64,000 nucleotides of DNA from Desulfurococcus amylolyticus Z-533 (lineage in GTDB: Archaea; Thermoproteota; Thermoprotei_A; Sulfolobales; Desulfurococcaceae): the NCBI RefSeq assembly GCF_000513855.1, contig NZ_KI911318.1:820484-884483 (forward strand), written 5' to 3'. The position numbers and the translations under genes were made by a program. How positions within the stretch are numbered: position 1 is the stretch's first letter; each line of letters begins with the position of its first letter. Below are positions 1 through 64,000 of this stretch, in pieces. The notes under the pieces were generated by a model, which saw only the letters and a program-made list of their open reading frames with translations, was not told the origin of the DNA and searched no databases.

Positions 1-243
1 TACTACAGGCGTCATCTGTATACATCTATGGCTCTCAATACCGTACCATAGACACTTATAGCAATACCTATTCCTCAATACGGCTTCCTTGCTCCAGTGG
101 CATCTTTTAACAGCTCCTATAGTACCTATTAAGTGATAGCCCTGCTTCACTAGCCTATCGTAAATAGCCTTGTAAACAGGGCTACTGCTCCAGAATTCCT
201 CGCGCTTCTTCCTGACTTCGTCCCAGTCTATAGTCAAAACCAT
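1..243 (-). CDS. taw1: tRNA 4-demethylwyosine synthase (TYW1/Taw1), N-terminal part, cut by window edge
   Basis: The first 81 codons of a radical-SAM enzyme that builds the tricyclic wyosine base next to the anticodon of tRNA-Phe. The visible part holds the family's N-terminal cysteine region: KRCHWSKEAVL, then CYKCLWYGIESHRCIQMTPV, which normally runs straight into the CxxxCxxC cluster motif, here beyond position 1. The ATG at 243 follows a good ribosome site (gaggtg), and a TATA-like tttataac lies about 30 bases further up (278-271). The gene is divergent from the sRNA and biotin-carrier gene to the right. Family assignment rests on the pattern of cysteines and the HRCIQMTP stretch. Confidence 0.85.
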   Translation of the reverse strand, partial: MVLTIDWDEVRKKREEFWSSSPVYKAIYDRLVKQGYHLIGTIGAVKRCHWSKEAVLRNRYCYKCLWYGIESHRCIQMTPVV

Positions 244-291
244 TCACCTCTTCATGTCTACTAATGTTTTAACAGAGTTATAAATCAAAGG

Positions 292-298
292 TATTTAA
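292..298 (+). promoter_or_regulatory. TATA box for the C/D sRNA and biotin-carrier transcript
   Basis: The sequence tatttaa is centred about 30 bases before the C box at 325, the usual archaeal TATA distance, and would start transcription at the sRNA's 5' end. Confidence 0.5.
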
Positions 299-324
299 CC
301 ACTCCCAACTAATAGTTAAGTATA

Positions 325-373
325 GTGATGAGCGAACCCGTGTCGGATTAATGAAGACGGTTGGCGTTGCTGA
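325..373 (+). ncRNA. C/D box sRNA (2'-O-methylation guide)
   Basis: The boxes have textbook spacing. Box C is GTGATGA (325-331), followed by 12 nt, a degenerate D' box CGGA (344-347), 3 nt, box C' ATGAAGA (351-357), exactly 12 nt, then box D CTGA (370-373). Such RNAs bind L7Ae, Nop5 and fibrillarin and direct ribose methylation at the target base paired to the fifth nucleotide before D or D'. The D guide CGGUUGGCGUUG would pair with CAACGCCAACCG. The D' guide GCGAACCCGUGU would pair with ACACGGGUUCGC. I could not place these targets in rRNA or tRNA. The sRNA ends only 21 nt before the next start codon, so it may be processed from that gene's leader. Confidence 0.75.
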
Positions 374-394
374 TTAAAGTGATGGGGTGTCGGG

Positions 395-916
395 ATGCCT
401 AAGAAGTATAGCATAGTATTATTCAGCGATGAAAATATAGAGCTGGAAGTTCTGACAAAAGACAAGGACCTCATCGTGGTCAAGGATGCTGAGGGAAGGA
501 TGCACAGGGTGAGAGTATTAAGGGAGAGCGATGAACGATACATGCTATACATAGATGATAAAATCACCTCCGTAGGAATAGTTGGTGATAAAATATATGT
601 GGACCTCCAGCCCATACTAGTTAAAAAAGTAAAGGAATATGTCTCGCCAGTTAAAGTGGAAGAAAGGAAAGAAGAAAAACTGATCCAGGTAGAAGAGGGA
701 GTGGTGACAGCACCCATAAGTGGTAAAGTAATAGAGGTTAAAGTAATGCAGGGACAGGAAGTAGGGGAAAACGATGTGATAGCAGTGCTTGAATCAATGA
801 AGATGCTTATCGAGGTGAAATCACCATTTAAAGGAGTAGTTGAAGCAGTGTATATCAAACCAGGCGTATCCATTAGCAAAGGGGATAAATTAGTTAAGGT
901 TAAACTAATGAAATAG
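395..916 (+). CDS. biotin carboxyl carrier protein (biotin/lipoyl domain)
   Basis: A 173-residue carrier for a biotin-dependent acyl-CoA carboxylase or decarboxylase. The C-terminal 75 residues form a biotinyl domain with the attachment motif ESMKM; the modified lysine is K136. A charged linker (about residues 85-100) separates it from a ~75-residue N-terminal domain of unclear role. The start ATG follows ggggtg. It converges on a carboxyltransferase gene 630 bp away. No biotin carboxylase lies in the window, so the enzyme could be either a three-subunit carboxylase with a distant AccC or a methylmalonyl-CoA decarboxylase. The carrier function is near certain; the enzyme it serves is inferred. 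Confidence 0.88.
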   Translation: MPKKYSIVLFSDENIELEVLTKDKDLIVVKDAEGRMHRVRVLRESDERYMLYIDDKITSVGIVGDKIYVDLQPILVKKVKEYVSPVKVEERKEEKLIQVEEGVVTAPISGKVIEVKVMQGQEVGENDVIAVLESMKMLIEVKSPFKGVVEAVYIKPGVSISKGDKLVKVKLMK

Positions 917-1545
917 TTGTACGGGTTCACTGAGCCTTCTGCCTGGTAATAGGCTGCTGTGGATTTATAGATAACTTTAATATCTCTAGAGTACTTAGAG
1001 CTCCTGTGATCCGCTGTGCGGTGAGGGCCGTGCTAGAAACCCGGATGGGGCCCTGCAGCATTGGACTCGACCGAGCCCCATGCAGTCTAGGTGAAGCAAG
1101 TGAGCCCAGGCCAGGGGCTAACCCCGCTAACAAAACATCAGCGGGGAAACGCTGTAGATAAGGGAATATACTAATATATGGGACACCGTGCTCCATGACT
1201 AGGAATATGAGTCCTTGGCTGTTGTTTTGGTTTTTATATGGGCTTGTATTGGTTGGTGTTGTTTGCTGCTGTGAAGAGTTTATTATAATAAGGTGAGGGG
1301 CTGAGGACACCTCCAAAAGAAGCCCGGGATACAGGGTCTCAGAATACCCCTCAACACCCCTAAGCCAGATGAAGGGACAACACAGCCAACATAAACTTAA
1401 TATCAGACCCTGAACCCCTAAGAACTGACCTCCTCACCCTGAAGAGCGGGGGGATTCCCTGCATCTATTCGGGGGCTGTATCTTTCATCTATGGAGTAGT
1501 CGAGAGGGCAAGCCATATTAAGGTAAATGATACTGGAAAAGAATA
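917..1545. other. gene-free spacer holding a decayed repeat element
   Basis: There is no convincing gene in these 629 bases. An open frame on the minus strand (927-1316) is low-complexity and matches nothing. From about 1020 the plus strand carries GC-rich structured sequence with a 7-bp perfect stem, ccccgct/agcgggg, near 1115-1143, followed by copy 1 of the A-B repeat. The plus frame from about 1022 to a stop near 1160 could be a decayed tnpB tail; this is a weak guess. Confidence 0.5.
1221..1420 (+). repeat. dispersed A-B element, copy 1 (degenerate)
   Basis: Part A (1221-1275) aligns base for base, with a few changes, to 62561-62613; the shared words include gttgttt, ggttttta and ggttggtgtt. 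Part B follows at about 1318-1420: cgggatacaggg, cccctaagcc and ataaacttaatat...gaccctgaacccc match the copies at 40.2 and 62.8 kb. The copy is eroded compared with those two. Element type is discussed under the 62.5-kb copy. Confidence 0.55.
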
Positions 1546-3111
1546 TTAGAGAGGTATATTGCCATGTTTCTTGGGTATCATGCCTAGGAATTCTTCCCTC
1601 TTATTCTTTAAAGCCTTAAGCGCCTCATATATCTTCAACCTTGTTAAGGCTGGATCTATTATATCATCTATGTATCCCAGCTCGGCAGCTCTAAACGGGT
1701 TTGCGAATGTCTCCCTATACTCGGCCAGCTTCTTTCGTGCAAGCTCCTCGGGGTCAGGTGCCTGGGATAACTCCTTCCTATAGAGTATTCTTATAGCTCC
1801 CTCGGGCCCCATTACCGCTATCTCTGCTGTAGGCCATGCTAGGTTTATATCGCTTTCCAGCGAGAGGCTACCCATAGCTATGTAGGCTCCTCCATAGGCC
1901 TTCCTCATAACCAGTGTTATCTTTGGTACTGTCGCCTCCGAGTACGCGTATAATACCTTTGCGCCATGCCTTATTATACCACCATGCTCCTGATCTACTC
2001 CAGGCATAAAGCCTGGTGTATCTACTAGTGTCACTATTGGTATGTTGAATGAATCACAGAATCTAACGAATCTAGCTATTTTATTGCTTGCATCGATATC
2101 TATTACGCCAGCATTCACAGCTGGCTGATTGGCAACTATACCAATAGTGTACCCGCCTATCCTGCCAAATCCTACAACCGCTGATCTACCGTAGTGTTCA
2201 TGCACCTCTAGGAAGTCGCCTTCATCAACAAGTAAGCTAATAACCTTCTTGACATCAAAGGATTTGACAGGGTCTGTTGGCACAATCTCATAGATCTCAT
2301 CTATTCTTCTATCTACAGGATCCTCCGTTTGAATGAAGGGTGGTTCCTCCATGTTATTGCTGGGGAGATATGAGAGGAGCTTCCTGACCAAGGCCAATGC
2401 TGAGTCTTCATCCTCGGTGATAAAGTGTGCTACACCGCTTGTTGATGCATGGATATTAGCTCCACCAAGCTGCTCAAATGTTACATCGACGCCAAGTGCA
2501 GCTTTAACTACTTCTGGACCAGTTATAAACATGTATGACGACTTAACCATTATAACGAAATCCATGAGTGCTGGACTATAGGCAGCAGCACCGGCGCATG
2601 GCCCCATTATAACGGCTATCTGTGGTATCACTCCACTGGCTTTTACATTGGCATTAAATATCCTACCGCATCCGTGAAGCGATCCAACGCCCTCCTGTAT
2701 GCGGGCTCCACCGGAGTCGTATAATCCTATCACCGGTGCACCTGTCTTGATGGCTAGCTCGATTAGCCTAGCTATTTTCTCACCATGTACTTCGCCTATG
2801 CTTCCACCTAGAACCGTGAAATCCTGGGCATAAACGTAAACCAGTCTCTTATCGATCACACCGTAACCTGTTACAACTCCATCGCCATAATATTTGAGTT
2901 TATCCAGACCGAAATATGTTGATCTATGCGTCCTCATCCACTGTAGCTCGGTGAAGGAGTCGGGATCAAGTAACCTGTTTAACCTATCCCTTACCCACAG
3001 CTTACCTTTCTGTCGTTGCTGTTCAATCTTATCCCTGCCACCGCCCTCTATGGATTTCTCCCTGTACTCATTCACCTTTCTCAATAAGTCCTCGTGACTC
3101 ACTACCTCCAC
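1546..3111 (-). CDS. acyl-CoA carboxyltransferase (PccB/MmdA family)
   Basis: A 521-residue carboxyltransferase that moves CO2 between biotin and propionyl-/acetyl-CoA or methylmalonyl-CoA. Two crotonase-like halves are visible. The N-terminal half has LYDSGGARIQEGV and a GPCAGAAAYSPAL oxyanion region; the C-terminal half has DTPGFMPGVDQEHGGIIRHGAK and AYGGAYIAMGS. Length is standard for the family. The GTG start at 3111 overlaps the end of the thiolase gene by 10 bases, so the two are probably translated together. With the biotin carrier nearby it may form a propionyl-CoA carboxylase, or the alpha subunit of a Na+-linked methylmalonyl-CoA decarboxylase. The family is certain; the direction of the reaction is open. 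Confidence 0.9.
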   Translation of the reverse strand: MEVVSHEDLLRKVNEYREKSIEGGGRDKIEQQRQKGKLWVRDRLNRLLDPDSFTELQWMRTHRSTYFGLDKLKYYGDGVVTGYGVIDKRLVYVYAQDFTVLGGSIGEVHGEKIARLIELAIKTGAPVIGLYDSGGARIQEGVGSLHGCGRIFNANVKASGVIPQIAVIMGPCAGAAAYSPALMDFVIMVKSSYMFITGPEVVKAALGVDVTFEQLGGANIHASTSGVAHFITEDEDSALALVRKLLSYLPSNNMEEPPFIQTEDPVDRRIDEIYEIVPTDPVKSFDVKKVISLLVDEGDFLEVHEHYGRSAVVGFGRIGGYTIGIVANQPAVNAGVIDIDASNKIARFVRFCDSFNIPIVTLVDTPGFMPGVDQEHGGIIRHGAKVLYAYSEATVPKITLVMRKAYGGAYIAMGSLSLESDINLAWPTAEIAVMGPEGAIRILYRKELSQAPDPEELARKKLAEYRETFANPFRAAELGYIDDIIDPALTRLKIYEALKALKNKREEFLGMIPKKHGNIPL

Positions 3112-4277
3112 CTTTTCAACACTGATACCACTGCTATGGTGCTTACACCACCTATGTTATGTGTTAGAGCCGTTGCTGGGGTACTGGCCTTAAACCCTGG
3201 AAAGTCTCCGCGTAACTGCATCACTGATTCAACAACCTGGTATATGCCTGTCGCACCAACTGGGTGTCCCCTTGCCTTTAATCCACCGCTAAAGTTCACC
3301 TCGGGCTTATCACCTTTCTGGAAACGCCCCTCCTTGAATAGCTTAGGTGCCTCTCCTTTCGGTGCGAAGCCTATGTCCTCTAATGCTGCATAGCCAGTTA
3401 TATGGAATGCATCGTGTATCTCGGCGTAATCTATATCTTTGAGGCTTAATCCAGCCATTTTCAACGCTTCCTGTGCCGCCTTGACAGTGGATTCCATTAC
3501 AAGTATATTATTTCTCGATGCCAGGTCAACGCTGTCCGTAGCCATGCCTATCCCGGCCAGCTCTACAAGTGTATCTCTACCAGTCGACTTCGCTATCTCG
3601 CGTGCCTTCTCCTCTCCCCTTACAAGGAGCACGGCAGCTGCTCCATCACCCAGCGGGGCTGCATGGAATAATCTTATCGGGTCAGCGATCATGGGGCTTT
3701 CAAGTATCTCCTTCATACTTGTTTTCCTAGGTAGTTGTGCATATGGATTATAGCTGGCATATTCATGCATTTTAAGAGGCCAGTGTGATAAATCCTCCTC
3801 GCTATAACCAAACAACTGCATATATAGCCTGGCGATCATCGCATTTAGCCCTGTAAATGAAACACCGTAGAAAACCTCAAAGTCAGCATCAGCTGCCTGG
3901 GCTAATGCACGAGTAACATATGGTGTTGTAGCCTCTGTCTGCTTCTCGATACCTCCGACAGCGACTACATCAGTTATTCCAGCCTTGACCATCGCGTAGC
4001 CTGCATACAGGGCTGCCCCACCACTGCCACATGCAGCCTCGACCTTGAATGCCGGTATTCCTCTTAAACCAGCGTAATCTGCTAGTAAAGCACCCAAGCT
4101 ATCCTGGTTCATTAAAACACTCGACATCATGTTGCCTATTACAAGCGCCTTTGGCTTAACTCCTCCAGCGTCCTCGATAGCCTTCCATAGTGCCTGGGAG
4201 AAAAGCTCTCTAGCGGATTGCTCGTAAAACCTGCTAATCTTGGTCATGCCAACTCCGACTATGAATACACTATCCAT
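3102..4277 (-). CDS. thiolase family acetyl-CoA acyltransferase
   Basis: A 391-residue archaeal thiolase of the lipid-transfer/acetyl-CoA acetyltransferase group. Catalytic features are the cysteine in VEAACGSGGAAL (C83), histidine in AEIHDAFHITG, and GHPVGATG near the C terminus. The frame stays open to 4394, but the extra 39 codons have no thiolase character. The ATG at 4277 begins the conserved VFIVGVGMTK and has agggtg upstream, so I start it there. It precedes and overlaps the carboxyltransferase. It may serve in acyl-CoA turnover or, with an HMG-CoA synthase encoded elsewhere, in mevalonate synthesis. The usual DUF35 partner is not adjacent. Confidence 0.88.
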   Translation of the reverse strand: MDSVFIVGVGMTKISRFYEQSARELFSQALWKAIEDAGGVKPKALVIGNMMSSVLMNQDSLGALLADYAGLRGIPAFKVEAACGSGGAALYAGYAMVKAGITDVVAVGGIEKQTEATTPYVTRALAQAADADFEVFYGVSFTGLNAMIARLYMQLFGYSEEDLSHWPLKMHEYASYNPYAQLPRKTSMKEILESPMIADPIRLFHAAPLGDGAAAVLLVRGEEKAREIAKSTGRDTLVELAGIGMATDSVDLASRNNILVMESTVKAAQEALKMAGLSLKDIDYAEIHDAFHITGYAALEDIGFAPKGEAPKLFKEGRFQKGDKPEVNFSGGLKARGHPVGATGIYQVVESVMQLRGDFPGFKASTPATALTHNIGGVSTIAVVSVLKRWR

Positions 4278-4534
4278 TTCTAATCGCACCCTAAGATAGA
4301 CATGCATTGCCTTGATAGAATAAATTATACAGCAATTATTTAAACACTCTGGACTGAACAAGAAGCGTCCCGAGGGGTGGAGTCTCCTCATCATTATCGG
4401 TACTGGAGTCTCCGGCCATCTATATAAAACAATATATTGTTTCAGACGGTATTAAAGAATTTGCCTGGGCTGGCTTACCGGGGAATCGTTGAAAAACATG
4501 GATTGAATTTTATATTATGGATGCACTGCCTAGC

Positions 4535-4864
4535 CTAGTAGTTCACGAGTTTAGCTTCATAGAGTTGGTCGAGAGCCATTACTAATGGCTCAATTACATC
4601 CTTAACGTCTATCTGGGCCTCCTTACTTATTGATTCAGCCAGCTCATTCACTGTATGCTCGCCATCACACATTACCCATATATAATATGCCAGAGGTGAG
4701 AGTTCGTATACTTCTTCCTCGCTTAATGCAACATAGAATTTCTCCTGCTCCTCTCCCAGGAACTCTCCCTGTCTAACCGGCTTGACATCCTTCAACTCGT
4801 TGAACCTATTAATTGCTTCCTCATGTCCTGGATGATCGTGTTCATGCACATGCTCCTCACTCAT
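4535..4864 (-). CDS. PqqD-like (RRE-fold) small protein with His-rich N terminus
   Basis: A 109-residue protein. Residues ~40-109 resemble PqqD/RiPP-recognition-element proteins: a short beta segment (FYVALSEEEVYELSP), then LAYYIWVMCDGEHTVNELA, then a winged-helix-like helical tail. The first 14 residues are rich in His and Glu (EEHVHEHDHPGHEE), suggesting metal binding. Its ATG overlaps the end of the SSB gene by 8 bases (atgagtga), so the two are co-transcribed. No radical-SAM enzyme or precursor peptide is nearby, so a role in peptide modification is not supported by context. The family call is by pattern only. Confidence 0.55.
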   Translation of the reverse strand: MSEEHVHEHDHPGHEEAINRFNELKDVKPVRQGEFLGEEQEKFYVALSEEEVYELSPLAYYIWVMCDGEHTVNELAESISKEAQIDVKDVIEPLVMALDQLYEAKLVNY

Positions 4865-5333
4865 CTACGTCACTCCTCCTAGGGCCTCTTCTACCACCGA
4901 ACTGTCTCCTAGGCGGCCGGCTAATGCCTCCCGAGCCTGGGGGCGCTGTCGGCGAGTCCTCCGGGATCTCTCCAGAATGTGGTACAGAACTGTCATCTAT
5001 CTTCACTATCTCGCTTGATTTGCCGATGTTTAGCTGGACCTTCCCCTTGAACTCTGTTGTCCATGCGCCGTGTACTTCGACTGCGTCTCCCTCTTGCAGG
5101 GTACCTGCTTTTTCTCCCCACAGTGTTGTCTCTACTCTCCCTGTTTCATCGCCTAGTATCGCGTTGCTTATTGTTCTAGGACCCTTCTTAGTCCTTATGA
5201 CCCTTGGTGCCTCTATCTTTATTACTCTGGCTTTAACGGTTACCTTCTCCATTCCTGGTTTTAGATCTATTATATTTGTAGGAGGGGTTTCCCCCTTATT
5301 TGGATTCGAACTCATTACGGTTTCGACTCCCAT
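4857..5333 (-). CDS. ssb: single-stranded DNA-binding protein, crenarchaeal single-OB type
   Basis: A 158-residue protein: an OB fold (residues ~18-110; LKPGMEKVTVKARVIKI, LGDETGRVETTLWGEKAG, GDAVEVHGAWTTEFKGKVQLNIG) followed by an acidic, Pro/Gly-rich tail ending in RRQFGGRRGPRRSDVDE. This matches the Sulfolobus-type SSB that coats ssDNA in replication and repair. The tail is typical for recruiting partners, although here basic residues precede the acidic tip. An in-frame ATG six codons in (5315, MSSNPNKG) is an equally good start. A tttaaaaag TATA-like box near 5370 would give a very short leader. Confidence 0.88.
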   Translation of the reverse strand: MGVETVMSSNPNKGETPPTNIIDLKPGMEKVTVKARVIKIEAPRVIRTKKGPRTISNAILGDETGRVETTLWGEKAGTLQEGDAVEVHGAWTTEFKGKVQLNIGKSSEIVKIDDSSVPHSGEIPEDSPTAPPGSGGISRPPRRQFGGRRGPRRSDVDE

Positions 5334-5379
5334 ATTTGGTTACGGTGATTAACCGTATACATGTAAGGCTTTTTAAATA

Positions 5380-5877
5380 TTATCCTTCCGGCAATAACTC
5401 AACCTGGATCCATATTGGTTCAAAGCAGGAGTCGTCGAGAACCCTGTATACTTGGATAATACATTCCTCCAAGATGCCACTACAAATATATAGGTGGGAT
5501 ACATCGCCTGGTTTATCACTACACCCGAATCCATTCACGTAATCAAATATTCTTCTAAGGATGCCTGATAGAGCGGCCTCACAGTCACCGTGATTGTTTT
5601 TAATAATGAAGAACCCGTGTTTCAATACTCTTGCGTCACTGGTTAATTGATCTATATGCCAATGCAGCCTCTTCCATGAAGAAAGATGACGGAGCACCCT
5701 GCAAAATACGTCACAGGTGCCCTTCGCCGAGCCAATGTAGAGGTATACACCGGGTCCTAGTGTTAGTTTCTGCCTGCCGAGCCTTAAATCTATGCTTGTC
5801 TCTTCTTGAAGCTCTAGTACTAGTATGTAGCAGGACCTCCTGTACTCATCTAGCCCTATGGATGAATGTTTCTCCAA
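5380..5877 (-). CDS. DUF123 / GIY-YIG-like (Uri superfamily) protein
   Basis: A 165-residue protein with the DUF123 signature: a YILVLEL strand, GPGVYLYIGSAKG (the GIY-YIG-like core), RVLRHL and KRLHWHIDQLT. The fold relates to GIY-YIG nucleases, but the cellular role of DUF123 proteins is not established. The start at 5877 lies inside the 3' end of the PPC-domain gene (32-base overlap), so a later start is possible, but the frame match begins close to it. It forms an operon with the PPC-domain gene. Confidence 0.7.
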   Translation of the reverse strand: MEKHSSIGLDEYRRSCYILVLELQEETSIDLRLGRQKLTLGPGVYLYIGSAKGTCDVFCRVLRHLSSWKRLHWHIDQLTSDARVLKHGFFIIKNNHGDCEAALSGILRRIFDYVNGFGCSDKPGDVSHLYICSGILEECIIQVYRVLDDSCFEPIWIQVELLPEG

Positions 5878-6238
5878 CTACCTCACCGATCTCTATGAGG
5901 AAAACTTCCAGCATCGGCTTAGCGGTGCCGTGGATCAGGTGGCCGGCAACAGTAGTGTTCTCAAATCCTGCTACTACATGTATATGGATGCTCACCTCAC
6001 CGTTCCGCTTAACCAGGTAGTTTCCCTGTAGTGATGCCACCTCGATGACGCTCCCGGATGACTTGATTCTTTTCTCCAAGTATGTCTTGGACTCAGGGCT
6101 GTAGAATCCTATTACAGCTTCCATGAGGCCTCCAATCCCTGTTATAATGCCTCCCTTCAAGCTGTTTCTACGTATATATTCCTCGATACTTCTATGGACT
6201 ACATCGCCCTCATTTATTTTAACAGGTATTATCCTCAA
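5846..6238 (-). CDS. PPC/DUF296 domain protein
   Basis: A 130-residue single-domain protein covering the whole PPC (plants and prokaryotes conserved, DUF296) fold. Visible are KGGIITGIGGLMEAVIGFYSP, the histidine cluster VSIHIHVVAGFENT, GHLIHGTAKPMLEVFLIE, and the closing stretch. The histidines form the presumed metal site at the trimer interface. In plants this domain is fused to AT-hooks; stand-alone archaeal forms have no known function. It is divergent from the sRNA/moxR transcription unit. Confidence 0.8.
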   Translation of the reverse strand: MRIIPVKINEGDVVHRSIEEYIRRNSLKGGIITGIGGLMEAVIGFYSPESKTYLEKRIKSSGSVIEVASLQGNYLVKRNGEVSIHIHVVAGFENTTVAGHLIHGTAKPMLEVFLIEIGEVVGETFIHRAR

Positions 6239-6256
6239 GATGTGTTACACCAGTAC

Positions 6257-6265
6257 AATATATTA
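6257..6265 (+). promoter_or_regulatory. TATA box for the C/D sRNA / moxR leader
   Basis: The sequence aatatatta is centred about 27 bases before the likely 5' end of the sRNA at 6292. Confidence 0.45.
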
Positions 6266-6291
6266 GGTTCTACTAATATAACCTTGTTATG

Positions 6292-6344
6292 GTGATGAAA
6301 CCCGGTTTCAGCGGAGTGAGAATGAAGAAGAGTTACTCAGCTGA
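6292..6344 (+). ncRNA. C/D box sRNA in the moxR leader
   Basis: Box C GTGATGA is at 6292-6298 and a D'-like CGGA at 6312-6315 (13 nt later). After 6 nt comes C' ATGAAGA (6322-6328), then exactly 12 nt and box D CTGA (6341-6344). The D guide AGAGUUACUCAG would target CUGAGUAACUCU. The D' guide ACCCGGUUUCAG would target CUGAAACCGGGU. C', its spacing and D match the sRNA at 325-373, including the same CGGA D' box. The targets were not located. It ends 23 nt before the moxR start codon. Confidence 0.72.
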
Positions 6345-6367
6345 GAATGATTTCAAGGGTGATTTAG

Positions 6368-7519
6368 GTGAGCATGGCTTTCGAGCCAAGATATCTAATG
6401 GATAAGATTATTAATCTACTGGTAGAGCTTGAGAAGCCATTTGTCGGTAGGAGTGAGGAGGCGGAGCTACTTGTTCTCTCACTTATCTCGGGCGAACATG
6501 TCTTATTAATTGGCGAGCCTGGCACAGCTAAGTCTGCTCTAGCGCGTCGTTTAGCTGACTTAGTTAAAGCCAGGTTCTTCAAATATATGCTTACAAGGTT
6601 TACGGAGCCGGATGAATTATTCGGCCCCCTGGATATAGCTGCCCTTAGGGATGGGAAATATATTAGGGTTACTAAGGGGAAGCTACCTGAAGCAGACATA
6701 GCCTTCATAGATGAGATATTCAATGCCAATTCAGCAGTCCTCAACATGCTACTTACCCTTATGAATGAGAGAGTAGTTTACGATGGCTACTCTGAGATAA
6801 GGATACCCTTGCTAACCTTGATCTCTGCCAGTAATAATGTCCCGGACGAACCAGAGCTCCAGGCTATATATGATCGCTTCCTATTACGTCACTTCGTTAA
6901 ACCGGTGAGCGAGGACTTGTGGGGAAGACTGCTGGATTCCTCATGGCTTATCGAACAAGGAGTCTACCAGGAGGCTAGGCCCGTTATCTCGATCGATGAA
7001 GTCAGGGCGGTTACATCAATGATCTTCAAGGTGGATGTAAGCGGGGTGAAGGAAAAATTGTTAAAGCTGTATGCTGTCTTCGAGGATCAGGGAGTGCATT
7101 TAACAGATAGGAGGAAGGGGAAGGCGCTTAAAGCCATTGCTGCCCACGCGTTTCTAAAGGGTAGAATGAAGGCTACCGAGGAAGACCTATATGTGTTAAA
7201 ATACGTTGCGCCACGTGATAGAGAGGAGGCTGAGAAAGCATACTCAATCCTCCTAGACGAGGTTGAGGCACGGGAAAAACACCTGCGAGAGTTAAGCGAG
7301 ATAGAGGCGAATCTCAGAGAGGCGAAGGCATATATACTGAGGAGTAGTGAGCTCGACCCAAGGCTACTAGATTATCTAAGGAGCTTCGAAACCCTTAGGG
7401 AGAAACTCGAGAAACTTTCCCGTGAGACAGGCGATGAAGTTGTAAGGAGACGAGCCATAGATGTACTGGGCGAATTAAATGATGCAATAGACCTCATCAA
7501 GAGGAAGCTAGTACTATGA
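6368..7519 (+). CDS. MoxR-type AAA+ ATPase (RavA-like)
   Basis: A 383-residue AAA+ chaperone-like ATPase. Walker A is GEPGTAKS (residues 49-56). Walker B is AFIDEIFNAN, followed by a sensor-1 SASNN and the helical lid. The C-terminal 100 residues are helical and charged. It overlaps the following VWA gene by four bases (ATGA), the classic RavA-ViaA/MoxR-CoxE arrangement, in which the pair remodels or helps load cofactors into client complexes. The client is unknown. A GTG at 6368 and an ATG at 6374 (with aggtg before it) are both usable starts. Confidence 0.88.
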   Translation: MSMAFEPRYLMDKIINLLVELEKPFVGRSEEAELLVLSLISGEHVLLIGEPGTAKSALARRLADLVKARFFKYMLTRFTEPDELFGPLDIAALRDGKYIRVTKGKLPEADIAFIDEIFNANSAVLNMLLTLMNERVVYDGYSEIRIPLLTLISASNNVPDEPELQAIYDRFLLRHFVKPVSEDLWGRLLDSSWLIEQGVYQEARPVISIDEVRAVTSMIFKVDVSGVKEKLLKLYAVFEDQGVHLTDRRKGKALKAIAAHAFLKGRMKATEEDLYVLKYVAPRDREEAEKAYSILLDEVEAREKHLRELSEIEANLREAKAYILRSSELDPRLLDYLRSFETLREKLEKLSRETGDEVVRRRAIDVLGELNDAIDLIKRKLVL

Positions 7520-8796
7520 GCTCCGAGAATAAGGAAGGATACTTAAGAGGCGTGGACTACGGGGATCCTGTTGTAAGGTATAGAGGAGGGAAGATAAAGA
7601 GGTTGGCCGAGTTATTCGCTGGGAGGAAACTCGATATCTCCAATGAATTCGCAGTCGACATCTTCTACTTGTTCTACTTACCGGTTCCACTACTCAGAGA
7701 AGATGACCCAGGTGGGGGAGAAGAGTACAGGGTTCTAAGAGCCTTAAAAGACTCCCCCAATTTCCCAATTGTTAAGAGCAGAACTATAATGGATTCCTTC
7801 ATCAGTAGTATCGCTGCAAGCGTCTTCCTCTCAGAGGTAAAGCTACTAGAGGAGGTGGCAGGCAAGAGTAAAGTGGGAAGTGAGCAAATGAATGTTAACG
7901 AAAACACTGAAGTCAGTAGAATAGTTGAGAAAGCGCTTACAACTGTGAACATCGATATAGAAAACGTGAAGAAACTTAAATCAATAGTAGAAGGGCTGGA
8001 GCCCGGCTCCGCAAGCCAGCTCTCCCTGGATGAGGATGTAGCTGAGGTACTTAAGCTGGCTAGGAACATAGATGTGAAGAGAATACTCGAGATGCTGAAA
8101 GGGCTGAAGCCATGGGAGCTCAGCGTAGAAAAGAAGAAGAGGAGGTTTAAGCACGGCGAGATAGCCGGGTATGAGTATGGGAGAGATCTCGAGAGAATAG
8201 TTCCCTCGAACCTGATTCTACCGAGTGAGGTATTCTACACCAGATTTGCACAGAGGAAGCTACTCCTCTATGAGAAAGTGGTTGAGGAGAGTCTCGGACC
8301 CATGTATGTCCTACTGGATAAAAGCGGTAGCATGGATGGGGTGAAGATAACCTGGGGTAAGGCTGTAGCGATAAGTCTCTACCTTAAGGCTGTGAAAACA
8401 CATAGGGAGTTCTATCTAAGATTCTTTGATAGCCAGCCGTATCCTCTGTATAGGATAGGGAGGATTTCCAAGCCTAATGAGGTGCTTAAGTTGCTAGACT
8501 ACATGGCAAGGGTTAAAGGAGCAGGTGGCACAGACATCTCTAGGGCTATTATAACAGCGTGTACGGATATAAGGACTGGGAGCATTGCTAGGGAGTCAGA
8601 CATAATATTGATCACCGATGGCGTCGATAGAATAGCTGAAAACATGGTTAGGTATAACTTAAAGAAAACGGATTCAAGGCTAATTACAGTGATGATCATG
8701 GGGGACAATGAGAACCTGAGAAACATATCTTATAAATACCTGAAGATTGAAAAACTAGATAAAGCAGGCATGTTGAGAGTAGTGGAGTTTAATTAA
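7516..8796 (+). CDS. VWA-domain protein, MoxR partner (ViaA/CoxE-like)
   Basis: A 426-residue protein with a C-terminal von Willebrand factor A domain. The MIDAS metal-site motif is DKSGSMD (268-274), followed by GAGGTDIS and ILITDGVD. The N-terminal ~250 residues are helical with a charged linker (about 115-200). It is translated in overlap with the MoxR ATPase. The family acts as an adaptor for the ATPase. Substrates in archaea are not known. Confidence 0.85.
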   Translation: MSSENKEGYLRGVDYGDPVVRYRGGKIKRLAELFAGRKLDISNEFAVDIFYLFYLPVPLLREDDPGGGEEYRVLRALKDSPNFPIVKSRTIMDSFISSIAASVFLSEVKLLEEVAGKSKVGSEQMNVNENTEVSRIVEKALTTVNIDIENVKKLKSIVEGLEPGSASQLSLDEDVAEVLKLARNIDVKRILEMLKGLKPWELSVEKKKRRFKHGEIAGYEYGRDLERIVPSNLILPSEVFYTRFAQRKLLLYEKVVEESLGPMYVLLDKSGSMDGVKITWGKAVAISLYLKAVKTHREFYLRFFDSQPYPLYRIGRISKPNEVLKLLDYMARVKGAGGTDISRAIITACTDIRTGSIARESDIILITDGVDRIAENMVRYNLKKTDSRLITVMIMGDNENLRNISYKYLKIEKLDKAGMLRVVEFN

Positions 8797-8846
8797 TGGA
8801 TCCAACGACCCAGCATCAGTGAGTAACCCAGCTTTAATTAATATAT

Positions 8847-9120
8847 GACTCCGTTTCTCCCTAGGTGTTCGCCATAATTATATTATTATCCATGGTTTCA
8901 TCTAGGAAGGACTTGCCCCGTCCACAGAAGCTTTGCTATTTCTGCGGGTTCATGGATCGTATTCGACCCAAACGGCACGTGGGTCGCATCTAGGTTTAGC
9001 CCATCAAGGCTCAGAGCACGGCTTCCATCATCCAGGCTGGTACTCTCATACGTTGATAATTCACTCCGCCATCAACCTAATATAAACTTTCCCTCTAAAC
9101 ACCAAAAAGACTTCAGCCCT
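8847..9120 (-). repeat. dispersed element family C, longer copy
   Basis: Two blocks are shared with 45626-45750. Block 1 (8847-8909) contains gtttctccctaggtgttcg and catggtttcatctag. Block 2 (9068-9120) contains ataaactttccctctaaacacc and aaaaagacttcagc. Here the blocks are separated by ~160 bases that the other copy lacks. Those bases hold a possible tnpB tail on the minus strand. The pattern fits an IS200/IS605-type element and its internally deleted derivative. Confidence 0.6.
8898..9053 (-). pseudogene. possible tnpB 3'-end fragment
   Basis: On the minus strand an open frame of ~50 codons ends at TGA 8900-8898. It reads ...SRALSLDGLNLDATHVP, then FGSNTIHEPAEIAKLL, ending WTGQVLPR. Variable tails with THEP-like words are common in archaeal TnpB (IS200/IS605) proteins, and the piece lies inside a repeat element. 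No catalytic part of TnpB is present. This is a pattern-based suggestion only. Confidence 0.35.
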
Positions 9121-9218
9121 TAGGCGTAACTTGTTTTATACTTGATGCATGATAATATATAATATATAGATAGATTTATATGCTCTGGAACGAGTGATTT
9201 ATTCTCGGTGGTGATGTA

Positions 9219-10448
9219 TTGAAACCCGTCTACGATAGATTTCTTAGTAGTAGGATAAATTATATCGAGCAAAGCCCTATTCGAGATGCAGTAGCAAAAA
9301 TCGCGGCTAAATCTAAAACCACCAAGGTAATAAGCTTCGCAGCTGGTGAGCCAGACCCGGATGTCATACCCCGTGAACTATATGGGGAACTAGCCAAAGA
9401 GGTATTTATTAAAGAGAAGGGAAGTGTTAACTACTCGCCTGCAGATGGACTCTCCGAGTTAAAGATTGAGATAGCTAAATTCATGGCCGAGTATGAGGGT
9501 GTGAAGACTGGGCCCGATAATATCGTGGTTACTCTTGGGGGTAGCCAGGCAATAGACATCCTAGGGAGACTAATACTGGATCCAGGCGACATCGTCATCG
9601 TTGAAAACCCCTCTTATGTTAACACGATACTGGTTTGGAAACACTATGGGGTAAGGATAATTGGTGTACCCATGGATGATAATGGAATGATCACTGAGAA
9701 ACTTGAAGATGTGGTTAAAAGCCTCCATAGTGAGGGCAAGAAGCTTAAGCTAATATACACGATACCAACAGGACAGAATCCATCAGGTGTGACCATGAGC
9801 ATGGATAGGAGGAAGCACTTGCTCGAAATAGCTAGCAGGTATGATCTACTAGTGGCTGAGGACGCAGCATATAATCACCTGGTGTACGAACCCGTAGACG
9901 TGAAGCCGCTTAGATCAATGGATACCGAGGACCGTGTGATATACATTGGGTCCTTTAGCAAGATATTTGGAACAGGTCTCCGTATAGGATGGCTTGAGGC
10001 CCACCCGGAGATAATTGGAAGAGTCCGTGTAGCTAAGGGACCAATGGATATGTGTCCACCGGTTCCCTCGCAATACATTGTTCTAAACCTATTGAGGAAC
10101 AAGTTATACAGGCCTATAAGAGAGAAAGCCGTGGCCGAGTATAAGTCTAAGAGAGATATAATGATCGCCGCCATAGAGAAACACCTAATGGGGTTAAAAC
10201 ACACGAGGCCTGTTGCGGGCATGTTTATACTGCTCTGGCTACCTGGAGGCATTGATGGAAGAGCGTTCTCGGATCAACTCTTAGAAAAGTATAATGTGGC
10301 GGTTATACCTGCAGCGGCATTCTATACTGATGAGACAGGGAGGAACATTGTCAGGCTAAACTTCTCGATGAGTGAGAAAGACCTTATTGAGGAGGGGGTA
10401 AGGAGAATAAGCATGTTGCTCAAGGAGTTCAAGACGTCTATCCCATGA
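9219..10448 (+). CDS. class I/II aminotransferase (LysN/2-aminoadipate or aromatic type)
   Basis: A 409-residue PLP-dependent aminotransferase. The fold-type I motifs are all present: AAGEPDPDVIP near the N terminus, NYSPADG, PTGQNPSG, EDAAYNHL, and the PLP lysine in GSFSKIFGTGLRIGW (K248). It resembles archaeal 2-aminoadipate/kynurenine-type enzymes with broad specificity, so the substrate cannot be fixed from sequence. The start is TTG at 9219, directly after ggtggtgatgta. A TATA-like tttatatgc sits near 9175. Confidence 0.88.
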   Translation: MKPVYDRFLSSRINYIEQSPIRDAVAKIAAKSKTTKVISFAAGEPDPDVIPRELYGELAKEVFIKEKGSVNYSPADGLSELKIEIAKFMAEYEGVKTGPDNIVVTLGGSQAIDILGRLILDPGDIVIVENPSYVNTILVWKHYGVRIIGVPMDDNGMITEKLEDVVKSLHSEGKKLKLIYTIPTGQNPSGVTMSMDRRKHLLEIASRYDLLVAEDAAYNHLVYEPVDVKPLRSMDTEDRVIYIGSFSKIFGTGLRIGWLEAHPEIIGRVRVAKGPMDMCPPVPSQYIVLNLLRNKLYRPIREKAVAEYKSKRDIMIAAIEKHLMGLKHTRPVAGMFILLWLPGGIDGRAFSDQLLEKYNVAVIPAAAFYTDETGRNIVRLNFSMSEKDLIEEGVRRISMLLKEFKTSIP

Positions 10449-10501
10449 GACCTTTGGGAGCATAGTACTTTTTATTCGAGGCTTTCTACAGGGTGGCCGG
10501 G

Positions 10502-11167
10502 CTAGAGTAAACGTGCCATTACAAGTATCTTTAAACTGGTAGCGCTTAGGGCGCAGATGTCCGCAGTGTCTTCAAGTGCTTTATTCAAGCTGTGAACCAT
10601 TATTGCCATCGCCAAAGGCTTGAATCTATCTCCGTATTCAAGTATAAGGCCACGGTTCCTTACCTCTATGTCATCGGCTTTCTCCTCAAGCTTCACTACC
10701 TCATCAAGTAGTCTTAATGCCTCCTCGAAGTTGCTTCTGAGAACAGCTCTAAAAGCCTTGTTATATATTTCAACAGCTTTTACAACCAGCTCGCTTAGCT
10801 CGAGTAACCCGGCCCGTAATTCCTGTGGTATTTCCAGGAAGGGGATTATACGGAGCTCCTTTGCTACTTCTTTAATATGATCGCTTATCATATCAATACT
10901 TGAAACTATACCTAGTAGTTCACTCATGAATGATGCCTCGAGCCTCAACGAGGATATGGAGTACTCGAGTTCGCTTCTCAGTTTTTCACCTCTATTCTCC
11001 AGCTCTACTAGCTCGGTGAGAACCATCCTGGCATCGCCAACCTGGTATCTGTTGAGTAGGTTTACAGCCTGCTTGAATCTCTCAGCAACCTTGGATGATA
11101 TGGAGACATATTCCTCGAGCTTTTCAATGGTATCGTTTGGAAATATGTCACCGAGGTTTACCGGCAC
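10502..11167 (-). CDS. DUF47 / PhoU-like protein
   Basis: A 221-residue, almost wholly helical protein of the DUF47 family, whose members pair with Pit-type phosphate transporters and share the PhoU fold. Visible features are an N-terminal helical repeat (VSISSKVAERFKQAVNLL), a central ISDHIKEVAKEL segment and a C-terminal repeat with EEKADDIEVRNRGLI and ALEDTADICA, typical acidic metal-binding signatures. The start is GTG at 11167. No phosphate transporter is adjacent, so its partner is unknown. Confidence 0.75.
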   Translation of the reverse strand: MPVNLGDIFPNDTIEKLEEYVSISSKVAERFKQAVNLLNRYQVGDARMVLTELVELENRGEKLRSELEYSISSLRLEASFMSELLGIVSSIDMISDHIKEVAKELRIIPFLEIPQELRAGLLELSELVVKAVEIYNKAFRAVLRSNFEEALRLLDEVVKLEEKADDIEVRNRGLILEYGDRFKPLAMAIMVHSLNKALEDTADICALSATSLKILVMARLL

Positions 11168-11238
11168 AATTACTCCCTCATAAATGATGATCCAGAGAAT
11201 GACTTATAATTATTGAGCCCGCGGTTTCCTTATACTAT

Positions 11239-11785
11239 CTATGGTTTATCTGATTTTAATGCCATAATATTGCTTGGCGATGTAACAGTTATTGTAGCGT
11301 ATCTCCTCCTATGATATAATTTAACGCTCCTAATGTATACAAGGTAATCTGGGTGGGTTAGCGACACCTGTCTATCTATCTTATCGGCTATCACCCTTAT
11401 AGCATCCATCGTGTGAGCTGGGAGCCTTGTTTCAAGCCAGTAGAGCCTGCCGTGTAGTGTCACCCTGTATGTCTTGTCCACGGGTATCTTCTCAAGTGCC
11501 AGCTCTCTTGATTTCTCAGCAACTATTTCAACATAGGGATCCGTTACCACATCTATAGGGATCCGTTACCACATCTATAGGTATTACTCTATAAATCACC
11601 TGGATCTCGTTGACTGCCTCCCTGATCCTCGATGTGAAGTCGTAGGGGTCATCGACCTTTAACAATATTACCGAGGGCCCCTTATCAACCAAGACATAGT
11701 TTAACCCTGTGTTCCTCAGCTTCGCCAATACAAACCTGAAGTTTTCCAAGCCTGGCTCATGCGTAATCATTAGGTTGAAGCTCAT
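11239..11785 (-). pseudogene. THUMP-domain protein (Tan1-like), frameshifted by a 22-bp tandem duplication
   Basis: Two frames join into one ~175-residue protein if one copy of a tandem duplication is removed. The first frame starts at ATG 11785 (ggtgg upstream): MSFNLMITHEPGLENF and VIYRVIPIDVVTDPY. The second continues from ...DVVTDPYVEIVAEKS to YRVTLHGRLYW and KSDKP. The unit atagggatccgttaccacatct occurs twice, back to back (11533-11554 and 11555-11576). Because 22 is not a multiple of three, the first frame runs into a stop after the repeat. THUMP proteins of this kind resemble the tRNA-binding partner of Nat10/Kre33 in tRNA acetylation. The break may be real, a phase change, or a sequencing error. 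Confidence 0.75.
11533..11576. repeat. perfect 22-bp tandem duplication
   Basis: The unit atagggatccgttaccacatct is present twice without spacer or mismatch, as produced by replication slippage. It disrupts the THUMP gene. Confidence 0.95.
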
Positions 11786-11862
11786 ATACTCCACCGTTTC
11801 ATTCAACGCTTATAAGGGATATAATATCTCAAGTATATTATAAAATAATAAAACGAGGTTAA

Positions 11863-12141
11863 GTGAGAGCATTGATAGCTAGGATTTCTAACACACAAAT
11901 AGTGATCCAGGAGGCATTTAATTACTGGGATATAAGAGCTATATTAGACGTATTAAACCCCCTGCTACTAAAACACGGGTATGACCCAGTCTTCTTCTTC
12001 GAGGGCACACCTATACTGGGTCAAGGCGGTTTCTCAGTCATAATAAAGCTATCCAAGGAGCTATCATCCAGTGATAAAGGCTTTGTTAAAAGGATGCTTC
12101 AGAGCAATGGATTGAGAGTTATAGAGGAGGATGTGAAGTGA
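11863..12141 (+). CDS. small protein of unknown function
   Basis: A 92-residue protein with alternating beta and alpha character (ALIARISNTQIVIQEA, then YWDIRAILDVLNPLLLKHG, then FSVIIKLSKELSSS), suggesting a small alpha/beta domain. I do not recognise the family. GTG start at 11863 after gaggtt. Its stop overlaps the GTG of the XdhC-like gene (gtga), so the two are coupled and probably act together. Confidence 0.65.
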   Translation: MRALIARISNTQIVIQEAFNYWDIRAILDVLNPLLLKHGYDPVFFFEGTPILGQGGFSVIIKLSKELSSSDKGFVKRMLQSNGLRVIEEDVK

Positions 12142-12980
12142 ATAATAGGGATATACTGTTTAAGGCTGTTGAGGAATTGGACAGGGGGAGACCTGTAGCA
12201 TTGGTCACACTCGTTAATAAGGAGGGCAGCGGACCCCGTGGACTGGGTTCGCTAATGATTGTAACCATTGATGGCTTGAAGTATGGTACAATTGGGGGCG
12301 GGGAATTCGAGGCTTTTGTTATAAAGGAGTCATTATCAGCCTTGAAGGAGGGTAAGCCTAGACGCGTTAAAATGGCTCTCAGGAGGGAGAATATACCGCC
12401 TGACGCAATGCCTACAAACATGTTGTGTGGTGGAGTAGTGGAGGTGTTCATCAACGTGTTGAAGCCCAAGCCCCGTCTAATACTGGTGGGCGCCGGTCAC
12501 GTCGGGAAGCCTATAGCGGATATAGGCAATATATTGGGATTCAGGGTAGTCGTTGTCGACAAGGATCCTGGGTTAGCCAACAAGGATAGATATCCCTATG
12601 CAGAGACGGTTAAATCTGGAAGCGTTATCGATGAGTTGAAGACAATAGAGTTCACGGAGAATGATATAGCAGTAATAGCTTTCGGTGAAGTTGAAACAGA
12701 CTACCAGGTACTCAAACACCTTGTATTAAATGGGTTCAAGGGACATATATGGGCTCTCTGCAGCAGGAACAGAGCTAAATGGATGCTTGACAGACTCGTA
12801 TCCGAGGGTGTTGATGTAAGTAGTTTCAGGGAGAGGATCCATATGCCAGCTGGGCTAAATATAGAGGCTGAGACACCTGAAGAGATAGCTGTAAGTATAT
12901 GGTCAGAAATAATATGTGTGCTGAAATCATGTAGAAAACCAGTGCCATCGCTCAGCATTCTTGATAACTGGCAATTGTAA
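12138..12980 (+). CDS. XdhC/CoxI family protein
   Basis: A 280-residue protein with both XdhC halves. The N-terminal XdhC_CoxI region has VALVTLVNKEGSGPRG, GTIGGGEFEAFV and the cysteine motif NMLCGGVVEVFI. The C-terminal Rossmann domain has LILVGAGHVGKPIADIG, VVVDKDP and the closing ETPEEIAVSI. XdhC proteins bind the molybdenum cofactor and insert it, after sulfuration, into xanthine dehydrogenase- or CO-dehydrogenase-like hydroxylases. No such oxidoreductase is in this window. A MoeA gene lies 40 kb away. Confidence 0.85.
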   Translation: MNNRDILFKAVEELDRGRPVALVTLVNKEGSGPRGLGSLMIVTIDGLKYGTIGGGEFEAFVIKESLSALKEGKPRRVKMALRRENIPPDAMPTNMLCGGVVEVFINVLKPKPRLILVGAGHVGKPIADIGNILGFRVVVVDKDPGLANKDRYPYAETVKSGSVIDELKTIEFTENDIAVIAFGEVETDYQVLKHLVLNGFKGHIWALCSRNRAKWMLDRLVSEGVDVSSFRERIHMPAGLNIEAETPEEIAVSIWSEIICVLKSCRKPVPSLSILDNWQL

Positions 12981-13109
12981 GCCGGCCCCGAAGACGTAGT
13001 GATTTAAACGGACTTAAGGATTCAACCTAAAAATTTATAAACCCTTTTCAACGAAGCCACCCTTCTTAAAACCCTTCCCATAAAGCATCAATTACACAGG
13101 GAGTCATTC

Positions 13110-13607
13110 ATGGAGACCATGCTTGGGTTGAACACATCCCAGGAGATTATATTCCAGGGGCCTGAGGAGAGAATACGCGATGTTATAAACGATATTGTTG
13201 TAATGGCTAGTCTCTATAAGCAGACAGGTGAGGAACACGCGTTAGCAGGATTCATTAAACTCTTCAATGAATACCTTGAGGCAATAGCCCCCTTAGAGTA
13301 TGTGCCCGGGCTTGCTGAGAGGCTTGGTGAGAAACTAGAGTTAACACTATGGGATGTAGACTTCGACTACAAGGCACTGGAGAGGCTTTTAACAATAATA
13401 TATGAGATACGAGTATACAGTGAAAACATAAGGGATCGCCTTGGCGAGTTGGCCATGCTACTCTCATACTTCATGGCTAAAGCCGGTGTACCATTGAGAG
13501 AACTGGGTGGATTCAACGGCTTAATAGGATGCAGGGACTGGAGGGAGAGGCCGGGGCTAATGGTTACACTTGCCGTATTATTCTTAATACTTGCATCAAA
13601 CCCGTGA
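13110..13607 (+). CDS. helical protein with C-terminal membrane anchor, unknown function
   Basis: A 165-residue protein I cannot assign. It is mostly helical and acidic (residues 1-145) and ends in one hydrophobic segment (PGLMVTLAVLFLILASNP), as in tail-anchored membrane proteins with a cytoplasmic body. The start is ATG at 13110. A TATA-like aatttataaac lies near 13032 and suggests its own promoter. Codon use looks like that of its neighbours. Confidence 0.6.
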   Translation: METMLGLNTSQEIIFQGPEERIRDVINDIVVMASLYKQTGEEHALAGFIKLFNEYLEAIAPLEYVPGLAERLGEKLELTLWDVDFDYKALERLLTIIYEIRVYSENIRDRLGELAMLLSYFMAKAGVPLRELGGFNGLIGCRDWRERPGLMVTLAVLFLILASNP

Positions 13608-14091
13608 ATAAGCCGTGATGATAATCTGGTTTAAAGCTTGATCCAGGTAAAGATATAATCGTTACGAGTTCGTCATGGAATTAACCCTGCAAAATGAGAA
13701 ACCGAAAATCAATGCTTTTGCCAAACTGTTTTAGTTTTCGTAATATAAGGGTTGATGACTGCTTTATGCTGCTTAATATTCTTCTCGCTTTTAAAGCTAT
13801 TATGTATACACTAGCCATGTATCTCTCCATACGTGGCTCTTCATGAGGTTCTCGCGCTCTTTTAAGCTTGTTATTTCCCTTGGATCTAGTTGTAATTTTC
13901 ATGTTTTCTCTCTACTTCTAATCAACAAGAGCTTAATCTACCTAAAACACCTGGATTCTCTAGGAACAGATTCTTGACCCCGTGGTGATAAGCGTATCTC
14001 ACAACTAACGGATCACAGCAGTGGAGGACGTTAACCTGAACCATTATAAACTGTTTAACTACTACTTCATAGATATAGGTGGGATCTATTT
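13608..14091. other. spacer with one doubtful small ORF
   Basis: This 484-base stretch carries no recognised gene. A minus-strand frame at 13681-13902 could encode a basic 73-residue protein (starts MKITTRSKGNNKLKRA, ends RFLILQG). It lacks a clear ribosome site and matches no family I know. A GTGATGA at 13616 is not followed by usable D or C' boxes. Confidence 0.4.
13681..13902 (-). CDS. doubtful small basic ORF
   Basis: 73 codons, strongly basic N terminus (KITTRSKGNNKLKRAREP) and a mixed hydrophobic C terminus. The base composition is AT-rich compared with neighbours. There is no strong Shine-Dalgarno before the ATG; agagag is the best candidate. It may be a real small nucleic-acid-binding protein or chance. 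Confidence 0.22.
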   Translation of the reverse strand: MKITTRSKGNNKLKRAREPHEEPRMERYMASVYIIALKARRILSSIKQSSTLILRKLKQFGKSIDFRFLILQG

Positions 14092-14955
14092 ATGGTTTAC
14101 AGGATCCTTGTTGCTGGAGCTGGTTTAATGGGTTCTTCACTGGTTAGATGCCTGGTATCCCGTGGTGTCGAGGTATTTGTCTACAATAGAAACGTTGAGA
14201 AGGCTAGATCCCTTTGCTCCACCGTTAAATGCAGGGTCATTGAGGATCTAGATTTAATGAATAACGTTGATGCATCGGTGATCTTCTTATTTGACGATCA
14301 AGCCGTCATGGACTTCGTTTACACGCTCATAGAGAAGAACTTGTTAAGCAGGACGGGTATTCTAATGAATTCTTCAACCATAAGCCCGGAGACTAGTTTA
14401 ATGCTGTATAGGATGGTTAGAGATCACGGGGGCATATACATTGAAGCGCCTGTCTACGGGAGTACCGATGAAGCCTCAGCATGCAACCTTGTCACAATGC
14501 TCGCGGGGGATTCAGGGATAGAGGGTAAGGCTAGGGAGATAGCGCTACTCTACTCTAGTAAAATATACTGGGTTGGCGGGATCCCTAAGGCCATGGCTTT
14601 AAAACTGGCGTTGAATAATATAGGTCTCATAATGCCGGCTGTGCTAGCGGAATCCCTAGCACTCTTAGACTCGTATGACGTTAGCCAGGAATTATTTAGT
14701 GAGATAGCCGGGAATCTATGGTTTGGAAACATGGTTAGGAGATATCTTGCTAGGATTAACATACCCGTTTCGACACCTAGGTTCACAATCAGCGGGGCCG
14801 CAAAGGATTACAGGGTTATCTCTTACACCCTTATGTTGAAAGGATATACGCCGCTACTCTCCCAGGCAGCCTCGAACTTTTACTCTCTAGCAGCCAGGGA
14901 CGTGCCTGGTGAAGACTATCCAAGGGCTGCATTGTACTATAGAAGGAAAACCTAG
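14092..14955 (+). CDS. 3-hydroxyisobutyrate dehydrogenase-like NAD(P)-binding protein
   Basis: A 287-residue beta-hydroxyacid dehydrogenase relative. The N-terminal Rossmann motif is VAGAGLMGSSLVRCL, followed by VYNRNVEKA. The substrate-binding segment reads NSSTISPETS and IEAPVYGSTDEA; the helical second domain carries the catalytic-lysine region KAMALKLALNNIGLI. The usual GxxGxG spacing at the coenzyme site is shortened. The ATG at 14092 has aggtggga upstream. It may act as an imine reductase or glyoxylate/succinic-semialdehyde reductase; the substrate is open. Confidence 0.8.
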   Translation: MVYRILVAGAGLMGSSLVRCLVSRGVEVFVYNRNVEKARSLCSTVKCRVIEDLDLMNNVDASVIFLFDDQAVMDFVYTLIEKNLLSRTGILMNSSTISPETSLMLYRMVRDHGGIYIEAPVYGSTDEASACNLVTMLAGDSGIEGKAREIALLYSSKIYWVGGIPKAMALKLALNNIGLIMPAVLAESLALLDSYDVSQELFSEIAGNLWFGNMVRRYLARINIPVSTPRFTISGAAKDYRVISYTLMLKGYTPLLSQAASNFYSLAARDVPGEDYPRAALYYRRKT

Positions 14956-14979
14956 AGCCAGAGACACGGGGTATTAAGT

Positions 14980-15696
14980 GTGGAAATAAGGCTCCTAGTT
15001 CCCGTGGATGTTATAATAGACTCCCGAGAGGATAGTAAGCACCCTGAGTTCAGGGAAGCGTTTACAAGGGAGGGATTAAAGACCGCTGTAAAGGAGCTAC
15101 CTGTTGGAGACTTCCTTATAATGGCTCCAGAGGATAAGCACTCAATACTGGTTGAGAGAAAGACTGTCGATGATCTAGCCAACAGTATAAGGGATAACAG
15201 GATATGGGAACAGAGCAAGTTACTGCTTGAGGAGGCCCGCAGAGGGGGGCATCGACCACTTATACTACTGGAGGGGTACCTGGGTACCTTGGAGAAGTAT
15301 AGGGGCTGGAGGATTCAGAGCATTCTGAGAGTGCTGGATACCCTGATACTTGAAATGGGGATTCCTGTGCTTAACACACCGGGTAAGGATGCCACTATTG
15401 CGTGGATCATATCTAAGGCTAAGAGTCTGGGGAGAACAGAGGAGAAGCGTGTCTACAGGATGAGGGTTGAGAAGAAGCCAATGGATATACAGGAGAGGAT
15501 ACTCTATGTAGCTGAGAGTATTATAGGGCCTGTGCTTGCCAGGAAGCTCCTAGCAAGGTTTAAGACCCTTAAGAACCTTGCCAATGCATCAAAGCACGAG
15601 TTACTCAGTGTTGAAGGCATTGGCGAGAAACGGGCTGAGGAGATATACTTATTATTCAACACGCCTTGGAGTAGTAATGGGGAAGGGGTGGAGTAA
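14980..15696 (+). CDS. xpf: XPF/ERCC4-family structure-specific endonuclease (short crenarchaeal form)
   Basis: A 238-residue flap/3'-overhang nuclease without the helicase domain found in euryarchaeal Hef. The ERCC4 nuclease site is present: IIDSRED (residues 12-18), VGDFLI and VERKTVDDLANSI (58-70). The C-terminal tandem helix-hairpin-helix has GPVLARKLLARF and SVEGIGEKRAEEIY. It acts on branched DNA, normally stimulated by PCNA; I see no clear PIP box at the C terminus. The start is GTG at 14980. It is followed after 3 bases by the GlcNAc-phosphate transferase gene. Confidence 0.9.
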   Translation: MEIRLLVPVDVIIDSREDSKHPEFREAFTREGLKTAVKELPVGDFLIMAPEDKHSILVERKTVDDLANSIRDNRIWEQSKLLLEEARRGGHRPLILLEGYLGTLEKYRGWRIQSILRVLDTLILEMGIPVLNTPGKDATIAWIISKAKSLGRTEEKRVYRMRVEKKPMDIQERILYVAESIIGPVLARKLLARFKTLKNLANASKHELLSVEGIGEKRAEEIYLLFNTPWSSNGEGVE

Positions 15697-15699
15697 AGA

Positions 15700-16704
15700 G
15701 TGAGAGATGATGTTTTAAGCTATCTAATACCCGTCTTGGTGGCGGCAGCAACCACTAGTATACTGCTCGAATGGTGGGTTAGAACAGGTTTAAGGCTGGG
15801 TTTCAAGGGCAGGGATATGAATAAGCCTGGAGAACACTATGCTGTTGAAGCGGGTGGTATATGGGTTCTTCTGGGAGCCGTCTTCGGGATCCTATCCTTC
15901 ATGGCGCTGAGTATCTATGTCCAGGGCGACTCCGGGATCATCACCTATCTTGCTGTATCACAGGTACTCTTGCTAGCCGGTCTCCTAGGCTTGATGGATG
16001 ACTTGTTAGGGTGGAAGAAGGGTTTGAGTCAAGTTAAAAGAGTAATATTAACTATCCCAATAGCATTTCCACTAATGGTGGTGAAAGCCGGGTACTCCAC
16101 GATAGAGCTTCCCCTAATAGGCGTCCTAGACCTAGGCTTGCTCTACCCGTTGGTAGTAATCCCTGTTGGAGTCATGGGGGCTAGTAACGCCTTCAATATG
16201 ATAGCTGGATATAACGGGTTAGAGGCATCACAGGCTCTTGTGATCTCATTGGTGAGCCTCCTATTTGCCTTGAAGAAGGGTATCTGGGTTGTTGTACCGC
16301 TTTTATTGGTAATGATCGCGTCTATAATAGTGTTCCTAAGGTATAACTGGTACCCGGCGAAGGTTTTCCCTGGGAATACATTCACTTATGGTTTTGGTGC
16401 ATTCTACGCCTCCGTGGTAATATATGGTAACTTCGAGAAATTCGGGTTGATAATATTTACACCCTACTTTATCGAGTTAGCCTTGTTTCTAAGGGGGCTT
16501 ATTCATGGTGTCTACAAGGAGAACTTCGGGAGACCCAGTATTGAGGGGTGTCTTGATCCCCCGTATAGCAGAGCTTACAGTCTAACACATGTAGCACTGA
16601 TAGTCATGAAAAAGTTGAAGAGGTGTGCAAGGGAAACTGATGTAGTATTGTTTACGGCCCTGATACAGGTAGCGATAGGAGTCTTAGCCCTCATAGTAAT
16701 GTAG
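15700..16704 (+). CDS. MraY/WecA/Alg7-family UDP-GlcNAc:polyprenyl-P GlcNAc-1-P transferase (AglH-like)
   Basis: A 334-residue polytopic membrane enzyme (about ten segments). It catalyses the first step of lipid-linked glycan assembly for protein N-glycosylation, on the inner face of the membrane. Signature stretches are LMDDLLGWKKG (Mg-binding aspartates), NAFNMIAGYNGLE, and FPGNTFTYGFGAFYA. A late cytosolic loop holds the positively charged KENFGRPSIEG. The start is GTG at 15700. The XPF gene upstream is co-directional but functionally unrelated. Confidence 0.88.
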   Translation: MRDDVLSYLIPVLVAAATTSILLEWWVRTGLRLGFKGRDMNKPGEHYAVEAGGIWVLLGAVFGILSFMALSIYVQGDSGIITYLAVSQVLLLAGLLGLMDDLLGWKKGLSQVKRVILTIPIAFPLMVVKAGYSTIELPLIGVLDLGLLYPLVVIPVGVMGASNAFNMIAGYNGLEASQALVISLVSLLFALKKGIWVVVPLLLVMIASIIVFLRYNWYPAKVFPGNTFTYGFGAFYASVVIYGNFEKFGLIIFTPYFIELALFLRGLIHGVYKENFGRPSIEGCLDPPYSRAYSLTHVALIVMKKLKRCARETDVVLFTALIQVAIGVLALIVM

Positions 16705-16716
16705 GTGGATCACTAT

Positions 16717-17007
16717 TTACCCGCAGGTGCTTGCCAGTTCCTCTAGATCGAGGAAATGACTTCTAATTAAGTGTATGTATAAGGCATGCCTCCAGTATCT
16801 TGGACCAGGAGTATAGTTGCAGAATGGGCATCTTCTATAAGTGTTTATTATTTCGGCTAGCTCCTTGATCTCATTTATTATGTTTCCACAATACATTTCA
16901 GCGAGATGTATCCTGCCCTGGCTCGGTTTTTTACCTGTAAGTATTTTCGCTATACTAAATGCCAGCTTCTCTATTAGTCTTAGGCTTGTATATTTCCCGG
17001 GGTTCAT
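16717..17007 (-). CDS. small C2H2-type zinc-finger protein
   Basis: A 96-residue protein. An N-terminal helical region of ~60 residues is followed by one finger: RCPFCNY, 11 residues, then RHALYIHLIRSHFLDL, giving Cys2 and His pairs suited to one zinc ion. It probably binds nucleic acid. ATG at 17007 is preceded by attggtg; an upstream ttataaattt near 17050 is a fitting TATA box. An earlier TTG would overlap that ribosome site. It lies convergent to the GlcNAc-P transferase gene. Confidence 0.65.
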   Translation of the reverse strand: MNPGKYTSLRLIEKLAFSIAKILTGKKPSQGRIHLAEMYCGNIINEIKELAEIINTYRRCPFCNYTPGPRYWRHALYIHLIRSHFLDLEELASTCG

Positions 17008-17162
17008 GGTTGGCACCAATTTCTATTTTAGAAATTAGAAATTATAAATTTTCCTCCCCGGAAACTAGAGATGAGATCCGCCCCCTTCGCCTCAATGGAG
17101 TAAAGGACCCTGCAGTTTCAGTGATCCACTATTCAAACCCCGCACTTTCGGCGCCCTCTCTA

Positions 17163-17170
17163 CTTATAAA
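17163..17170 (+). promoter_or_regulatory. TATA box of the 55-residue ORF
   Basis: The sequence cttataaa lies ~40 bases before the ATG at 17204, leaving room for a short leader that contains the ribosome site ggaga. Confidence 0.4.
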
Positions 17171-17203
17171 CCTCATATTCCTAAACCGTGTTGAGGGAGA
17201 TCC

Positions 17204-17371
17204 ATGGGCCCCGAGATAAAGATCTATATAGTGGCTGTACTACGCAGGATCAGGAGCAGCATAGAGAAGTGCAGTAGTATTGAGTGCGCTCTCTCCGTGA
17301 TAGACACATATATAGAGGCAATCGATGAGAAAACATTCAGTGAGATACTCAGGACACTGGGCCTATACTAG
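17204..17371 (+). CDS. small helical protein (55 aa), unknown function
   Basis: A short gene with good signals: ttgagggagatcc places a ribosome site just before the ATG, and a TATA box lies upstream. The product starts MGPEIKIYIVAVLRRIR, has two cysteines in EKCSSIECAL, continues VIDTYIEAIDEKTF and ends LRTLGLY. It looks like one or two amphipathic helices. I know no family. Confidence 0.5.
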   Translation: MGPEIKIYIVAVLRRIRSSIEKCSSIECALSVIDTYIEAIDEKTFSEILRTLGLY

Positions 17372-17568
17372 GTAGCGATCCAGAGTATATACATGTATAC
17401 ACGCGGTGTGAATACGAGTGGATGAATTAAGACTAAGACCGGGATAGCTGAAGATATATGCTTGGTGGTATAGTTGAGAAACCATAGGAAAAACATTACA
17501 CCACGTCTTAGATATATTGAGGCTAAACAAAGACATGTATCTAAAATAGGGCCGAATCACATTAGTTA

Positions 17569-17605
17569 CGGTTGAAAACCTCGCCCTTAGGGTGGGGAGG
17601 AGGTC
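17569..17605 (+). mobile_element. IS200/IS605-like right-end (omega-RNA 3' end) remnant
   Basis: The string aacctcgcccttagggtgggg, followed by aggaggtcag, has the hairpin-plus-GGAGGAGGTCA form I associate with the right ends of archaeal TnpB-bearing elements. No tnpB lies upstream; the 200 bases before it contain no coherent frame. It overlaps the last codon of the HAD gene. A related, altered version (cctcgcccctcaggatgagg) is at 40113-40132. Confidence 0.45.
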
Positions 17606-18323
17606 AGAGCTTAAAACCTATTAAATCCATTAACTCTTTTAATCTACTAATCACAGTGACCCCGGTCTTCCCACAATTTTCAACCGATTCCATCCGTCTA
17701 GCCAGCAACACGGGTCTCAAACCAGTGAGCAATGCACCTATGACGTCCCTGCTACAGGAATCCCCGACATGTATGGCCTCCCAAGGGTTTACAGTAAGCT
17801 TCTCAAGACCTACTTTAAATATCCTGGGATTGGGCTTTAAGAACCCTGTATCAGCTGACGTGATAACCAGATCCACGTATTCACCTAGCCCTACATTAGA
17901 GAGCATCTTCTTAACCGATGACCCAGAGAAACTGGTATCGCTTACAATCATTGTTTTCAACCCATTCTCCTTCAAGGTCTTCAATACATCCCTGGCATCC
18001 GGGTCTACTCGAGGCATGTAGCTTCCAGAGGCCTCCTCGTATGCATCAATAGCCTGTCTCATTGCTTGCCAACCTATATCAAGTCCGAGTACAAGTAGGA
18101 TAGCCTTGACGAAGTCCTCTGGCTTGATAAACCCCTTAACATGTTTAACAACCCTGTATGCCTCGAGTACATTGTTAAACCCTGGTTTTTTATCGCTTGG
18201 AATACTTTTCCAGATAGCCTCAAGCCTTTTCAAAGTGTATGATTCGGGTTCCACACCTTCATCAAATATAAGGGTATCCCATAGGTCGAATGATACTAGC
18301 TTAACCATGTACATGTATGCCAT
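17604..18323 (-). CDS. HAD-superfamily hydrolase
   Basis: A 239-residue HAD phosphatase-like enzyme with a helical cap. Motif I is FDLWDTLIF (nucleophile Asp), motif II IVSDTSFSG, motif III lysine in TGFLKPNPRIF, and motif IV HVGDSCSRDVIGA. This is close to archaeal phosphoglycolate-phosphatase/haloacid-dehalogenase-like proteins; the substrate is unknown. ggaggagg abuts the first ATG (18323), so the ATG at 18314 (MYMVKLVSF) or 18308 is a better-spaced start. Confidence 0.82.
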   Translation of the reverse strand: MAYMYMVKLVSFDLWDTLIFDEGVEPESYTLKRLEAIWKSIPSDKKPGFNNVLEAYRVVKHVKGFIKPEDFVKAILLVLGLDIGWQAMRQAIDAYEEASGSYMPRVDPDARDVLKTLKENGLKTMIVSDTSFSGSSVKKMLSNVGLGEYVDLVITSADTGFLKPNPRIFKVGLEKLTVNPWEAIHVGDSCSRDVIGALLTGLRPVLLARRMESVENCGKTGVTVISRLKELMDLIGFKL

Positions 18324-18520
18324 CCTCCTCCATCACTGAGACTACCGGCGTATCCTAAATTAATCTTTGCACAGACCAGTATCAACGCATCTACCTAGGG
18401 CTATCTGGTCTTGTATTCCTCGATTGATAAAGTCAGTGTCGAGCATATTCATAACAACCTATAGCGATGAACATAGCTATAACAGAGGTACTCCTAAGTA
18501 GCATGAGTAGCCTCTTAAAT

Positions 18521-18568
18521 GGTTTACAAGGCGCTTTGAGGAGATACTCCTGTAGCGCCTTGTAAACC
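18521..18568. repeat. perfect 15-bp inverted repeat (hairpin)
   Basis: The arm ggtttacaaggcgct (18521-18535) and its exact complement agcgccttgtaaacc (18554-18568) enclose an 18-base loop. The following 80 bases (gaaccgatgaacc..., ccttgtcctttggaaggtcgg) are GC-rich and fold-prone. This fits a transposon end or structured RNA; there is no T-run, so it does not look like a terminator. Confidence 0.7.
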
Positions 18569-18710
18569 CGAACAGGCAGAGGAACCGATGAACCACCCAA
18601 GAACCCTTGTCCTTTGGAAGGTCGGAACGGTGTGAGGGGTGAAGTAATCAATTAAGGATATTTAGAGATTATTAAAAAATAACGAATACACCAGGAATCC
18701 TTTAGCTACA

Positions 18711-18775
18711 TAGTTGGTTTATTTGGTTGATGTTATTCTTCTACTACTATTACTACATATACTTTCTTTTCGTGT
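18711..18775 (+). repeat. dispersed A-B element, part A only
   Basis: tagttggtttatttggttga and tgttattcttctactac, with the following actactacatatactttcttttc-like bases, closely match 32571-32635. There is no recognisable part B afterwards, so this is a partial copy. Confidence 0.5.
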
Positions 18776-19086
18776 AGTTTTCTCGGTTTCTCTCTGTTTT
18801 CTTTTCCGAGTGGGTAGTTCGCTGCATTTATAACATTCTTCATAGGGTTGGTTGTTAGAAGATATTTCAACCTAGAGATATAGCTACTGATAATAAACAA
18901 TTCCTTCATGCTTTAAAACATGAGAGTTTCAATCGTGTTTTAACTTGTTTCATTGAGATTTAACCAGTATAAATTATTTTGATTGAAACCATTGGTTGAT
19001 AAACTAGTGGTTTAGGGGTAATGCGTCATAGTCGTCAGTGGAAGATAAGAGAACTATTTCCGAAAAACATGGGATTAAGCTGATAG

Positions 19087-21771
19087 CTATGTTGGTGACA
19101 GCTTTATTCCCAGCTGTTTTCTTACTTCATCAGTAATGAATATTACCAATGGAACAATTGCTATATACATCCATGCTTCAAGGGTTAGCGGAACAGTGTT
19201 GAAGAATCTGTTGAGAGGCGTGTATACTATGATTAACTGTAGCACTAGCGAAGCTAGTAGTGCTGGCACCAACCATTTATTAGGTTTAAGTTTCCATATA
19301 TTCAGATTCTCGCTTCTTGATACTAGTGCACGCCCAAACTCTGATATTGCTATGGTTGTAAACACTACTGTTTCAGCAAGGATTCTAGAGGTCGGCTCGA
19401 AGATACTGTATAACAACAGGGCGAGACCACCTAATAGCGAGCCCATTACTACATAGTACAGCATCTTCCTCATAGTTATAAGCCTATCCTTGCTACTCCT
19501 AGGTGGTTTCTCAAGTATGCCTGGTTCAGGGGGTTCCATACCCAGCGCTATAGCTGGGAAAGCATCCGTTGTGACATTTATCCAGAGCAGGTGTATGGGT
19601 TCTAACGGCGGTGGCATCCCGGCTAACGATGCACCGAACACGACTGCTATCTCGCCCATGTTGCATGAGAGGAGGTAGTTTATGGTTTTCTTTATATTCT
19701 CATATATTACTCTACCCTCCTTTATAGCATCGATTATCGTTACAAAGCTATCATCGAGTAGTATCATTTGTGATGCCTCCTTAGCTACCTCTGTACCCCT
19801 GATACCCATGGCTACACCTATATCAGCTATTTTCAGGGCCGGTGCATCATTGACGCCGTCCCCAGTCATCGCTATTCTATAGCCCTTGGCCTTTAGAAGC
19901 CTCGCTATCCTCGCCTTATGCTCTGGTGTCACTCTCGCGAAGATCTTGATCTTATCAACTACTTTTAACAACTCTTCATCACTCATTGAGTCCAATGTCT
20001 TACCCTCCAAGACCTCATCATCTGAGGCGTTAAGCCCTATCATTCTACCAACAGCCATGGCTGTAAGCTTGTGGTCTCCTGTAACCATTATCACTTTTAT
20101 ACCAGCTTTCCTAGCTGTTTCAACGGCTTCCCTAACGCCCTCTCTCGGTGAGTCTATTATCCCCATAATAGAGTAGAATACCATATCCCTCTCGATATCG
20201 CCTGGCTCAGCATTCTCTAGGTCTATGTTATCCAGTACCCTGATGGCTACACCATATGTTCTAAACCCATTTGAAGCCATGCTCTCAATATACTTTAATA
20301 ACTCTTTTCTACGTTCCTCAGTGAGTAATTCCTCATCATTCCCCACAGCGATACTCCTGGATACCTCTAAAAGGAGGTCCGGGGCCCCTGAGGATACGGC
20401 AATGTATTTATTGTTAAACCTATGTATCGTCGTCTTTCTCTTCCTAAACCTGTCGAATGGAATTGTTTTAACAATGGGAAACTCCCCAACGGCTTCCCTA
20501 ACGCCTTTCTCGCCGAGCACTTTATATGCTAAAACCAGTGCAGCACCCTCGGTTGGTGATCCTTTGATAACCCATGTATTATTTTCCATGGTTAGTGATA
20601 CATCGGGGGAGATATGGGCTGCTAGTAGCTTGGCTAGGAAAATGGGTTTATTGCTACCGCCGTTCAGAGGCTTCACTTCTCCACGGGGCTCGTATCCAAC
20701 GCCTTCAACATCGTACTCTACACCTGCAGCCATCAGCTTCTTAACTGTCATCTCGCCCTTTGTTATAGTCCCTGTTTTATCCGATAATATCACGTTAACG
20801 GAGCCTAGGGTTTCCACGGCTGCAAGCCTCCTAACTAATGCCTTCTTCTCAGCCATCTTCCTGGCCCCAATTGCTAAAACAGCTGTAGCTATTGCTGGAA
20901 GTCCCTCAGGTATTGCTGCAACAGCTAGTGAGACAGCCAGCATGAATGCGTCGAGCAGGGAGGCCTCTTCCTTGAACACCATTACCGCGAAGACTATGAG
21001 TGATATCAGTAGGAGCGCTACCCCTATTCTCTTACCGAAGTAGTCCAGCTCCTCCTCTAGGGGTGTCTTCTCCTCTTCACTACTGGTTAGTTGGGCAGCT
21101 ATCTTACCCAGCTCTGTAGAAGCCCCGGTCGCTACTACGACTGCTTTACCGCGCCCCTTAACAACATGGGTACCCATGAAGACCATGTTTACTCTATCGC
21201 TTACTGGTGTATCTGGCTGAAGTATTTCATCAGGGTCTTTCTCGACAGGCACTGACTCTCCTGTTAATGGGGATTCATCGATCTCCAGCATCTCAGCCTC
21301 CACGAGTCTAGCGTCAGCTGGAACGATGTCCCCTTCGCGAAGCAGGATTACATCGCCTGGTACTATATAGGTCGACTCCACCTCATTGACTTCACCGTCT
21401 CTGAGTACTCTAGCTATGGGTGTTACAAGCTTCTTTAGCGCTTCCAATGTCTTTTCAGACCTGTACTCCTGGATGAATCCCATGAAGCCCATCAAGATAA
21501 CTATGGCGATTATTGCTATTGAGTCGAGTAGTTCTCCAAGAGCCATGGATATAACCGCGCCCACGATGAGTATCAATATCAGGAAGTTAGTGAATTGTGA
21601 GAGAAACATTTTAAACACGGATTTCTTCTTAACCGGTATCATGTTGGCACCGTATCTAGCAAGCCTTTCCAATGCCTCTGAGCTGCTCAATCCATTTGTT
21701 AAATCTGTTTCAAGCTCTTTCACAACACTATTAATATCTCGACTATGCCAGCTCTTATCAGCACTCATCAT
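19087..21771 (-). CDS. P-type cation ATPase, Ca2+ (SERCA/PMR1) type
   Basis: An 894-residue P2A-like ATPase. In order: N-terminal cation-ATPase domain (WHSRDINSVVKELETDL), membrane helices 1-2, actuator loop with TGES (170-173), M4 with AAIPEGLPA (Ca2+-site signature, ~286-294), phosphorylation site DKTGT (D331), the nucleotide domain, TGDGVNDAPALK hinge, and six C-terminal helices including LLWINVTTDAFPAIALG with the Asn/Thr/Asp ligands of site II. It exports or sequesters Ca2+ (or Mn2+). The ATG at 21771 is preceded by aggtgttt. It is monocistronic. Confidence 0.9.
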   Translation of the reverse strand: MMSADKSWHSRDINSVVKELETDLTNGLSSSEALERLARYGANMIPVKKKSVFKMFLSQFTNFLILILIVGAVISMALGELLDSIAIIAIVILMGFMGFIQEYRSEKTLEALKKLVTPIARVLRDGEVNEVESTYIVPGDVILLREGDIVPADARLVEAEMLEIDESPLTGESVPVEKDPDEILQPDTPVSDRVNMVFMGTHVVKGRGKAVVVATGASTELGKIAAQLTSSEEEKTPLEEELDYFGKRIGVALLLISLIVFAVMVFKEEASLLDAFMLAVSLAVAAIPEGLPAIATAVLAIGARKMAEKKALVRRLAAVETLGSVNVILSDKTGTITKGEMTVKKLMAAGVEYDVEGVGYEPRGEVKPLNGGSNKPIFLAKLLAAHISPDVSLTMENNTWVIKGSPTEGAALVLAYKVLGEKGVREAVGEFPIVKTIPFDRFRKRKTTIHRFNNKYIAVSSGAPDLLLEVSRSIAVGNDEELLTEERRKELLKYIESMASNGFRTYGVAIRVLDNIDLENAEPGDIERDMVFYSIMGIIDSPREGVREAVETARKAGIKVIMVTGDHKLTAMAVGRMIGLNASDDEVLEGKTLDSMSDEELLKVVDKIKIFARVTPEHKARIARLLKAKGYRIAMTGDGVNDAPALKIADIGVAMGIRGTEVAKEASQMILLDDSFVTIIDAIKEGRVIYENIKKTINYLLSCNMGEIAVVFGASLAGMPPPLEPIHLLWINVTTDAFPAIALGMEPPEPGILEKPPRSSKDRLITMRKMLYYVVMGSLLGGLALLLYSIFEPTSRILAETVVFTTIAISEFGRALVSRSENLNIWKLKPNKWLVPALLASLVLQLIIVYTPLNRFFNTVPLTLEAWMYIAIVPLVIFITDEVRKQLGIKLSPT

Positions 21772-21804
21772 GAAACACCTAGAGAAAAATAGCAGGAGTA
21801 ATCC

Positions 21805-21981
21805 TTATATACATACATAGAAAGACATGTTCGAGATTTCTCTTGCATAAATAATCTTTTTTAATCCAGGCAGATACCATATTGGTCTAAAACCTTTAGA
21901 GAGCAGGAAGTTCTTGATGCCGTCGTTTACCGACCATATATATCTGTACCCTTTAAACCTCAAATACGCTAGGGGGAACAC
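21805..21981 (-). CDS. possible small ORF or gene fragment
   Basis: A 58-codon frame from GTG 21981: VFPLAYLRFKGYRYIW, then SVNDGIKNFLLSKGFRPIWY, ending ISNMSFYVCI. Its aromatic and basic residues look protein-like, but there is no clear ribosome site and I know no family. It lies just upstream of, and in the same direction as, the P-ATPase. It may be a remnant. Confidence 0.25.
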   Translation of the reverse strand: MFPLAYLRFKGYRYIWSVNDGIKNFLLSKGFRPIWYLPGLKKIIYAREISNMSFYVCI

Positions 21982-22076
21982 TAAGGGTTAACTCTATATT
22001 AATGGAATTCATTCTCAAGATCACTGGCACTGATATATCAGAATTGAAAAGTGAGCTATATATGGTGGACGATTAA

Positions 22077-22084
22077 CTATATAA
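22077..22084 (+). promoter_or_regulatory. TATA box of tRNA-Pro
   Basis: The sequence ctatataa lies ~40 bases before the mature tRNA 5' end, giving a short 5' leader. A second AT-rich block, tttatatgg (22099-22107), lies closer. Confidence 0.4.
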
Positions 22085-22120
22085 GGCAACCCATATGATT
22101 TATATGGATATACGGTGAAT

Positions 22121-22226
22121 GGGGCCGTCGTCTAGCCTGGCTAGGATGCCGGCCTGGGGGGAGTACCCCCGTGGCCCAGGACTCCCGGAGCGCCGGTGGT
22201 CCCGGGTTCAAATCCCGGCGGCCCCA
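22121..22226 (+). tRNA. tRNA-Pro (anticodon GGG) with a ~31-nt intron
   Basis: The 7-bp acceptor stem GGGGCCG/CGGCCCC, D arm GTCT-AGCCTGGCT-AGGA, T arm CCGGG-TTCAAAT-CCCGG and anticodon stem CCGGC/GCCGG are all paired. The anticodon loop is split. Exon 1 ends at about G37 (22159) after CT-GGG; exon 2 resumes at C38 (22191). The intron (about 22160-22190) contains CCCAGG and ACTCCC, which can pair with the anticodon region or the intron start to form a bulge-helix-bulge for the splicing endonuclease. The exact cut sites are uncertain by one or two bases. The discriminator is A; CCA is not encoded. Confidence 0.88.
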
Positions 22227-22237
22227 TTAATTAAAAA

Positions 22238-22642
22238 TTATTGTTGCTGATTAATCAGTGATCTCACTTTCTCGATGAATCTTTCCCTATTCACGATGAA
22301 TCTTTCATGTGTTCCCTCGCCTAGTGTTATTGTTCCCCAGTAGGCTTTAACCTCGAAGAGTAAACGTTTACCCTCTACAGTAATGAGCTTAGCGGATACT
22401 TTTACTTTAGCCCCCTTTGGTGCCGGGTTTAAATGTCTGATGTTAACCATGGTCCCCACAGTCGTGTATTCCTGGGGCAGGTGTTTCTCCACGCATTTCA
22501 ACGCCGTTTTCTCCATGAAGGCTATCATGCTAGGAGTTGATAAAACCTGGACGTCGCCGCTTCCAACATGTTTAGCTGTATGTGCTTCTTCGACAACGTA
22601 TTCTTCCTCACAGTATAACCCAGGTACAACCTCTATCGACAT
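22238..22642 (-). CDS. FlK-like hotdog thioesterase
   Basis: A 134-residue hotdog-fold protein of the fluoroacetyl-CoA thioesterase-like family. Typical stretches are VLSTPSMIAFMEKTA, TTVGTMVNIRHLNPAPKG, VSAKLITVEGKRLLFEV and GEGTHERFIVNRERF. It probably hydrolyses short or unusual acyl-CoAs. The frame opens at a GTG (22651), but that codon sits in the ribosome site ggtggt, so the ATG at 22642 is preferred. It lies just downstream of tRNA-Pro on the other strand. Confidence 0.8.
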   Translation of the reverse strand: MSIEVVPGLYCEEEYVVEEAHTAKHVGSGDVQVLSTPSMIAFMEKTALKCVEKHLPQEYTTVGTMVNIRHLNPAPKGAKVKVSAKLITVEGKRLLFEVKAYWGTITLGEGTHERFIVNRERFIEKVRSLINQQQ

Positions 22643-22748
22643 GTATACCACCTTGTTTCAGTAATTACATGTTATGGAATAAATACGTGGTGGAATCCAG
22701 GGCGGACATGAGTTTAACTCATGGATTTATTTAAATGCTTTTGAATTT

Positions 22749-22925
22749 TCTATTGGCGATGAACCGTAGTACAGTGAGGTATCTATCCACAGACGAGAAC
22801 CCCGCAGCGTTGGACTCGATGATCACCCATGAACCCATAGGGATTTGCTTATCCCTATGGGCGAGGCGGAAGCCCCTAGAGGCAAGCGTAAACAGCCCTA
22901 AAATACATAGAATAACCCTCTAGGG
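22749..22925 (+). mobile_element. IS200/IS605-type remnant: tnpB tail plus omega-RNA-like end
   Basis: No transposase core remains. A perfect 11-bp hairpin, cccatagggat/atccctatggg (22834-22861), is followed at once by gaggcggaagcccctagagg, a wording I associate with archaeal TnpB right ends. ccctagagg (22874-22882) pairs with cctctaggg (22917-22925), a second perfect 9-bp inverted repeat closing the unit. The reading frame through it (ENPAALDSMITHEP..., ARRKPLEASVNSP) resembles variable TnpB tails. Upstream bases from 22749 may belong to it. Confidence 0.5.
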
Positions 22926-23023
22926 ACAAACGGCAAACGAGAGAGGCGTCTAAGGCAGGTTTTAAAACCTCCTCGACCTCTTAATACTTAGAGGATGTTG
23001 TTTAAGGGATAAAGGTGATTAAT

Positions 23024-23284
23024 GTGAGCAGTGAGCTGGTTTATGTGGTTAAGGTCGGTGATAAAGAGGTAGTCATAGATGAGAAAACGCTTGAAGTGCT
23101 ACAGGAATACGTGAAAACTCCCATGGGTCTCGAGGAGCTGGCTGAGAAACTGGGACTGGAGAGCTGGGAGGAAGCATACGAGTTCATAAAGGCTGTACCA
23201 GCCTGGATACTCTGGACACCTGTATCGCTATGGCGGCATAGGAAGAAGTGGATACAGGGGAAAATACAGGGTCAACAAGCTTAG
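23024..23284 (+). CDS. small conserved-looking protein, unknown
   Basis: An 86-residue protein. It starts SSELVYVVKVGDKEVVID, then carries two helices with the look of a helix-turn-helix (TLEVLQEYVKTPMGLEELAEK, shown here in part) and a Trp-rich C terminus (VPAWILWTPVSLWRHRKKW). It may be a small winged-helix protein. The GTG at 23024 is preferred because aaggtgatt sits 5 bases before it; an upstream GTG (23015) lies inside that site. It converges on the MCM gene. Confidence 0.6.
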   Translation: MSSELVYVVKVGDKEVVIDEKTLEVLQEYVKTPMGLEELAEKLGLESWEEAYEFIKAVPAWILWTPVSLWRHRKKWIQGKIQGQQA

Positions 23285-23294
23285 TGAGCTAATG

Positions 23295-25406
23295 CTATGC
23301 TTTAGCTACATAACCGCTTTCAGGCTCGTATAGCTCGCCACGTCTAAGCATCTCCCTTATCTCCTCTTTCGCGAATTCTTTTTCGAAGCCTTTCTCGCTG
23401 GCTTTAGCGACTAGTTCGCTTATACTTATCTTCCCTACATCCTCGAGGAGCCTGAACACGAACTCCCTGAACCTCCTCTTCTTTTCTCTTTTAGATGCTG
23501 ATACACCTGATTCTATGACATCTATATCTATACGTCCGCTTTCAACATCTATACCTATCTTGCTCAGCATAACAAGCATGAGCCTTATGGCTTCCTCGGC
23601 GTCTTCAACTGTAGCCCTATTCTTTAGCGAGAGACGCGCATGTGCTTCTGTAAGCCTTATTATTGCTTCAAGCTGCCTCGGCGTTATAGCTATCGCGGTT
23701 GGCTGGCTTGGATCGCTTGAAATAGATGACTGCCTCATGCTAACGTAGAACTCCTCTATTAACCTAGCTGCCTCAGGCGTGAGCTGTGGACGCACATATC
23801 TCCTGGCATAACTGATATACTTCTTGAGCAACGTGAGATCTATTAGTGATCGCGTCTTATCTGCTTCACTATGTACCCCGAGTATATGGCGTGCGAGCCT
23901 TTTATCCTGTCCAGTGTTTGGTACATCCCTGATAGTGAATATGAGGTCAAACCTCGAGAGTATTGTGGGCGGTAAATCTATGTTCTTGCTTACAGGCTTC
24001 GTGGGATCGTATCTTCCATCCTTAGGGTTCCCGGCCGCCAGGACAGAGGATCTAGCGTTAAGCCTTGCAACTATTCCAGCCTTCGCGATGCTAACCGTCT
24101 GCTGCTCGAGGGCTTCATGTATGGCGCTTCTATCCTCCTCCCTCATCTTATCTATCTCATCGATGCAGGCTACACCGCCATCTGCTATTACTAGCGCGCC
24201 AGCCTCTAAATAGTATTCTCCTGTCATCTTATCCCGTAGGACGGTGGCTGTTAATCCTGCGGCTGTTGAGCCCTTACCACTCGTGTATAATCCCCTGGGA
24301 GCTAGTCTCGAGGTGAATTGAAGTAGCTGTGATTTAGCAGTACCTGGATCCCCAACAAGTAAGACATGTATATCCCCTCTGATCCTTGTACCGTCCTGGA
24401 GTACCTTTTGCACACCACCTAAGAGTAAGAGGGCTATGGCCTCCTTGATATCCCAGTATCCGTAGATACCTGGCGCAATGCTCGCGATAATTTTCTCCCT
24501 TATCCACGGGTCCTTAGCAAGCTCCCTTATCATTTTCTCGTCTTCATCTGTTATCTCTATTTCCTCAAGGACCTTCTCCTGGACCTCAATATTGTTTGCA
24601 TCTATGTAGAAGGAGAATAAGACCCTAGGATTGTGCCTCTCTAGAGAGGAGATAGGTGCAACCCTTAGTATCCCGATAACGATTACTCTATCGCCAGGCC
24701 TGGCGACGTCGACTATGTCGCCTGTGAGTATAACCTCAATACTCCTAGGTATCTGACCCCCTGGGACCTCCTCTGGTTTCTCCTGGACAACTATTTTCTG
24801 CCAGTCTATAAAAGTACTCTTCTCCGGGAGTAGCTCGAATCTACCTGGCTTACCACATATAGGGCAGTACGCTGGTTTCTCAAACCTCTCGCCTATCTCG
24901 CCTTCATCAGGGTATATGAATTCATGTATACCTGTCTCAGGATCTCTATGCCTATACGTCGCTTTCACTATTTTAGCATCTATCTTTGTCACTCGTGTAA
25001 CTATCCCCTCTATCGCGATGAGCTTGCCGATGTAATCACTCGATATATCTCTTATCCTATGCGTCTCAGGCGGGTTTCTAAACCTCGGGTAGAACTTCAC
25101 TATTTTTCTAGCGTACTCCGGGTTCTCTTTCTCGACAACTAGTTTCACTGCCTCACCGAACCTTTCAATGGCTTCATCAGGTTTATCAAGCACCATGCTT
25201 GCTAGGGCTCTATCATACTCTATCAGATCCATGAAGTCCACTGTCAGGCTCTTCTGCCCTGTCACAATCATCTGGCCTATTCTCTCCATGTATTTACGTA
25301 GGCCCTCCTTAGAGCGGTATGTTTCCAGGAACTTCTTGAATGCCTCGGTGAGCTCGGCTCCCTTCAGGCTTACCTGTACATCAGCCTCGCTATCCAATTG
25401 TTTCAA
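23295..25406 (-). CDS. mcm: replicative helicase MCM
   Basis: A 703-residue MCM, the hexameric helicase that unwinds DNA ahead of the fork. The N-terminal domain has helical subdomain A, then a zinc region with YCPICGKPG (C181, C184) and an OB fold. The AAA+ domain has Walker A GDPGTAKS (352-359), Walker B ACIDEIDKM, sensor-1 AAGNPKDGRYD and arginine finger LSRFDLIF (483-490). A C-terminal winged helix ends at KA. The start is TTG at 25406 after aggggttga. It overlaps the Gins23 gene by 17 bases, a crenarchaeal arrangement, so helicase and GINS subunit are made together. Confidence 0.97.
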   Translation of the reverse strand: MKQLDSEADVQVSLKGAELTEAFKKFLETYRSKEGLRKYMERIGQMIVTGQKSLTVDFMDLIEYDRALASMVLDKPDEAIERFGEAVKLVVEKENPEYARKIVKFYPRFRNPPETHRIRDISSDYIGKLIAIEGIVTRVTKIDAKIVKATYRHRDPETGIHEFIYPDEGEIGERFEKPAYCPICGKPGRFELLPEKSTFIDWQKIVVQEKPEEVPGGQIPRSIEVILTGDIVDVARPGDRVIVIGILRVAPISSLERHNPRVLFSFYIDANNIEVQEKVLEEIEITDEDEKMIRELAKDPWIREKIIASIAPGIYGYWDIKEAIALLLLGGVQKVLQDGTRIRGDIHVLLVGDPGTAKSQLLQFTSRLAPRGLYTSGKGSTAAGLTATVLRDKMTGEYYLEAGALVIADGGVACIDEIDKMREEDRSAIHEALEQQTVSIAKAGIVARLNARSSVLAAGNPKDGRYDPTKPVSKNIDLPPTILSRFDLIFTIRDVPNTGQDKRLARHILGVHSEADKTRSLIDLTLLKKYISYARRYVRPQLTPEAARLIEEFYVSMRQSSISSDPSQPTAIAITPRQLEAIIRLTEAHARLSLKNRATVEDAEEAIRLMLVMLSKIGIDVESGRIDIDVIESGVSASKREKKRRFREFVFRLLEDVGKISISELVAKASEKGFEKEFAKEEIREMLRRGELYEPESGYVAKA

Positions 25407-25995
25407 CCCCTATGAACCTCCTATAGTATATATCTAGAATAGTCTTCAATGCGTTGAAGAGTATCTTCTCCTCCTCACTCAGGTTCTCCACGATGTCGGC
25501 TGGATAGCCAGGTGTCATGGTAAGGTTGACTATCTTCCTGGTTCTAAACCGTGTAAGAGAGAGCATTGAGTCGTTTATAATCCTCACGAGCTCGCTTACT
25601 TCTTGTAGTCGCTTTATATCTGGTGACCTCCCATACTCCTCAACATTCTTTACAAGTGTATCCTTCATCCTGTGGTAGAAATAGCCCTTGAGTTTCTCAA
25701 ACCTTAATTGATTCCTATACCTATCCTCGTTGAAGACTAATTGCGATAACATATCCCTGCTGATATCATCGTCGACTATTTTAGCCTGATTCTTCGCGGC
25801 GAGCTTTCTTGCAATCCACCTTGGTACAACTTGTTCAGAGCCCTTTGTAAGCTCTATAAATCCATCATCTATGAAAACATTGAGATCCTGTGCTGTAACA
25901 AGTATTTTAACTGGCTCCTCCTCATACTCCCTTGCGATAAAATCACTTGTAAGGATGCCTATTAATTCAAGTAAACCATTCAAAGCATCCACCAT
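25390..25995 (-). CDS. gins23: GINS complex subunit Gins23
   Basis: A 201-residue GINS subunit. The small beta-rich B domain comes first (KILVTAQDLNVFIDDGFIEL, VPRWIARKLAAKNQAKIV), followed by the helical A domain (RFEKLKGYFYHRMKDTLV, RTRKIVNLTM). The B-then-A order is that of Gins23 (Psf2/Psf3 type) rather than Gins15. GINS joins MCM and the Cdc45-like nuclease in the CMG-like helicase. The start ATG (25995) has no ribosome site, so the mRNA may be leaderless. It is divergent from the RFC genes across 76 bases. Confidence 0.85.
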   Translation of the reverse strand: MVDALNGLLELIGILTSDFIAREYEEEPVKILVTAQDLNVFIDDGFIELTKGSEQVVPRWIARKLAAKNQAKIVDDDISRDMLSQLVFNEDRYRNQLRFEKLKGYFYHRMKDTLVKNVEEYGRSPDIKRLQEVSELVRIINDSMLSLTRFRTRKIVNLTMTPGYPADIVENLSEEEKILFNALKTILDIYYRRFIGVETIG

Positions 25996-26071
25996 TTAGT
26001 TATAATACCCTGAAATCCCTTTAATATCCTAGCCACATTATACCTAATAATGAAGCCTTTAGGTGTCTAGT

Positions 26072-27052
26072 TTGAGTGAGGAAGTAGAATTATTGTGGGC
26101 TGAGAAATATCGTCCTAGAACACTCGACGAGGTAGTGAATCAGAAGGAAGTAGTTGTCAGGCTGAAGAAGTTCGTTGAGGAGAAGAACATACCCCACATG
26201 CTCTTCGCTGGACCTCCTGGCACAGGTAAGACCACCATAGCTCATTGCCTAGCCCATGATCTCTACGGCGACGACTATAGGAAGTATATGCTGGAGTTAA
26301 ACGCGTCGGATGAGAGGAAGATAGAGGTTATAAGAGGTAAGGTTAAGGAGTTCGCAAGGACTAGAGTCGTCGGTGATGTACCATTTAAAATAGTGCTTCT
26401 CGACGAAGCCGATAACATGACGGCTGATGCTCAGCAAGCCCTGAGGAGGCTCATGGAGCTGTATAGTGCTACAACAAGGTTTATTCTGACGGCAAACTAC
26501 CCAAGCAAGATCATAGAGCCTATTCAAAGTAGAACAGCCATCTTCAGGTTTTCACCGCTAAGCAGGGAGGATGTTGTAGGGAGGTTGAAATATATATGCA
26601 ACGCTGAGAAGATAGAATGCGCTGAGAAAGCGCTTGAAACAATATATGAGCTATCAGAGGGTGATATGAGGCGGGCCATAAACATCCTGCAGACAGCAGC
26701 TGCCTTAGGCGAGGTAGTCGAGGAAGCCGTCTACAAGGTACTAGGGATGGCGCATCCCAGGGAAGTCAGAGAGATGATAAATACAGCACTAGCGGGCAAC
26801 TTCACGGAAGCCAGGAATAAGTTAAGAACCTTGATGATCGAATACGGGCTCAGCGGCCTCGACGTTGTGAAGCAGATACATAGAGAGATATTCAGTCAGG
26901 ATGTTAAAATACCGGATGAGATAAGGGTGTTAATAGCTGATCTAGCTGGTGAAATACAGTTCAGGCTTGTCGAGGGAGCCGATGACGAGATACAGTTGAA
27001 CGCGTTTCTAGCCAGGCTAGCTTTAATAGGTAAGAAATTCAAGACGGGGTAG
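26072..27052 (+). CDS. rfcS: replication factor C small subunit
   Basis: A 326-residue AAA+ clamp-loader subunit. EKYRPRTLDEVVNQ begins the domain; Walker A is GPPGTGKTT (about 47-55), Walker B LLDEADNM, sensor-1 LTANYPSKI, arginine finger in PIQSRTAIFRF, followed by the C-terminal collar. Four copies with one RFC-L load PCNA. The TTG at 26072 is spaced correctly from aggtg (26061-26065); a GTG at 26063 lies inside that site. RFC-L follows 3 bases later. Confidence 0.95.
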   Translation: MSEEVELLWAEKYRPRTLDEVVNQKEVVVRLKKFVEEKNIPHMLFAGPPGTGKTTIAHCLAHDLYGDDYRKYMLELNASDERKIEVIRGKVKEFARTRVVGDVPFKIVLLDEADNMTADAQQALRRLMELYSATTRFILTANYPSKIIEPIQSRTAIFRFSPLSREDVVGRLKYICNAEKIECAEKALETIYELSEGDMRRAINILQTAAALGEVVEEAVYKVLGMAHPREVREMINTALAGNFTEARNKLRTLMIEYGLSGLDVVKQIHREIFSQDVKIPDEIRVLIADLAGEIQFRLVEGADDEIQLNAFLARLALIGKKFKTG

Positions 27053-27055
27053 CCC

Positions 27056-28336
27056 TTGAGCCAGGAGAGAGTACCGTGGATAATAAAATATAGGCCCAAG
27101 ACCCTTGACGAGGTAGTAAATCAGGATGAAGCCAAGTCAAAGCTACTGGAATGGCTCAGCTTATGGGAGAAGGGGAAGCCTAGTAAGAAGGCAGCATTAC
27201 TTCATGGTCCTCCAGGCTGCGGCAAGACGAGCCTTGTAGAGGCCCTAGCCAGGAGTAAGGGCTACCAGTTACTGGAGATGAATGCCAGTGACGCAAGGCG
27301 GAAGGAGGATATCGAGAGAATAGTTAAATTAGCAAGTCGCTCGGGAGCATTAACCGGGTCTAGGAAGATAATACTGCTTGATGAAGTCGATGGGATGGAT
27401 GTTAGGGCGGATGCCGGTGGCGTAGAAGCCCTGGTGGAGGTAATCAAGGTTTCTGCTAACCCGATAATAATGACGGCTAATAACCCGTATTCACAGATGC
27501 TACGCCCCCTTAGAGAGCTCTCAGAGATGATAGCCTTCAAGAGACTTACTCCAAGAGACGTTGTAACAGTGTTGAAGAGGATATGTGGTGCTGAGAAACT
27601 GGTATGCGAGGATCAAGCCCTCGATGAGATAGCTAAGAGGAGTGAGGGCGACTTAAGAAGCGCTATAAATGATTTAGAAGCTACGGCTGGAGCCAGTGAA
27701 AGAATCACTCTTGGGCTAGTGAAATCATTCTCAACATACAGGGATAGAACCTATGCACCGTACGAGGCATTACAGAAACTCTTCAACTCCAGGTATATAT
27801 TCCAGGCTAGGGAAGCCCCAACCTCAACTGATTTAACCCCCGACGAGTTCATGGTATGGATTAACGAGCATATACCAACATACTATGAGGACCTAGAGGA
27901 GATCGCGAGAGCCTATGATGCATTAAGCAAGGCTGACGTATACATGGGAAGGATAATTAAAACCAATAACTGGGATCTATTAACCTACGCATTAGACATG
28001 ATGGGACCTGGTGTTGCATTCGCGAGGAAGACATATAGGTATAGGTGGAAGCCCTTCAAGCAACCCGAGAGAATCAAGCTGATGAGCGAGACAAAGAAGT
28101 CCAGGGAGATCCGGGAAGCCCTAGCCGAGCAATTAGCCAGCCACATACTTGCCAGTAAGGCTGTAGTGAAGAGTGATGTAATACCGTTTCTAAGGGTGAT
28201 TTTCAGGAGCAATCCAAGATATGCTGCTAAACTTGCCGAGAGCTATAGACTACCCAGTGAAGTTGTGGAGTGGCTGGCTGGCCCCCGAGCCAAGGATGTG
28301 TTGAACTATATTAAGAAGCGCAGGGTTAGCAAGTAG
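27056..28336 (+). CDS. rfcL: replication factor C large subunit
   Basis: A 426-residue AAA+ protein. It has IKYRPKTLDEVVNQDEAKS, Walker A GPPGCGKTS (51-59), Walker B LLDEVDGMD, sensor-1 MTANNPY, and the RFC-L C-terminal helical domain. Archaeal RFC-L often ends in a PCNA-interacting motif; this one ends LNYIKKRRVSK without one. The start is TTG at 27056. It is co-transcribed with rfcS. Confidence 0.93.
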   Translation: MSQERVPWIIKYRPKTLDEVVNQDEAKSKLLEWLSLWEKGKPSKKAALLHGPPGCGKTSLVEALARSKGYQLLEMNASDARRKEDIERIVKLASRSGALTGSRKIILLDEVDGMDVRADAGGVEALVEVIKVSANPIIMTANNPYSQMLRPLRELSEMIAFKRLTPRDVVTVLKRICGAEKLVCEDQALDEIAKRSEGDLRSAINDLEATAGASERITLGLVKSFSTYRDRTYAPYEALQKLFNSRYIFQAREAPTSTDLTPDEFMVWINEHIPTYYEDLEEIARAYDALSKADVYMGRIIKTNNWDLLTYALDMMGPGVAFARKTYRYRWKPFKQPERIKLMSETKKSREIREALAEQLASHILASKAVVKSDVIPFLRVIFRSNPRYAAKLAESYRLPSEVVEWLAGPRAKDVLNYIKKRRVSK

Positions 28337-28338
28337 GA

Positions 28339-29787
28339 TCACCGCGTCTTTTCCAAGCCAGCCCTATATCTTGCTAAGCCCCCGCGTAGGCTATACGCCT
28401 TAAACCCCTTACCGCGGAGCTCCCTCGCTAAGAGTAAGCTGATCCCCCCTGTTGTACAATAAAGTACTACCGGCTTATCTCTGGGTAGATTGTTGAAGTC
28501 AACCATGCTTAGATGAATTGCTCCCGGTAACGCATCCCTCTTATACTCCTCATAACTCCTGACATCTATGATTATTGAATCGCCTGGTATCGAATCTATT
28601 TCCTCACTATAGCCTGGTACAGCCTCCTCAGGACTTGCAGAGAATACATCTACCACCCTGTACTCTCCCGCCATCCTCTCCACAAGCCTCACGTCCAGCC
28701 TCTCAATTAATGATTTAAGCTTCTCACTGGAAATCCTGGTAACCACGTGTGTTGGAGCTATTGCACACGTCTCGGCAACCCTGGAAGAGTAGTCGTATAG
28801 CCCGATCCTTCTCGAATACTCTATGATCTCCTCTTTATCAAAGCCTATTAGAGGCCTCAATATAATGCTCCTCGGTGAAACAGCACTCTCTACCGCAACC
28901 AGGTTGGCAAGCGTCTGGCTGGATGCCTGTGAAAGGGCCTCACCGGTTACGATGGTGTTGTATCCTAGCTCCGTAGCTATCTTGTCGGCAACCATGTACA
29001 TTAATGCCCTGAGAACCACCTGCCTATAACTCCACTCTATTCTCTCCTCTATCTCGGCTATAAGAGGTGTAAAATCAACTGTTATAAACCTCGGGTTATA
29101 GCTGCTGAGCCACTCCTCGGATAACTTCCTTGCCACGCTGAATGCCTGGCGAGAGACCTCGCTGGAGCCCATTACATAGTGTAGGAAGTCGACCTCCACC
29201 CCCCTCTTAGCAATCATCCACGCTGCTACAGGAGAGTCAAAGCCACCCGAAAACAAGACTAGTGCTCTCCCACTTGATCCGAGTGGAAGACCTCCGGGAC
29301 CCATAGCGACATTGCTGTATAAGTATGCCTTATTACCCCTGACCTCAACCTCTACCTCTATATCCGGGTTCTCCAGGTCCACGCCCTTCGAATACGGTTT
29401 CAGTAATGCTCCCACCTCCCTGGCTACGTCGAGGGATGTGAATCCGTGTCTTCCACTCCTCTTCACCCTCACAGCAAACTTCCTATCCCTTACATGCTCT
29501 ATCGTCCTAGACGCTATCTCCTTGGCTAGCTCACCAAGATCCCTGAATTCCAGCACCTGGACCTCCGATACTCTATGGACCCCGAATACCCTGCTCAACT
29601 CCTGTAGAGCCTCGACCTGTGTCTCAACAAATATCTTGGCATCAATTACCTTGGCTACTTGCAGAGTGATGTTTCTCCGGGCAAGCCTCCTCCTTATATT
29701 ATCGATGAGCCTGTAGTAGAGCCTCGACCTAGTCTTCTTGGATCTCAAAGGTATTTCTCCAGCTACTGTAATAAGGTATGTCGGCAA
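28339..29787 (-). CDS. thiI: tRNA 4-thiouridine synthase ThiI with rhodanese domain
   Basis: A 482-residue enzyme that adenylates U8 of tRNA and installs sulfur; it may also supply sulfur for thiamine. Domains: N-terminal ferredoxin-like plus THUMP (1-165), PP-loop SGGFDS (180-185), and a C-terminal rhodanese domain (~395-482) with the persulfide cysteine in VLYCTTGGIS (C444). C341 in AETCAIAP is the expected partner that releases the disulfide. Many archaeal ThiI lack the rhodanese domain; this one has it. The start is TTG at 29787 after gggttgag. Confidence 0.93.
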   Translation of the reverse strand: MPTYLITVAGEIPLRSKKTRSRLYYRLIDNIRRRLARRNITLQVAKVIDAKIFVETQVEALQELSRVFGVHRVSEVQVLEFRDLGELAKEIASRTIEHVRDRKFAVRVKRSGRHGFTSLDVAREVGALLKPYSKGVDLENPDIEVEVEVRGNKAYLYSNVAMGPGGLPLGSSGRALVLFSGGFDSPVAAWMIAKRGVEVDFLHYVMGSSEVSRQAFSVARKLSEEWLSSYNPRFITVDFTPLIAEIEERIEWSYRQVVLRALMYMVADKIATELGYNTIVTGEALSQASSQTLANLVAVESAVSPRSIILRPLIGFDKEEIIEYSRRIGLYDYSSRVAETCAIAPTHVVTRISSEKLKSLIERLDVRLVERMAGEYRVVDVFSASPEEAVPGYSEEIDSIPGDSIIIDVRSYEEYKRDALPGAIHLSMVDFNNLPRDKPVVLYCTTGGISLLLARELRGKGFKAYSLRGGLARYRAGLEKTR

Positions 29788-30138
29788 TTCTTCTCAACCC
29801 TTCCCATGCCACTATTCCGATAATGTTTCATAGGGGGGTTTAGTCCTGATATGGGTTGGTGCTGGTTGATGCCGTTCCCCCATTTCTTTTCCCCTGAATC
29901 CCTTCTCGGGCCTGCATTCGGCTTGGGAATGTTCAAAGCGACCCTAGGACATCATGCATCTAGGGCTCCTTGGGAGGGCTGTAAGCCCTTCACCATGTAT
30001 CCACACTATGTTATCTACCATTTCCTATTCCTAGTTTATAAATCTTGGCACGAAATGAGAAACTACACCAACTCTTATAAACCAAATGTGAAAACTAAAA
30101 AGCAATCGAAGACTTAATATTTAGCTTTCTAGATTTTA
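29788..30138. other. spacer with inverted B repeat
   Basis: Contains the inverted 102-bp B copy (29834-29935), then hairpin-prone bases (ccctag...ctaggg, gggctgtaagccc) to about 29990. The AT-rich promoter of the DUF432 gene (cttaatattt near 30113) lies at its right end. No gene is visible. Confidence 0.6.
29834..29935 (-). repeat. 102-bp perfect inverted repeat, left copy (part B)
   Basis: On the minus strand this is identical, base for base, to 32689-32790: from tgaacattcccaagccg to gactaaaccccc. It is the B part of the dispersed element, without part A. Confidence 0.93.
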
Positions 30139-30912
30139 GTGTCAGTGCACGGGATTCGCCGAGACTACGGGGCTCTCGGAATGTATGGTATTGGGGTAAG
30201 TGGTAGGATCAATATTGGGGATAACATTATAGAATATGATGGAGCTAGGAGCAGGTATCGTAGGATGAGCAGGGACGGTTCCATAACTGTATCGTTTGAC
30301 TTGCAGGGAGAGCATAGTATCGTCGCGGAACCTATTCACTCCCTCTACATACCGGGCTTCAACACAAAGTATATGCTCGTGGAGCTGGTTGATAGAATAG
30401 TTGTCCCTCCAAATTCCTCGGTAGGCTTCTTCATCAAGATCCCGGTGGATCTAGGCGTATTCATGGTTGGAAGAGACTTCTATAAGCTGATAGATGTTGC
30501 CCCGTTGCTCAATTATTATAAGTACACACTATATGGTCCCCTTGCATCGCTCGAGGAGGTAAGCGGGATCTTATGCAGGCACTGGAGAAGCATGAGTTAC
30601 AATGGGAAAACAAGCGTTGAACCCGGGGAATGCCTAGTTGAGGCTGAGGTAGTAAACGAATTAGGGGATTCAATCACAGTCTCCAAGATACTTGTGGATG
30701 CATCCTATATGCCCCTCTACTATGAAATAAATACCTTCAACTGCTACGCTGGTAAGATAAGGATGGTTGTAAAGAGCAGGGATATCGGGGAAATAATGTA
30801 TCCCAGGATCCAGCCGCCCCAGGGTTACTTGAAGGCTGATGTTCCAGCTGAACTAAGGCCCCCGCCTATCCCTATAATAGCTTGGAAAACAGAGATGATA
30901 TGGGGTTTATGA
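30139..30912 (+). CDS. DUF432 family protein
   Basis: A 257-residue, beta-rich soluble protein of the archaeal DUF432 family. These genes commonly stand next to MscS genes, as here (1-base gap), and are thought to be involved with osmotic channels; no activity has been shown. Visible stretches are GEHSIVAEPIHSLYIPG, FFIKIPVDLGVFM, and a C-terminal PAELRPPPIPIIAW. A GTG start close to a TATA-like cttaatattt suggests a leaderless message. Confidence 0.72.
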   Translation: MSVHGIRRDYGALGMYGIGVSGRINIGDNIIEYDGARSRYRRMSRDGSITVSFDLQGEHSIVAEPIHSLYIPGFNTKYMLVELVDRIVVPPNSSVGFFIKIPVDLGVFMVGRDFYKLIDVAPLLNYYKYTLYGPLASLEEVSGILCRHWRSMSYNGKTSVEPGECLVEAEVVNELGDSITVSKILVDASYMPLYYEINTFNCYAGKIRMVVKSRDIGEIMYPRIQPPQGYLKADVPAELRPPPIPIIAWKTEMIWGL

Positions 30913-30913
30913 G

Positions 30914-31744
30914 ATGATTAATTTCTCATGGATACTGGAAACAGTAATCAATGCCTTCACATCTCTAGGATTGAGTAGAGACCTGGCCTTAAGGGTGTTC
31001 ATCGCACTGATTATATTAGCGGTTGGCTACGTAGTGGTCAAGATCATTACAAGGATTACATCAAGGATTCTCCTAAAGCTATACCCAAGGCAGATAACCA
31101 TTATTGTGCTGAGGATCATATATTACTCACTCCTATTCATACTCATAGTATTGTTTCTCACCTCGCTTGGCATAGACGTATCAGGGTTGATGCTGGCAGG
31201 CGGATTCGCTGGTCTAGTGGTTGGTGTTGCCCTTCAGCCAGTGTTAGCCAACGTGTTCGCTGGGTTATATATTATGGCTGAAAAAGTTGTTCAGCCAGGT
31301 AATGCTGTGGAGGTGGGCAGTGTGAGCGGGGAGGTGATCTCCCTTTCAATAATGTTTACACGGATAATGACCTGGGATGGCATAATTGTCACTGTTCCTA
31401 ATAACTTATTGCTTTCCTCAATGTTGAAGAACTACAGTAAGACCATGGCTAGGCGTATTGAGATCACGGTGCCGATAGCGTATGGTGAAGATATCGAGAA
31501 AGCATACAAGGTAATAAGGGAAGTCATCGACAAATATCCCTATACACTAGTTGAGCCTTCCCCGGACATATTTGTTTCATCGGCAGGCGATAACGGATTA
31601 CTAGTGACTATAAGGGCTTGGGTGCCAAGGCAGTATTATTATCAGGCTGCGAAGGACCTGCCCTGGCTAATAGTGAAAGCCGTGTCAAACGCTGGCATAG
31701 AGATACCGTTCCCCAGCTCTCAATATGGTTTAGGACACCCCTGA
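30914..31744 (+). CDS. MscS-family mechanosensitive channel
   Basis: A 276-residue small-conductance channel. Three membrane helices lie within residues 1-110; the pore helix is Gly/Ala-rich (LMLAGGFAGLVVGVALQPVLANVFAGLY). The MscS beta domain follows (VEVGSVSGEVISLSIMFTRI, TVPNNLLLSS), then the alpha/beta vestibule. It opens on membrane tension to release solutes. It is in an operon with DUF432. Confidence 0.9.
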   Translation: MINFSWILETVINAFTSLGLSRDLALRVFIALIILAVGYVVVKIITRITSRILLKLYPRQITIIVLRIIYYSLLFILIVLFLTSLGIDVSGLMLAGGFAGLVVGVALQPVLANVFAGLYIMAEKVVQPGNAVEVGSVSGEVISLSIMFTRIMTWDGIIVTVPNNLLLSSMLKNYSKTMARRIEITVPIAYGEDIEKAYKVIREVIDKYPYTLVEPSPDIFVSSAGDNGLLVTIRAWVPRQYYYQAAKDLPWLIVKAVSNAGIEIPFPSSQYGLGHP

Positions 31745-31842
31745 ATCTAGGACCAACCAGTAAGTAGCCCAGTGGCTTAAAACCCGATGCCTCTAGATGA
31801 CTAAGTGGAGTCAGTATTATTGATAAGGCTGGTGTTCACTAT

Positions 31843-32493
31843 ATGTCAATGCTTCACCAGGTTCAGGAACATATAAAGGAAGATTTGTATGCAACCGGTT
31901 TCACTACTCTAAATTATGTACTCGAATACTTTGAATTAGAGTTGGTGGCAAGTATACGTGATAAATCATTAAGTGATGTATTATCGCTTCTCAACGACCT
32001 GGGAAACAAGTATAATTCCATACTCGCTTCTAAACTACTTGTAGAGGGGGAAGTCCGGTGTGTAATCGTCTACCGGGAGCCATATTTAAATATCCAGTGT
32101 AGTAAACCGCAGCCTGGACTCGACCCTAAAGTGATCGAGGCCGATATATACATGTTATCCCCGACCCCCTCAATTAAGGATATTTATCCTGCAACAGTGA
32201 TGAATACACCACTGAAATGCATTAATCAACTATATCTTGCCTCACTATTCTTTAGCAAGGAGCATGCAGTAAAGGGGCTTGAATGCATTGGCCAAGCTGT
32301 TAAGGACATAGAGAAGCTACTTGAAAAACAGGCCTTCATAAACAAGAAAAACGAGAAAATCTCCAAATTAATACTGGATAAATTATCAAAGACATTGAAA
32401 GACCTAGGCATTAAAATAGAAGCTGAGGACTGGGTTAAAGTACTATGGCTAGCGAACGAGTTGGTAATGCTATATAGTGAGACAAAGGCGTAG
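31843..32493 (+). CDS. protein of unknown function
   Basis: A 216-residue soluble protein. The N-terminal part mixes helices and strands (EYFELELVASIRDKS; a VRCVIVYREPYLNIQCSKP strand pair). The C-terminal ~80 residues are lysine-rich helix (KDIEKLLEKQAFINKKNEK, KLILDKLSKTLKDLG). I do not recognise it. It is the last gene before the right copy of the 102-bp inverted repeat. Confidence 0.6.
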   Translation: MSMLHQVQEHIKEDLYATGFTTLNYVLEYFELELVASIRDKSLSDVLSLLNDLGNKYNSILASKLLVEGEVRCVIVYREPYLNIQCSKPQPGLDPKVIEADIYMLSPTPSIKDIYPATVMNTPLKCINQLYLASLFFSKEHAVKGLECIGQAVKDIEKLLEKQAFINKKNEKISKLILDKLSKTLKDLGIKIEAEDWVKVLWLANELVMLYSETKA

Positions 32494-32556
32494 TACTCCT
32501 AGTTATTCCTCTAGCTATGGCCATGGTTCTACAGCTTATAGCGTCTTTAACTATTA

Positions 32557-32797
32557 TTTTTGTTTTTCACATTGGTTTATGGTTGTTGATATTGATCTTC
32601 TACGACTACTACGTATACTTTTCTTCTCATGTAAATATACTTTGCCAGATCTTCTAGAGTTCTTGTTGGCACTTAAAGGAGATTACCCTGAACATTCCCA
32701 AGCCGAATGCAGGCCCGAGAAGGGATTCAGGGGAAAAGAAATGGGGGAACGGCATCAACCAGCACCAACCCATATCAGGACTAAACCCCCTAGTTAG
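32557..32797 (+). repeat. dispersed A-B element, complete copy; contains right 102-bp inverted repeat
   Basis: Part A (32557-32640) matches the 18.7-kb copy; part B (32683-32797) matches those at 40.2 and 62.8 kb (gaacattcccaagccgaatg and ggattcaggggaaaag). Bases 32689-32790 are the exact inverted twin of 29834-29935. Confidence 0.75.
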
Positions 32798-32874
32798 GGG
32801 TGGGGCTCGGGTCTGGTGAATACCTGTGATTACCTGTAGATATTTCTGGCTACCTGCTTCACCCCTTATGTCTA

Positions 32875-32917
32875 ATTCCCCCGCTTCATCTGGCGTCACC
32901 CTTCACAGCGGGGGAAT
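32875..32917. repeat. perfect 11-bp hairpin
   Basis: attcccccgct and agcgggggaat enclose 21 bases. It lies just after the A-B element and 120 bases beyond the end of the pilin-like gene. Confidence 0.7.
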
Positions 32918-33037
32918 ACCCCGTATACCCACCCAGAGAATACCGGGAGAAAAGTAAAAGGTAATAGTCATCAAAGGAAAACAAGTGAAGACGCCAAGAG
33001 AATAAACACATCCAAAAATATCCAAATTAGAAAGGAT

Positions 33038-33805
33038 TTAGAACCCGCAACAGGCTACTGTAATGATGACTTCAATCATCCCGGAGATATACGTAATACC
33101 GTATATCTCTATACTCCTGGTGAACACGGTGTGGAACATGAGTGGTAGGGTTGAGAATTGCGCCGGCACCATACTGCCTGTGCTGCCAACCAGTATCGGG
33201 GCATTGTTCACTTGGATCCCGTCGACCAGTATTCTCGTTATGTTTATACGTGAGCTATACGTGTACACTACGAGCTCCACCAGTATACCACTTCCCGTGT
33301 AGTTGACTAGCAATGCCTCATGAGGGCTTGAAGTGGAAATGTTTACCACGTAGATACTGGTATTCCTGAAGCCCGTGAAGACTTGTGACATGTATTCTGC
33401 CTCGGCAAGACTCCATGCTATAAAATTACCTCTTTCAGTAAACACGCCTAGGACGGCTCTATCATTCACTAGTGAATCAGCCACGCTACCCGGTAATGTA
33501 TAATTAATGCTTGAACCAGGCTCTATTGCTATATCTACTGAGTGATCCTCGTAGATTATGCTCGTCGAGTTGTAGACTACTATATCCCTAATGATAGTAT
33601 ATGTGCTGGAACCTATTATCACAGTGTCACCGTGGAGCCTGAAGAATAATTTCTCACTACTCCTTGACGCCTCATCGCTTGCATAGTTGTTCAGCTCGGT
33701 TAGAATAGTTTCGGCCTGCTTAATCAAGCCTATGTATAGCCCGCTCCCGGCTGTTAACAATAGTGTTAAAGCTATAGCACCGTATACCTCGACCTGGAGC
33801 CTCAT
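33038..33805 (-). CDS. membrane-anchored pilin-like surface protein
   Basis: A 255-residue protein. One N-terminal hydrophobic helix (VYGAIALTLLLTAGSGLYIG) precedes a beta-rich extracellular region with many N-glycosylation sequons (NYT, NTS, NIS, NIT). It lacks a clear class III signal cleavage motif. It overlaps the preceding pilin-like gene by four bases and ends the pilus operon, so it is probably a minor pilin or pilus-tip component. I know no closer family. Confidence 0.6.
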   Translation of the reverse strand: MRLQVEVYGAIALTLLLTAGSGLYIGLIKQAETILTELNNYASDEASRSSEKLFFRLHGDTVIIGSSTYTIIRDIVVYNSTSIIYEDHSVDIAIEPGSSINYTLPGSVADSLVNDRAVLGVFTERGNFIAWSLAEAEYMSQVFTGFRNTSIYVVNISTSSPHEALLVNYTGSGILVELVVYTYSSRINITRILVDGIQVNNAPILVGSTGSMVPAQFSTLPLMFHTVFTRSIEIYGITYISGMIEVIITVACCGF

Positions 33806-34176
33806 GGTGAGACCACCACCCCAGCTATTATTACTCCATCAATGTACATGTAGACCGGGGGCTTGAGCACTAGCGGCTCTGGATATATGCATGTCCTTGA
33901 CTCCGTGAAACCGCATTTAGCCAGTAGATCTATCCTGACACCGGTTGAATCATACAGGTATAGCTTGCCAGGGGGTTTCCCAATATATATGAGGACCCTG
34001 TAGCCCTCGTTGCTTCTAACCAGGTAGAGTAATCCATGATTCGCCGCTATCCGTGTCTCCATGGCTATTGATGCACTTGTTAAGCCGGTGTTAACCAGGT
34101 ATACTAGGGCTGGTACTATGGCTAATAATAGAAGTATTGAGGACACTATATTGCTCAACCCCCTCGTATACGACAC
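33802..34176 (-). CDS. pilin-like protein with class III-type signal
   Basis: A 124-residue protein. The N terminus MSYTRGLSNIVSSILLLLAI resembles archaeal prepilin signals: a basic residue and glycine (RG) followed by a hydrophobic stretch that would form the filament core. The remainder is beta-rich with two cysteines (CGFTESRTC) that could form a disulfide. Coupled to the next gene by ATGA. Confidence 0.6.
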   Translation of the reverse strand: MSYTRGLSNIVSSILLLLAIVPALVYLVNTGLTSASIAMETRIAANHGLLYLVRSNEGYRVLIYIGKPPGKLYLYDSTGVRIDLLAKCGFTESRTCIYPEPLVLKPPVYMYIDGVIIAGVVVSP

Positions 34177-34214
34177 CTCCTCAAGGCGCTACTCTACTAG
34201 AGTCTAATAAGGAG

Positions 34215-35639
34215 TCATAGAAGCCCGTAGATGAATACTAGTAGTCCAGGTACCAGTGTACTAATGTTTCTTCCAAGCATTAACTTTGAAGAAATGAATC
34301 CCGTGGCGAGAATGCTTGAATAGGCTACCTGCAGTGTGATTGATGTGAATGGGGCTATGGTTAAGAGAGTCTTAATCAGGAACGGAGTGGATAGTATGGC
34401 TGTAATCATTATTGTCAGGCCGGCTAGGTATGAGCGTAGAGTTCTCAGCAGGTCATTGGTGAAAACCGTGAACAAGGTGTAGACATCTGGCTCTACCTCA
34501 CCGAGTGATCTATGGAATCTAAGGGTCTCACATACATAATCTATTAACCAGGTACGTATAGGCTTTGAGCCCAGGTGTGAGAGGAGTTCGTCATCGACAA
34601 ATATGAGTGACCTATACGTTCTAACATTTACTGAGACGTCTTCAAGCACATTCCTTAATTCAAACGTCTTAAACAGGGCTGTGAGAATCAGTGTGAAGCC
34701 TGGTGCTCCAAGAATCATTGATGCAGCACCTAGGTATAACAGGATCGTCTTCTCCATCATCCTATCCGTTAACACCATATATGTTAATGGGTATGTTAAG
34801 AGCACTACCCCAACAATATACATCAGTGATAACACTTTGCCGACACTCTTCTCGATGAGTACTTTGAATGGGAGAGGGTAGTTAGGTATAATAGTGGATC
34901 CCACTACTCCTAGGATTGGGATTGGGATCAACGTGTAGTATAATATATATGCATCCATTAGAATCGTGAAGCCGACGGTTAATGCTGGTATAACCGATGC
35001 AACCACGGCTATTAAGACTCCCAGCTCGCTCCTCTTCTCAACAATCCTCGAGAGCCCACTCCAGGCATCCTTAACCGCTTCACCGGCACTCCTCATCAAA
35101 TACTCTACAACGGTTCCAGTAGACAGCGCACTGGAGTACTCTATAAAGAATGTCCTAGCCATCCCCTTTAAAACCGAGGAGACAATTCGGAGTGCATCTC
35201 CTACTCCAATAATCTTTTCCAAACAAGTGAATTTCTCCCCGATTACCCTGAACCCCTTGAATACCCTGGACTCGGAGACGTATCTAAGTAGCTCCAATGG
35301 CTCGAGACCTGTTCTACAAGTAGCCGAAGCCATGACTATGAAGAAAGCCAGCTCCTTGTCCACGAGTCCATGAATCCCCCTGGCCTCCGCTAATTTATCA
35401 AGTACTGGAAGCCAGGCAATAATGATCAATAGTGGTACCACTGTAAGTATTAGAGTGCCCGGGCTCTGTGACGCTGAGGTTAAGAGGATCACTAGGATTC
35501 CTTCGAGTGTTACCGCTATAGCACTCTTCAGCTTCCACGGGGCTTCCAAGTACTCCTCTAACCCTTCATCAAGAAACACCGTCCAACCTCTGTAATAATC
35601 GACTACTTTATCTATGAGTCTCCCGAGCATCCTCTTCAC
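34215..35639 (-). CDS. TadC/ArlJ-like type IV pilus platform membrane protein
   Basis: A 474-residue polytopic protein with two repeats of the T2SF (GspF/TadC) fold. Each has a helical cytoplasmic part, e.g. DKELAFFIVMASATCRTGLEPLELL and FEYSSALSTGTVVEYLMRSA-like bundles, followed by membrane helices. It is the inner-membrane platform that works with the assembly ATPase. It overlaps the ATPase gene by four bases. Sequence similarity is low but length, topology and gene order support the call. Confidence 0.75.
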   Translation of the reverse strand: MKRMLGRLIDKVVDYYRGWTVFLDEGLEEYLEAPWKLKSAIAVTLEGILVILLTSASQSPGTLILTVVPLLIIIAWLPVLDKLAEARGIHGLVDKELAFFIVMASATCRTGLEPLELLRYVSESRVFKGFRVIGEKFTCLEKIIGVGDALRIVSSVLKGMARTFFIEYSSALSTGTVVEYLMRSAGEAVKDAWSGLSRIVEKRSELGVLIAVVASVIPALTVGFTILMDAYILYYTLIPIPILGVVGSTIIPNYPLPFKVLIEKSVGKVLSLMYIVGVVLLTYPLTYMVLTDRMMEKTILLYLGAASMILGAPGFTLILTALFKTFELRNVLEDVSVNVRTYRSLIFVDDELLSHLGSKPIRTWLIDYVCETLRFHRSLGEVEPDVYTLFTVFTNDLLRTLRSYLAGLTIMITAILSTPFLIKTLLTIAPFTSITLQVAYSSILATGFISSKLMLGRNISTLVPGLLVFIYGLL

Positions 35640-36991
35640 AGGGCCCCACCGATCCTGCGGCTTCGCTTGAGGATCTCTTCTAGCGTTATGTCTAAGCCAT
35701 CCCTCTCCCTAACCCATATATCACTGTATTCCACGCTATCTCTCCCGGGGTCATATGTTAACTCTACTACACGGGTGAGTATCCTCCTAGGGTTATCTGA
35801 GAAGCCCATGAACGCTACAGCCGTGAACATCCCGACCTGGCTTGGAGTAAGACTTATAGGGTGGGAGATCAGCCTGGTCACCACCTCCCTAGGGGTACCG
35901 CCGTGAAATGTTGTTAAACCACTCATCCCGGAGAGCATTGCCTGCACCAGCACCTGCGCCTCAGAGCCTCGCGTCTCACCTATCACTATCACCCTGGTGG
36001 CTGAGGACCTCAAAGCTGCTTTAGCCAGTGTGAACAAGTCTACTCTGACGCTACCTGTTTCAACAGTAGTGTATCTTGCCCAGGCACTACCCGGAGGTGG
36101 ATCTATCTCTCCAGTATCTTCTATGATGACTACCTTCCACTCCAACGGGATATATGAGTAGAGTATGGATCTAAGCAGTGTTGTTTTACCGGAACCCGGG
36201 GGCCCGGCTATTATGAGGCTCATTCTCTTATTTATCAGTAACTTAAAGTATTCTGCAACAGCCAAGGGCAACGCTTTCTCCTTCACCAGCTCATCAATTG
36301 AGGGTGGCTTACCCGGCCTCTTCCTCACAACTATCTCTGGATGCTGGTATGCCACTATAGGTGATACAAGGTGTACCCTGTGACCGCCATCCTCGATTGG
36401 TAGCTGTGCATCCACTATTGGCCTAGAAGCCGAGATATAAGTGTTACACTTTAATGCTATTAACTGCTGTAGCTCCACAAGCTCTCTTATTGATTCAACC
36501 CTGAGATTAGTCTCTATGAAGTCTACCCTTGGATCAATGCTGGCCAACCTATGCCTAACCCATATGGTGCCGGGCCCCGTTATTGATATATCCTCGACGT
36601 ATGGATCATCAAGTAACACCTGGAGAACCCTGTAGCCGAGGATCATCTTCAATACGTATTCAACCTGGGGGCTGCTCTCCCTGGGGATCCCCAGGATCAT
36701 TGATGCTACATCAGTCACCGGGACTCCTCTACGTATGTGGAGCAAAATGTCTCTAAGCCTCGACTTAACTAGGTTTACTAGCTCTTCATCCACGAGTAAC
36801 CTGGCTTCATATCTGAATACTCCATCACCGTGTTTCACAAGCCTAACCATGTAGCCTCCAACACGGTACTCTGCGACAATCATACCAGTGTCCCGGGAGG
36901 AGATCCCATTCTCCCCTGGATCACTGGATCCGGGCCAGCATCGACCAATGTCTCCACATAGTGGTTCGGAGGGCTTGAAGGATGTGTGCAA
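35636..36991 (-). CDS. type IV pilus assembly ATPase (TadA/VirB11-like)
   Basis: A 451-residue secretion ATPase. The N-terminal domain (to ~240) precedes Walker A GPPGSGKTT (263-271). Next come the Asp box VVIIEDTGEI, Walker B RVIVIGETRGSEA and the His box SGLTTFHGG. It powers pilus polymerisation from the cytoplasmic face. The first 36 residues are odd for the family, but the TTG at 36991 has the strongest ribosome site (aaggtgacc); the ATG at 36883 is an alternative. Confidence 0.87.
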   Translation of the reverse strand: MHTSFKPSEPLCGDIGRCWPGSSDPGENGISSRDTGMIVAEYRVGGYMVRLVKHGDGVFRYEARLLVDEELVNLVKSRLRDILLHIRRGVPVTDVASMILGIPRESSPQVEYVLKMILGYRVLQVLLDDPYVEDISITGPGTIWVRHRLASIDPRVDFIETNLRVESIRELVELQQLIALKCNTYISASRPIVDAQLPIEDGGHRVHLVSPIVAYQHPEIVVRKRPGKPPSIDELVKEKALPLAVAEYFKLLINKRMSLIIAGPPGSGKTTLLRSILYSYIPLEWKVVIIEDTGEIDPPPGSAWARYTTVETGSVRVDLFTLAKAALRSSATRVIVIGETRGSEAQVLVQAMLSGMSGLTTFHGGTPREVVTRLISHPISLTPSQVGMFTAVAFMGFSDNPRRILTRVVELTYDPGRDSVEYSDIWVRERDGLDITLEEILKRSRRIGGAL

Positions 36992-37033
36992 ACAGGGTCA
37001 CCTTGTGGAGAAAAAATTAATGGTAAGCCGGGC

Positions 37034-37456
37034 TTAACCTCCTGTGGCGAAGACGACTTGCGAACGCCCGGTTGCTGAATCAGTCACGTTGACAAGTATC
37101 CTCGATATTGTGACACCATTTTGTAGAGGCACTGTGAATACTAGCTGGACATCACTCTTACCGCTGGCTACCTGGGGCGTTAATGGTGGTGTATAAGTGG
37201 AGCCGTTGGAGAATACTATGGTTACACTGTTAACGCTAATGCTTGAGGGTAATAGGTTGCTGACAACCAATGTGATTACACCGATTCCGGGGGAACCATA
37301 TGTAATACTATACCTGGCCACAGCCATATCTGTTGATGGAAGCTTAGTGCTCTGGTAATCGATGTAGGACTTGATGCCGAATGCGGCAACTACAGCGATC
37401 AATATCATTACTATTACAGCTATGACCTCACTAATACCCTTGACCCCACGCCTCAT
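37034..37456 (-). CDS. type IV prepilin, probable major pilin
   Basis: A 140-residue prepilin. The class III signal is MRRGVKG followed by ISEVIAVIVMILIAVVAAFG, with cleavage expected after KG. The rest is a beta-rich head with NGST and NVT sequons. The frame opens 38 codons earlier, but only the ATG at 37456 has a ribosome site (ggtggtt) and begins the signal. It is adjacent to the assembly ATPase and platform genes. Confidence 0.82.
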   Translation of the reverse strand: MRRGVKGISEVIAVIVMILIAVVAAFGIKSYIDYQSTKLPSTDMAVARYSITYGSPGIGVITLVVSNLLPSSISVNSVTIVFSNGSTYTPPLTPQVASGKSDVQLVFTVPLQNGVTISRILVNVTDSATGRSQVVFATGG

Positions 37457-37605
37457 ACAACCACCACGAGTCGATCTAAGGGTAGGAGTCAAATAAGGAG
37501 TGTTCGATAACCATTTCTGGATTATAGGTCTTCCAACACCTCTTGCGGAAAAGAAGCTTGATAGGGTCATTGAGTTGTGGAACTTAAAGTTGCTGGCTTA
37601 ATTTA

Positions 37606-39198
37606 TTATTTGGTATCCCTGGTTCTCCATGATGGTACCCTGGATTGATACGGATTTAACAATCTTATTCTTTGAGGCGTGTTTGCCACAGCTTGCAACC
37701 CCTGTGTTCTAGTCTGCCTCCTCTCCTCTATTGTTCTCATTGCTCTGAGTACGGTGTATAATAGTATGCTGGCACTCCTCGTGATCACCGGGCCCACTCC
37801 ACCCAGTAATCCTATTATATTGGGTAGTATCATATATATGAATACACTGGTTAAAGCCTGCCCTGCTACACCGACCTGAGTGCTCCAGGTCCTCATGAAC
37901 ACTGCTGTTAAGGGGCCCGCGAGAACCAGGCTGCCCCAGAGTCCTATTACCCTTTTCATTGCCCCACGTAGAGCCGGGTGGAGGTATGCGACTGCCAGTA
38001 TTGGTGTTGAAACTGTTATGGTGAGTATGAGCCAGTGCCTGATCACGACTAGCGCGGAGGCTGAGGCAAGCATAATGGTTAATACAACGGCTAAATTCGC
38101 TGCTACAGGTATGAAGAAGCCGAGCGCCACTCCTGTTGATATAAGTGCCAGTATCGAGGCTATAGAAGGCATTGGATCAACACCCTCAACCACCTTGAGG
38201 GAGAGAGCGTTAAGCATGTCAACCGAGGCATTATGGAGATAGGGGGCTGTAAGAGATAGGAGAACGACTATCAAGGCTTCTCTAACAACATCGATGAAGC
38301 CTCTCGGCTCACCCTCGAAGACGGCCTGGAGTAGCCTGAACCCCAGGTAGAGGCCTAGCCCACTCATCGAGATGGAGAGCGTTAACTCATAGAGACCCCA
38401 TTCAGCCGACCCCTCCTCAAGCCTGGGAGATGTAGTGAGCAACTGAAGGTTGAAGGGTGTTGAGACAACCTGCCAGAACATGCTGAAGAACCCGGTTACA
38501 GGGGAGACTATTATGTCGAAAGGCCATGGAGGCGTCCACGGTTTATCCGAGACACTTACAGCGATACTATTAAAGCCTGTTAAACCACTACTGTTCACAT
38601 TAACCCGTATCACGTATGCCCCGCTTGAATTATAGACATGGTTGAGCCTCAAGGAGGAGCCGTCATCGAACTCCTCAACAACCCCATCACCCCATGAAAC
38701 AGTATAGGAGGCACCATTGATCCCAGGGGAGATGAAGACCGAGAGGCCGACTGCCTCCCCGACATAATAGCCCTGCCTATCAGTGTAGAGGTAGACATAG
38801 AGTGGCCCGCCATAGTCTCCATGGAGGCTGCTGCCCAGGTAAATACCCATCAACCCAACCCCGATGAGGAGGATGCCCCCTAGAATACTGGAGATGCCTT
38901 CACCGATCCTGCCCATGGCAATATATAATCCACCAATTAGTACGAGCCCCAGTGAAGACGCGTAGAGGATCCAGCCGTAGGGAGCATGCCCTAATATGTC
39001 CTGCGATGTATTATAGAGGGAGTTAACTAAGATGCTGGAGAAGCCAGCTAGGAGTAGCCCGGCTACACCCCTGAGGAACCAGGCCCCGGAGTCCCTGTGT
39101 CCTAGGGCATGCTTGATGATTGAGACTATTATAACACTAATGCTTAAAGCCCATAGAATCCAGTCGAGGTATCCTAGTAAACTAGACAACATATCCAT
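37606..39198 (-). CDS. VirB6/CedA-like polytopic membrane protein with PKD domain
   Basis: A 530-residue protein. Four N-terminal membrane helices (to ~125) lead into an external PKD-like beta domain (about 130-218: YVYLYTDRQGYYVGEAVGL, SWGDG, NHVYNSSGAYVIRVNV). A second block of six or more helices (about 265-480) and a basic, cytosolic tail follow. The helical block and its place among VirB2/3/4-like genes fit the CedA/VirB6 channel of crenarchaeal DNA import. CedA proteins known to me are shorter, so the PKD insertion is unusual. The identification is by topology and context. Confidence 0.6.
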   Translation of the reverse strand: MDMLSSLLGYLDWILWALSISVIIVSIIKHALGHRDSGAWFLRGVAGLLLAGFSSILVNSLYNTSQDILGHAPYGWILYASSLGLVLIGGLYIAMGRIGEGISSILGGILLIGVGLMGIYLGSSLHGDYGGPLYVYLYTDRQGYYVGEAVGLSVFISPGINGASYTVSWGDGVVEEFDDGSSLRLNHVYNSSGAYVIRVNVNSSGLTGFNSIAVSVSDKPWTPPWPFDIIVSPVTGFFSMFWQVVSTPFNLQLLTTSPRLEEGSAEWGLYELTLSISMSGLGLYLGFRLLQAVFEGEPRGFIDVVREALIVVLLSLTAPYLHNASVDMLNALSLKVVEGVDPMPSIASILALISTGVALGFFIPVAANLAVVLTIMLASASALVVIRHWLILTITVSTPILAVAYLHPALRGAMKRVIGLWGSLVLAGPLTAVFMRTWSTQVGVAGQALTSVFIYMILPNIIGLLGGVGPVITRSASILLYTVLRAMRTIEERRQTRTQGLQAVANTPQRIRLLNPYQSRVPSWRTRDTK

Positions 39199-39311
39199 AG
39201 AGATCCCTGGAGAAGGAATGCTTCCTGGAGTGAAATAATCAGTGCGTCACGGCCCTATATAAGGCTATATTAAGTCTAGAACAGATCTAATATATAAGTG
39301 AGGTAAGGGAA

Positions 39312-39875
39312 ATGGAGTTTGACTCGAGTAGGATACTGGCCGGAATAGGATCAATCCTCATGGCAATAGGCGTCTTTATCCCGTTGCTGACGCTAGTGGG
39401 ATTAATACTGTTACTAATAGGGTTGAGGGGTCTCTCAGATACATACAGGGAGGAGGGTATATTCAGGAATGCCTTATATGCCGTGATAATCGGTGTAATA
39501 GGTTTAGTGACAATAATGTTTGTAGCAATATCTATAGTAGGGATCGTAATAACCTTCGCTCCCAGTATACCACTGCACATGGCGAGAGGAGTAATTGGTA
39601 CAGTACTACTTTTCATCGTGGTATACTTTGTCATCCTAGTATTAGAGGCATTATTCTACAAGAAGTCCCTTGATCTCCTAGCAACTAAATCAGGTGAGAA
39701 GCTCCTGGAGACAGCAGGGCTATTATTATTGATCGGGGCTGTTTTGACGATCATAATAGTGGGATTAATACTGATTTTCATAGCATGGATAATAGCCGCA
39801 GTAGCCTTCTTCAGCTTGAAGCCACCACAGCCAGCCCAGGAGCAGGTAGTGCAGGCACCTCCGGCACTAGCTTAA
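39312..39875 (+). CDS. DUF996 family membrane protein
   Basis: A 187-residue protein with five or six membrane helices (ILAGIGSILMAIGVFIPLLT is the first) and a Pro/Gln/Ala tail. This matches DUF996, small archaeal/bacterial membrane proteins of unknown role. The GLRGLSDTYREEGIFRNALY loop is typical. It is on the opposite strand to the flanking secretion genes and may be unrelated. The ATG is preceded by gaggtaaggg. Confidence 0.72.
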   Translation: MEFDSSRILAGIGSILMAIGVFIPLLTLVGLILLLIGLRGLSDTYREEGIFRNALYAVIIGVIGLVTIMFVAISIVGIVITFAPSIPLHMARGVIGTVLLFIVVYFVILVLEALFYKKSLDLLATKSGEKLLETAGLLLLIGAVLTIIIVGLILIFIAWIIAAVAFFSLKPPQPAQEQVVQAPPALA

Positions 39876-39887
39876 AGAGCTTTTTTC
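39876..39887 (+). terminator. T-run terminator after the DUF996 gene
   Basis: agagcttttttc directly follows the stop codon; a T6 run is enough for archaeal termination. Confidence 0.4.
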
Positions 39888-40342
39888 CGGGGTTCACAGC
39901 TTCATGAGGCCTCGTCTTTCAAGGCGTGGAGCTTGTTTGTAAGCTTTTTGCTAGACAGCAATACTTGGAGTTGGTGTACAGCTCATTGTCTCCTAGACTC
40001 GCTGTGCACCGCCCGCAGACTGACGGTGGGCCCTGAACAAGTGATGCCGCCCCAGTGAGGGACACCCGAAGAAATGAGGAAAGCTCCAGCAGGAATAGAG
40101 TCCTCGCCCCTCAGGATGAGGAGCCTCGTTATGTTGTTTCTGCTTTCATATAGGTTTACTATTGAATTCTTTTATTGAAGTAATGTAATCGCATGCATAA
40201 ACCTATTCCTTAATTCAAGATGTAGGGTACCTGTGAACGCCCCTAAGCCGTATGCAAGCCCAAAGGGGATACAGGGGGAACAAAAACGAGGGGATGAAAC
40301 CAATTTATATAAACCTATATATAAAGACCTGAACCCCGTCAG
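39888..40342. other. spacer with structured remnant and A-B element
   Basis: From about 39990 the plus strand holds GC-rich, fold-prone sequence ending in agtcctcgcccctcaggatg and aggagcctcg (to ~40130), an altered form of the right end at 17569-17605. The A-B element follows. No protein gene is seen. Confidence 0.55.
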
Positions 40343-40345
40343 CTA
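40133..40345 (+). repeat. dispersed A-B element, short copy
   Basis: Part A (40133-40180: gttgtttctgctttcatata) and part B (40203-40345: ccttaattcaagatg, ataggtaccc-like, cctaagccgtatgcaagccc, aaaccaatttatataaacc, gacctgaacccc). B is close to 62770-62915, and both can encode MQAQ-GYRGNK-E--MKPI in the same frame, which argues that B derives from a protein-coding tail. Confidence 0.75.
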
Positions 40346-42271
40346 ACCCGGCTTCAACCCGGTGGACCCGAGGTAATCTAGTTTAACAATTAATGGTGGT
40401 GGAGGCTGCTCTCCAGGTCTTCCAGCTATCTTTAATACGGCCATACCTGTTGACAGGGATGTTAGGGTTCTGCGGAGTAGTCTGGCGAAGTCGGCATCGA
40501 TGGTGCTTAGTTTCTCAGCGTCTTCACCAGCCACTTGGAACACCAGTTTCACACCTGTATTAGTAAGTACCGATTGGATTAGCTGACCAGGTATTTGACC
40601 AGTGTGCTGATGGGCTACAACAAGATGTAAACCATACTTCCTAGCCTCTGAGAAAACAATGTCTATTAATGGGAGATCGGAGACAAATTGGAACTCATCT
40701 ATGATGAGGAACACGGGTGTCCTGGGCTTTCCCAGCCTCGACCTAGCCAGTGCCTCGTACCATGTCTTGATAACTATTGTCGAGGCGATCAGCCTGGCTA
40801 AATCTCCTCCTACAACCGCCTTGGGTATGGAGAATAATGTCAGTGATCCAGGTGACATCATTTCCTCGAAGTCCACACTGGTCCTGCTCGTTAACTCCCT
40901 GAGAAATCTATCCCTGGCATACGGCTCCAGCCTCGATAATGCCGAGATAAGGGACTGCCTCTGCATACTCCTGAGCACCCCTATTTGGCGCCTCCACTCG
41001 TAGTCACTTAGATCTCCCAGTGTAACCCTACCATCATACAGTCCTAGTATAGTATTATATAGGTCCGCCATAGTGGGTGAATCACTCCTTGAGTACAGAG
41101 CTCTCAAGACGACTCTAAGCAAGTACCTGACGTTCACAGCCGTGTTCACTAGTTTTAAAACCTCGCGGAAGATATCAAGGAGTATGTCTATGGCGACTGA
41201 TACAGCGTAATCCCTATCCCTGTGTTTAGGCAGGTCGAGAGGATTGATACTGAACGGGTTGTCGACCGGGTCATAGAGTAGTGAACCGGATATCTCACTG
41301 CCTAGCTCTAAAGCCATATCTCCATGGGGATCTATCACAATGATAGAGGCCCCACCAGTTTCATACACCCTGTGAACCAGAAGCTTAAGGAAACTAGTCT
41401 TACCACTACCGGTTTGGCCAATAACGTAGACATGCCTCTCGAGGTCACTCATGCAGAGCCTTACCTCCCTCCCGTTAAGGGTAGAGCCTATCCTGAAGCA
41501 ATCGGCCCCGCTTCTAACTGGTACAGCCTCTGGCAGAAGGCTCCTCCTTGCGAATTCAACATTGTGTATAGCTGGATCAGGGAGAACCATCATATCATAC
41601 ACCCTACTACTGGTTACAACTGGTATATCCCCGGGGAAAACTCGGGTCCAGAAACCAGTCTCCAACGGCTTCAGGTACCCCCATAGTTCACCAGGAGTTC
41701 TGGCAATATGCCTAACCCATTTAAAGCCTGTGTAAGATGCCGTGGAATACTTCTCCTCGATCAACCCAAGGGTAATCCTATCCCTTGCCGCCCCCATTAT
41801 CCTCAGGGTCCATAGCCCCCTCCTAGCCCTATCAAGGATGGTCTCAGCCTCCGCTCTGCCTCCACGGGTCCCTCTAGCCTTCAATAACCCACGAGCCCTC
41901 GAGAAGAATATCTCATCTAACACGGTGTCCCTGGAGAACCCTATACACATCAACCCAGGCCTTCCAAGAGAAGACGCTATGCTCGGTGGATCCAGTATAA
42001 CCGTGTCTCTCAGCCAGAAATCCCTTCTATTCTTCAACCTCGCTTCTGAAACATATAGTTCTAGGCCGGTTTCCCCGATCAACTCCTGTACACTATACTC
42101 CCTGACATCCATGAATTTACTGAGAGAATCCCTAGGTAGCTCAGTGGCGATGAATACCCTTAGGCTTCCCCCGGTGTTCAACAGGCAGTAAGTGAACCTG
42201 TAGCCCAGGGCGCTGGGATCCGGCTTCTCCCCGATCCTGGGGAATACATGGTATAGTTGCACTGGTATCAC
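40343..42271 (-). CDS. HerA/VirD4-like ATPase of a DNA-transfer system
   Basis: A 642-residue ATPase. The N-terminal ~280 residues have no clear motif. The motor domain has Walker A GQTGSGKT (285-292), IIVIDPHGDMALELGS, Walker B VFLIIDEFQFV (about 520-530) and an arginine-rich C terminus, as in HerA/TraG/VirD4 DNA pumps. It begins 13 bases after the VirB2-like gene and is co-transcribed with it. In Ced systems the ATPase is a HerA/VirB4 relative; here two distinct such ATPases are present. The start is GTG. Confidence 0.75.
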   Translation of the reverse strand: MIPVQLYHVFPRIGEKPDPSALGYRFTYCLLNTGGSLRVFIATELPRDSLSKFMDVREYSVQELIGETGLELYVSEARLKNRRDFWLRDTVILDPPSIASSLGRPGLMCIGFSRDTVLDEIFFSRARGLLKARGTRGGRAEAETILDRARRGLWTLRIMGAARDRITLGLIEEKYSTASYTGFKWVRHIARTPGELWGYLKPLETGFWTRVFPGDIPVVTSSRVYDMMVLPDPAIHNVEFARRSLLPEAVPVRSGADCFRIGSTLNGREVRLCMSDLERHVYVIGQTGSGKTSFLKLLVHRVYETGGASIIVIDPHGDMALELGSEISGSLLYDPVDNPFSINPLDLPKHRDRDYAVSVAIDILLDIFREVLKLVNTAVNVRYLLRVVLRALYSRSDSPTMADLYNTILGLYDGRVTLGDLSDYEWRRQIGVLRSMQRQSLISALSRLEPYARDRFLRELTSRTSVDFEEMMSPGSLTLFSIPKAVVGGDLARLIASTIVIKTWYEALARSRLGKPRTPVFLIIDEFQFVSDLPLIDIVFSEARKYGLHLVVAHQHTGQIPGQLIQSVLTNTGVKLVFQVAGEDAEKLSTIDADFARLLRRTLTSLSTGMAVLKIAGRPGEQPPPPLIVKLDYLGSTGLKPG

Positions 42272-42284
42272 GCTGGCTGAGACG

Positions 42285-42548
42285 CTATGAGATAAGAGCG
42301 GATAGTATCAGCCAGAGGAAGGCTAGTAGTACTCCTCCCACGATAGCGCTGATGATAAACCTTCTCCCTTCATCACCGTCACCAGTCACGATCTTTAAGA
42401 CGCCATAGAAGCCTGCTCCGAGCACTGCGACCCATGAGAGCCAGTAGAGCCAGCTGAGCACCCTTGAGACGGCTTCACCTATGCCGGGCGGTGGCTCAGG
42501 GGTCACTGTTATTGGTAGGGAGTAGAGTAATTGATACACGAGATCCAT
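42285..42548 (-). CDS. VirB2/CedA1-like pilin subunit
   Basis: An 87-residue protein with two long membrane helices, WLYWLSWVAVLGAGFYGVLK and IISAIVGGVLLAFLWLILSA. They are joined by a short charged loop TGDGDEGRRF; a Pro-rich N-terminal segment (PITVTPEPPPG) precedes them. This helix-loop-helix form is that of conjugative VirB2 pilins and archaeal CedA1. The ATG at 42548 has gggtggg upstream; the frame opens four codons earlier. Its position beside VirB4- and VirD4-like genes supports the call. Confidence 0.68.
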   Translation of the reverse strand: MDLVYQLLYSLPITVTPEPPPGIGEAVSRVLSWLYWLSWVAVLGAGFYGVLKIVTGDGDEGRRFIISAIVGGVLLAFLWLILSALIS

Positions 42549-42651
42549 TATCCCACCCATACTACGTGTCGTAGACGAGTTAAATAAGGAGCATACCGTG
42601 TAGGGCCCTGATTATTTGACTCCCTCCTACAGTATAGGTGTGGTGCCCGGA

Positions 42652-44439
42652 ATGTATAACCATGTATGGTGGAGGCTCACAGGCGTGTCATTCTTCAACC
42701 TCACCGATGCTGAGAGAGACCTGGTTCTCGAGGAATGGAGTTCAATGATGTCCGTGATAAAGGAGGGAGTGCTACTAGCCAGGAGGATCACTGAGGAGTA
42801 CAGGTATGGAGCCTACTCTATAGATGCAGCACAATACAAGTACTATGCATTAGCCCCACCCGGAGTAAACCTCTCATTCTTCAATGCCTCGAGAGAGGAA
42901 CCTAAGAGGCCGAGAGCAGTTAGGTTAATGAATCCTAGGACACTCTCACTCGAGGATGGCAGGATGGCCAGAGTATACGTTGTCTACAGGTATCCATTGA
43001 AGCTACCGGAGGGTTTCACATACATGCTCCTCTCCTCTAGTGATGAAGCTGTATTAGTCTTTAAACGGATCCCGCGTTCCAGGGCCATCCATATAGCTGA
43101 CTCGGTGAGGAAGAGAAGGCTAGGTATACTGGGGGCTAGGGAGGAAGCCAGTGTAGAGCTCGCAGGGGAACTAGCTTCGAGGATAATCAGGGGCGCAGAC
43201 CTCTATGAGTTCCACTTACTCCTCACTATGATAGCACGGGATTACAAGACACTAGAGGATAAGGCTGGAGAGTTAAGAGACTTATTGAAGACGCATGGCC
43301 TGGAGGCTGAGGCCCCCTACATGCAGCTGGATCTATACTACTTTAAGACGAGTGGGCTACTCGCCGGGCTCGAGAAGAAATATACGGATACCTACTCCAT
43401 TAAACCATTCTTCTTCCTAGTGGACGAGGAGGTGAGGGATGAGCGGGGCGTATTCCTCGGGGTCTCAAGCTCTGGATGTCCCGTAATCCTGGATCTCTGG
43501 AGCAAACCTAACCTTAACTTCGTTGTGCTAGGGGTCTCGGGAGCCGGTAAATCAATGACTATCAAAATATACTTGAAGAGGCTTAGGGAGCTTGACAAGG
43601 GTGTAGTTTACTTTGGTGTCGACCCAGAGTCAGAGTATACGAGGGCTTCAAGGGTATTTGATGCAACACCAGTGGAGATCACTGAGGGCGAGGAGCTGGG
43701 TTTAGATCCCATTAGACTACTTAAAGAAGGATTCCTAGAACTAGGCCAAGTAGCCGACGTGCTTTCAGAGCTCTACGCTATACCCCCGAGGCTACAAGGT
43801 GTTCTAAGGAGGGAATTATTCGTTAAGAGTGATAGAGTGGTTGACTTAGAGAGCTTTATAGAAGTCATCGGCGACAAGGAGTTAAAGGGCTTCCTCAAGG
43901 GAGCATTAGCACCACCCGATATCCATGTGTACAGGGGGAGGCTCCCAGAGCTAAGGGGGTCGACTATATTCGGGTTGAAGAATATTAGATCTAGGCGCTT
44001 GAAAGCGCTTATAAGCTCGCTTATCAGTGTATATACGTACAATAAGCTACTCTCTAAAACAGGAAGATCGGTTTTCTTCATTGATGAAGCATGGTTGTTC
44101 CTCGAAACCCCATCTCTCATGGGGCTACTGGAGAACATCGCGAGAAGGGGAAGGAAGCATGGAGTTGCATTCATCTATATAACCCAGAGAGCAGAGGATC
44201 TCGCTAGAACCCCGCAGGGCAGGAGTATCCTGGAGCAATCAGCCACTGTACTAGTGTTAAGGCAGGAGCAGGAGGGGAGGAATATATTAAGGGAGATATA
44301 TGGCTTGAGCGATGCGGAGGTAAACACCATTATAAACGCTCCACCAGGCTACGGCTTGCTGAAGACAGGTGGTAAGAGACTATTTATACAGGTGCTTGCA
44401 ACTAGTGAGGAACTCGGGTTATTCTCCACGAGTAGGTGA
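42652..44439 (+). CDS. VirB4/CedB-like ATPase
   Basis: A 595-residue ATPase. The N-terminal domain (~280 residues) precedes Walker A GVSGAGKSM (about 294-302), VYFGVDPESEY, Walker B VFFIDEAWLFLE, and the C-terminal YITQRAEDL and VLRQEQEGRN typical of VirB4/TrbE. It would energise DNA uptake or pilus dynamics. The frame opens at TTG 42616, but the ATG at 42652 follows aggtgtggtg. It is divergent from the VirB2-like gene; a shared AT-rich region near 42580 probably holds both promoters. Confidence 0.8.
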   Translation: MYNHVWWRLTGVSFFNLTDAERDLVLEEWSSMMSVIKEGVLLARRITEEYRYGAYSIDAAQYKYYALAPPGVNLSFFNASREEPKRPRAVRLMNPRTLSLEDGRMARVYVVYRYPLKLPEGFTYMLLSSSDEAVLVFKRIPRSRAIHIADSVRKRRLGILGAREEASVELAGELASRIIRGADLYEFHLLLTMIARDYKTLEDKAGELRDLLKTHGLEAEAPYMQLDLYYFKTSGLLAGLEKKYTDTYSIKPFFFLVDEEVRDERGVFLGVSSSGCPVILDLWSKPNLNFVVLGVSGAGKSMTIKIYLKRLRELDKGVVYFGVDPESEYTRASRVFDATPVEITEGEELGLDPIRLLKEGFLELGQVADVLSELYAIPPRLQGVLRRELFVKSDRVVDLESFIEVIGDKELKGFLKGALAPPDIHVYRGRLPELRGSTIFGLKNIRSRRLKALISSLISVYTYNKLLSKTGRSVFFIDEAWLFLETPSLMGLLENIARRGRKHGVAFIYITQRAEDLARTPQGRSILEQSATVLVLRQEQEGRNILREIYGLSDAEVNTIINAPPGYGLLKTGGKRLFIQVLATSEELGLFSTSR

Positions 44440-44444
44440 GTAGG

Positions 44445-44774
44445 ATGGAGGCGAGGCTTCATGACTTCATATACCTTGAGGAGGCATCGGTGCTTGATGA
44501 AAAGCTGATCGGCCCCTTGAAGCTGAGGAACACGGTGACCCTGATCCCAGGCATACTCATGCTACACGCGTGGCTTACAAGCGGTTCCCTAGGCGCGCTT
44601 GCAACCGGCTTGTTAATGATGTCTATGACAATAGCTAGTATAGTATACTCTGGGAAGACAATGACCCTAGAGAACATGTTGACGGCTTACATCTACTCTT
44701 TAATATCCATTTACCGGTGGAATTGGTTAAGCCATAGGGGATCAACGTCAACGGCTCCCCGCACTAAAGGATGA
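44445..44774 (+). CDS. VirB3/CedA2-like small membrane protein
   Basis: A 109-residue protein with two adjacent membrane helices (NTVTLIPGILMLHAWLTSG and ALATGLLMMSMTIASIVYSG) between a charged N terminus and a C-terminal amphipathic part. VirB3 proteins have this form and are encoded next to VirB4, as here. The ATG at 44445 has aggtgag upstream; it lies 5 bases after the VirB4-like stop. Confidence 0.6.
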   Translation: MEARLHDFIYLEEASVLDEKLIGPLKLRNTVTLIPGILMLHAWLTSGSLGALATGLLMMSMTIASIVYSGKTMTLENMLTAYIYSLISIYRWNWLSHRGSTSTAPRTKG

Positions 44775-44924
44775 GGCTTTGCCTCTACTAGGGCTTTCCA
44801 TGAACTTGTAGAGCCCCAGGGTTTATAGTTTGTTGCCAACTGATTCCTGGACCTGGGTTGCCATAGTATATTGTTTACGAACTTAAATGCGTCAATATAT
44901 ATTAATATATATTTCACGGTCAAA

Positions 44925-44935
44925 ATATTTAAAAA
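44925..44935 (+). promoter_or_regulatory. TATA box of the 153-residue gene
   Basis: atatttaaaaa, ~40 bases before the ATG at 44970, in a strongly AT-rich stretch. Confidence 0.45.
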
Positions 44936-44969
44936 GATTTGAAAAATATAGATCTTATGGGTCGGGAAT

Positions 44970-45431
44970 ATGGGTATAAATATCGAGCAGGCTTTGAACA
45001 CGTATCCCGACATCCAGGGAGACTTGGAGGAGCTCACTGTACTGGTGAAAGGATACCTTGTACAGCTAATTAATGCCGGGTCCCTCGGGGAGCTCGGTGT
45101 AGAGGATGTATACATTAATGAACCCGGCTCCATAACAGTAATCGCCTTAAACCATAAGCCAGCTAGACACGGCGAGCTCAGGATTCCATTAATCTCGAGG
45201 AAGCTACACGACTTACCCGGCAAGTACACCATCACCCGTGTAGAATATACAGGTAAACCAGTAGTAGGGAGAAGTGATGGTGAAAGAGTGATTGTATACA
45301 GGGTTAGACTAAGAGATACAGTTATCCAGGAGTATATAGCGAACAAGTCGAACCCGGAGTCCCTGCTGCTACTCATATATACTATAATAGATGAAATACT
45401 ATGGGCACTGAAATACTTCTCGAGTCATTGA
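44970..45431 (+). CDS. protein of unknown function
   Basis: A 153-residue soluble alpha/beta protein. A helical start (INIEQALNTYPDIQGDLEEL) is followed by a beta-rich centre (SITVIALNHKPARHGELRIP, YTITRVEYTGKP, VIVYRVRLRD) and a helical end. I know no family. It follows the DNA-transfer genes in the same direction, after a 195-base gap with its own promoter. ATG with ggtcggga upstream. Confidence 0.6.
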   Translation: MGINIEQALNTYPDIQGDLEELTVLVKGYLVQLINAGSLGELGVEDVYINEPGSITVIALNHKPARHGELRIPLISRKLHDLPGKYTITRVEYTGKPVVGRSDGERVIVYRVRLRDTVIQEYIANKSNPESLLLLIYTIIDEILWALKYFSSH

Positions 45432-45562
45432 ATTATGAGTGGAATTCACCACACTTGAGGGCAGCATTTATATATGCTTTAACACTAGCCGGGTTAGCAT
45501 CGCTAAGGAGAGCTGAGACACCGGGCATCATCATAAACTCGCCTTCAGGCCCAGCTCCCTAG
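45401..45562 (+). CDS. possible small ORF or fragment overlapping the previous gene
   Basis: A 53-codon frame starting at ATG 45401 inside the preceding gene: MGTEILLESLNYEWNSPHLR, then AAFIYALTLAGLASLRRAET, ending INSPSGPAP. The composition looks protein-like, but it has no own ribosome site and matches nothing I know. It may be a truncated gene. Confidence 0.25.
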   Translation: MGTEILLESLNYEWNSPHLRAAFIYALTLAGLASLRRAETPGIIINSPSGPAP

Positions 45563-45625
45563 AGAGTTTTTCACGTACATAACAGTCTTCTCAGGGGACT
45601 AGTAGAAATTAGAATAATAAAGGAT

Positions 45626-45750
45626 ACTACTGTTTCTCCCTAGTTGTTCGCTCTAATTATACTATGTTCATGGTTTCACCTAGAGGACTCCACCCAGCCC
45701 GCCAACCCATATAAACCCCTCCTCTAAACACACAAAAAGATTTCAGCACC
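45626..45750 (-). repeat. dispersed element family C, internally deleted copy
   Basis: gtttctccctagttgttcg, catggtttcacctag and then, with only ~20 bases between, gccaacccatataaaccc, ctctaaacacacaaaaagat. Both blocks match 8847-9120, but the 160-base centre with the possible tnpB tail is missing. Confidence 0.65.
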
Positions 45751-45958
45751 TGTATTCATCTGGCGATATAAATTCCGCCTGGTGAACTTGGGTAGAAACA
45801 TTAGATTATAGCTTTCTGTGTCGAGCTGTATCTCTTTATGTCTTAATGAAACAAAAAGGTATGGAGCGATATGATTGGAGGAAACGATATGCCGTACCTC
45901 AATGAACTACTTGAATTACTAGACAGAAATTGTGGGTTTAAATCGAAGAAAACATAAG
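45751..45958. other. spacer, possible gene remnants
   Basis: Short plus-strand frames (KGMERYDWRKRYAVP and then, in another frame, MPYLNELLELLDRNCGFKS) read like pieces of one frameshifted protein. Nothing else is seen. Confidence 0.25.
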
Positions 45959-48031
45959 CTAGATCTTTACTGTCTCGCCTGCTTCAACCTGTTTCCTTGC
46001 GAAGCCCGCGTCTTTATAGTATAGTATTCGCCCCTTAGCCTTGGCCTTGACGAGTATTTCACCAGGTAGAATCAGGGATTCCACCGTGGCTGGTGGTAGC
46101 AGGTAATTCTCCAACCCTATCACGGCTTTATTGTTTATTATCGGTGACAGTATTAGTACTTCAACGCCCAATGGTTCCAGCTCCACGTGCACCTCTCCGC
46201 TTCTATCTATGACGCCTGTTTCACCTGTGAATACTTTGTAATAGGCGTATGCTTCTGCCTCCGTAATGTATGGAAGAGTGTCTACTGTTACTTTATCACT
46301 GATCCTCTTTTCATTCCTATTGATGTTGAATAAGGCTATAGCCGTTGAGAAACCTATCTTTGAAGCGATCTTTAACAAGACCTCCTCATTGTAGGGATCC
46401 CTGAAGACTATGTCTAGGGTTGGTAAACCAGGCTCATCTACCCTTGTAATGGATCCATCCGGCAACACTATTTTCCCGAGGAGTTCCCTATCTGTTCTAT
46501 CGGGGTCTCCATCAGTTATGTAGACTGGGCCACCGCTGAACACCCTGAGGACAGCGTGTAGCCTGGCGTATGGGTCATACGTTACCCACATATCGTAGTC
46601 AGGATAGGCTATATGGCTGAATAAGAGTGAATTATACACATTGAAGAATGCGTGGAGTTTCGCGCCGCCTCTCCAGAAGGGGACATAGTCTATAGAGGTC
46701 CTCACCGCGTTACTCAGTAGGAAGCTATAGTAGTTCTCAGGCACCATAGACATACAGTTCAACACCTCGAGCCCATTCTCCTCGGCAGCAAGCTGGAGGG
46801 CAAGCTCAATGCTCCTAGAGGCCTCGGCTGAGGCCTTGTCGCCCAGATATAATGCATGCACAGACCACTGGTTGTCAACCTTGACGAAGTTGAATCCCTG
46901 CTTCCCCACCCATTTATAGAACCCCTTGTAGAAGCGATACGCATCCCCTAGCTCCGGTTGCGGGATAAGGGTTTTAAGAACAGGTGATCTATACCCGTTG
47001 GAACCCAGCTCTCTGAATACTTCTTCTTCTGCACCTCCCCAGTGAATGTTAATAGTGTGCCATAAACCGGTATACCTAATCCCCATGTTCTTCAACATGG
47101 AGACAGTGTTGCTGAGGCCTCTTGGGAACTTAGACCTATCCGTGTTAAGGGTCTTCAACGCTCTCACTTGCAGTACGGATACCACTTCCTCATCCTGCCA
47201 TCCGTCATCTATTAAAACCCATTTCAATGGGATGTCTTTCCCGAGGAGCCTAGATACAACTGTAACTACGTTGTCATGGGTTAACCTGGTTGTTAGGAAC
47301 GCGTTCCATGAACACCATCCAAGCCCATTCATGAAGACGGGGAGACGCTTCTCCCTTCTAAGCCTGAAGCCAGTGATCCTTGATGCTTTTGCTACTGTTT
47401 CCTCTATAACCCTGTAGAGGTTCAAGCCTTTCCCAGCTATGAGGACAGGGGTCTCTGGGAGCTCGAAGACTTCTCTCCCAGTGAATACCATTAACCTGGG
47501 TCCAGGTCCAAGGTAAACTGTGAATGAGCAGCCTAGCAGGGGAAGTAATATAATGTATTCTCCTTTACGCATGTATACAGCAAATATACTGTATAATGGT
47601 ATCTCATCGAAGCCCTGGATTATTACCGGATAGCTCCAGCAAGGGAATCTCCTGATGTATGAGAAGTGATCTATCATAGTGAACCTAGGTGGGTAATCAG
47701 GGTTATCAGGCGGCTTCTCGACTGAAGGAGACTCACCAATAGCTAGCTTATTATAGTATGCGAAGGCAGAGGCATACATGGATCCAGCATCGGGATGCGT
47801 TGTCAATACAAGTATCCTCGAGTCATTCTCTAGGTCTAGCCATATATCAAGAGCTATGAGGCTACTCAAGGGCTTCACTGTACTGGCCGATAATGAAACT
47901 ACCCCGTCCTCATTCCTTAACGTCACGATACCGTTTACACATTTATACATGTAATGGTTTTCACCAGTCTCGATTTGACTGCAGTCCTCGCTTGATCCAT
48001 CAGCATAATGTATGGTTACTCCTTTGATCAT
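45959..48031 (-). CDS. alpha-galactosidase / raffinose-synthase family glycosidase (GH36)
   Basis: A 690-residue GH36 enzyme of the archaeal GalS/plant Sip type. The beta-sandwich N-terminal half (to ~215) precedes a (beta/alpha)8 barrel with NGLGWCSWNAFLT, WVLIDDGWQD and the nucleophile motif FVKVDNQWSVH. A likely acid/base Asp lies in YITDGDPDRTD or RTSIDYVPFW. A C-terminal beta domain closes it. It hydrolyses alpha-galactosides and is intracellular (no signal peptide). ATG 48031 lies close behind a TATA-like gtataact, so the leader is very short. It is divergent from an MFS transporter. Confidence 0.85.
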   Translation of the reverse strand: MIKGVTIHYADGSSEDCSQIETGENHYMYKCVNGIVTLRNEDGVVSLSASTVKPLSSLIALDIWLDLENDSRILVLTTHPDAGSMYASAFAYYNKLAIGESPSVEKPPDNPDYPPRFTMIDHFSYIRRFPCWSYPVIIQGFDEIPLYSIFAVYMRKGEYIILLPLLGCSFTVYLGPGPRLMVFTGREVFELPETPVLIAGKGLNLYRVIEETVAKASRITGFRLRREKRLPVFMNGLGWCSWNAFLTTRLTHDNVVTVVSRLLGKDIPLKWVLIDDGWQDEEVVSVLQVRALKTLNTDRSKFPRGLSNTVSMLKNMGIRYTGLWHTINIHWGGAEEEVFRELGSNGYRSPVLKTLIPQPELGDAYRFYKGFYKWVGKQGFNFVKVDNQWSVHALYLGDKASAEASRSIELALQLAAEENGLEVLNCMSMVPENYYSFLLSNAVRTSIDYVPFWRGGAKLHAFFNVYNSLLFSHIAYPDYDMWVTYDPYARLHAVLRVFSGGPVYITDGDPDRTDRELLGKIVLPDGSITRVDEPGLPTLDIVFRDPYNEEVLLKIASKIGFSTAIALFNINRNEKRISDKVTVDTLPYITEAEAYAYYKVFTGETGVIDRSGEVHVELEPLGVEVLILSPIINNKAVIGLENYLLPPATVESLILPGEILVKAKAKGRILYYKDAGFARKQVEAGETVKI

Positions 48032-48086
48032 CAAGCCAGCGATACCCCCACAAGTTATACATGATTATTAGTGATGAAGCGTTAAA

Positions 48087-48096
48087 CTTATATACA
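48087..48096 (+). promoter_or_regulatory. TATA box of the MFS transporter
   Basis: acttatatac lies ~50 bases before the ATG at 48142 and ~30 before the expected start site. It sits in the short divergent region shared with the galactosidase. Confidence 0.5.
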
Positions 48097-48141
48097 TTCC
48101 TTACAAGTATATACTTAGATTTTATCATGGTGGATAACATG

Positions 48142-49512
48142 AGCCATGGGAAAACAGTGATCTTATTCATGGCATTATCTCTCACCATGTTATACGCGGA
48201 TCAAAACCTTATAGCACCAATGCTTAAAATCCTCGAGGAAGACGGCATGATACCCGGGATTGGAACCCCCAACTTCTGGTTCTACGCTGGCCTACTGGCA
48301 ACAGTTCCAACATTTGTAGGCATAGCTACAACATTCATCTGGGGATACCTGGCAGATAAACTAAACAGGAGAACGCTCTTCGCGACAGCTGTACTGCTAG
48401 GCGAGATCCCATGTTTCCTCACAGGCTTCGCCAGGAACTACTACGAGATGCTCTTCCTCCGCGCTTTAACCGGGATAGGTATAAACGGTGCCGCACCAGT
48501 AGCTAGGGCGATCATAGCCGACCTCTACCCTCCTGAGAAAAGGGGGACAGGATATGCCATCTACAACTTCAGCAGTGGTTTCGGCGTGCTCATAGGGATG
48601 TTGATGACTGGTATAGTCCTTTCCGCTGGTTTAACCTGGAGAATCCCGTTCATGCTGGCAGCAGCTCCTAACTTCATCCTTATACCATTATTCTTAATGC
48701 TTGTTAAAGAGGTGAAGATAGGCTACGGGGAGCCTGAGATAAGGAGGTTATACGAGGCTGGATTAGAGTACAGGTTCAGGATAAACCTGAGGGAGTTTCT
48801 CACTGCTGTAACCATGACACCCACATTGATCTTTATTTACCTCCAGGGTGTTCCAGGGACCTTTCCATGGGGTGCCATACCTTACTGGGCCCCCACTTAT
48901 TTCCAGGAGAAATGGGGTTTAGATGCGGGAGTAGCGACCCTGATAATATTCACTTCAGGTATAGGAATGATGATTGGGTACTTCGTGGGTGGGGTATTAT
49001 CGGATGCTCTACTCAGGAAGGGCTTTGAGAAAGCCAGGCTCATAATACCTTTCATAGGCATCATAGCTGGAACCTTCACAGTAATATCGTTGATCAGCTA
49101 CCCCTATCCATACGGCGACTCAAGTTTCACAGCTCTGCTCCCGGTGATCATGCTCGGAGTTTTTGGAATGGTGTTCGTAACATTCTCAGCCCCAAACGTC
49201 CCGGCCATACTAAGCGAGATCACGCTTCCAGAGCACAGGGGAACAGTCTTCGGGCTCTTCAATATAACAGACAATATAGGATCAGCAATAGGACCCACAC
49301 TAGCTGCCGCATTCATGGCGTACTATGAGTCAACGGGTTTAACTAAGTCTGAAAGCATGTACTACGGGCTGCTACTGGTAAGCCTTCTATGGATACCGTG
49401 CGCACTACTATGGCTACCAGCCTTCAAAACATACAAGCGCGACAAGGAGAAACTAAGGAAAGCACTAGCAGAGAGAGTCGGTAGTCAAGCGTTTTTCCCC
49501 TCACGGAATTAA
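48142..49512 (+). CDS. major facilitator superfamily transporter
   Basis: A 456-residue, 12-helix MFS permease. The loop 2-3 signature is GYLADKLNRRTLF, with RALTGIGINGAAPVARAIIADLYPPEKRG following, as in sugar/organic-anion porters; the second half repeats the fold. The frame opens 27 codons earlier, but the ATG at 48142 is preceded by ggtggataac and lies downstream of the TATA box. Sharing a promoter region with an alpha-galactosidase suggests uptake of galactosides or other sugars; that is inference. Confidence 0.83.
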   Translation, partial: SHGKTVILFMALSLTMLYADQNLIAPMLKILEEDGMIPGIGTPNFWFYAGLLATVPTFVGIATTFIWGYLADKLNRRTLFATAVLLGEIPCFLTGFARNYYEMLFLRALTGIGINGAAPVARAIIADLYPPEKRGTGYAIYNFSSGFGVLIGMLMTGIVLSAGLTWRIPFMLAAAPNFILIPLFLMLVKEVKIGYGEPEIRRLYEAGLEYRFRINLREFLTAVTMTPTLIFIYLQGVPGTFPWGAIPYWAPTYFQEKWGLDAGVATLIIFTSGIGMMIGYFVGGVLSDALLRKGFEKARLIIPFIGIIAGTFTVISLISYPYPYGDSSFTALLPVIMLGVFGMVFVTFSAPNVPAILSEITLPEHRGTVFGLFNITDNIGSAIGPTLAAAFMAYYESTGLTKSESMYYGLLLVSLLWIPCALLWLPAFKTYKRDKEKLRKALAERVGSQAFFPSRN

Positions 49513-49621
49513 AATCATCAAAAAGTAATTAAAAGTACCGTGGGGAGAGTTAGCCCTTAGATTTCATGATCGATGTTCACATGTTAAGTTAAATTTATTC
49601 TCCGGCTTTGATTACTAATTA

Positions 49622-50557
49622 ATGGTGGATTACTTGACTAGGCTTGTAGTTATTGATGAATCACATGTATTCTACGAGTTTAATCCAGGGCTGGAACCAG
49701 TTGCACGGGTTAAGCCAGGCGACCTAGTTGTCTTCAAAACCCTCGACGCCCTCGGGGGGCAAGTTAAGAGCGAGGAGGACACTATTGAGAAAATAGACTT
49801 CACAAGGGTAAACCCTGCAACAGGCCCTCTCTACGTTGAGGATACTGGTCCAGGTGATGTGCTCGTAGTTGATGTCTTATCTCTCGAGGTATCTGGGAGG
49901 GGAGTAATTGTAACAGCGCCCGGTGAAGGGGTTCTCGGTGAGAGAGTTGACAAGGCAAAGACAAGGGTCTGCATGGTTAACGGTGACTACGTGGAGTTCA
50001 AGAGTTTGAAGCTGCCTGCATGGAGGATGATCGGTGTTATAGGCGTGGCCAGTGATGAGAAGCCTTCAACAGGGATTCCAGGGAGGCACGGCGGGAACCT
50101 TGATACAAAGTATATTACAGCTGGGTCAAGGGTCTACCTCCCGGTTTTTCACGAAGGAGGCTTGCTGGGCATCGGGGATCTCCACGCGTCAATGGGACAC
50201 GGCGAGATCTGTGTTTCAGCATGTGAGGTATCGGGCTCGGTCCTTGTGAGAGTGGGTGTAGTGAAGAATACTTCCCTTCCATGGCCTATTGTAGACTACG
50301 GTGGCTCACTCTACATACTTGTATCCATGGACAGTATCAATGATGCATTAAGGGAGGCGGCTAGAGTAGCTGTGGAAACCTTATCAAGGGCTCTAAGAAT
50401 AGACTGGATTGACGCATACATGCTTGCAAGCCTTGGAGTAGACGTTGGTGTGAGTCAACTAGTGGATCCGAGGAAAACAGCTTGGGCCAGGATACCCAAG
50501 CATATTGTTCAACCCGATACCCTGCTCAAGGCTCTCTCAGAGATACGCCCTGAATAA
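49622..50557 (+). CDS. acetamidase/formamidase family protein
   Basis: A 311-residue FmdA/AmdA-family amidase. Signature stretches: EPVARVKPGDLVVFKTLDA, GPGDVLVVDVLSLEV, STGIPGRHGGNLDTKYITAG, LPVFHEGGLLGIGDLHASMG and HGEICVSACEVSG. These hold the metal-binding Asp/His of formamidase. It hydrolyses short amides to ammonia and acid. It starts at an ATG with AT-rich DNA upstream. It lies back-to-back (convergent, 1 base apart) with thi4. Confidence 0.87.
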   Translation: MVDYLTRLVVIDESHVFYEFNPGLEPVARVKPGDLVVFKTLDALGGQVKSEEDTIEKIDFTRVNPATGPLYVEDTGPGDVLVVDVLSLEVSGRGVIVTAPGEGVLGERVDKAKTRVCMVNGDYVEFKSLKLPAWRMIGVIGVASDEKPSTGIPGRHGGNLDTKYITAGSRVYLPVFHEGGLLGIGDLHASMGHGEICVSACEVSGSVLVRVGVVKNTSLPWPIVDYGGSLYILVSMDSINDALREAARVAVETLSRALRIDWIDAYMLASLGVDVGVSQLVDPRKTAWARIPKHIVQPDTLLKALSEIRPE

Positions 50558-50558
50558 G

Positions 50559-51341
50559 CTACTTAGGTGCTGATTCCAGGTCTCTTATTACTGCCTCGGC
50601 TACTTTTCTCCCTGAGAGTAGCATGCCTGTGAATATTGGCCCCATCCTGTTTAAGCCGTGTACTGCTGCGACCGCCATTCCAGTAGCATAGAGGCCTGGG
50701 ATCACTCTCCCCGTGTACTCTACGACGTCTACATCTGCTTTCTCGCTGTATGCTGATTTCTCTCCGGGTATCTTGACCTTGGACTCAGGGTTCTTCTTCT
50801 CGAGTATCCTCAACACCTCGGCGTCGTGGCCTGTTGCATCTATGACTGCTTTTGACTCTATGAATAATGGGTCTACATGCAGTCCTGATAACTGGACGGC
50901 GCTCCACTCTACTACTACTCCCTGTACCCTGAACGGGTTATATCTCACAATGACGTCTTCTACTGATATTCCTGGTATGATCTTCGCTCCAGCATCAAGG
51001 GCTCCAGCGGCTAGCTTAGCTGTTAACTCTGCTGTGTCCACCACGTATAGCCCCTTGATGCTTGAAGGCTTATACCTTATATTGAAGTCCCTGAGAATCC
51101 CTAATCCTCTTTCATCGACTACGGTCTTGTGGAGGAGCATTCCTCCGCCGCCTATTCCCCCACCGAAGCTAAGCCTCCTCTCTAGTACGAGGGTCTTCAA
51201 TCCTTTCTCAGCCAGATACTTAGCGGCTGTAAGACCTGAGGGTCCTGCCCCTACTACTACTACATCGCAACTGCTTAGCTCCACCCAGTCCCTTGAGGCT
51301 TCCTCCCATATGACTCGGGTTATATGGGATTCAAGGCTCAT
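50559..51341 (-). CDS. thi4: thiazole synthase Thi4 (ribose-1,5-bisphosphate isomerase-like archaeal type)
   Basis: A 260-residue NAD/FAD-fold protein that makes the thiazole precursor of thiamine from NAD, glycine and sulfur. FAD/NAD motif [16 protein letters not shown] is followed by [31 protein letters not shown] and a closing [20 protein letters not shown]. At the position of the yeast sulfur-donor cysteine the sequence reads GLHVDPL, i.e. His. This marks the catalytic, sulfide-using archaeal enzyme rather than the suicide type. The ATG has gtggtga upstream; it is divergent from thiDN. Confidence 0.9.
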
Positions 51342-51428
51342 GGTTTCACCACTTGTTTCTATCCTAGGTTAAACTTATAAATTTGTTATTGTATCATGTA
51401 ATACTTGGTTATCATGGAGGAGACACAC

Positions 51429-52778
51429 TTGAAACCCATTCCGGTCGCGTTAACCATAGCTGGAAGCGATTCAGGCGGCGGAGCAGGGATAGAGGCGGAT
51501 CTCAAGACATTCACAGCTCTAGGCGTTCACGGTGCTGTAGCAGTCACCAGTGTAACAGCGCAGAACACAGTGGCTGTCACGGCTATCCATGATATTCCGC
51601 CTGAGATCGTTTATAAGCAAATAGAAGCCGTGGCTGAGGACATGGGGGTTGATGCTGCCAAGACAGGTATGCTGAGTAATAGCGGGATCATAGAGGTCGT
51701 GGCTAGAGCGGTGAATAGATATGGGTTCCCACTCGTAGTAGATCCAGTCATGATAGCTAAAACCGGGGCCAGGCTCCTCAGAGAGGATGCTGTTAGAGCA
51801 CTCGTCGAGAAGCTACTTCCCCTGGCTAAAGTAGCCACCCCGAATAAGCCTGAGGCAGAGGTGTTGGCGGGCATGGAGATAAGGAGCCTTGAGGATGCTA
51901 AGAGGGCTGCTAGGGTAATAGCTGTTGAAACAGGTGTCGAGGCGGTTGTGGTGAAAGGCGGGCATATGGAGGGTGAGGAGTCAATAGATGTCCTCTACTG
52001 GCGCGGCGGGTATAGGGAGTACAGGGCTTCAAGGGTGAGCCAGCCCTGTAACCATGGAGGTGGATGCAGCTTCTCAGCGGCTATAGCCGCTGAGCTGGCC
52101 AAGGGACTCGAGATCCCTGAGGCAGTGAAGTTGGCCAAGGAATTCATATCCACGGCTATAAGCTACGGGTATAGTGTGGGGAAGGGATATTGTCCAGTGA
52201 ACCCTGCAGCATGGCTCGCTATACCTGCTGAAAAATACTGGGCTATAATGGATGTAGAGGAAGCCGTTGAACTAGTCCTAGAGAACAGGGATGTATTCAA
52301 GCATCTGGTCCCCGAGGTAGGGATGAATATAGCTAGGATCATAAACCCCCTGTACGCCAGGGGAATAAAAGACGTTGTAGCAGTGGCAGGTAGGATAGTA
52401 CGGTACATGGGCACGGTGAAGCAGGTGGGCCCCGTGAAGCTGGGGGCGTCGAGCCACCTGGCAAGAGCTCTCCTAGAGGCAGTGAAGCACAACCCAGAGT
52501 TAAGGGCAGTAGTTAACGTAGCCTACAGTAGGGAGTTCATTGAGAAAGCAGCTAGGAAAGGATACAGGGTAGTCTACATAGATAGAACACGTGAACCGGC
52601 AGAAGTAAAGCAGAAAGAGGGTGCGTCAATACCATGGATAATAAGGGAGGCATTCTCGATAGACAGCAAGGCAGACATAGTCTACGATACAGGAGATATT
52701 GGTAAAGAAGCAATGATCAGGGTATTTGCGGGAACAGCAGTACACGCAGTAATGAAAATACTAGACGTAGCGAGCTGA
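51429..52778 (+). CDS. thiDN: HMP/HMP-P kinase fused to thiamine-phosphate synthase (ThiDN)
   Basis: A 449-residue fusion. ThiD (1-~255): [55 protein letters not shown] and [17 protein letters not shown]. ThiN (~270-449): [42 protein letters not shown] and [14 protein letters not shown]. It makes HMP-PP and joins it to thiazole phosphate. The frame opens at 51405 and has an ATG at 51414. A perfect ggaggag with 6-base spacing points to TTG 51429 ([12 protein letters not shown]), which I prefer. Confidence 0.9.
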
Positions 52779-53001
52779 GTGTTCATCCGAGCTATGTCCT
52801 CATGTTACATAAGCACGTAGCATCAGCCTGTGCGGCATAGAAAACATGTTTTAATACATATAGCGCGCCACCACTTCTAATTCTTTGTGCCATGCTCGCT
52901 TAAGACAAGAAATCAATAATAACTTTTATTTTTTGTTATTTTATCTTATAAACATTAACCATCAGGGGAATTACTATTAACTAGTGTATTGCTCTCCTAG
53001 G
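52779..53001. other. convergent AT-rich spacer, nothing recognised
   Basis: 223 bases between convergent ends of thiDN and the moeA-like gene. T-rich runs (ttttattttttgttatttt near 52925) could terminate transcription from the left. Confidence 0.4.
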
Positions 53002-54975
53002 CTATCTATTATGCTTCGGCTTTCCTGCGTTCACTGGTATCCTGTAGTATTTACCGTATTTGCCTTGGAGTAGCGGCTCGATTATTTCTTTGTTTACCAA
53101 TGCATCTATGAGTCTCCTTACACCTGGCTTCCCCATTTTCTCCACGGGTACTAGTAGGTCGTATTCCTCCCATGTCAACGGTTTGAAGCCTAGGTTGAAT
53201 AGTTCCGCCACGTAGCCTACTGCTATTCCTGCATCAGCCCTCCCCTGCCTTACTGCTAGTGCTACAGCTGTATGCGTTTTCACCTCGTATGTATAGCCTT
53301 TAACAAGCTCCCTCACCCTTGTGAAGGGCACCCCCTTCTCATCAAGTATCTTCTTGAGGTGGTGGTCTAGGTAAGTCCTAATACCGGAGCCCCTTACCCT
53401 GTTAACTATCCTGACGTCGCTTCTAAGGAAGTCCTCTATACCTTCTATCTTCTTAGGGTTACCTGGAGCTGTTACTATCCCTATAAGCCTGTCGAAGCCC
53501 CTGATCAATACCGCTTTACCCTCCAGGTTGAACTTCTTGAGGAACGGTATATTGTAGACCAGCGTCTCCTCATCTAGTAGGTGGGTTGGAGCTATATCCG
53601 CCTCACCCCTTGCCACGGCGTGCCAGCCGGCAAGACTACCCGTGTTCAACACCCTGCTGGAGTAAGCCAGCCCAGTAGCCCTCAACAACTCCATGAGTAA
53701 TGGGTCGTTGCTCCCGATGATGTTGAGTCTCCCAGGTGATGGTGGATCCCTGAACAAGTAGACCCTCACCCTGCTCCCGGCTTCAGCGGTATCCAGGTCC
53801 TCTGGGAGCTCAATATATCCATCACTATAGATAAGCGAAGCTATGCTGCCGCTACTAAATGATACAGGGTATGCTGAATACCCGTTGGCCCCCCCAACCA
53901 GTGATACAGGTATCAACCAGGTCTTACCAACCTGCTTCCTCACCCTGACCGGTAGAGTAGCCTCCACTATCCTCTCATCCTCTCTGAGGCCAGTCATAAG
54001 CGAGACAATGGGCTTCACAACACCCCTCAGTATCATGTAGCATGATAAGGGGAAGCCTGGGAGACCTACGAGAAGTCTACCACCGGATACAGCTATAACC
54101 GTTGGCTTACCCGGCTTGGTCTTCAAACCATGCACCACTACCTCGCCCAGCTCCTCGAACACCCTGTATACGAGATCCCTGATCCCAGCGCTTGTACCTC
54201 CACTAGTGAAAACCATGTCATAGCTTCCGAGATCGCTTTCTATAGTGTTCCTCAGAATCTCATAGTCATCGGGAAGACGGCCCCTGAATACAGCGTCAAC
54301 CCCGAGCTCCTTGAGATAGCTTGTTACAAGGTAGCCGTTTACATCATATACCTTGCCAGCACTCAGCGGTTCACCTGGCTCCACGACCTCGTCGCCGGTC
54401 GAGTATACTGCAGCCCTGGGCTTCACATACACGGGGATCCTTCTAACCCCCAGGCCAGCTAGTAAAGCTATATGTTCGTGACTGAGCCTAGTACCCTTGA
54501 GGAGGACTAGGTCTCCAGCTGATACATCACTGCCAGCAGTCGAGATGTTTTCACCGGGACTCGTACTCCTGTAAACCTTGATTACTTCACCGGTTCTCTC
54601 AGTATACTCCTCCATTACAATGGAGTCGCAGTCCATTGGTACCATGGCTCCAGTAGCAACTTCAATTGCTTCACCAGGCCTACATGCGATACCGGGTTCC
54701 TCATCAACTCTTACTGAGCCAGCCACCCTGAGTTCAACCGGGGATAATTCATCACTCCACTCGATGTCAATGCTTCTCACAGCGTAACCATCCACCTCAC
54801 TCCTATCGAAGGGTGGGTGGTCAACTGGTGCATATATGTCTTCTGCTAGTATCCTCCAGAGGGCTTCCTCTAAACCAACCTCCTCTACTCCTTTCGGGGC
54901 TGGCTTCACCCGTTTCACAACTTCCTCAACTGCTTCCCTTGTCGAGAGAAGCGTGTGGAAGATCTTCCTAGACAA
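53002..54975 (-). CDS. moeA: molybdopterin molybdenumtransferase MoeA with C-terminal substrate-binding domain
   Basis: A 657-residue fusion. MoeA (1-~400): VDHPPFDRSEVDGYAVR, MVPMDCDSIVMEEYT, STGDEVVEPGEPL, FTSGGTSAG and GLPGFPLSC, the ligand sites for molybdate insertion into molybdopterin. The C-terminal ~230 residues form a periplasmic-binding-like/LysR-substrate domain (IGSNDPLLMELLRATG, GEADIAPTHLLD, RVRGSGIRTYLDHHLK, GRADAGIAVG). Archaeal MoeA proteins with this extra domain exist; it may sense molybdate or tungstate. TTG start (54975) after ggggtg. Confidence 0.9.
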   Translation of the reverse strand: MSRKIFHTLLSTREAVEEVVKRVKPAPKGVEEVGLEEALWRILAEDIYAPVDHPPFDRSEVDGYAVRSIDIEWSDELSPVELRVAGSVRVDEEPGIACRPGEAIEVATGAMVPMDCDSIVMEEYTERTGEVIKVYRSTSPGENISTAGSDVSAGDLVLLKGTRLSHEHIALLAGLGVRRIPVYVKPRAAVYSTGDEVVEPGEPLSAGKVYDVNGYLVTSYLKELGVDAVFRGRLPDDYEILRNTIESDLGSYDMVFTSGGTSAGIRDLVYRVFEELGEVVVHGLKTKPGKPTVIAVSGGRLLVGLPGFPLSCYMILRGVVKPIVSLMTGLREDERIVEATLPVRVRKQVGKTWLIPVSLVGGANGYSAYPVSFSSGSIASLIYSDGYIELPEDLDTAEAGSRVRVYLFRDPPSPGRLNIIGSNDPLLMELLRATGLAYSSRVLNTGSLAGWHAVARGEADIAPTHLLDEETLVYNIPFLKKFNLEGKAVLIRGFDRLIGIVTAPGNPKKIEGIEDFLRSDVRIVNRVRGSGIRTYLDHHLKKILDEKGVPFTRVRELVKGYTYEVKTHTAVALAVRQGRADAGIAVGYVAELFNLGFKPLTWEEYDLLVPVEKMGKPGVRRLIDALVNKEIIEPLLQGKYGKYYRIPVNAGKPKHNR

Positions 54976-55030
54976 TTAAAACACCCCGGCTACATACATA
55001 TCCATTACGGGATTTAATTACCTGAGTCAA

Positions 55031-57184
55031 GTGGATCAAGCCATGGATATAGATGCACTACTAGGGTACGGTTTCCCCCGAGGATACATAGAGCTGTTAA
55101 AGACTAGGGGGATAAGAAGGCTGAACCCTGTTCAGAGCGAGGCAGTGGAGAAGGGGTTGTTCACCGGGGGAAATCTCGTTGTCTCAGCCCCAACAGCCTC
55201 CGGTAAAACACTCATAGCCGAGCTAGCCCTGGTCTACAACTGGCTGAACCATGGGAAGGGAGTATACCTAACGCCGTTGAGAGCGCTTGCCAGCGAGAAG
55301 TATGGGGAGTTCAAGACACTGGAGGCTCTAGGAGTGAGGGTAGGGGTTTCAACAGGCGACTACGATGAGCCAGTCGAGTACCTGAGCTGGTACGATATAA
55401 TAGTGGCTACATACGAGAGATTCGACAGTATACTAAGGCAGAAGCCGAGCTGGCTCCGCGATGTCGGATTAGTAGTCATAGACGAGATCCATATGGCTAG
55501 CGACCCTGAACGAGGACCAATAGTAGAGGTTATAGCAGCCAGACTCCTTAGGCAAGGCACCAGGATCATAGGTCTCTCTGCCACAATAGGGAATCCAGAG
55601 GCTCTCGCAGAATGGCTTAACGCTGTGCTGGTTAACACCGATTGGAGGCCTGTGAGGCTTGTGGAGGGATACCTGGATAAGAAGAAGCCTGGATTAGTCT
55701 TCCCCGTGGATAATAGAGTGGAGAGCGTTGACCTGGAGAACGGGGATCCATTCTTAGACATACCACTACACAACGTGGTTGAACTAGGGTTACAGACACT
55801 GGTTTTCATACATAACAGGAGGAAGGTAGAGGATTATGCCGTAGAAGCCGCAAGACACCTTCCGATGCTCCCCGAGGATGCTGTAAAGCTATTTATCAGT
55901 GAACTAGAGGATGCGCCAACTAGTATTGAGAGAGACGTGCTTTCAGACCTTATCAGGAGAGGTGTTGGCTTCCATCATGCAGGATTATCCAGTATAGCTA
56001 GGAGCACTGTAGAGAAGGCTTTTAGGAGCAGGCTTCTCAAGATAGTCTACGCGACGCCGACCCTAGCTGCTGGAGTAAACCTTCCAGCTAGAAGGGTCCT
56101 GGTCTCCTTGAAACGCTATGATGCATCAAGGGGTAGGAGGGTGAATATAAGTATCTCGGAGTACAAGCAGATGGCTGGGAGGGCTGGAAGACCCGGCTAT
56201 GATGAAATAGGTGAATCAGTGATCACTGATGCATCAAGCAATAGCGAGGCCTTGAAGTATATTAATGGATCCCCTGAGCCGGTTGCAGGCAAGCTTCTCA
56301 GTGAGAGAAGCCTCAGGATACATGTCTTATCACTAGTGGCTTCAGGTGAGGCGTCAAGCATCGATGAGGTATCAGAGATCCTTTCATCCACGCTCTCAAT
56401 GAAGCAGGCTAAGGTCTCACCATTCCAATCAGCGAAGATAATGGGGGCCGTTAAACTACTCGAGGAGTTGGGCATGATTGAGTACTCCGGTAACAATTCC
56501 CTGAAAGCTACCAGGCTGGGCAGGGTGACATCCCACACCTACCTGGATCCCTTAAGCATAAGCATATACAGAGAGCTGAAACCAGTCGAGCCTTCGGACA
56601 TCTACCTGCTCCACGTGGCCTGCTTAACACCGGACTTCAAGAGAAGTTCGCCATATATACAGGATAAGATCGTGGAGAGATTAGAAGACGTTGCTCTCGA
56701 GATGGCTGATCAGGGGATGATACCACCGCCCTCGAAAACCAGCCTAGACTATGAGGAGTGGTTGGATGGATTCATGCATGCCATGATACTCTACGACTGG
56801 ATAAACGAGGTTTCAGAGGATGAAATAGTATCAAGATACATGATTGGCCCAGGAGACCTCTACAGCATGAGGGATACAGCATCATGGATCATCCATGCAT
56901 TAGCCCGTGTAGAAGCGGTGCTGGGGGATATAAGGTTCCACAAAGCCCTCGACACGTTGTCGAGAAGGATCGAGGAAGGGGTAAAGGAGGATGCACTAGA
57001 GCTGATCACACTGAGGCTTATTGGAAGGGTTAGGGCAAGGATACTTATACAACACGGGATCAAGAGCCTCAGGGATCTAGCTGAGACACCGTTATCAAAG
57101 ATAGCTTCCTTACCGAAGTTCGGTCCAAGGATAGCTGAGGAGATAGATAGACAGCTCAGGGACCTCGGCTATAGGATTAATTAA
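55031..57184 (+). CDS. hel308: Hel308 (Hjm) superfamily 2 DNA helicase
   Basis: A 717-residue Ski2-like helicase acting on stalled forks. Q-motif region LNPVQSEAVE, Walker A APTASGKT (53-60), PLRALASEK (Ia), DEIH box VVIDEIHMASDP, SATIGN (III), FHHAGLSS, and QMAGRAGRPGYDE (VI). A winged helix, ratchet domain and C-terminal HhH (LPKFGPRIAEEID) follow. The GTG at 55031 is listed; the ATG at 55043 (MDIDALLGYG) is equally likely. Confidence 0.95.
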   Translation: MDQAMDIDALLGYGFPRGYIELLKTRGIRRLNPVQSEAVEKGLFTGGNLVVSAPTASGKTLIAELALVYNWLNHGKGVYLTPLRALASEKYGEFKTLEALGVRVGVSTGDYDEPVEYLSWYDIIVATYERFDSILRQKPSWLRDVGLVVIDEIHMASDPERGPIVEVIAARLLRQGTRIIGLSATIGNPEALAEWLNAVLVNTDWRPVRLVEGYLDKKKPGLVFPVDNRVESVDLENGDPFLDIPLHNVVELGLQTLVFIHNRRKVEDYAVEAARHLPMLPEDAVKLFISELEDAPTSIERDVLSDLIRRGVGFHHAGLSSIARSTVEKAFRSRLLKIVYATPTLAAGVNLPARRVLVSLKRYDASRGRRVNISISEYKQMAGRAGRPGYDEIGESVITDASSNSEALKYINGSPEPVAGKLLSERSLRIHVLSLVASGEASSIDEVSEILSSTLSMKQAKVSPFQSAKIMGAVKLLEELGMIEYSGNNSLKATRLGRVTSHTYLDPLSISIYRELKPVEPSDIYLLHVACLTPDFKRSSPYIQDKIVERLEDVALEMADQGMIPPPSKTSLDYEEWLDGFMHAMILYDWINEVSEDEIVSRYMIGPGDLYSMRDTASWIIHALARVEAVLGDIRFHKALDTLSRRIEEGVKEDALELITLRLIGRVRARILIQHGIKSLRDLAETPLSKIASLPKFGPRIAEEIDRQLRDLGYRIN

Positions 57185-57223
57185 ACACAAGCCTTTAACC
57201 TCCTGAAAACATTAAATCTTAAT

Positions 57224-57925
57224 GTGAGACACATGGGTAGACTCATAGTCATCGATAACCCGCTAGCTAAATACTATCTAACACTACTCCGTAAACCAGG
57301 TACAACACCCGGACTCTTCAGGGAGTACATGAGAAAACTTGGATTCATAATGGGCTACGAGGTCTCAAGACTACTCGAGTGGGACAGGGTCTTCGTCGAC
57401 TCCGATCATGGGAGGGCTGAGGGCTTCTATCCATATAAACCGGTTTACATAATAGGGGTGTTAGGCGCCTCGATACCCTTCACACACGGGTTATGGGATG
57501 CCATGCCCTGGGCTGGACTTGGGTTAGTTGCAGCGAGAAGAGTGATCAGTGAGAACAGGGTTGATGCGGAGATATATTATGAGAGGATGCCGAGCAACCT
57601 CACAGCTTACACAGTTATAGTAGTGGATCCAACGCTTGCCACAGGAAGGACAATGGTGAGGGTAGTTGAAGAAGTGCGTGCCAGGGGAGGAGGAAGAATC
57701 ATTGCAGCCACAGTACTCGCCTCCCGCTACGGGGTAGAGTACTTCCACTCAAGGTTCGACGAGATACCATTGTTAGCCATAGAGGTGGATCCAGTTCTCG
57801 ATAAAAACTATTTCATTATGCCAGGGATTGGTGACGCAGGAGATAGAAGCCTAAGCGCTGACATGGCTTTCGAGCCGAGGCTGGGGCTAGAGTTCAGTGA
57901 GCCTGGAGAGGATCGAGTCGAGTAA
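57224..57925 (+). CDS. upp: uracil phosphoribosyltransferase
   Basis: A 233-residue type I PRTase. The PRPP loop VVDPTLATGRTMVRVV and the uracil-binding end YFIMPGIGDAGDRSLS identify Upp, which salvages uracil to UMP. The GTG at 57224 or ATG at 57233 may start it. Its 3' end overlaps the convergent MinD-type ATPase gene by 39 bases, an unusual tail-to-tail overlap. Confidence 0.87.
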   Translation: MRHMGRLIVIDNPLAKYYLTLLRKPGTTPGLFREYMRKLGFIMGYEVSRLLEWDRVFVDSDHGRAEGFYPYKPVYIIGVLGASIPFTHGLWDAMPWAGLGLVAARRVISENRVDAEIYYERMPSNLTAYTVIVVDPTLATGRTMVRVVEEVRARGGGRIIAATVLASRYGVEYFHSRFDEIPLLAIEVDPVLDKNYFIMPGIGDAGDRSLSADMAFEPRLGLEFSEPGEDRVE

Positions 57926-58615
57926 CCCAGGATCTATACAGGCCTCCACCATCCTTGAGCCCAGGCAGGACTCGATGCCCGGTGTGTAAGGTATGTAGCC
58001 AAGGTACTCTACATCCCCGAGTACCTCATTGCCTCTCAGAGACTCATTCCCCATGTTCTCGATAAACCCAATCCATTTAAACCCAGCCTCCCTCAGCACG
58101 CTTACTAATCTGGCGGCGCTTTTAACAGAAAGGATGCTCGGTGTTGAAACCACTATGGGTTTAACGATGTCTCTCAGCATGTATACTAGATCCAGGTGTT
58201 CGTCACTCATGCCTGGCGGTGTATCAATGAATAGGAGTTTTAGTCTGCCCCATTTAACTATTGCCAGTAGCTCCCTGAGAGCACTCCTAGCCGCCTCACC
58301 CCGTAGAGGAAGGGGTTTATCCATTGTGTAGGCTACAATTGAGAAGTACTTCAACCCTTTTAAATCATATGGTAGGATCCCCTTCTCCTCTTCATACTTT
58401 AACTCGCCGGGGTTCAAGTTAAGCAGGATATGTGTTGAGGGGTTAGTGAAGTCTATGTCGAGCAGCCCTGTCTCGAATCTCCTTGAAGCATGGAGAGCTA
58501 GGAGTGTCGAAACAGTTGATTTACCCACACCCCCCTTGCTACTCACCACAGCATATACATTTCTTATGCTCGAGAGATTCCTGACTATGTTATGGATCCT
58601 CGGGTCCTCGATCAC
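57887..58615 (-). CDS. MinD/Mrp-type P-loop ATPase, probable archaeal HypB
   Basis: A 242-residue deviant-Walker ATPase: SSKGGVGKSTVSTLLALHA, LLDIDFTNPSTHI, LLFIDTPPGMSDEHLDL, and FIENMG. In Thermococcales a MinD-family protein replaces the classical GTPase HypB and partners HypA in nickel delivery to [NiFe]-hydrogenase. Here it overlaps hypA by four bases (GTGA), which strongly suggests the same role. A ferredoxin-cluster chaperone (Mrp/NBP35) is the alternative, but the CxxC motif of that group is missing. The start is GTG. Confidence 0.82.
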   Translation of the reverse strand: MIEDPRIHNIVRNLSSIRNVYAVVSSKGGVGKSTVSTLLALHASRRFETGLLDIDFTNPSTHILLNLNPGELKYEEEKGILPYDLKGLKYFSIVAYTMDKPLPLRGEAARSALRELLAIVKWGRLKLLFIDTPPGMSDEHLDLVYMLRDIVKPIVVSTPSILSVKSAARLVSVLREAGFKWIGFIENMGNESLRGNEVLGDVEYLGYIPYTPGIESCLGSRMVEACIDPGLLDSILSRLTEL

Positions 58616-59001
58616 TCCGACACCACCTCTATTGAGGAGACTCCGCGTCCCTTGACTATGGTGAAGTCCCTGCTACCACACTTAGGGCACTTCACCAGGG
58701 CGTAGAGGGCTTCAGGCACGAAGTGTATGGCTTCCCTCTCCTCCTCACTTAGTGCTGATGGGCTAAGGCTCCACTTGTAGCCGCATGTACTGCACTCCAA
58801 TAGGGGTTCCTCGTCCTCGAACACTATATCTTTGATCTCGATGTTATTCATCGATGCCAGCTCCCTTAGGCTGAACCCTAGTATTTCCTTATCGATGCCT
58901 TGAAGTATCCCCAGCCTTATCTTCAGCGTCTTCACTTTCCTATATCCCTGACTCATAACATGGTATATTATTGACTCTGCGAGAGCCCACTCGTGAACCA
59001 T
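58612..59001 (-). CDS. hypA: hydrogenase nickel chaperone HypA
   Basis: A 129-residue HypA. N-terminal nickel site MVHEWALAESI; a zinc domain with CSTC and CPKC (about residues 70-112), including the long insert between the cysteine pairs typical of archaeal HypA. It hands Ni2+ to hydrogenase precursors with the ATPase encoded next. The usual MHE is here MVHE; see findings. No hydrogenase genes are in the window. Confidence 0.9.
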   Translation of the reverse strand: MVHEWALAESIIYHVMSQGYRKVKTLKIRLGILQGIDKEILGFSLRELASMNNIEIKDIVFEDEEPLLECSTCGYKWSLSPSALSEEEREAIHFVPEALYALVKCPKCGSRDFTIVKGRGVSSIEVVSE

Positions 59002-59068
59002 GACTCTACACCACTCGCTCTGTATTTATTTTATTTCTACATAATATAGTTACCTATGGTGCGTATAC

Positions 59069-60352
59069 ATGGAGAAGACAAGCCGTATACAGGGCTTCTA
59101 CAAGCTTCCCCTTGAAGAAAGATGGAGGACAGTCTGCGAGTGGGCTGGGCTAACAGAGGAAGAGTGCAGGACACTGAGTGAATTCGGTAATCTACCAGTT
59201 AAGATAGGGGACAGCATGATTGAGAACGTTATAGGCGCGATGAGCTATCCCTTCGCAGTAGCGACAAACTTCCTGATCAATGGGAGGGATTACCTTGTCC
59301 CAATGGTTATAGAGGAGACAAGCGTCGTAGCGGCTGCAAGCAATGCAGCCAGGATGCTTAGGCATGGGAAAGGGATACTTGCAAATGCTGAGAGACAGGA
59401 GATGATCAGCCAAATACACCTGGTTAAAGTAAACTCCCCACGCTTTAAAGCCATGAAGATTATCGAGGCCAAGAAGGAGCTACTGGACTACGCGGCACAG
59501 CAGGATCCAACCCTGCTAAAGTACGGCGGGGGTCCCAGGGACCTCGAGGTAAGAGTAATGGAGCACCCTGCTTTAGGCGGGGTCATAATAGTCCACCTAG
59601 TAGTAGACGTCAGAGATGCCATGGGTGCTAATACTGTTAACACGATGGCTGAAGCAATAGCCCCGCTTCTAGAGAAGATAACGGGTGGGGAAGCAAGGCT
59701 CAGAATAGTTTCAAACCACGCAGTATACAGGGTTACACGGGCATGGGCTGCGACACCTGTCGAAGAAGTGGGAGGCCTTGAAGTAGCCAGGAGGATAATG
59801 GAGGCATCTATACTCGCCGAGATAGATCCCTATAGGGCGGTAACCCATAACAAGGGCATAATGAATGGAGTAATAGCAGTAGCCCTCGCGACGGGACAGG
59901 ATCACCGCGCCATAGAGGCTGGAGCCCATGCATACGCCTCTAGAACGGGGGTCTACAAGCCCCTCAGCTACTGGGAGGTAACAAGCGATAACTATCTTGC
60001 GGGAAGCCTTGAGATACCTCTCCAAATAGGCGTTGTTGGAGGAGCAGTCAAGGTACACCCTGTGGCAAAGATAGCATTGAAGATCCTAGGGGTAAACACG
60101 GCTAGGGAGCTCGCCGAGGTAATGGCTGCGGTGGGGCTAGCCCAGAACCTAGCCGCTCTAAGAGCCCTCGTGACAGAGGGTATTCAGAAAGGCCATATGA
60201 GGCTCCACGCCAGAAACCTCGCTATAATGGCTGGTGCATCAGGAGATCTAATAGATAAGGTAGCCGAGAAAATGATCAGGGACGGTAGAATAAGATACGA
60301 CTACGCTAAACAACTAGTAGAGAAAGCACTACAGGGCGAGCCATTAGACTAG
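59069..60352 (+). CDS. HMG-CoA reductase, class II
   Basis: A 427-residue enzyme making mevalonate, the precursor of archaeal lipids. The pattern is that of class II (Pseudomonas mevalonii-type): GFYKLPLEERWRTV start, IENVIGAMSYPFAVATNFL, catalytic Glu in PMVIEETSVVAAASNAA (E83), VNTMAEAIAPLLE, THNKGIMNGV (catalytic Lys), GQDHRAIEAGAHAYASR, and the closing GHMRLHARNLAIMAG (His). Most archaea use class I, so this suggests ancient transfer or lineage retention. The ATG has ggtg upstream; it is divergent from hypA. Confidence 0.92.
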   Translation: MEKTSRIQGFYKLPLEERWRTVCEWAGLTEEECRTLSEFGNLPVKIGDSMIENVIGAMSYPFAVATNFLINGRDYLVPMVIEETSVVAAASNAARMLRHGKGILANAERQEMISQIHLVKVNSPRFKAMKIIEAKKELLDYAAQQDPTLLKYGGGPRDLEVRVMEHPALGGVIIVHLVVDVRDAMGANTVNTMAEAIAPLLEKITGGEARLRIVSNHAVYRVTRAWAATPVEEVGGLEVARRIMEASILAEIDPYRAVTHNKGIMNGVIAVALATGQDHRAIEAGAHAYASRTGVYKPLSYWEVTSDNYLAGSLEIPLQIGVVGGAVKVHPVAKIALKILGVNTARELAEVMAAVGLAQNLAALRALVTEGIQKGHMRLHARNLAIMAGASGDLIDKVAEKMIRDGRIRYDYAKQLVEKALQGEPLD

Positions 60353-60360
60353 TTTTTCTC
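60352..60360 (+). terminator. T-run after HMG-CoA reductase
   Basis: gtttttctc directly follows the stop codon, a simple archaeal-type terminator. Confidence 0.35.
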
Positions 60361-60412
60361 CTTATCCACTTGTATACATTTTTAAAGGTGTACCAGCTCT
60401 AGATGTGGTTTC

Positions 60413-60527
60413 CTACGTTATTTCCACAAACTTCTGCTTCTTAAGAAGCGTATCAATATTCTCTATAACAGGTTTATTTCCTGCATCGTGTTTAATCCCT
60501 AGTATCTTGGATAATATTTGGCCTCAC
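60413..60527 (-). pseudogene. possible gene fragment in spacer
   Basis: A minus-strand open frame with no start reads QILSKILGIKHDAGNKP, then VIENIDTLLKKQKFVEIT, then stop (60415-60413). It looks like the C-terminal piece of a small protein, possibly a toxin-type DUF, but I cannot name it. The rest of the 220-base spacer shows nothing. Confidence 0.25.
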
Positions 60528-60572
60528 TGGTTAAATAGGTTTCCATGATGCATTATTCAAAAAGGGGATGCT

Positions 60573-61391
60573 ATGTCATCGATCACGATTGGAATAGTGC
60601 AGGCAGGATTCAATGATCTCCCAGCGGAGAACGCTGGTAAGGCTATTGATATAGTGAGGAAGAATTATAAGGAGGCTGATATAGTAGTTCTCCCCGAGTA
60701 CAGTATGTTGAACCCGTTGAAGATAGGGGATCCAAGACTAGTATACAGCTACTCGGAGACACCGCTTACAAGCAGGTACCTGACTGAGATGGCTAAGCTT
60801 GCTGGAGAGCTAGGGGTGTTCATACTGGTACATTTTATAGAGAAAACAGATACTCCACCGCTAACCATGAGCACGAGCATAATAGTGACTGATAGAGGCG
60901 AGGCGATACCGGTCTACAGTAAGATGCACTTGTTTGACGCATACGGCTTCAGGGAGTCAAGCTTCTTCAAGCCGGGCGATGCACCGGGTAAGATAATATC
61001 GATTAAAGGAGTCAAGATAGGTTTCACGATATGTTACGACCTACGCTTCCCAGAGCTGTACAGGATCACCGCTTTAATGGGCAGCGAGATAATAATCGTG
61101 CAGGCAGGCTGGGTGAAGGGACCGCATAAAGAAGAGATACTTGATAAACTAGCAAGCATAAGGGCACATGAGAACACTGTCTACATAGTCCTAGCTGATC
61201 AAACAGGCGATATGTTCGTGGGAAGAAGCGGCGTGTTCAATCCGTGGGGCTACAGGGAGCTGGATCTAGGCTGGAGGGAAGCATACGTTGAATACACGAT
61301 AGATGCATCCCTCATAAGTGAGGTAAGGGAGAAACTACCAGTTCTACAGCAATCGAAGAATAAATGGGAGATAAGGCTGTTGATGCAATAG
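60573..61391 (+). CDS. nitrilase-superfamily carbon-nitrogen hydrolase
   Basis: A 272-residue amidase with the catalytic triad E42 (VLPEYSM), K117 (YSKMHLFDAYGF) and C154 (FTICYDLRFPELYR). It is closest in pattern to omega-amidase/deaminated-glutathione amidase-like (Nit) enzymes; the substrate is not certain. ATG with gggg upstream. It converges on ttuA. Confidence 0.88.
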   Translation: MSSITIGIVQAGFNDLPAENAGKAIDIVRKNYKEADIVVLPEYSMLNPLKIGDPRLVYSYSETPLTSRYLTEMAKLAGELGVFILVHFIEKTDTPPLTMSTSIIVTDRGEAIPVYSKMHLFDAYGFRESSFFKPGDAPGKIISIKGVKIGFTICYDLRFPELYRITALMGSEIIIVQAGWVKGPHKEEILDKLASIRAHENTVYIVLADQTGDMFVGRSGVFNPWGYRELDLGWREAYVEYTIDASLISEVREKLPVLQQSKNKWEIRLLMQ

Positions 61392-61421
61392 GGGCAGCCA
61401 GTTAAAACGGGTCGAGCACCG

Positions 61422-62387
61422 CTAGGAAGCATTGAGGGACTTCCCAATCTTCGATACAACGTCAGCACCCATGTATTTACCATAAACCTTCTTAGTCAGC
61501 CTGCAGAAGCTGCATACATCGCTCGAGGAAGGCATACCGCAGATACTGCACCTTGTTAAACCCCTTGATTCCCGTGGCTCAATGTACTCATGGATCAACT
61601 TGCTTATACTGGATAACAGGGTTAGCTTGGCGCCCGGGTTGGATTCCTCGAGCTCACTTATGAAGACTCTGACCGCTTTCTCAGCATCGCCCTCATGTTT
61701 AAACGGGCACTTCGCCTCCACGTATGGTATCCCCGATAATTTGGCATAGGTCTCTATATCCCTCTCACCAACGCTTATTAAGGGTCTTGCTTTAACGGGT
61801 AGCCCCTCTTCCACTGAAACAGGCTTTAAGCTGGCGAGGGACCTATAGTCTCCCACGTATATATTCTTTAACGCGTATTTTACCACGTCGTCTAAGTGAT
61901 GTCCCGTAACGAGTACAGATGCATTTACAGTCATAGTTGAAACAGTGAAGATGTAGCGTTTAACAAGCCCGCAGACACTACAGGGGGGCCTCCGCGCCTT
62001 CGAGGCGAGCTCAGAGATGGATAGCCCGAGGAGATCTCTCAAGTGGATCACGTGGCACTTAACTCCAAGCCTTTCACAGTACTCTCTCACCACTGATTCG
62101 ACAAGTTCGCTGAAGCCGCCTATCCCGAGGTTTAGGTGGAGTCCTATCACCTCCCTGATACCAAGTTCCCTGGCTTGCTTTACTAGTACTGTGAGGAGGC
62201 TCATACTGTCCTTACCGCCTGAGACAGCTACCACGACGCTGTCGCCGGGCTTTATCATCCTGTATTTCCTGATTGTTTCGACTACTCTCTCCTCGAAGTA
62301 CTCTATGAAGTGCTCCCTGCAAAACCATGCCTTAGCATAGGAAATCCTGTACTCAGCTTCCCTACCACACCTCCTGCACTTAGCCAT
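61422..62387 (-). CDS. ttuA: tRNA 2-thiolation enzyme TtuA/Ncs6 family
   Basis: A 321-residue PP-loop ATPase. N-terminal zinc ribbon CRRCGRE...WFCREH, P-loop SGGKDS (56-61), cluster cysteines PPCSVCGLVKRYIF, and C-terminal zinc CSICGMP...CSFC. It thiolates U54 or U34 of tRNA using a ubiquitin-like sulfur carrier and an Fe-S cluster, important for thermostability of tRNA. The start ATG overlaps the stop of the broken GNAT gene (62380-62382), so they were an operon. Confidence 0.9.
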   Translation of the reverse strand: MAKCRRCGREAEYRISYAKAWFCREHFIEYFEERVVETIRKYRMIKPGDSVVVAVSGGKDSMSLLTVLVKQARELGIREVIGLHLNLGIGGFSELVESVVREYCERLGVKCHVIHLRDLLGLSISELASKARRPPCSVCGLVKRYIFTVSTMTVNASVLVTGHHLDDVVKYALKNIYVGDYRSLASLKPVSVEEGLPVKARPLISVGERDIETYAKLSGIPYVEAKCPFKHEGDAEKAVRVFISELEESNPGAKLTLLSSISKLIHEYIEPRESRGLTRCSICGMPSSSDVCSFCRLTKKVYGKYMGADVVSKIGKSLNAS

Positions 62388-63133
62388 GAATAGACACCCT
62401 TTTACTCCCGAGGATCCTCCCCATCACATAAGCGTCTTTAATACCATAGTAGTATCCTTTGATAAATACAACTATCTTAAACCCGTGTCCCAGGTAGAAG
62501 CTTATGGCCTCAGCGTTGTCAGTAGCAACCTCTAGCAACATGGTTCCACAGTCTCATCAAGTTGTTTCTGGTTTTATAATGGTTTGTATGTGTTGGTGTT
62601 AGTCTTCTGCTATTATTATATTATTGTATAATTTTGCCATGTAGGTGTTTCATCTTCTCAAACCAGCCTCGACTCCTCATCCCAAGTGTTTCGAGAAGGC
62701 TACAGGATCCTCAAGTACCCGGAGCACGGGCTCACCGGAGACAGGGATAGGGTGGCATGCTACCCTATCCCTTAATTCAAGATGCACGGGCTCCAGTGTA
62801 CCCGCGAACACCACAAGCCAAATGCAAGCCCAAGCAGGATACAGGGGGAACAAGGATGAAGTGATGAAACCAATTTAAATAAAAATAAACCTATATGAGA
62901 CCTGAACCCTAACCCATTATTACATGCAGCAACATAGAAAATGATATTGCCATCGTGTTCGCCGGGTATGGACTCGAAGACACTCCATCATAGCGTACGA
63001 GCTCCTCGAAGCACTCCTTATCTATCTCCACGACCTCATCTAAATCCTGCTCCTTGAAATCCCTTATTAACAGGTTGGGGCACTGGTCAGCCGAGGCCTC
63101 TCTCATCAACACCGTGCTCAGGTTATCGGGCAC
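62380..63133 (-). pseudogene. GNAT acetyltransferase (RimI/Ard1-like), interrupted by a repeat element
   Basis: Two pieces of one gene flank the A-B element. The N-terminal piece begins at GTG 63133 and reads LLIRDFKEQDLDEVVEID and KECFEELVRYDG, typical of RimI-like N termini, to about 62920. The C-terminal piece, from about 62545 to the stop at 62380, reads MLLEVATDNAEAISFYLGHG, FKIVVFIKGYYYGI, KDAYVMGRIL, the GNAT motif B end. The central acetyl-CoA-binding motif (R/Q-x-x-G-x-G/A) is missing. The gene is dead unless the pieces act separately. It once formed an operon with ttuA. Confidence 0.78.
62550..62915 (+). mobile_element. dispersed A-B element, best-bounded copy, inserted in the GNAT gene
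   Basis: About 365 bases. Left part A (62561-62650) is TG-rich: gttgtttctggttttataat, ggtttgtatgtgttggtgtt. The centre has a perfect 10-bp hairpin gggatagggt/accctatccc (62744-62753, 62762-62771). Part B (62770-62915) ends aaaccaattt...gacctgaaccct. The two ends coincide with the loss of GNAT homology on both sides, so they mark the unit's limits. The frame 62645-62878 inside may be the relic of a coding tail. No transposase is encoded; a non-autonomous IS200/IS605- or IS607-type element is my best guess. Confidence 0.65.
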
Positions 63134-63150
63134 TCATCACTAAGGGCAAT

Positions 63151-63849
63151 CTACCTGCGTACTATTATCCTAGCATCAACCACTACAGCTTTATCAGGGT
63201 ATGCTATCACCGGGTTTAAATCCATCGAGTCTATCCAGGGATTCTCTACTATCAGGTGGGATACCTTAACCAATATATCAGCCAACGCATGCTTATTAAC
63301 TGGGGGTATGCCGCGGTACCCGTTGAATATACTGGACGCCCTCAGCTCCTCGATCATCTCCAACGCCTCCCTGACATCTATTGGTGCTACCCTGAATGAG
63401 ACATCCCTGAAGACCTCTGTGAAGATACCGCCAAGGCCGAACATCACGACACCGCCGAAGACCGCGTCATTAAGTGAGCCAATGATTACCTCGACACCCT
63501 TAGGCATCATCTTCTGCACTAGGAATCCCTCAATCCTAGCACCCGGCGCCTTAACCTGGATAACCCTGTTCATCTCTTCGACAGCTCTGTATACCTCACT
63601 ACTACTCGTCAAACCCAGTCTAACGCCCCCGATATCGCTCTTATGGCTTATATCGGGTGAAACCACCTTGACGACCACTGGGTAACCTATCTTCTCAGCT
63701 ATCTCAACGGCTTCCCCCGGAGTTGATACAAACCCGTATGATGCTAGAGGTATATTATATGATTCGAGGATATGGAAAACCTTTAAATCAGATAGCTTAC
63801 CCTCTCCACCAATCACACTAGAGACTGAAACAGCTTGTTTTCCAGGCAT
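63151..63849 (-). CDS. acdB: ADP-forming acetyl-CoA synthetase, beta subunit (ATP-grasp)
   Basis: A 232-residue ATP-grasp subunit. Visible: GYPVVVKVVSPDISHKSDIGG, EGFLVQKMMPKGVEVIIGS, GVVMFGLGGIFTEVFRD, and MDLNPVIAY. With an alpha subunit (not in the window) it converts acyl-CoA, ADP and Pi to acid, CoA and ATP, the main energy step in peptide- and sugar-fermenting archaea. TATA-like gtttataagc and gtatataagac lie near 63880 and 63866. ATG start, short leader. Confidence 0.9.
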   Translation of the reverse strand: MPGKQAVSVSSVIGGEGKLSDLKVFHILESYNIPLASYGFVSTPGEAVEIAEKIGYPVVVKVVSPDISHKSDIGGVRLGLTSSSEVYRAVEEMNRVIQVKAPGARIEGFLVQKMMPKGVEVIIGSLNDAVFGGVVMFGLGGIFTEVFRDVSFRVAPIDVREALEMIEELRASSIFNGYRGIPPVNKHALADILVKVSHLIVENPWIDSMDLNPVIAYPDKAVVVDARIIVRR

Positions 63850-63892
63850 TTAGCCCTGACTGTCTTATATACGTTCCTGCTTATAAACATAT

Positions 63893-63904
63893 CCATATAT
63901 AAAA
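63893..63904 (+). promoter_or_regulatory. TATA box of the C/D sRNA
   Basis: catatataaaat is centred ~26 bases before the sRNA's terminal stem. Confidence 0.5.
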
Positions 63905-63919
63905 TATATACCGGAGATT

Positions 63920-63980
63920 CTGGGAGTGATGAACAGGGGATCTGAGCAGTAAATGAGGAGCGCATCCTAGGCTGACCCAG
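63920..63980 (+). ncRNA. C/D box sRNA (free-standing)
   Basis: A terminal stem CTGGG (63920-63924) / CCCAG (63976-63980) encloses box C GTGATGA (63926-63932), D' CTGA (63942-63945), C' ATGAGGA (63953-63959), exactly 12 nt, and D CTGA (63972-63975). The C-to-D' distance is short (9 nt). The D guide GCGCAUCCUAGG would target CCUAGGAUGCGC. This copy has true CUGA at both D and D' and the best terminal stem of the three in the window. No gene follows within the window. Confidence 0.75.
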
Positions 63981-64000
63981 GAGTGGCATGGAAATCCCCG

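Follow-up and report, generated by a model that had tools for sequence, protein, structure and literature searches.

Exchange of DNA between archaeal cells is known from Sulfolobus as two unlinked systems, Ups and Ced. To our knowledge, Ups pili have been thought confined to Sulfolobales, and we know of no identifiable domains in UpsX. In a genome taken as S. acidocaldarius, a cedA candidate was placed at about 460 kb, cedB at about 598 kb and ups at about 1,270 kb, in agreement with the original statement that Sulfolobus encodes Ups and Ced at separate places. The window, i.e., the whole stretch of 64,000 nucleotides that was analysed, carries type IV pilus genes adjacent to a type IV secretion set at 33.0-44.8 kb, as found by family-model and profile searches. 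The pilus half of this island comprises a TadA/UpsE ATPase, a TadC/UpsF platform and class III pilins, while the secretion half comprises VirB4, VirD4/TraG, VirB6, a VirB2 pilin and a VirB3/PrgI-like protein. All open reading frames originally listed for 33038-44774 were located there. We consider it likely, with a probability of about 0.75, that the pilus and conjugation genes of the island make up a single DNA-exchange unit, co-regulated and fixed in the chromosome. Its features are as follows.

33038..33805, minus strand: pilin-like membrane protein, family c6, terminal gene of the pilus operon
33802..34176, minus strand: UpsA/UpsB-type pilin, family c10 (c10 profile, E 2e-5)
34199..34214, minus strand: shared element ahead of the UpsA/B-type pilin, in a weaker copy (fifth-best matrix match of the window)
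34215..35639, minus strand: TadC/UpsF-type pilus membrane platform (UpsF the best NCBIfam match; TadC tree)
35636..36991, minus strand: TadA/UpsE-type pilus assembly ATPase (T2SSE, PF00437, E 1e-20; TIGR03819, E 2e-35; tree)
37034..37456, minus strand: major pilin, carrying a class III signal peptide (TIGR02537, E 7e-9)
37485..37496, minus strand: shared promoter element TTATTTGACTCC, 28 nt ahead of the pilin ATG
37606..39198, minus strand: VirB6/CedA-like channel protein of 530 residues (plasmid VirB6 profile, E 3e-31)
39227..39238, minus strand: shared promoter element TTATTTCACTCC, 28 nt ahead of the VirB6 ATG
39312..39875, plus strand: DUF996 membrane protein (PF06195, E 1e-27)
40343..42271, minus strand: VirD4/TraG-type coupling ATPase, 642 aa (TrwB_AAD_bind, E 3e-10)
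42285..42548, minus strand: VirB2/CedA1-like conjugation pilin (plasmid VirB2 profile, E 3e-17)
42576..42591, minus strand: shared promoter element CTCCTTATTTAACTCG before VirB2 (matrix search)
42612..42623, plus strand: shared promoter element TTATTTGACTCC, 28 nt ahead of the VirB4 ATG
42652..44439, plus strand: VirB4 ATPase (VirB4 models; crystal structure 4ag5)
44436..44774, plus strand: VirB3/PrgI-like small membrane protein (plasmid VirB3-position proteins, E 4e-12)

The genome holds the parts by which an archaeal type IV pilus is recognised, namely an ATPase, a TadC platform, class III prepilins and a prepilin peptidase, the last encoded outside the island (PF01478, C1:1274879). TadA matched archaellum/TadA family models with E-values as low as 6e-52. 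The match of TadC to the UpsF model covers 45-291 with an E-value of 4e-8, and scores 32 bits where the cut-off is 400. The start of the major pilin was moved from 37570 to 37456, giving a protein of 140 aa (the majority of orthologs have 142-164 aa) with a signal peptide that reads MRRGVKG/ISEVIAVIVMILIAV. The c10 pilin has a hydrophobic N-terminus after RG, and its relative in genome G054 matches the UpsB and UpsA models (E 2e-4 and 3e-3, respectively). Family c6 is likewise linked in the islands of G001, G022, G044, G054 and G047.

On the secretion side, VirB4, with its start moved from 42616 to 42652, reached 6e-26 against VirB4 models and 2e-19 against the crystal structure. The start of the VirB3-like gene overlaps the VirB4 stop, and its product has about 109-112 residues. 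VirD4 further matched T4SS-DNA_transf (5e-7), TraG-D_C (2e-5), DUF87/HerA and CedD, and shares 46% identity over 81% with a protein of a T. nautili plasmid; what had been singled out as a notable second HerA is the VirD4/TraG coupling ATPase, an ordinary partner of VirB4. Compared with Sulfolobus conjugative plasmid proteins, identities were 36% over 98% for VirB4 and 33% over 98% for VirD4. VirB6, VirB2 and the VirB3-like protein gave no Pfam match above threshold; T4SS_pilin (PF18895) was seen in five of seven VirB2 family members, all sub-threshold, and PrgI (PF12666) in three of eight VirB3-like members, with the best E-value, 0.025, under the cut-off. The VirB2 start at ATG 42548 gives 87 aa, the length originally listed; a 91-residue form was used in the profile comparison. 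VirB6 has a pilin-homologous N-terminus, then a PKD domain and further transmembrane helices. A tblastn search of plasmids with VirB6 gave no match, but profiles later detected plasmid VirB6. These plasmid profile matches, together with the homology of the VirB6 N-terminus to VirB2 (E 1e-8), uphold the VirB2 and VirB6 assignments first made from topology, motifs and gene order. Foldseek with the AF2 model of VirB6 (pLDDT 69) recovered the PKD domain alone and did not confirm the VirB6 fold. When the PDB was searched by sequence with the profiles of VirB2 and VirB6, only chance or PKD matches came up. The DUF996 gene adjoins VirB6 in each of the three species in the genus (L039 6309-6884, L042 8473-9072).

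Judged by sequence, the secretion system is of the VirB4/VirD4 type found in archaeal conjugative plasmids. The label "Ced-type" did not hold in the strict sense, since its close kin are Sulfolobus conjugative plasmid transfer genes and no CedB ortholog scored above cut-off in the window genome, where the sole matches of CedB models were weak ones on VirB4 (best E 2e-7). For the 109-residue protein, the matches favoured a VirB3/PrgI-like assignment and did not show it to be CedA2. For VirB6 and VirB2, no similarity could be detected to the CedA and CedA1 candidates of S. acidocaldarius, which were single sequences picked by position and topology. A CedB neighbour of 444-475 aa, considered as CedA, was rejected, being no multi-pass channel protein and showing no profile similarity.

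There are three exact copies of a 12-nt element in the whole 1.307 Mb genome, all inside the island and spaced exactly 28 nt ahead of the pilin, VirB6 and VirB4 start codons; the element resembles a TATA box, was identified post hoc and is genus-specific. A matrix derived from it was scanned in selected loci of genus genomes. In two sister species, G001 and G002, it singled out promoters of pilus and secretion genes. The top matches in G001 were VirB2, the pilin, the UpsA/B-type pilin and VirB4, and those in G002 were the pilin, VirB2, VirB6 and the UpsA/B-type pilin, despite the dispersed genes of that genome. No element was found in island promoters outside the genus. The Sulfolobus UV motif A(N)TTTC was considered as its origin, but by eye it is missing from the VirB6 copy. 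The best reading is that pilus and secretion genes share a promoter signal and would be co-regulated.

Linkage of pilus and channel was assessed in genomes with chromosomal VirB4, with TadA copy number set at 4 in six genomes; TadA lies at most 15 kb from VirB4 in 16 of the 17 assessable genomes, from seven families (1.2 expected, P 2e-18), and in seven of seven when one genome per family is taken (P 6e-9). Mixed operons occur as well: VirB2-pilin-TadA-TadC-VirD4 in G054, and c10-c6-VirB3-UpsX-like in G047, G160 and G162. Pilus genes of the clade are also found without a VirB4 ortholog, paired with CedB; these CedB-type genomes have pilin-TadA-TadC-UpsX-like-CedB operons, with mostly overlapping reading frames. 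Two Archaeoglobi MAGs also show the linkage. The proposal that the two blocks form one unit is borne out by recurrent linkage, mixed operons and the shared element, and the synteny comparison once suggested as a check finds the arrangement in seven families, not as an accident of this strain.

Most related islands, including that of a sister species, encode a further protein of about 690 aa, family c5. A comparison of twelve sequences with UpsX gave significant remote homology; the E-value was 5e-8 across 614 columns, and the controls were clean. A beta-propeller-like fold is predicted for the widened family. Sulfolobus UpsX promotes DNA transfer and is dispensable for piliation (PMC3892339). 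No c5 protein or other UpsX homologue was found in the window genome; the candidate remnant at 31843-32493, which runs towards the pilus operon as c5 does in G001, shows no similarity to it, and c780 of G037 and G057 was unsupported as UpsX (E 0.1).

A general adhesion pilus lying by accident beside an unrelated secretion system would fit G002, where VirB4 lies 117 kb away from the pilus genes and a separate contig carries VirB6, and also the block order, which in the window is unlike that of G001. With linkage in seven families under varied gene orders, mixed operons, and an element retained even in dispersed G002, such an accident is very improbable. It is quite unlikely that TadA serves as VirB11 of the secretion system rather than building a separate pilus: it does match VirB11 models (E 1e-27) and in G018 immediately follows VirB4, but a TadC platform and class III pilins stand alongside it in most islands, and Sulfolobus plasmid-type sets have no TadA.

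Each of the five secretion components has its match in Sulfolobus conjugative plasmids, and integrated conjugative elements with VirB4, VirD4, VirB6 and VirB2 are known from Nitrosocaldus (PMC5797428). Even so, we regard it as unlikely that the island is such an element, living or decaying, which would transfer mainly itself and, in the manner of IncI plasmids, carry a pilus that makes mating more efficient. There is no tRNA gene across the window, integrase or replication genes were not recognised among the island and selected flanking genes scanned, and Sulfolobaceae plasmid-type loci contain neither TadA/TadC nor other pilus genes. Moreover, the window and G001 islands adjoin the same chromosomal flank, and their channel ATPases and TadA have diverged about as much as the flanking core genes. 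Export of protein, with the pilus serving attachment, is most unlikely of all. In its favour, type IV secretion in bacteria can have protein as its cargo, and the scan of island proteins recognised no relaxase and no DNA-processing gene; no relaxase is known for archaeal plasmids (PMC12857230). Against it, the VirD4/TraG of archaeal plasmids is needed for DNA transfer (PMC9899855, PMC12857230), and DNA is what the UpsX-like partner and the CedB variants indicate.

Under the preferred reading, that of a single unit for DNA exchange, an Ups-like type IV pilus, with TadA and TadC assembling class III pilins, would bring cells together, and DNA would then be moved by a stripped-down secretion system like that of archaeal conjugative plasmids. 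VirD4 would feed the DNA, VirB4 would power assembly and transfer, VirB6 with VirB3 would form the membrane channel, and VirB2 the conjugation pilus. The presence of VirD4 suggests that the island may act as donor. We infer that pilus and channel would act jointly on DNA as the substrate, with chromosomal DNA swapped between kin, and that the island would function in DNA exchange and might be induced by UV. Since pilus and channel are recurrently linked, in putatively co-regulated islands of seven or more families, and share a promoter signal, cell contact and DNA transfer look like one machine, which we predict the two parts to be. Only tentatively do we suggest that pilus contact and conjugation-type transfer were ancestrally one co-regulated module in hyperthermophilic archaea, with UpsX-type proteins linking pilus base and channel physically or through regulation, and that the Ups and Ced of Sulfolobus are a later break-up. 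UpsX acquires a wider family and a place beside VirB3/VirB4, and the island supplies VirB3/PrgI-like candidates in archaea, where none had been recognised, as well as specific target genes for assays of DNA exchange in Desulfurococcus and Fervidicoccus relatives.

Among described systems, the Sulfolobus conjugative plasmids (pNOB8 family; TrbE = VirB4, TraG = VirD4) have homologous VirB4, VirD4, VirB6, VirB2 and VirB3-like proteins, whereas the island is chromosomal and also contains type IV pilus genes, a DUF996 gene and copies of the shared promoter element. The Ups pili (upsXEFAB) likewise have an ATPase, a platform and class III pilins of two kinds, with an UpsX homologue in related islands. 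However, TadA and TadC form their own clade, not nested in UpsE/UpsF in the tree, the orthology to UpsE/UpsF that marks an Ups pilus was not found, and the window genome is without UpsX. With the Ced and Ted import systems of Thermoproteota the island shares a chromosomal core of VirB4-, VirB6- and VirB2-like proteins, and an N-terminal likeness to the VirB2 pilin, as in the island VirB6, has been reported for CedA/CedA1 (PMC9905601). In the island, VirB4 plus VirD4 take the place of CedB/CedD; Ced is unlinked to Ups in Sulfolobus, and Ted loci are described without a pilus operon, whereas pilus and channel are linked in the island. Bacterial hybrids, i.e., IncI R64, pYR4 and P. aeruginosa PAPI-1, combine a type IV pilus and type IV transfer in one element, and in PAPI-1 the pilus is essential (PMC12857230, PMC12102498, PMC6232867). 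Those hybrids are mobile elements of diderm bacteria, while the island is archaeal and fixed in the chromosome, with a pilus of another lineage.

The genome of Desulfurococcus amylolyticus Z-533 is a single contig of 1,307,099 bases, of which the window covers bases 820484-884483. All open reading frames of the original prediction were present in the window; start codons for pilin, VirB2 and VirB4 were adjusted with the help of orthologs and a shared promoter element. The genes are, in window coordinates:

33805-33038, minus strand, pilin-like protein
34176-33802, minus strand, UpsA/B-type pilin
35639-34215, minus strand, TadC
36991-35636, minus strand, TadA
37456-37034, minus strand, pilin
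39198-37606, minus strand, VirB6
39312-39875, plus strand, DUF996 protein
42271-40343, minus strand, VirD4
42548-42285, minus strand, VirB2
42652-44439, plus strand, VirB4
44436-44774, plus strand, VirB3-like protein

In three genomes of the genus, VirB6 and the DUF996 gene are neighbours, also where VirB6 is relocated (locus L042).

The predicted neighbourhood of pilus and transfer genes was recurrent in synteny. The VirB4 family was present in 39 of 214 genomes of the order, and TadA was located within 15 kb of VirB4 in 16 of the 17 non-Sulfolobaceae genomes with enough contig, against 1.2 by chance (P 2e-18; 7/7 with one genome per family, P 6e-9; TadA copy number was taken as 4 in six genomes). 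Contig-limited genomes (G022, G113, G114, G161, G163 and others) were left out of the count, and several of these have pilin genes adjoining VirB4. The exceptions were the sister species G002, with its parts dispersed, and, in G041, a second VirB4 locus. Gene order varied between lineages, and single runs intermixed pilus and channel genes, most clearly in G054 (c10-c6-c6-VirB2-pilin-TadA-TadC-VirD4, where c10 are UpsA/B-type pilins and c6 pilin-like proteins). In four CedB-bearing genomes (G040, G050, G060, G063) the run was pilin-TadA-TadC-UpsX-like-CedB; in G037 and G057 the UpsX-like slot of the CedB run was filled by a protein of about 780 aa without detectable similarity to UpsX. CedB in loci L061, L062, L063 and L193 consisted of two adjoining ORFs, N-terminal domain and ATPase, immediately after the UpsX-like gene. 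Two Archaeoglobi MAGs had VirB4, VirB3 and TadA in one region (L084, 1482-16172, and L085), in L084 together with VirB6 and a 1207-aa VirD4-like protein. Nine regions of 20 kb (19 kb in one case) around Sulfolobaceae VirB4 genes resembled conjugative plasmids, with channel genes and no TadC, and the TadA profile gave at most one weak match there, a 252-aa ATPase. Apparent island remains were seen in G019 (1,316,595 bases, no VirB4 ortholog; locus L191, 9064-10920 and 19720-20000) as fragments of VirB3-like and VirD4-like genes together with an UpsX-like gene interrupted by stop codons. In G203, chromosomal plasmid-type VirB4 and VirB6-like genes (L145, 7475-10845), with VirB4 split into two ORFs, are probably a decaying integrated element.

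TadA and pilin gave clear family matches, while UpsF was the top NCBIfam match for TadC with a score far under the cut-off. The TadA phylogeny placed the window ATPase in a well-supported clade of island ATPases from both VirB4-bearing and CedB-bearing genomes (SH-like 1.0), apart from UpsE. A second TadA/TadC lineage, related to UpsF, accompanied more remotely related VirB4 genes in G053, G039, G041, G167, G168 and G174, and TadA of this lineage did so also in G018. Linkage to VirB4 therefore arose in two pilus lineages.

Across nearly full length, VirB4 and VirD4 matched the ATPase pair encoded by conjugative plasmids of Sulfolobus; they also matched ATPases of a 103-kb Thermococcus plasmid. 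Profiles of VirB6, VirB2 and VirB3 matched the corresponding Sulfolobus plasmid proteins at E 3e-31 (shuffled VirB6 controls 0.3 or worse), 3e-17 and 4e-12, respectively. Three of eight VirB3-like family members gave sub-threshold matches to PrgI, the VirB3 counterpart in Gram-positive systems. The VirB6 model (pLDDT 69) had helices, a PKD-like beta domain and further helices; Foldseek matches were confined to the PKD domain, so the VirB6 fold is tentative. The VirB6 N-terminus was homologous to VirB2 (E 1e-8), similar to the N-terminal relation reported for CedA/CedA1 (PMC9905601). In the suggested comparison with these proteins, S. acidocaldarius CedA and CedA1 candidates, single sequences picked by position and topology, had no detectable similarity to VirB6/VirB2. 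Proteins of about 610-670 aa with an N-terminal TM segment recurred close to VirB3/UpsX-like genes and in conjugative plasmids (L132 15722-17551; L047 8062-10065; L134 15181-17019; L058 10347-12221; L138 10718-12568); grouped by size and context, they may be another channel component.

The element TTATTTSACTCC had exactly three copies in the whole genome, all inside the island and each 28 nt upstream of a pilin, VirB6 or VirB4 start, with about 0.02 exact matches expected per 64 kb. This TATA-like motif was spotted post hoc, and a matrix of four window sites scanned against loci of the sister species served as independent test. The top four sites preceded VirB2, pilin, UpsA/B-type pilin and VirB4 in G001 (VirB6 ranked seventh), and pilin, VirB2, VirB6 and UpsA/B-type pilin in G002 (distinct sites), there in loci as much as 129 kb apart across two contigs. 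Island promoters in loci of other families gave no comparable matches.

In most islands the UpsX-like family c5 (595-810 aa where intact; no predicted TM segment in five members tested) was located after either VirB3 or TadC, and it was nearly absent from genomes that lack an island of VirB4 or CedB type. In a comparison of its profile with twelve UpsX proteins from Sulfolobaceae, 614 collinear columns aligned at E 5e-8 (reverse search 4e-7; reversed, shuffled and unrelated controls 0.07 or worse). The predicted structure (pLDDT 87) was all-beta, a propeller-like part followed by Ig-like domains, with only low TM-score matches in PDB. Deletion of UpsX leaves pili and aggregation unaffected and about halves the UV-induced increase in DNA transfer, and after UV a fraction of UpsX relocates to the membrane (PMC3892339). 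No c5 was detectable in the window genome, so the UpsX link bears on the family and not on D. amylolyticus Z-533.

The island is probably not a recent acquisition. Its proteins were 40-70% identical to those of G001 (same genus; 1,314,639 bases), with channel ATPases and TadA at 66-70% and flanking genes at 63-87%, and it adjoins the same flank in both genomes. GC content of the island was 0.484 against 0.468 for the window. The 64-kb window had no tRNA genes, and no integrase or replication genes were seen among the island and selected flanking proteins scanned against families. An identical 102-bp pair in inverted orientation (29834-29935 and 32689-32790), on either side of DUF432 and MscS genes, is possibly a small mobile repeat. 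A Hel308-type repair helicase (55031-57184) is located about 10 kb off the island, in the flank conserved with G001.

Most likely, cells would come into contact by the pilus, and transfer would then proceed through a VirB4/VirD4/VirB6 channel with a VirB2 pilus. No description of such archaeal pairing was found in the open-licence literature searched. The bacterial IncI and PAPI-1 hybrids pair a pilus with a transfer system, and the pairing is therefore already known in kind. Ced is an importer, whereas the presence of a VirD4 gene in the island argues, from gene content, for an ability to export.
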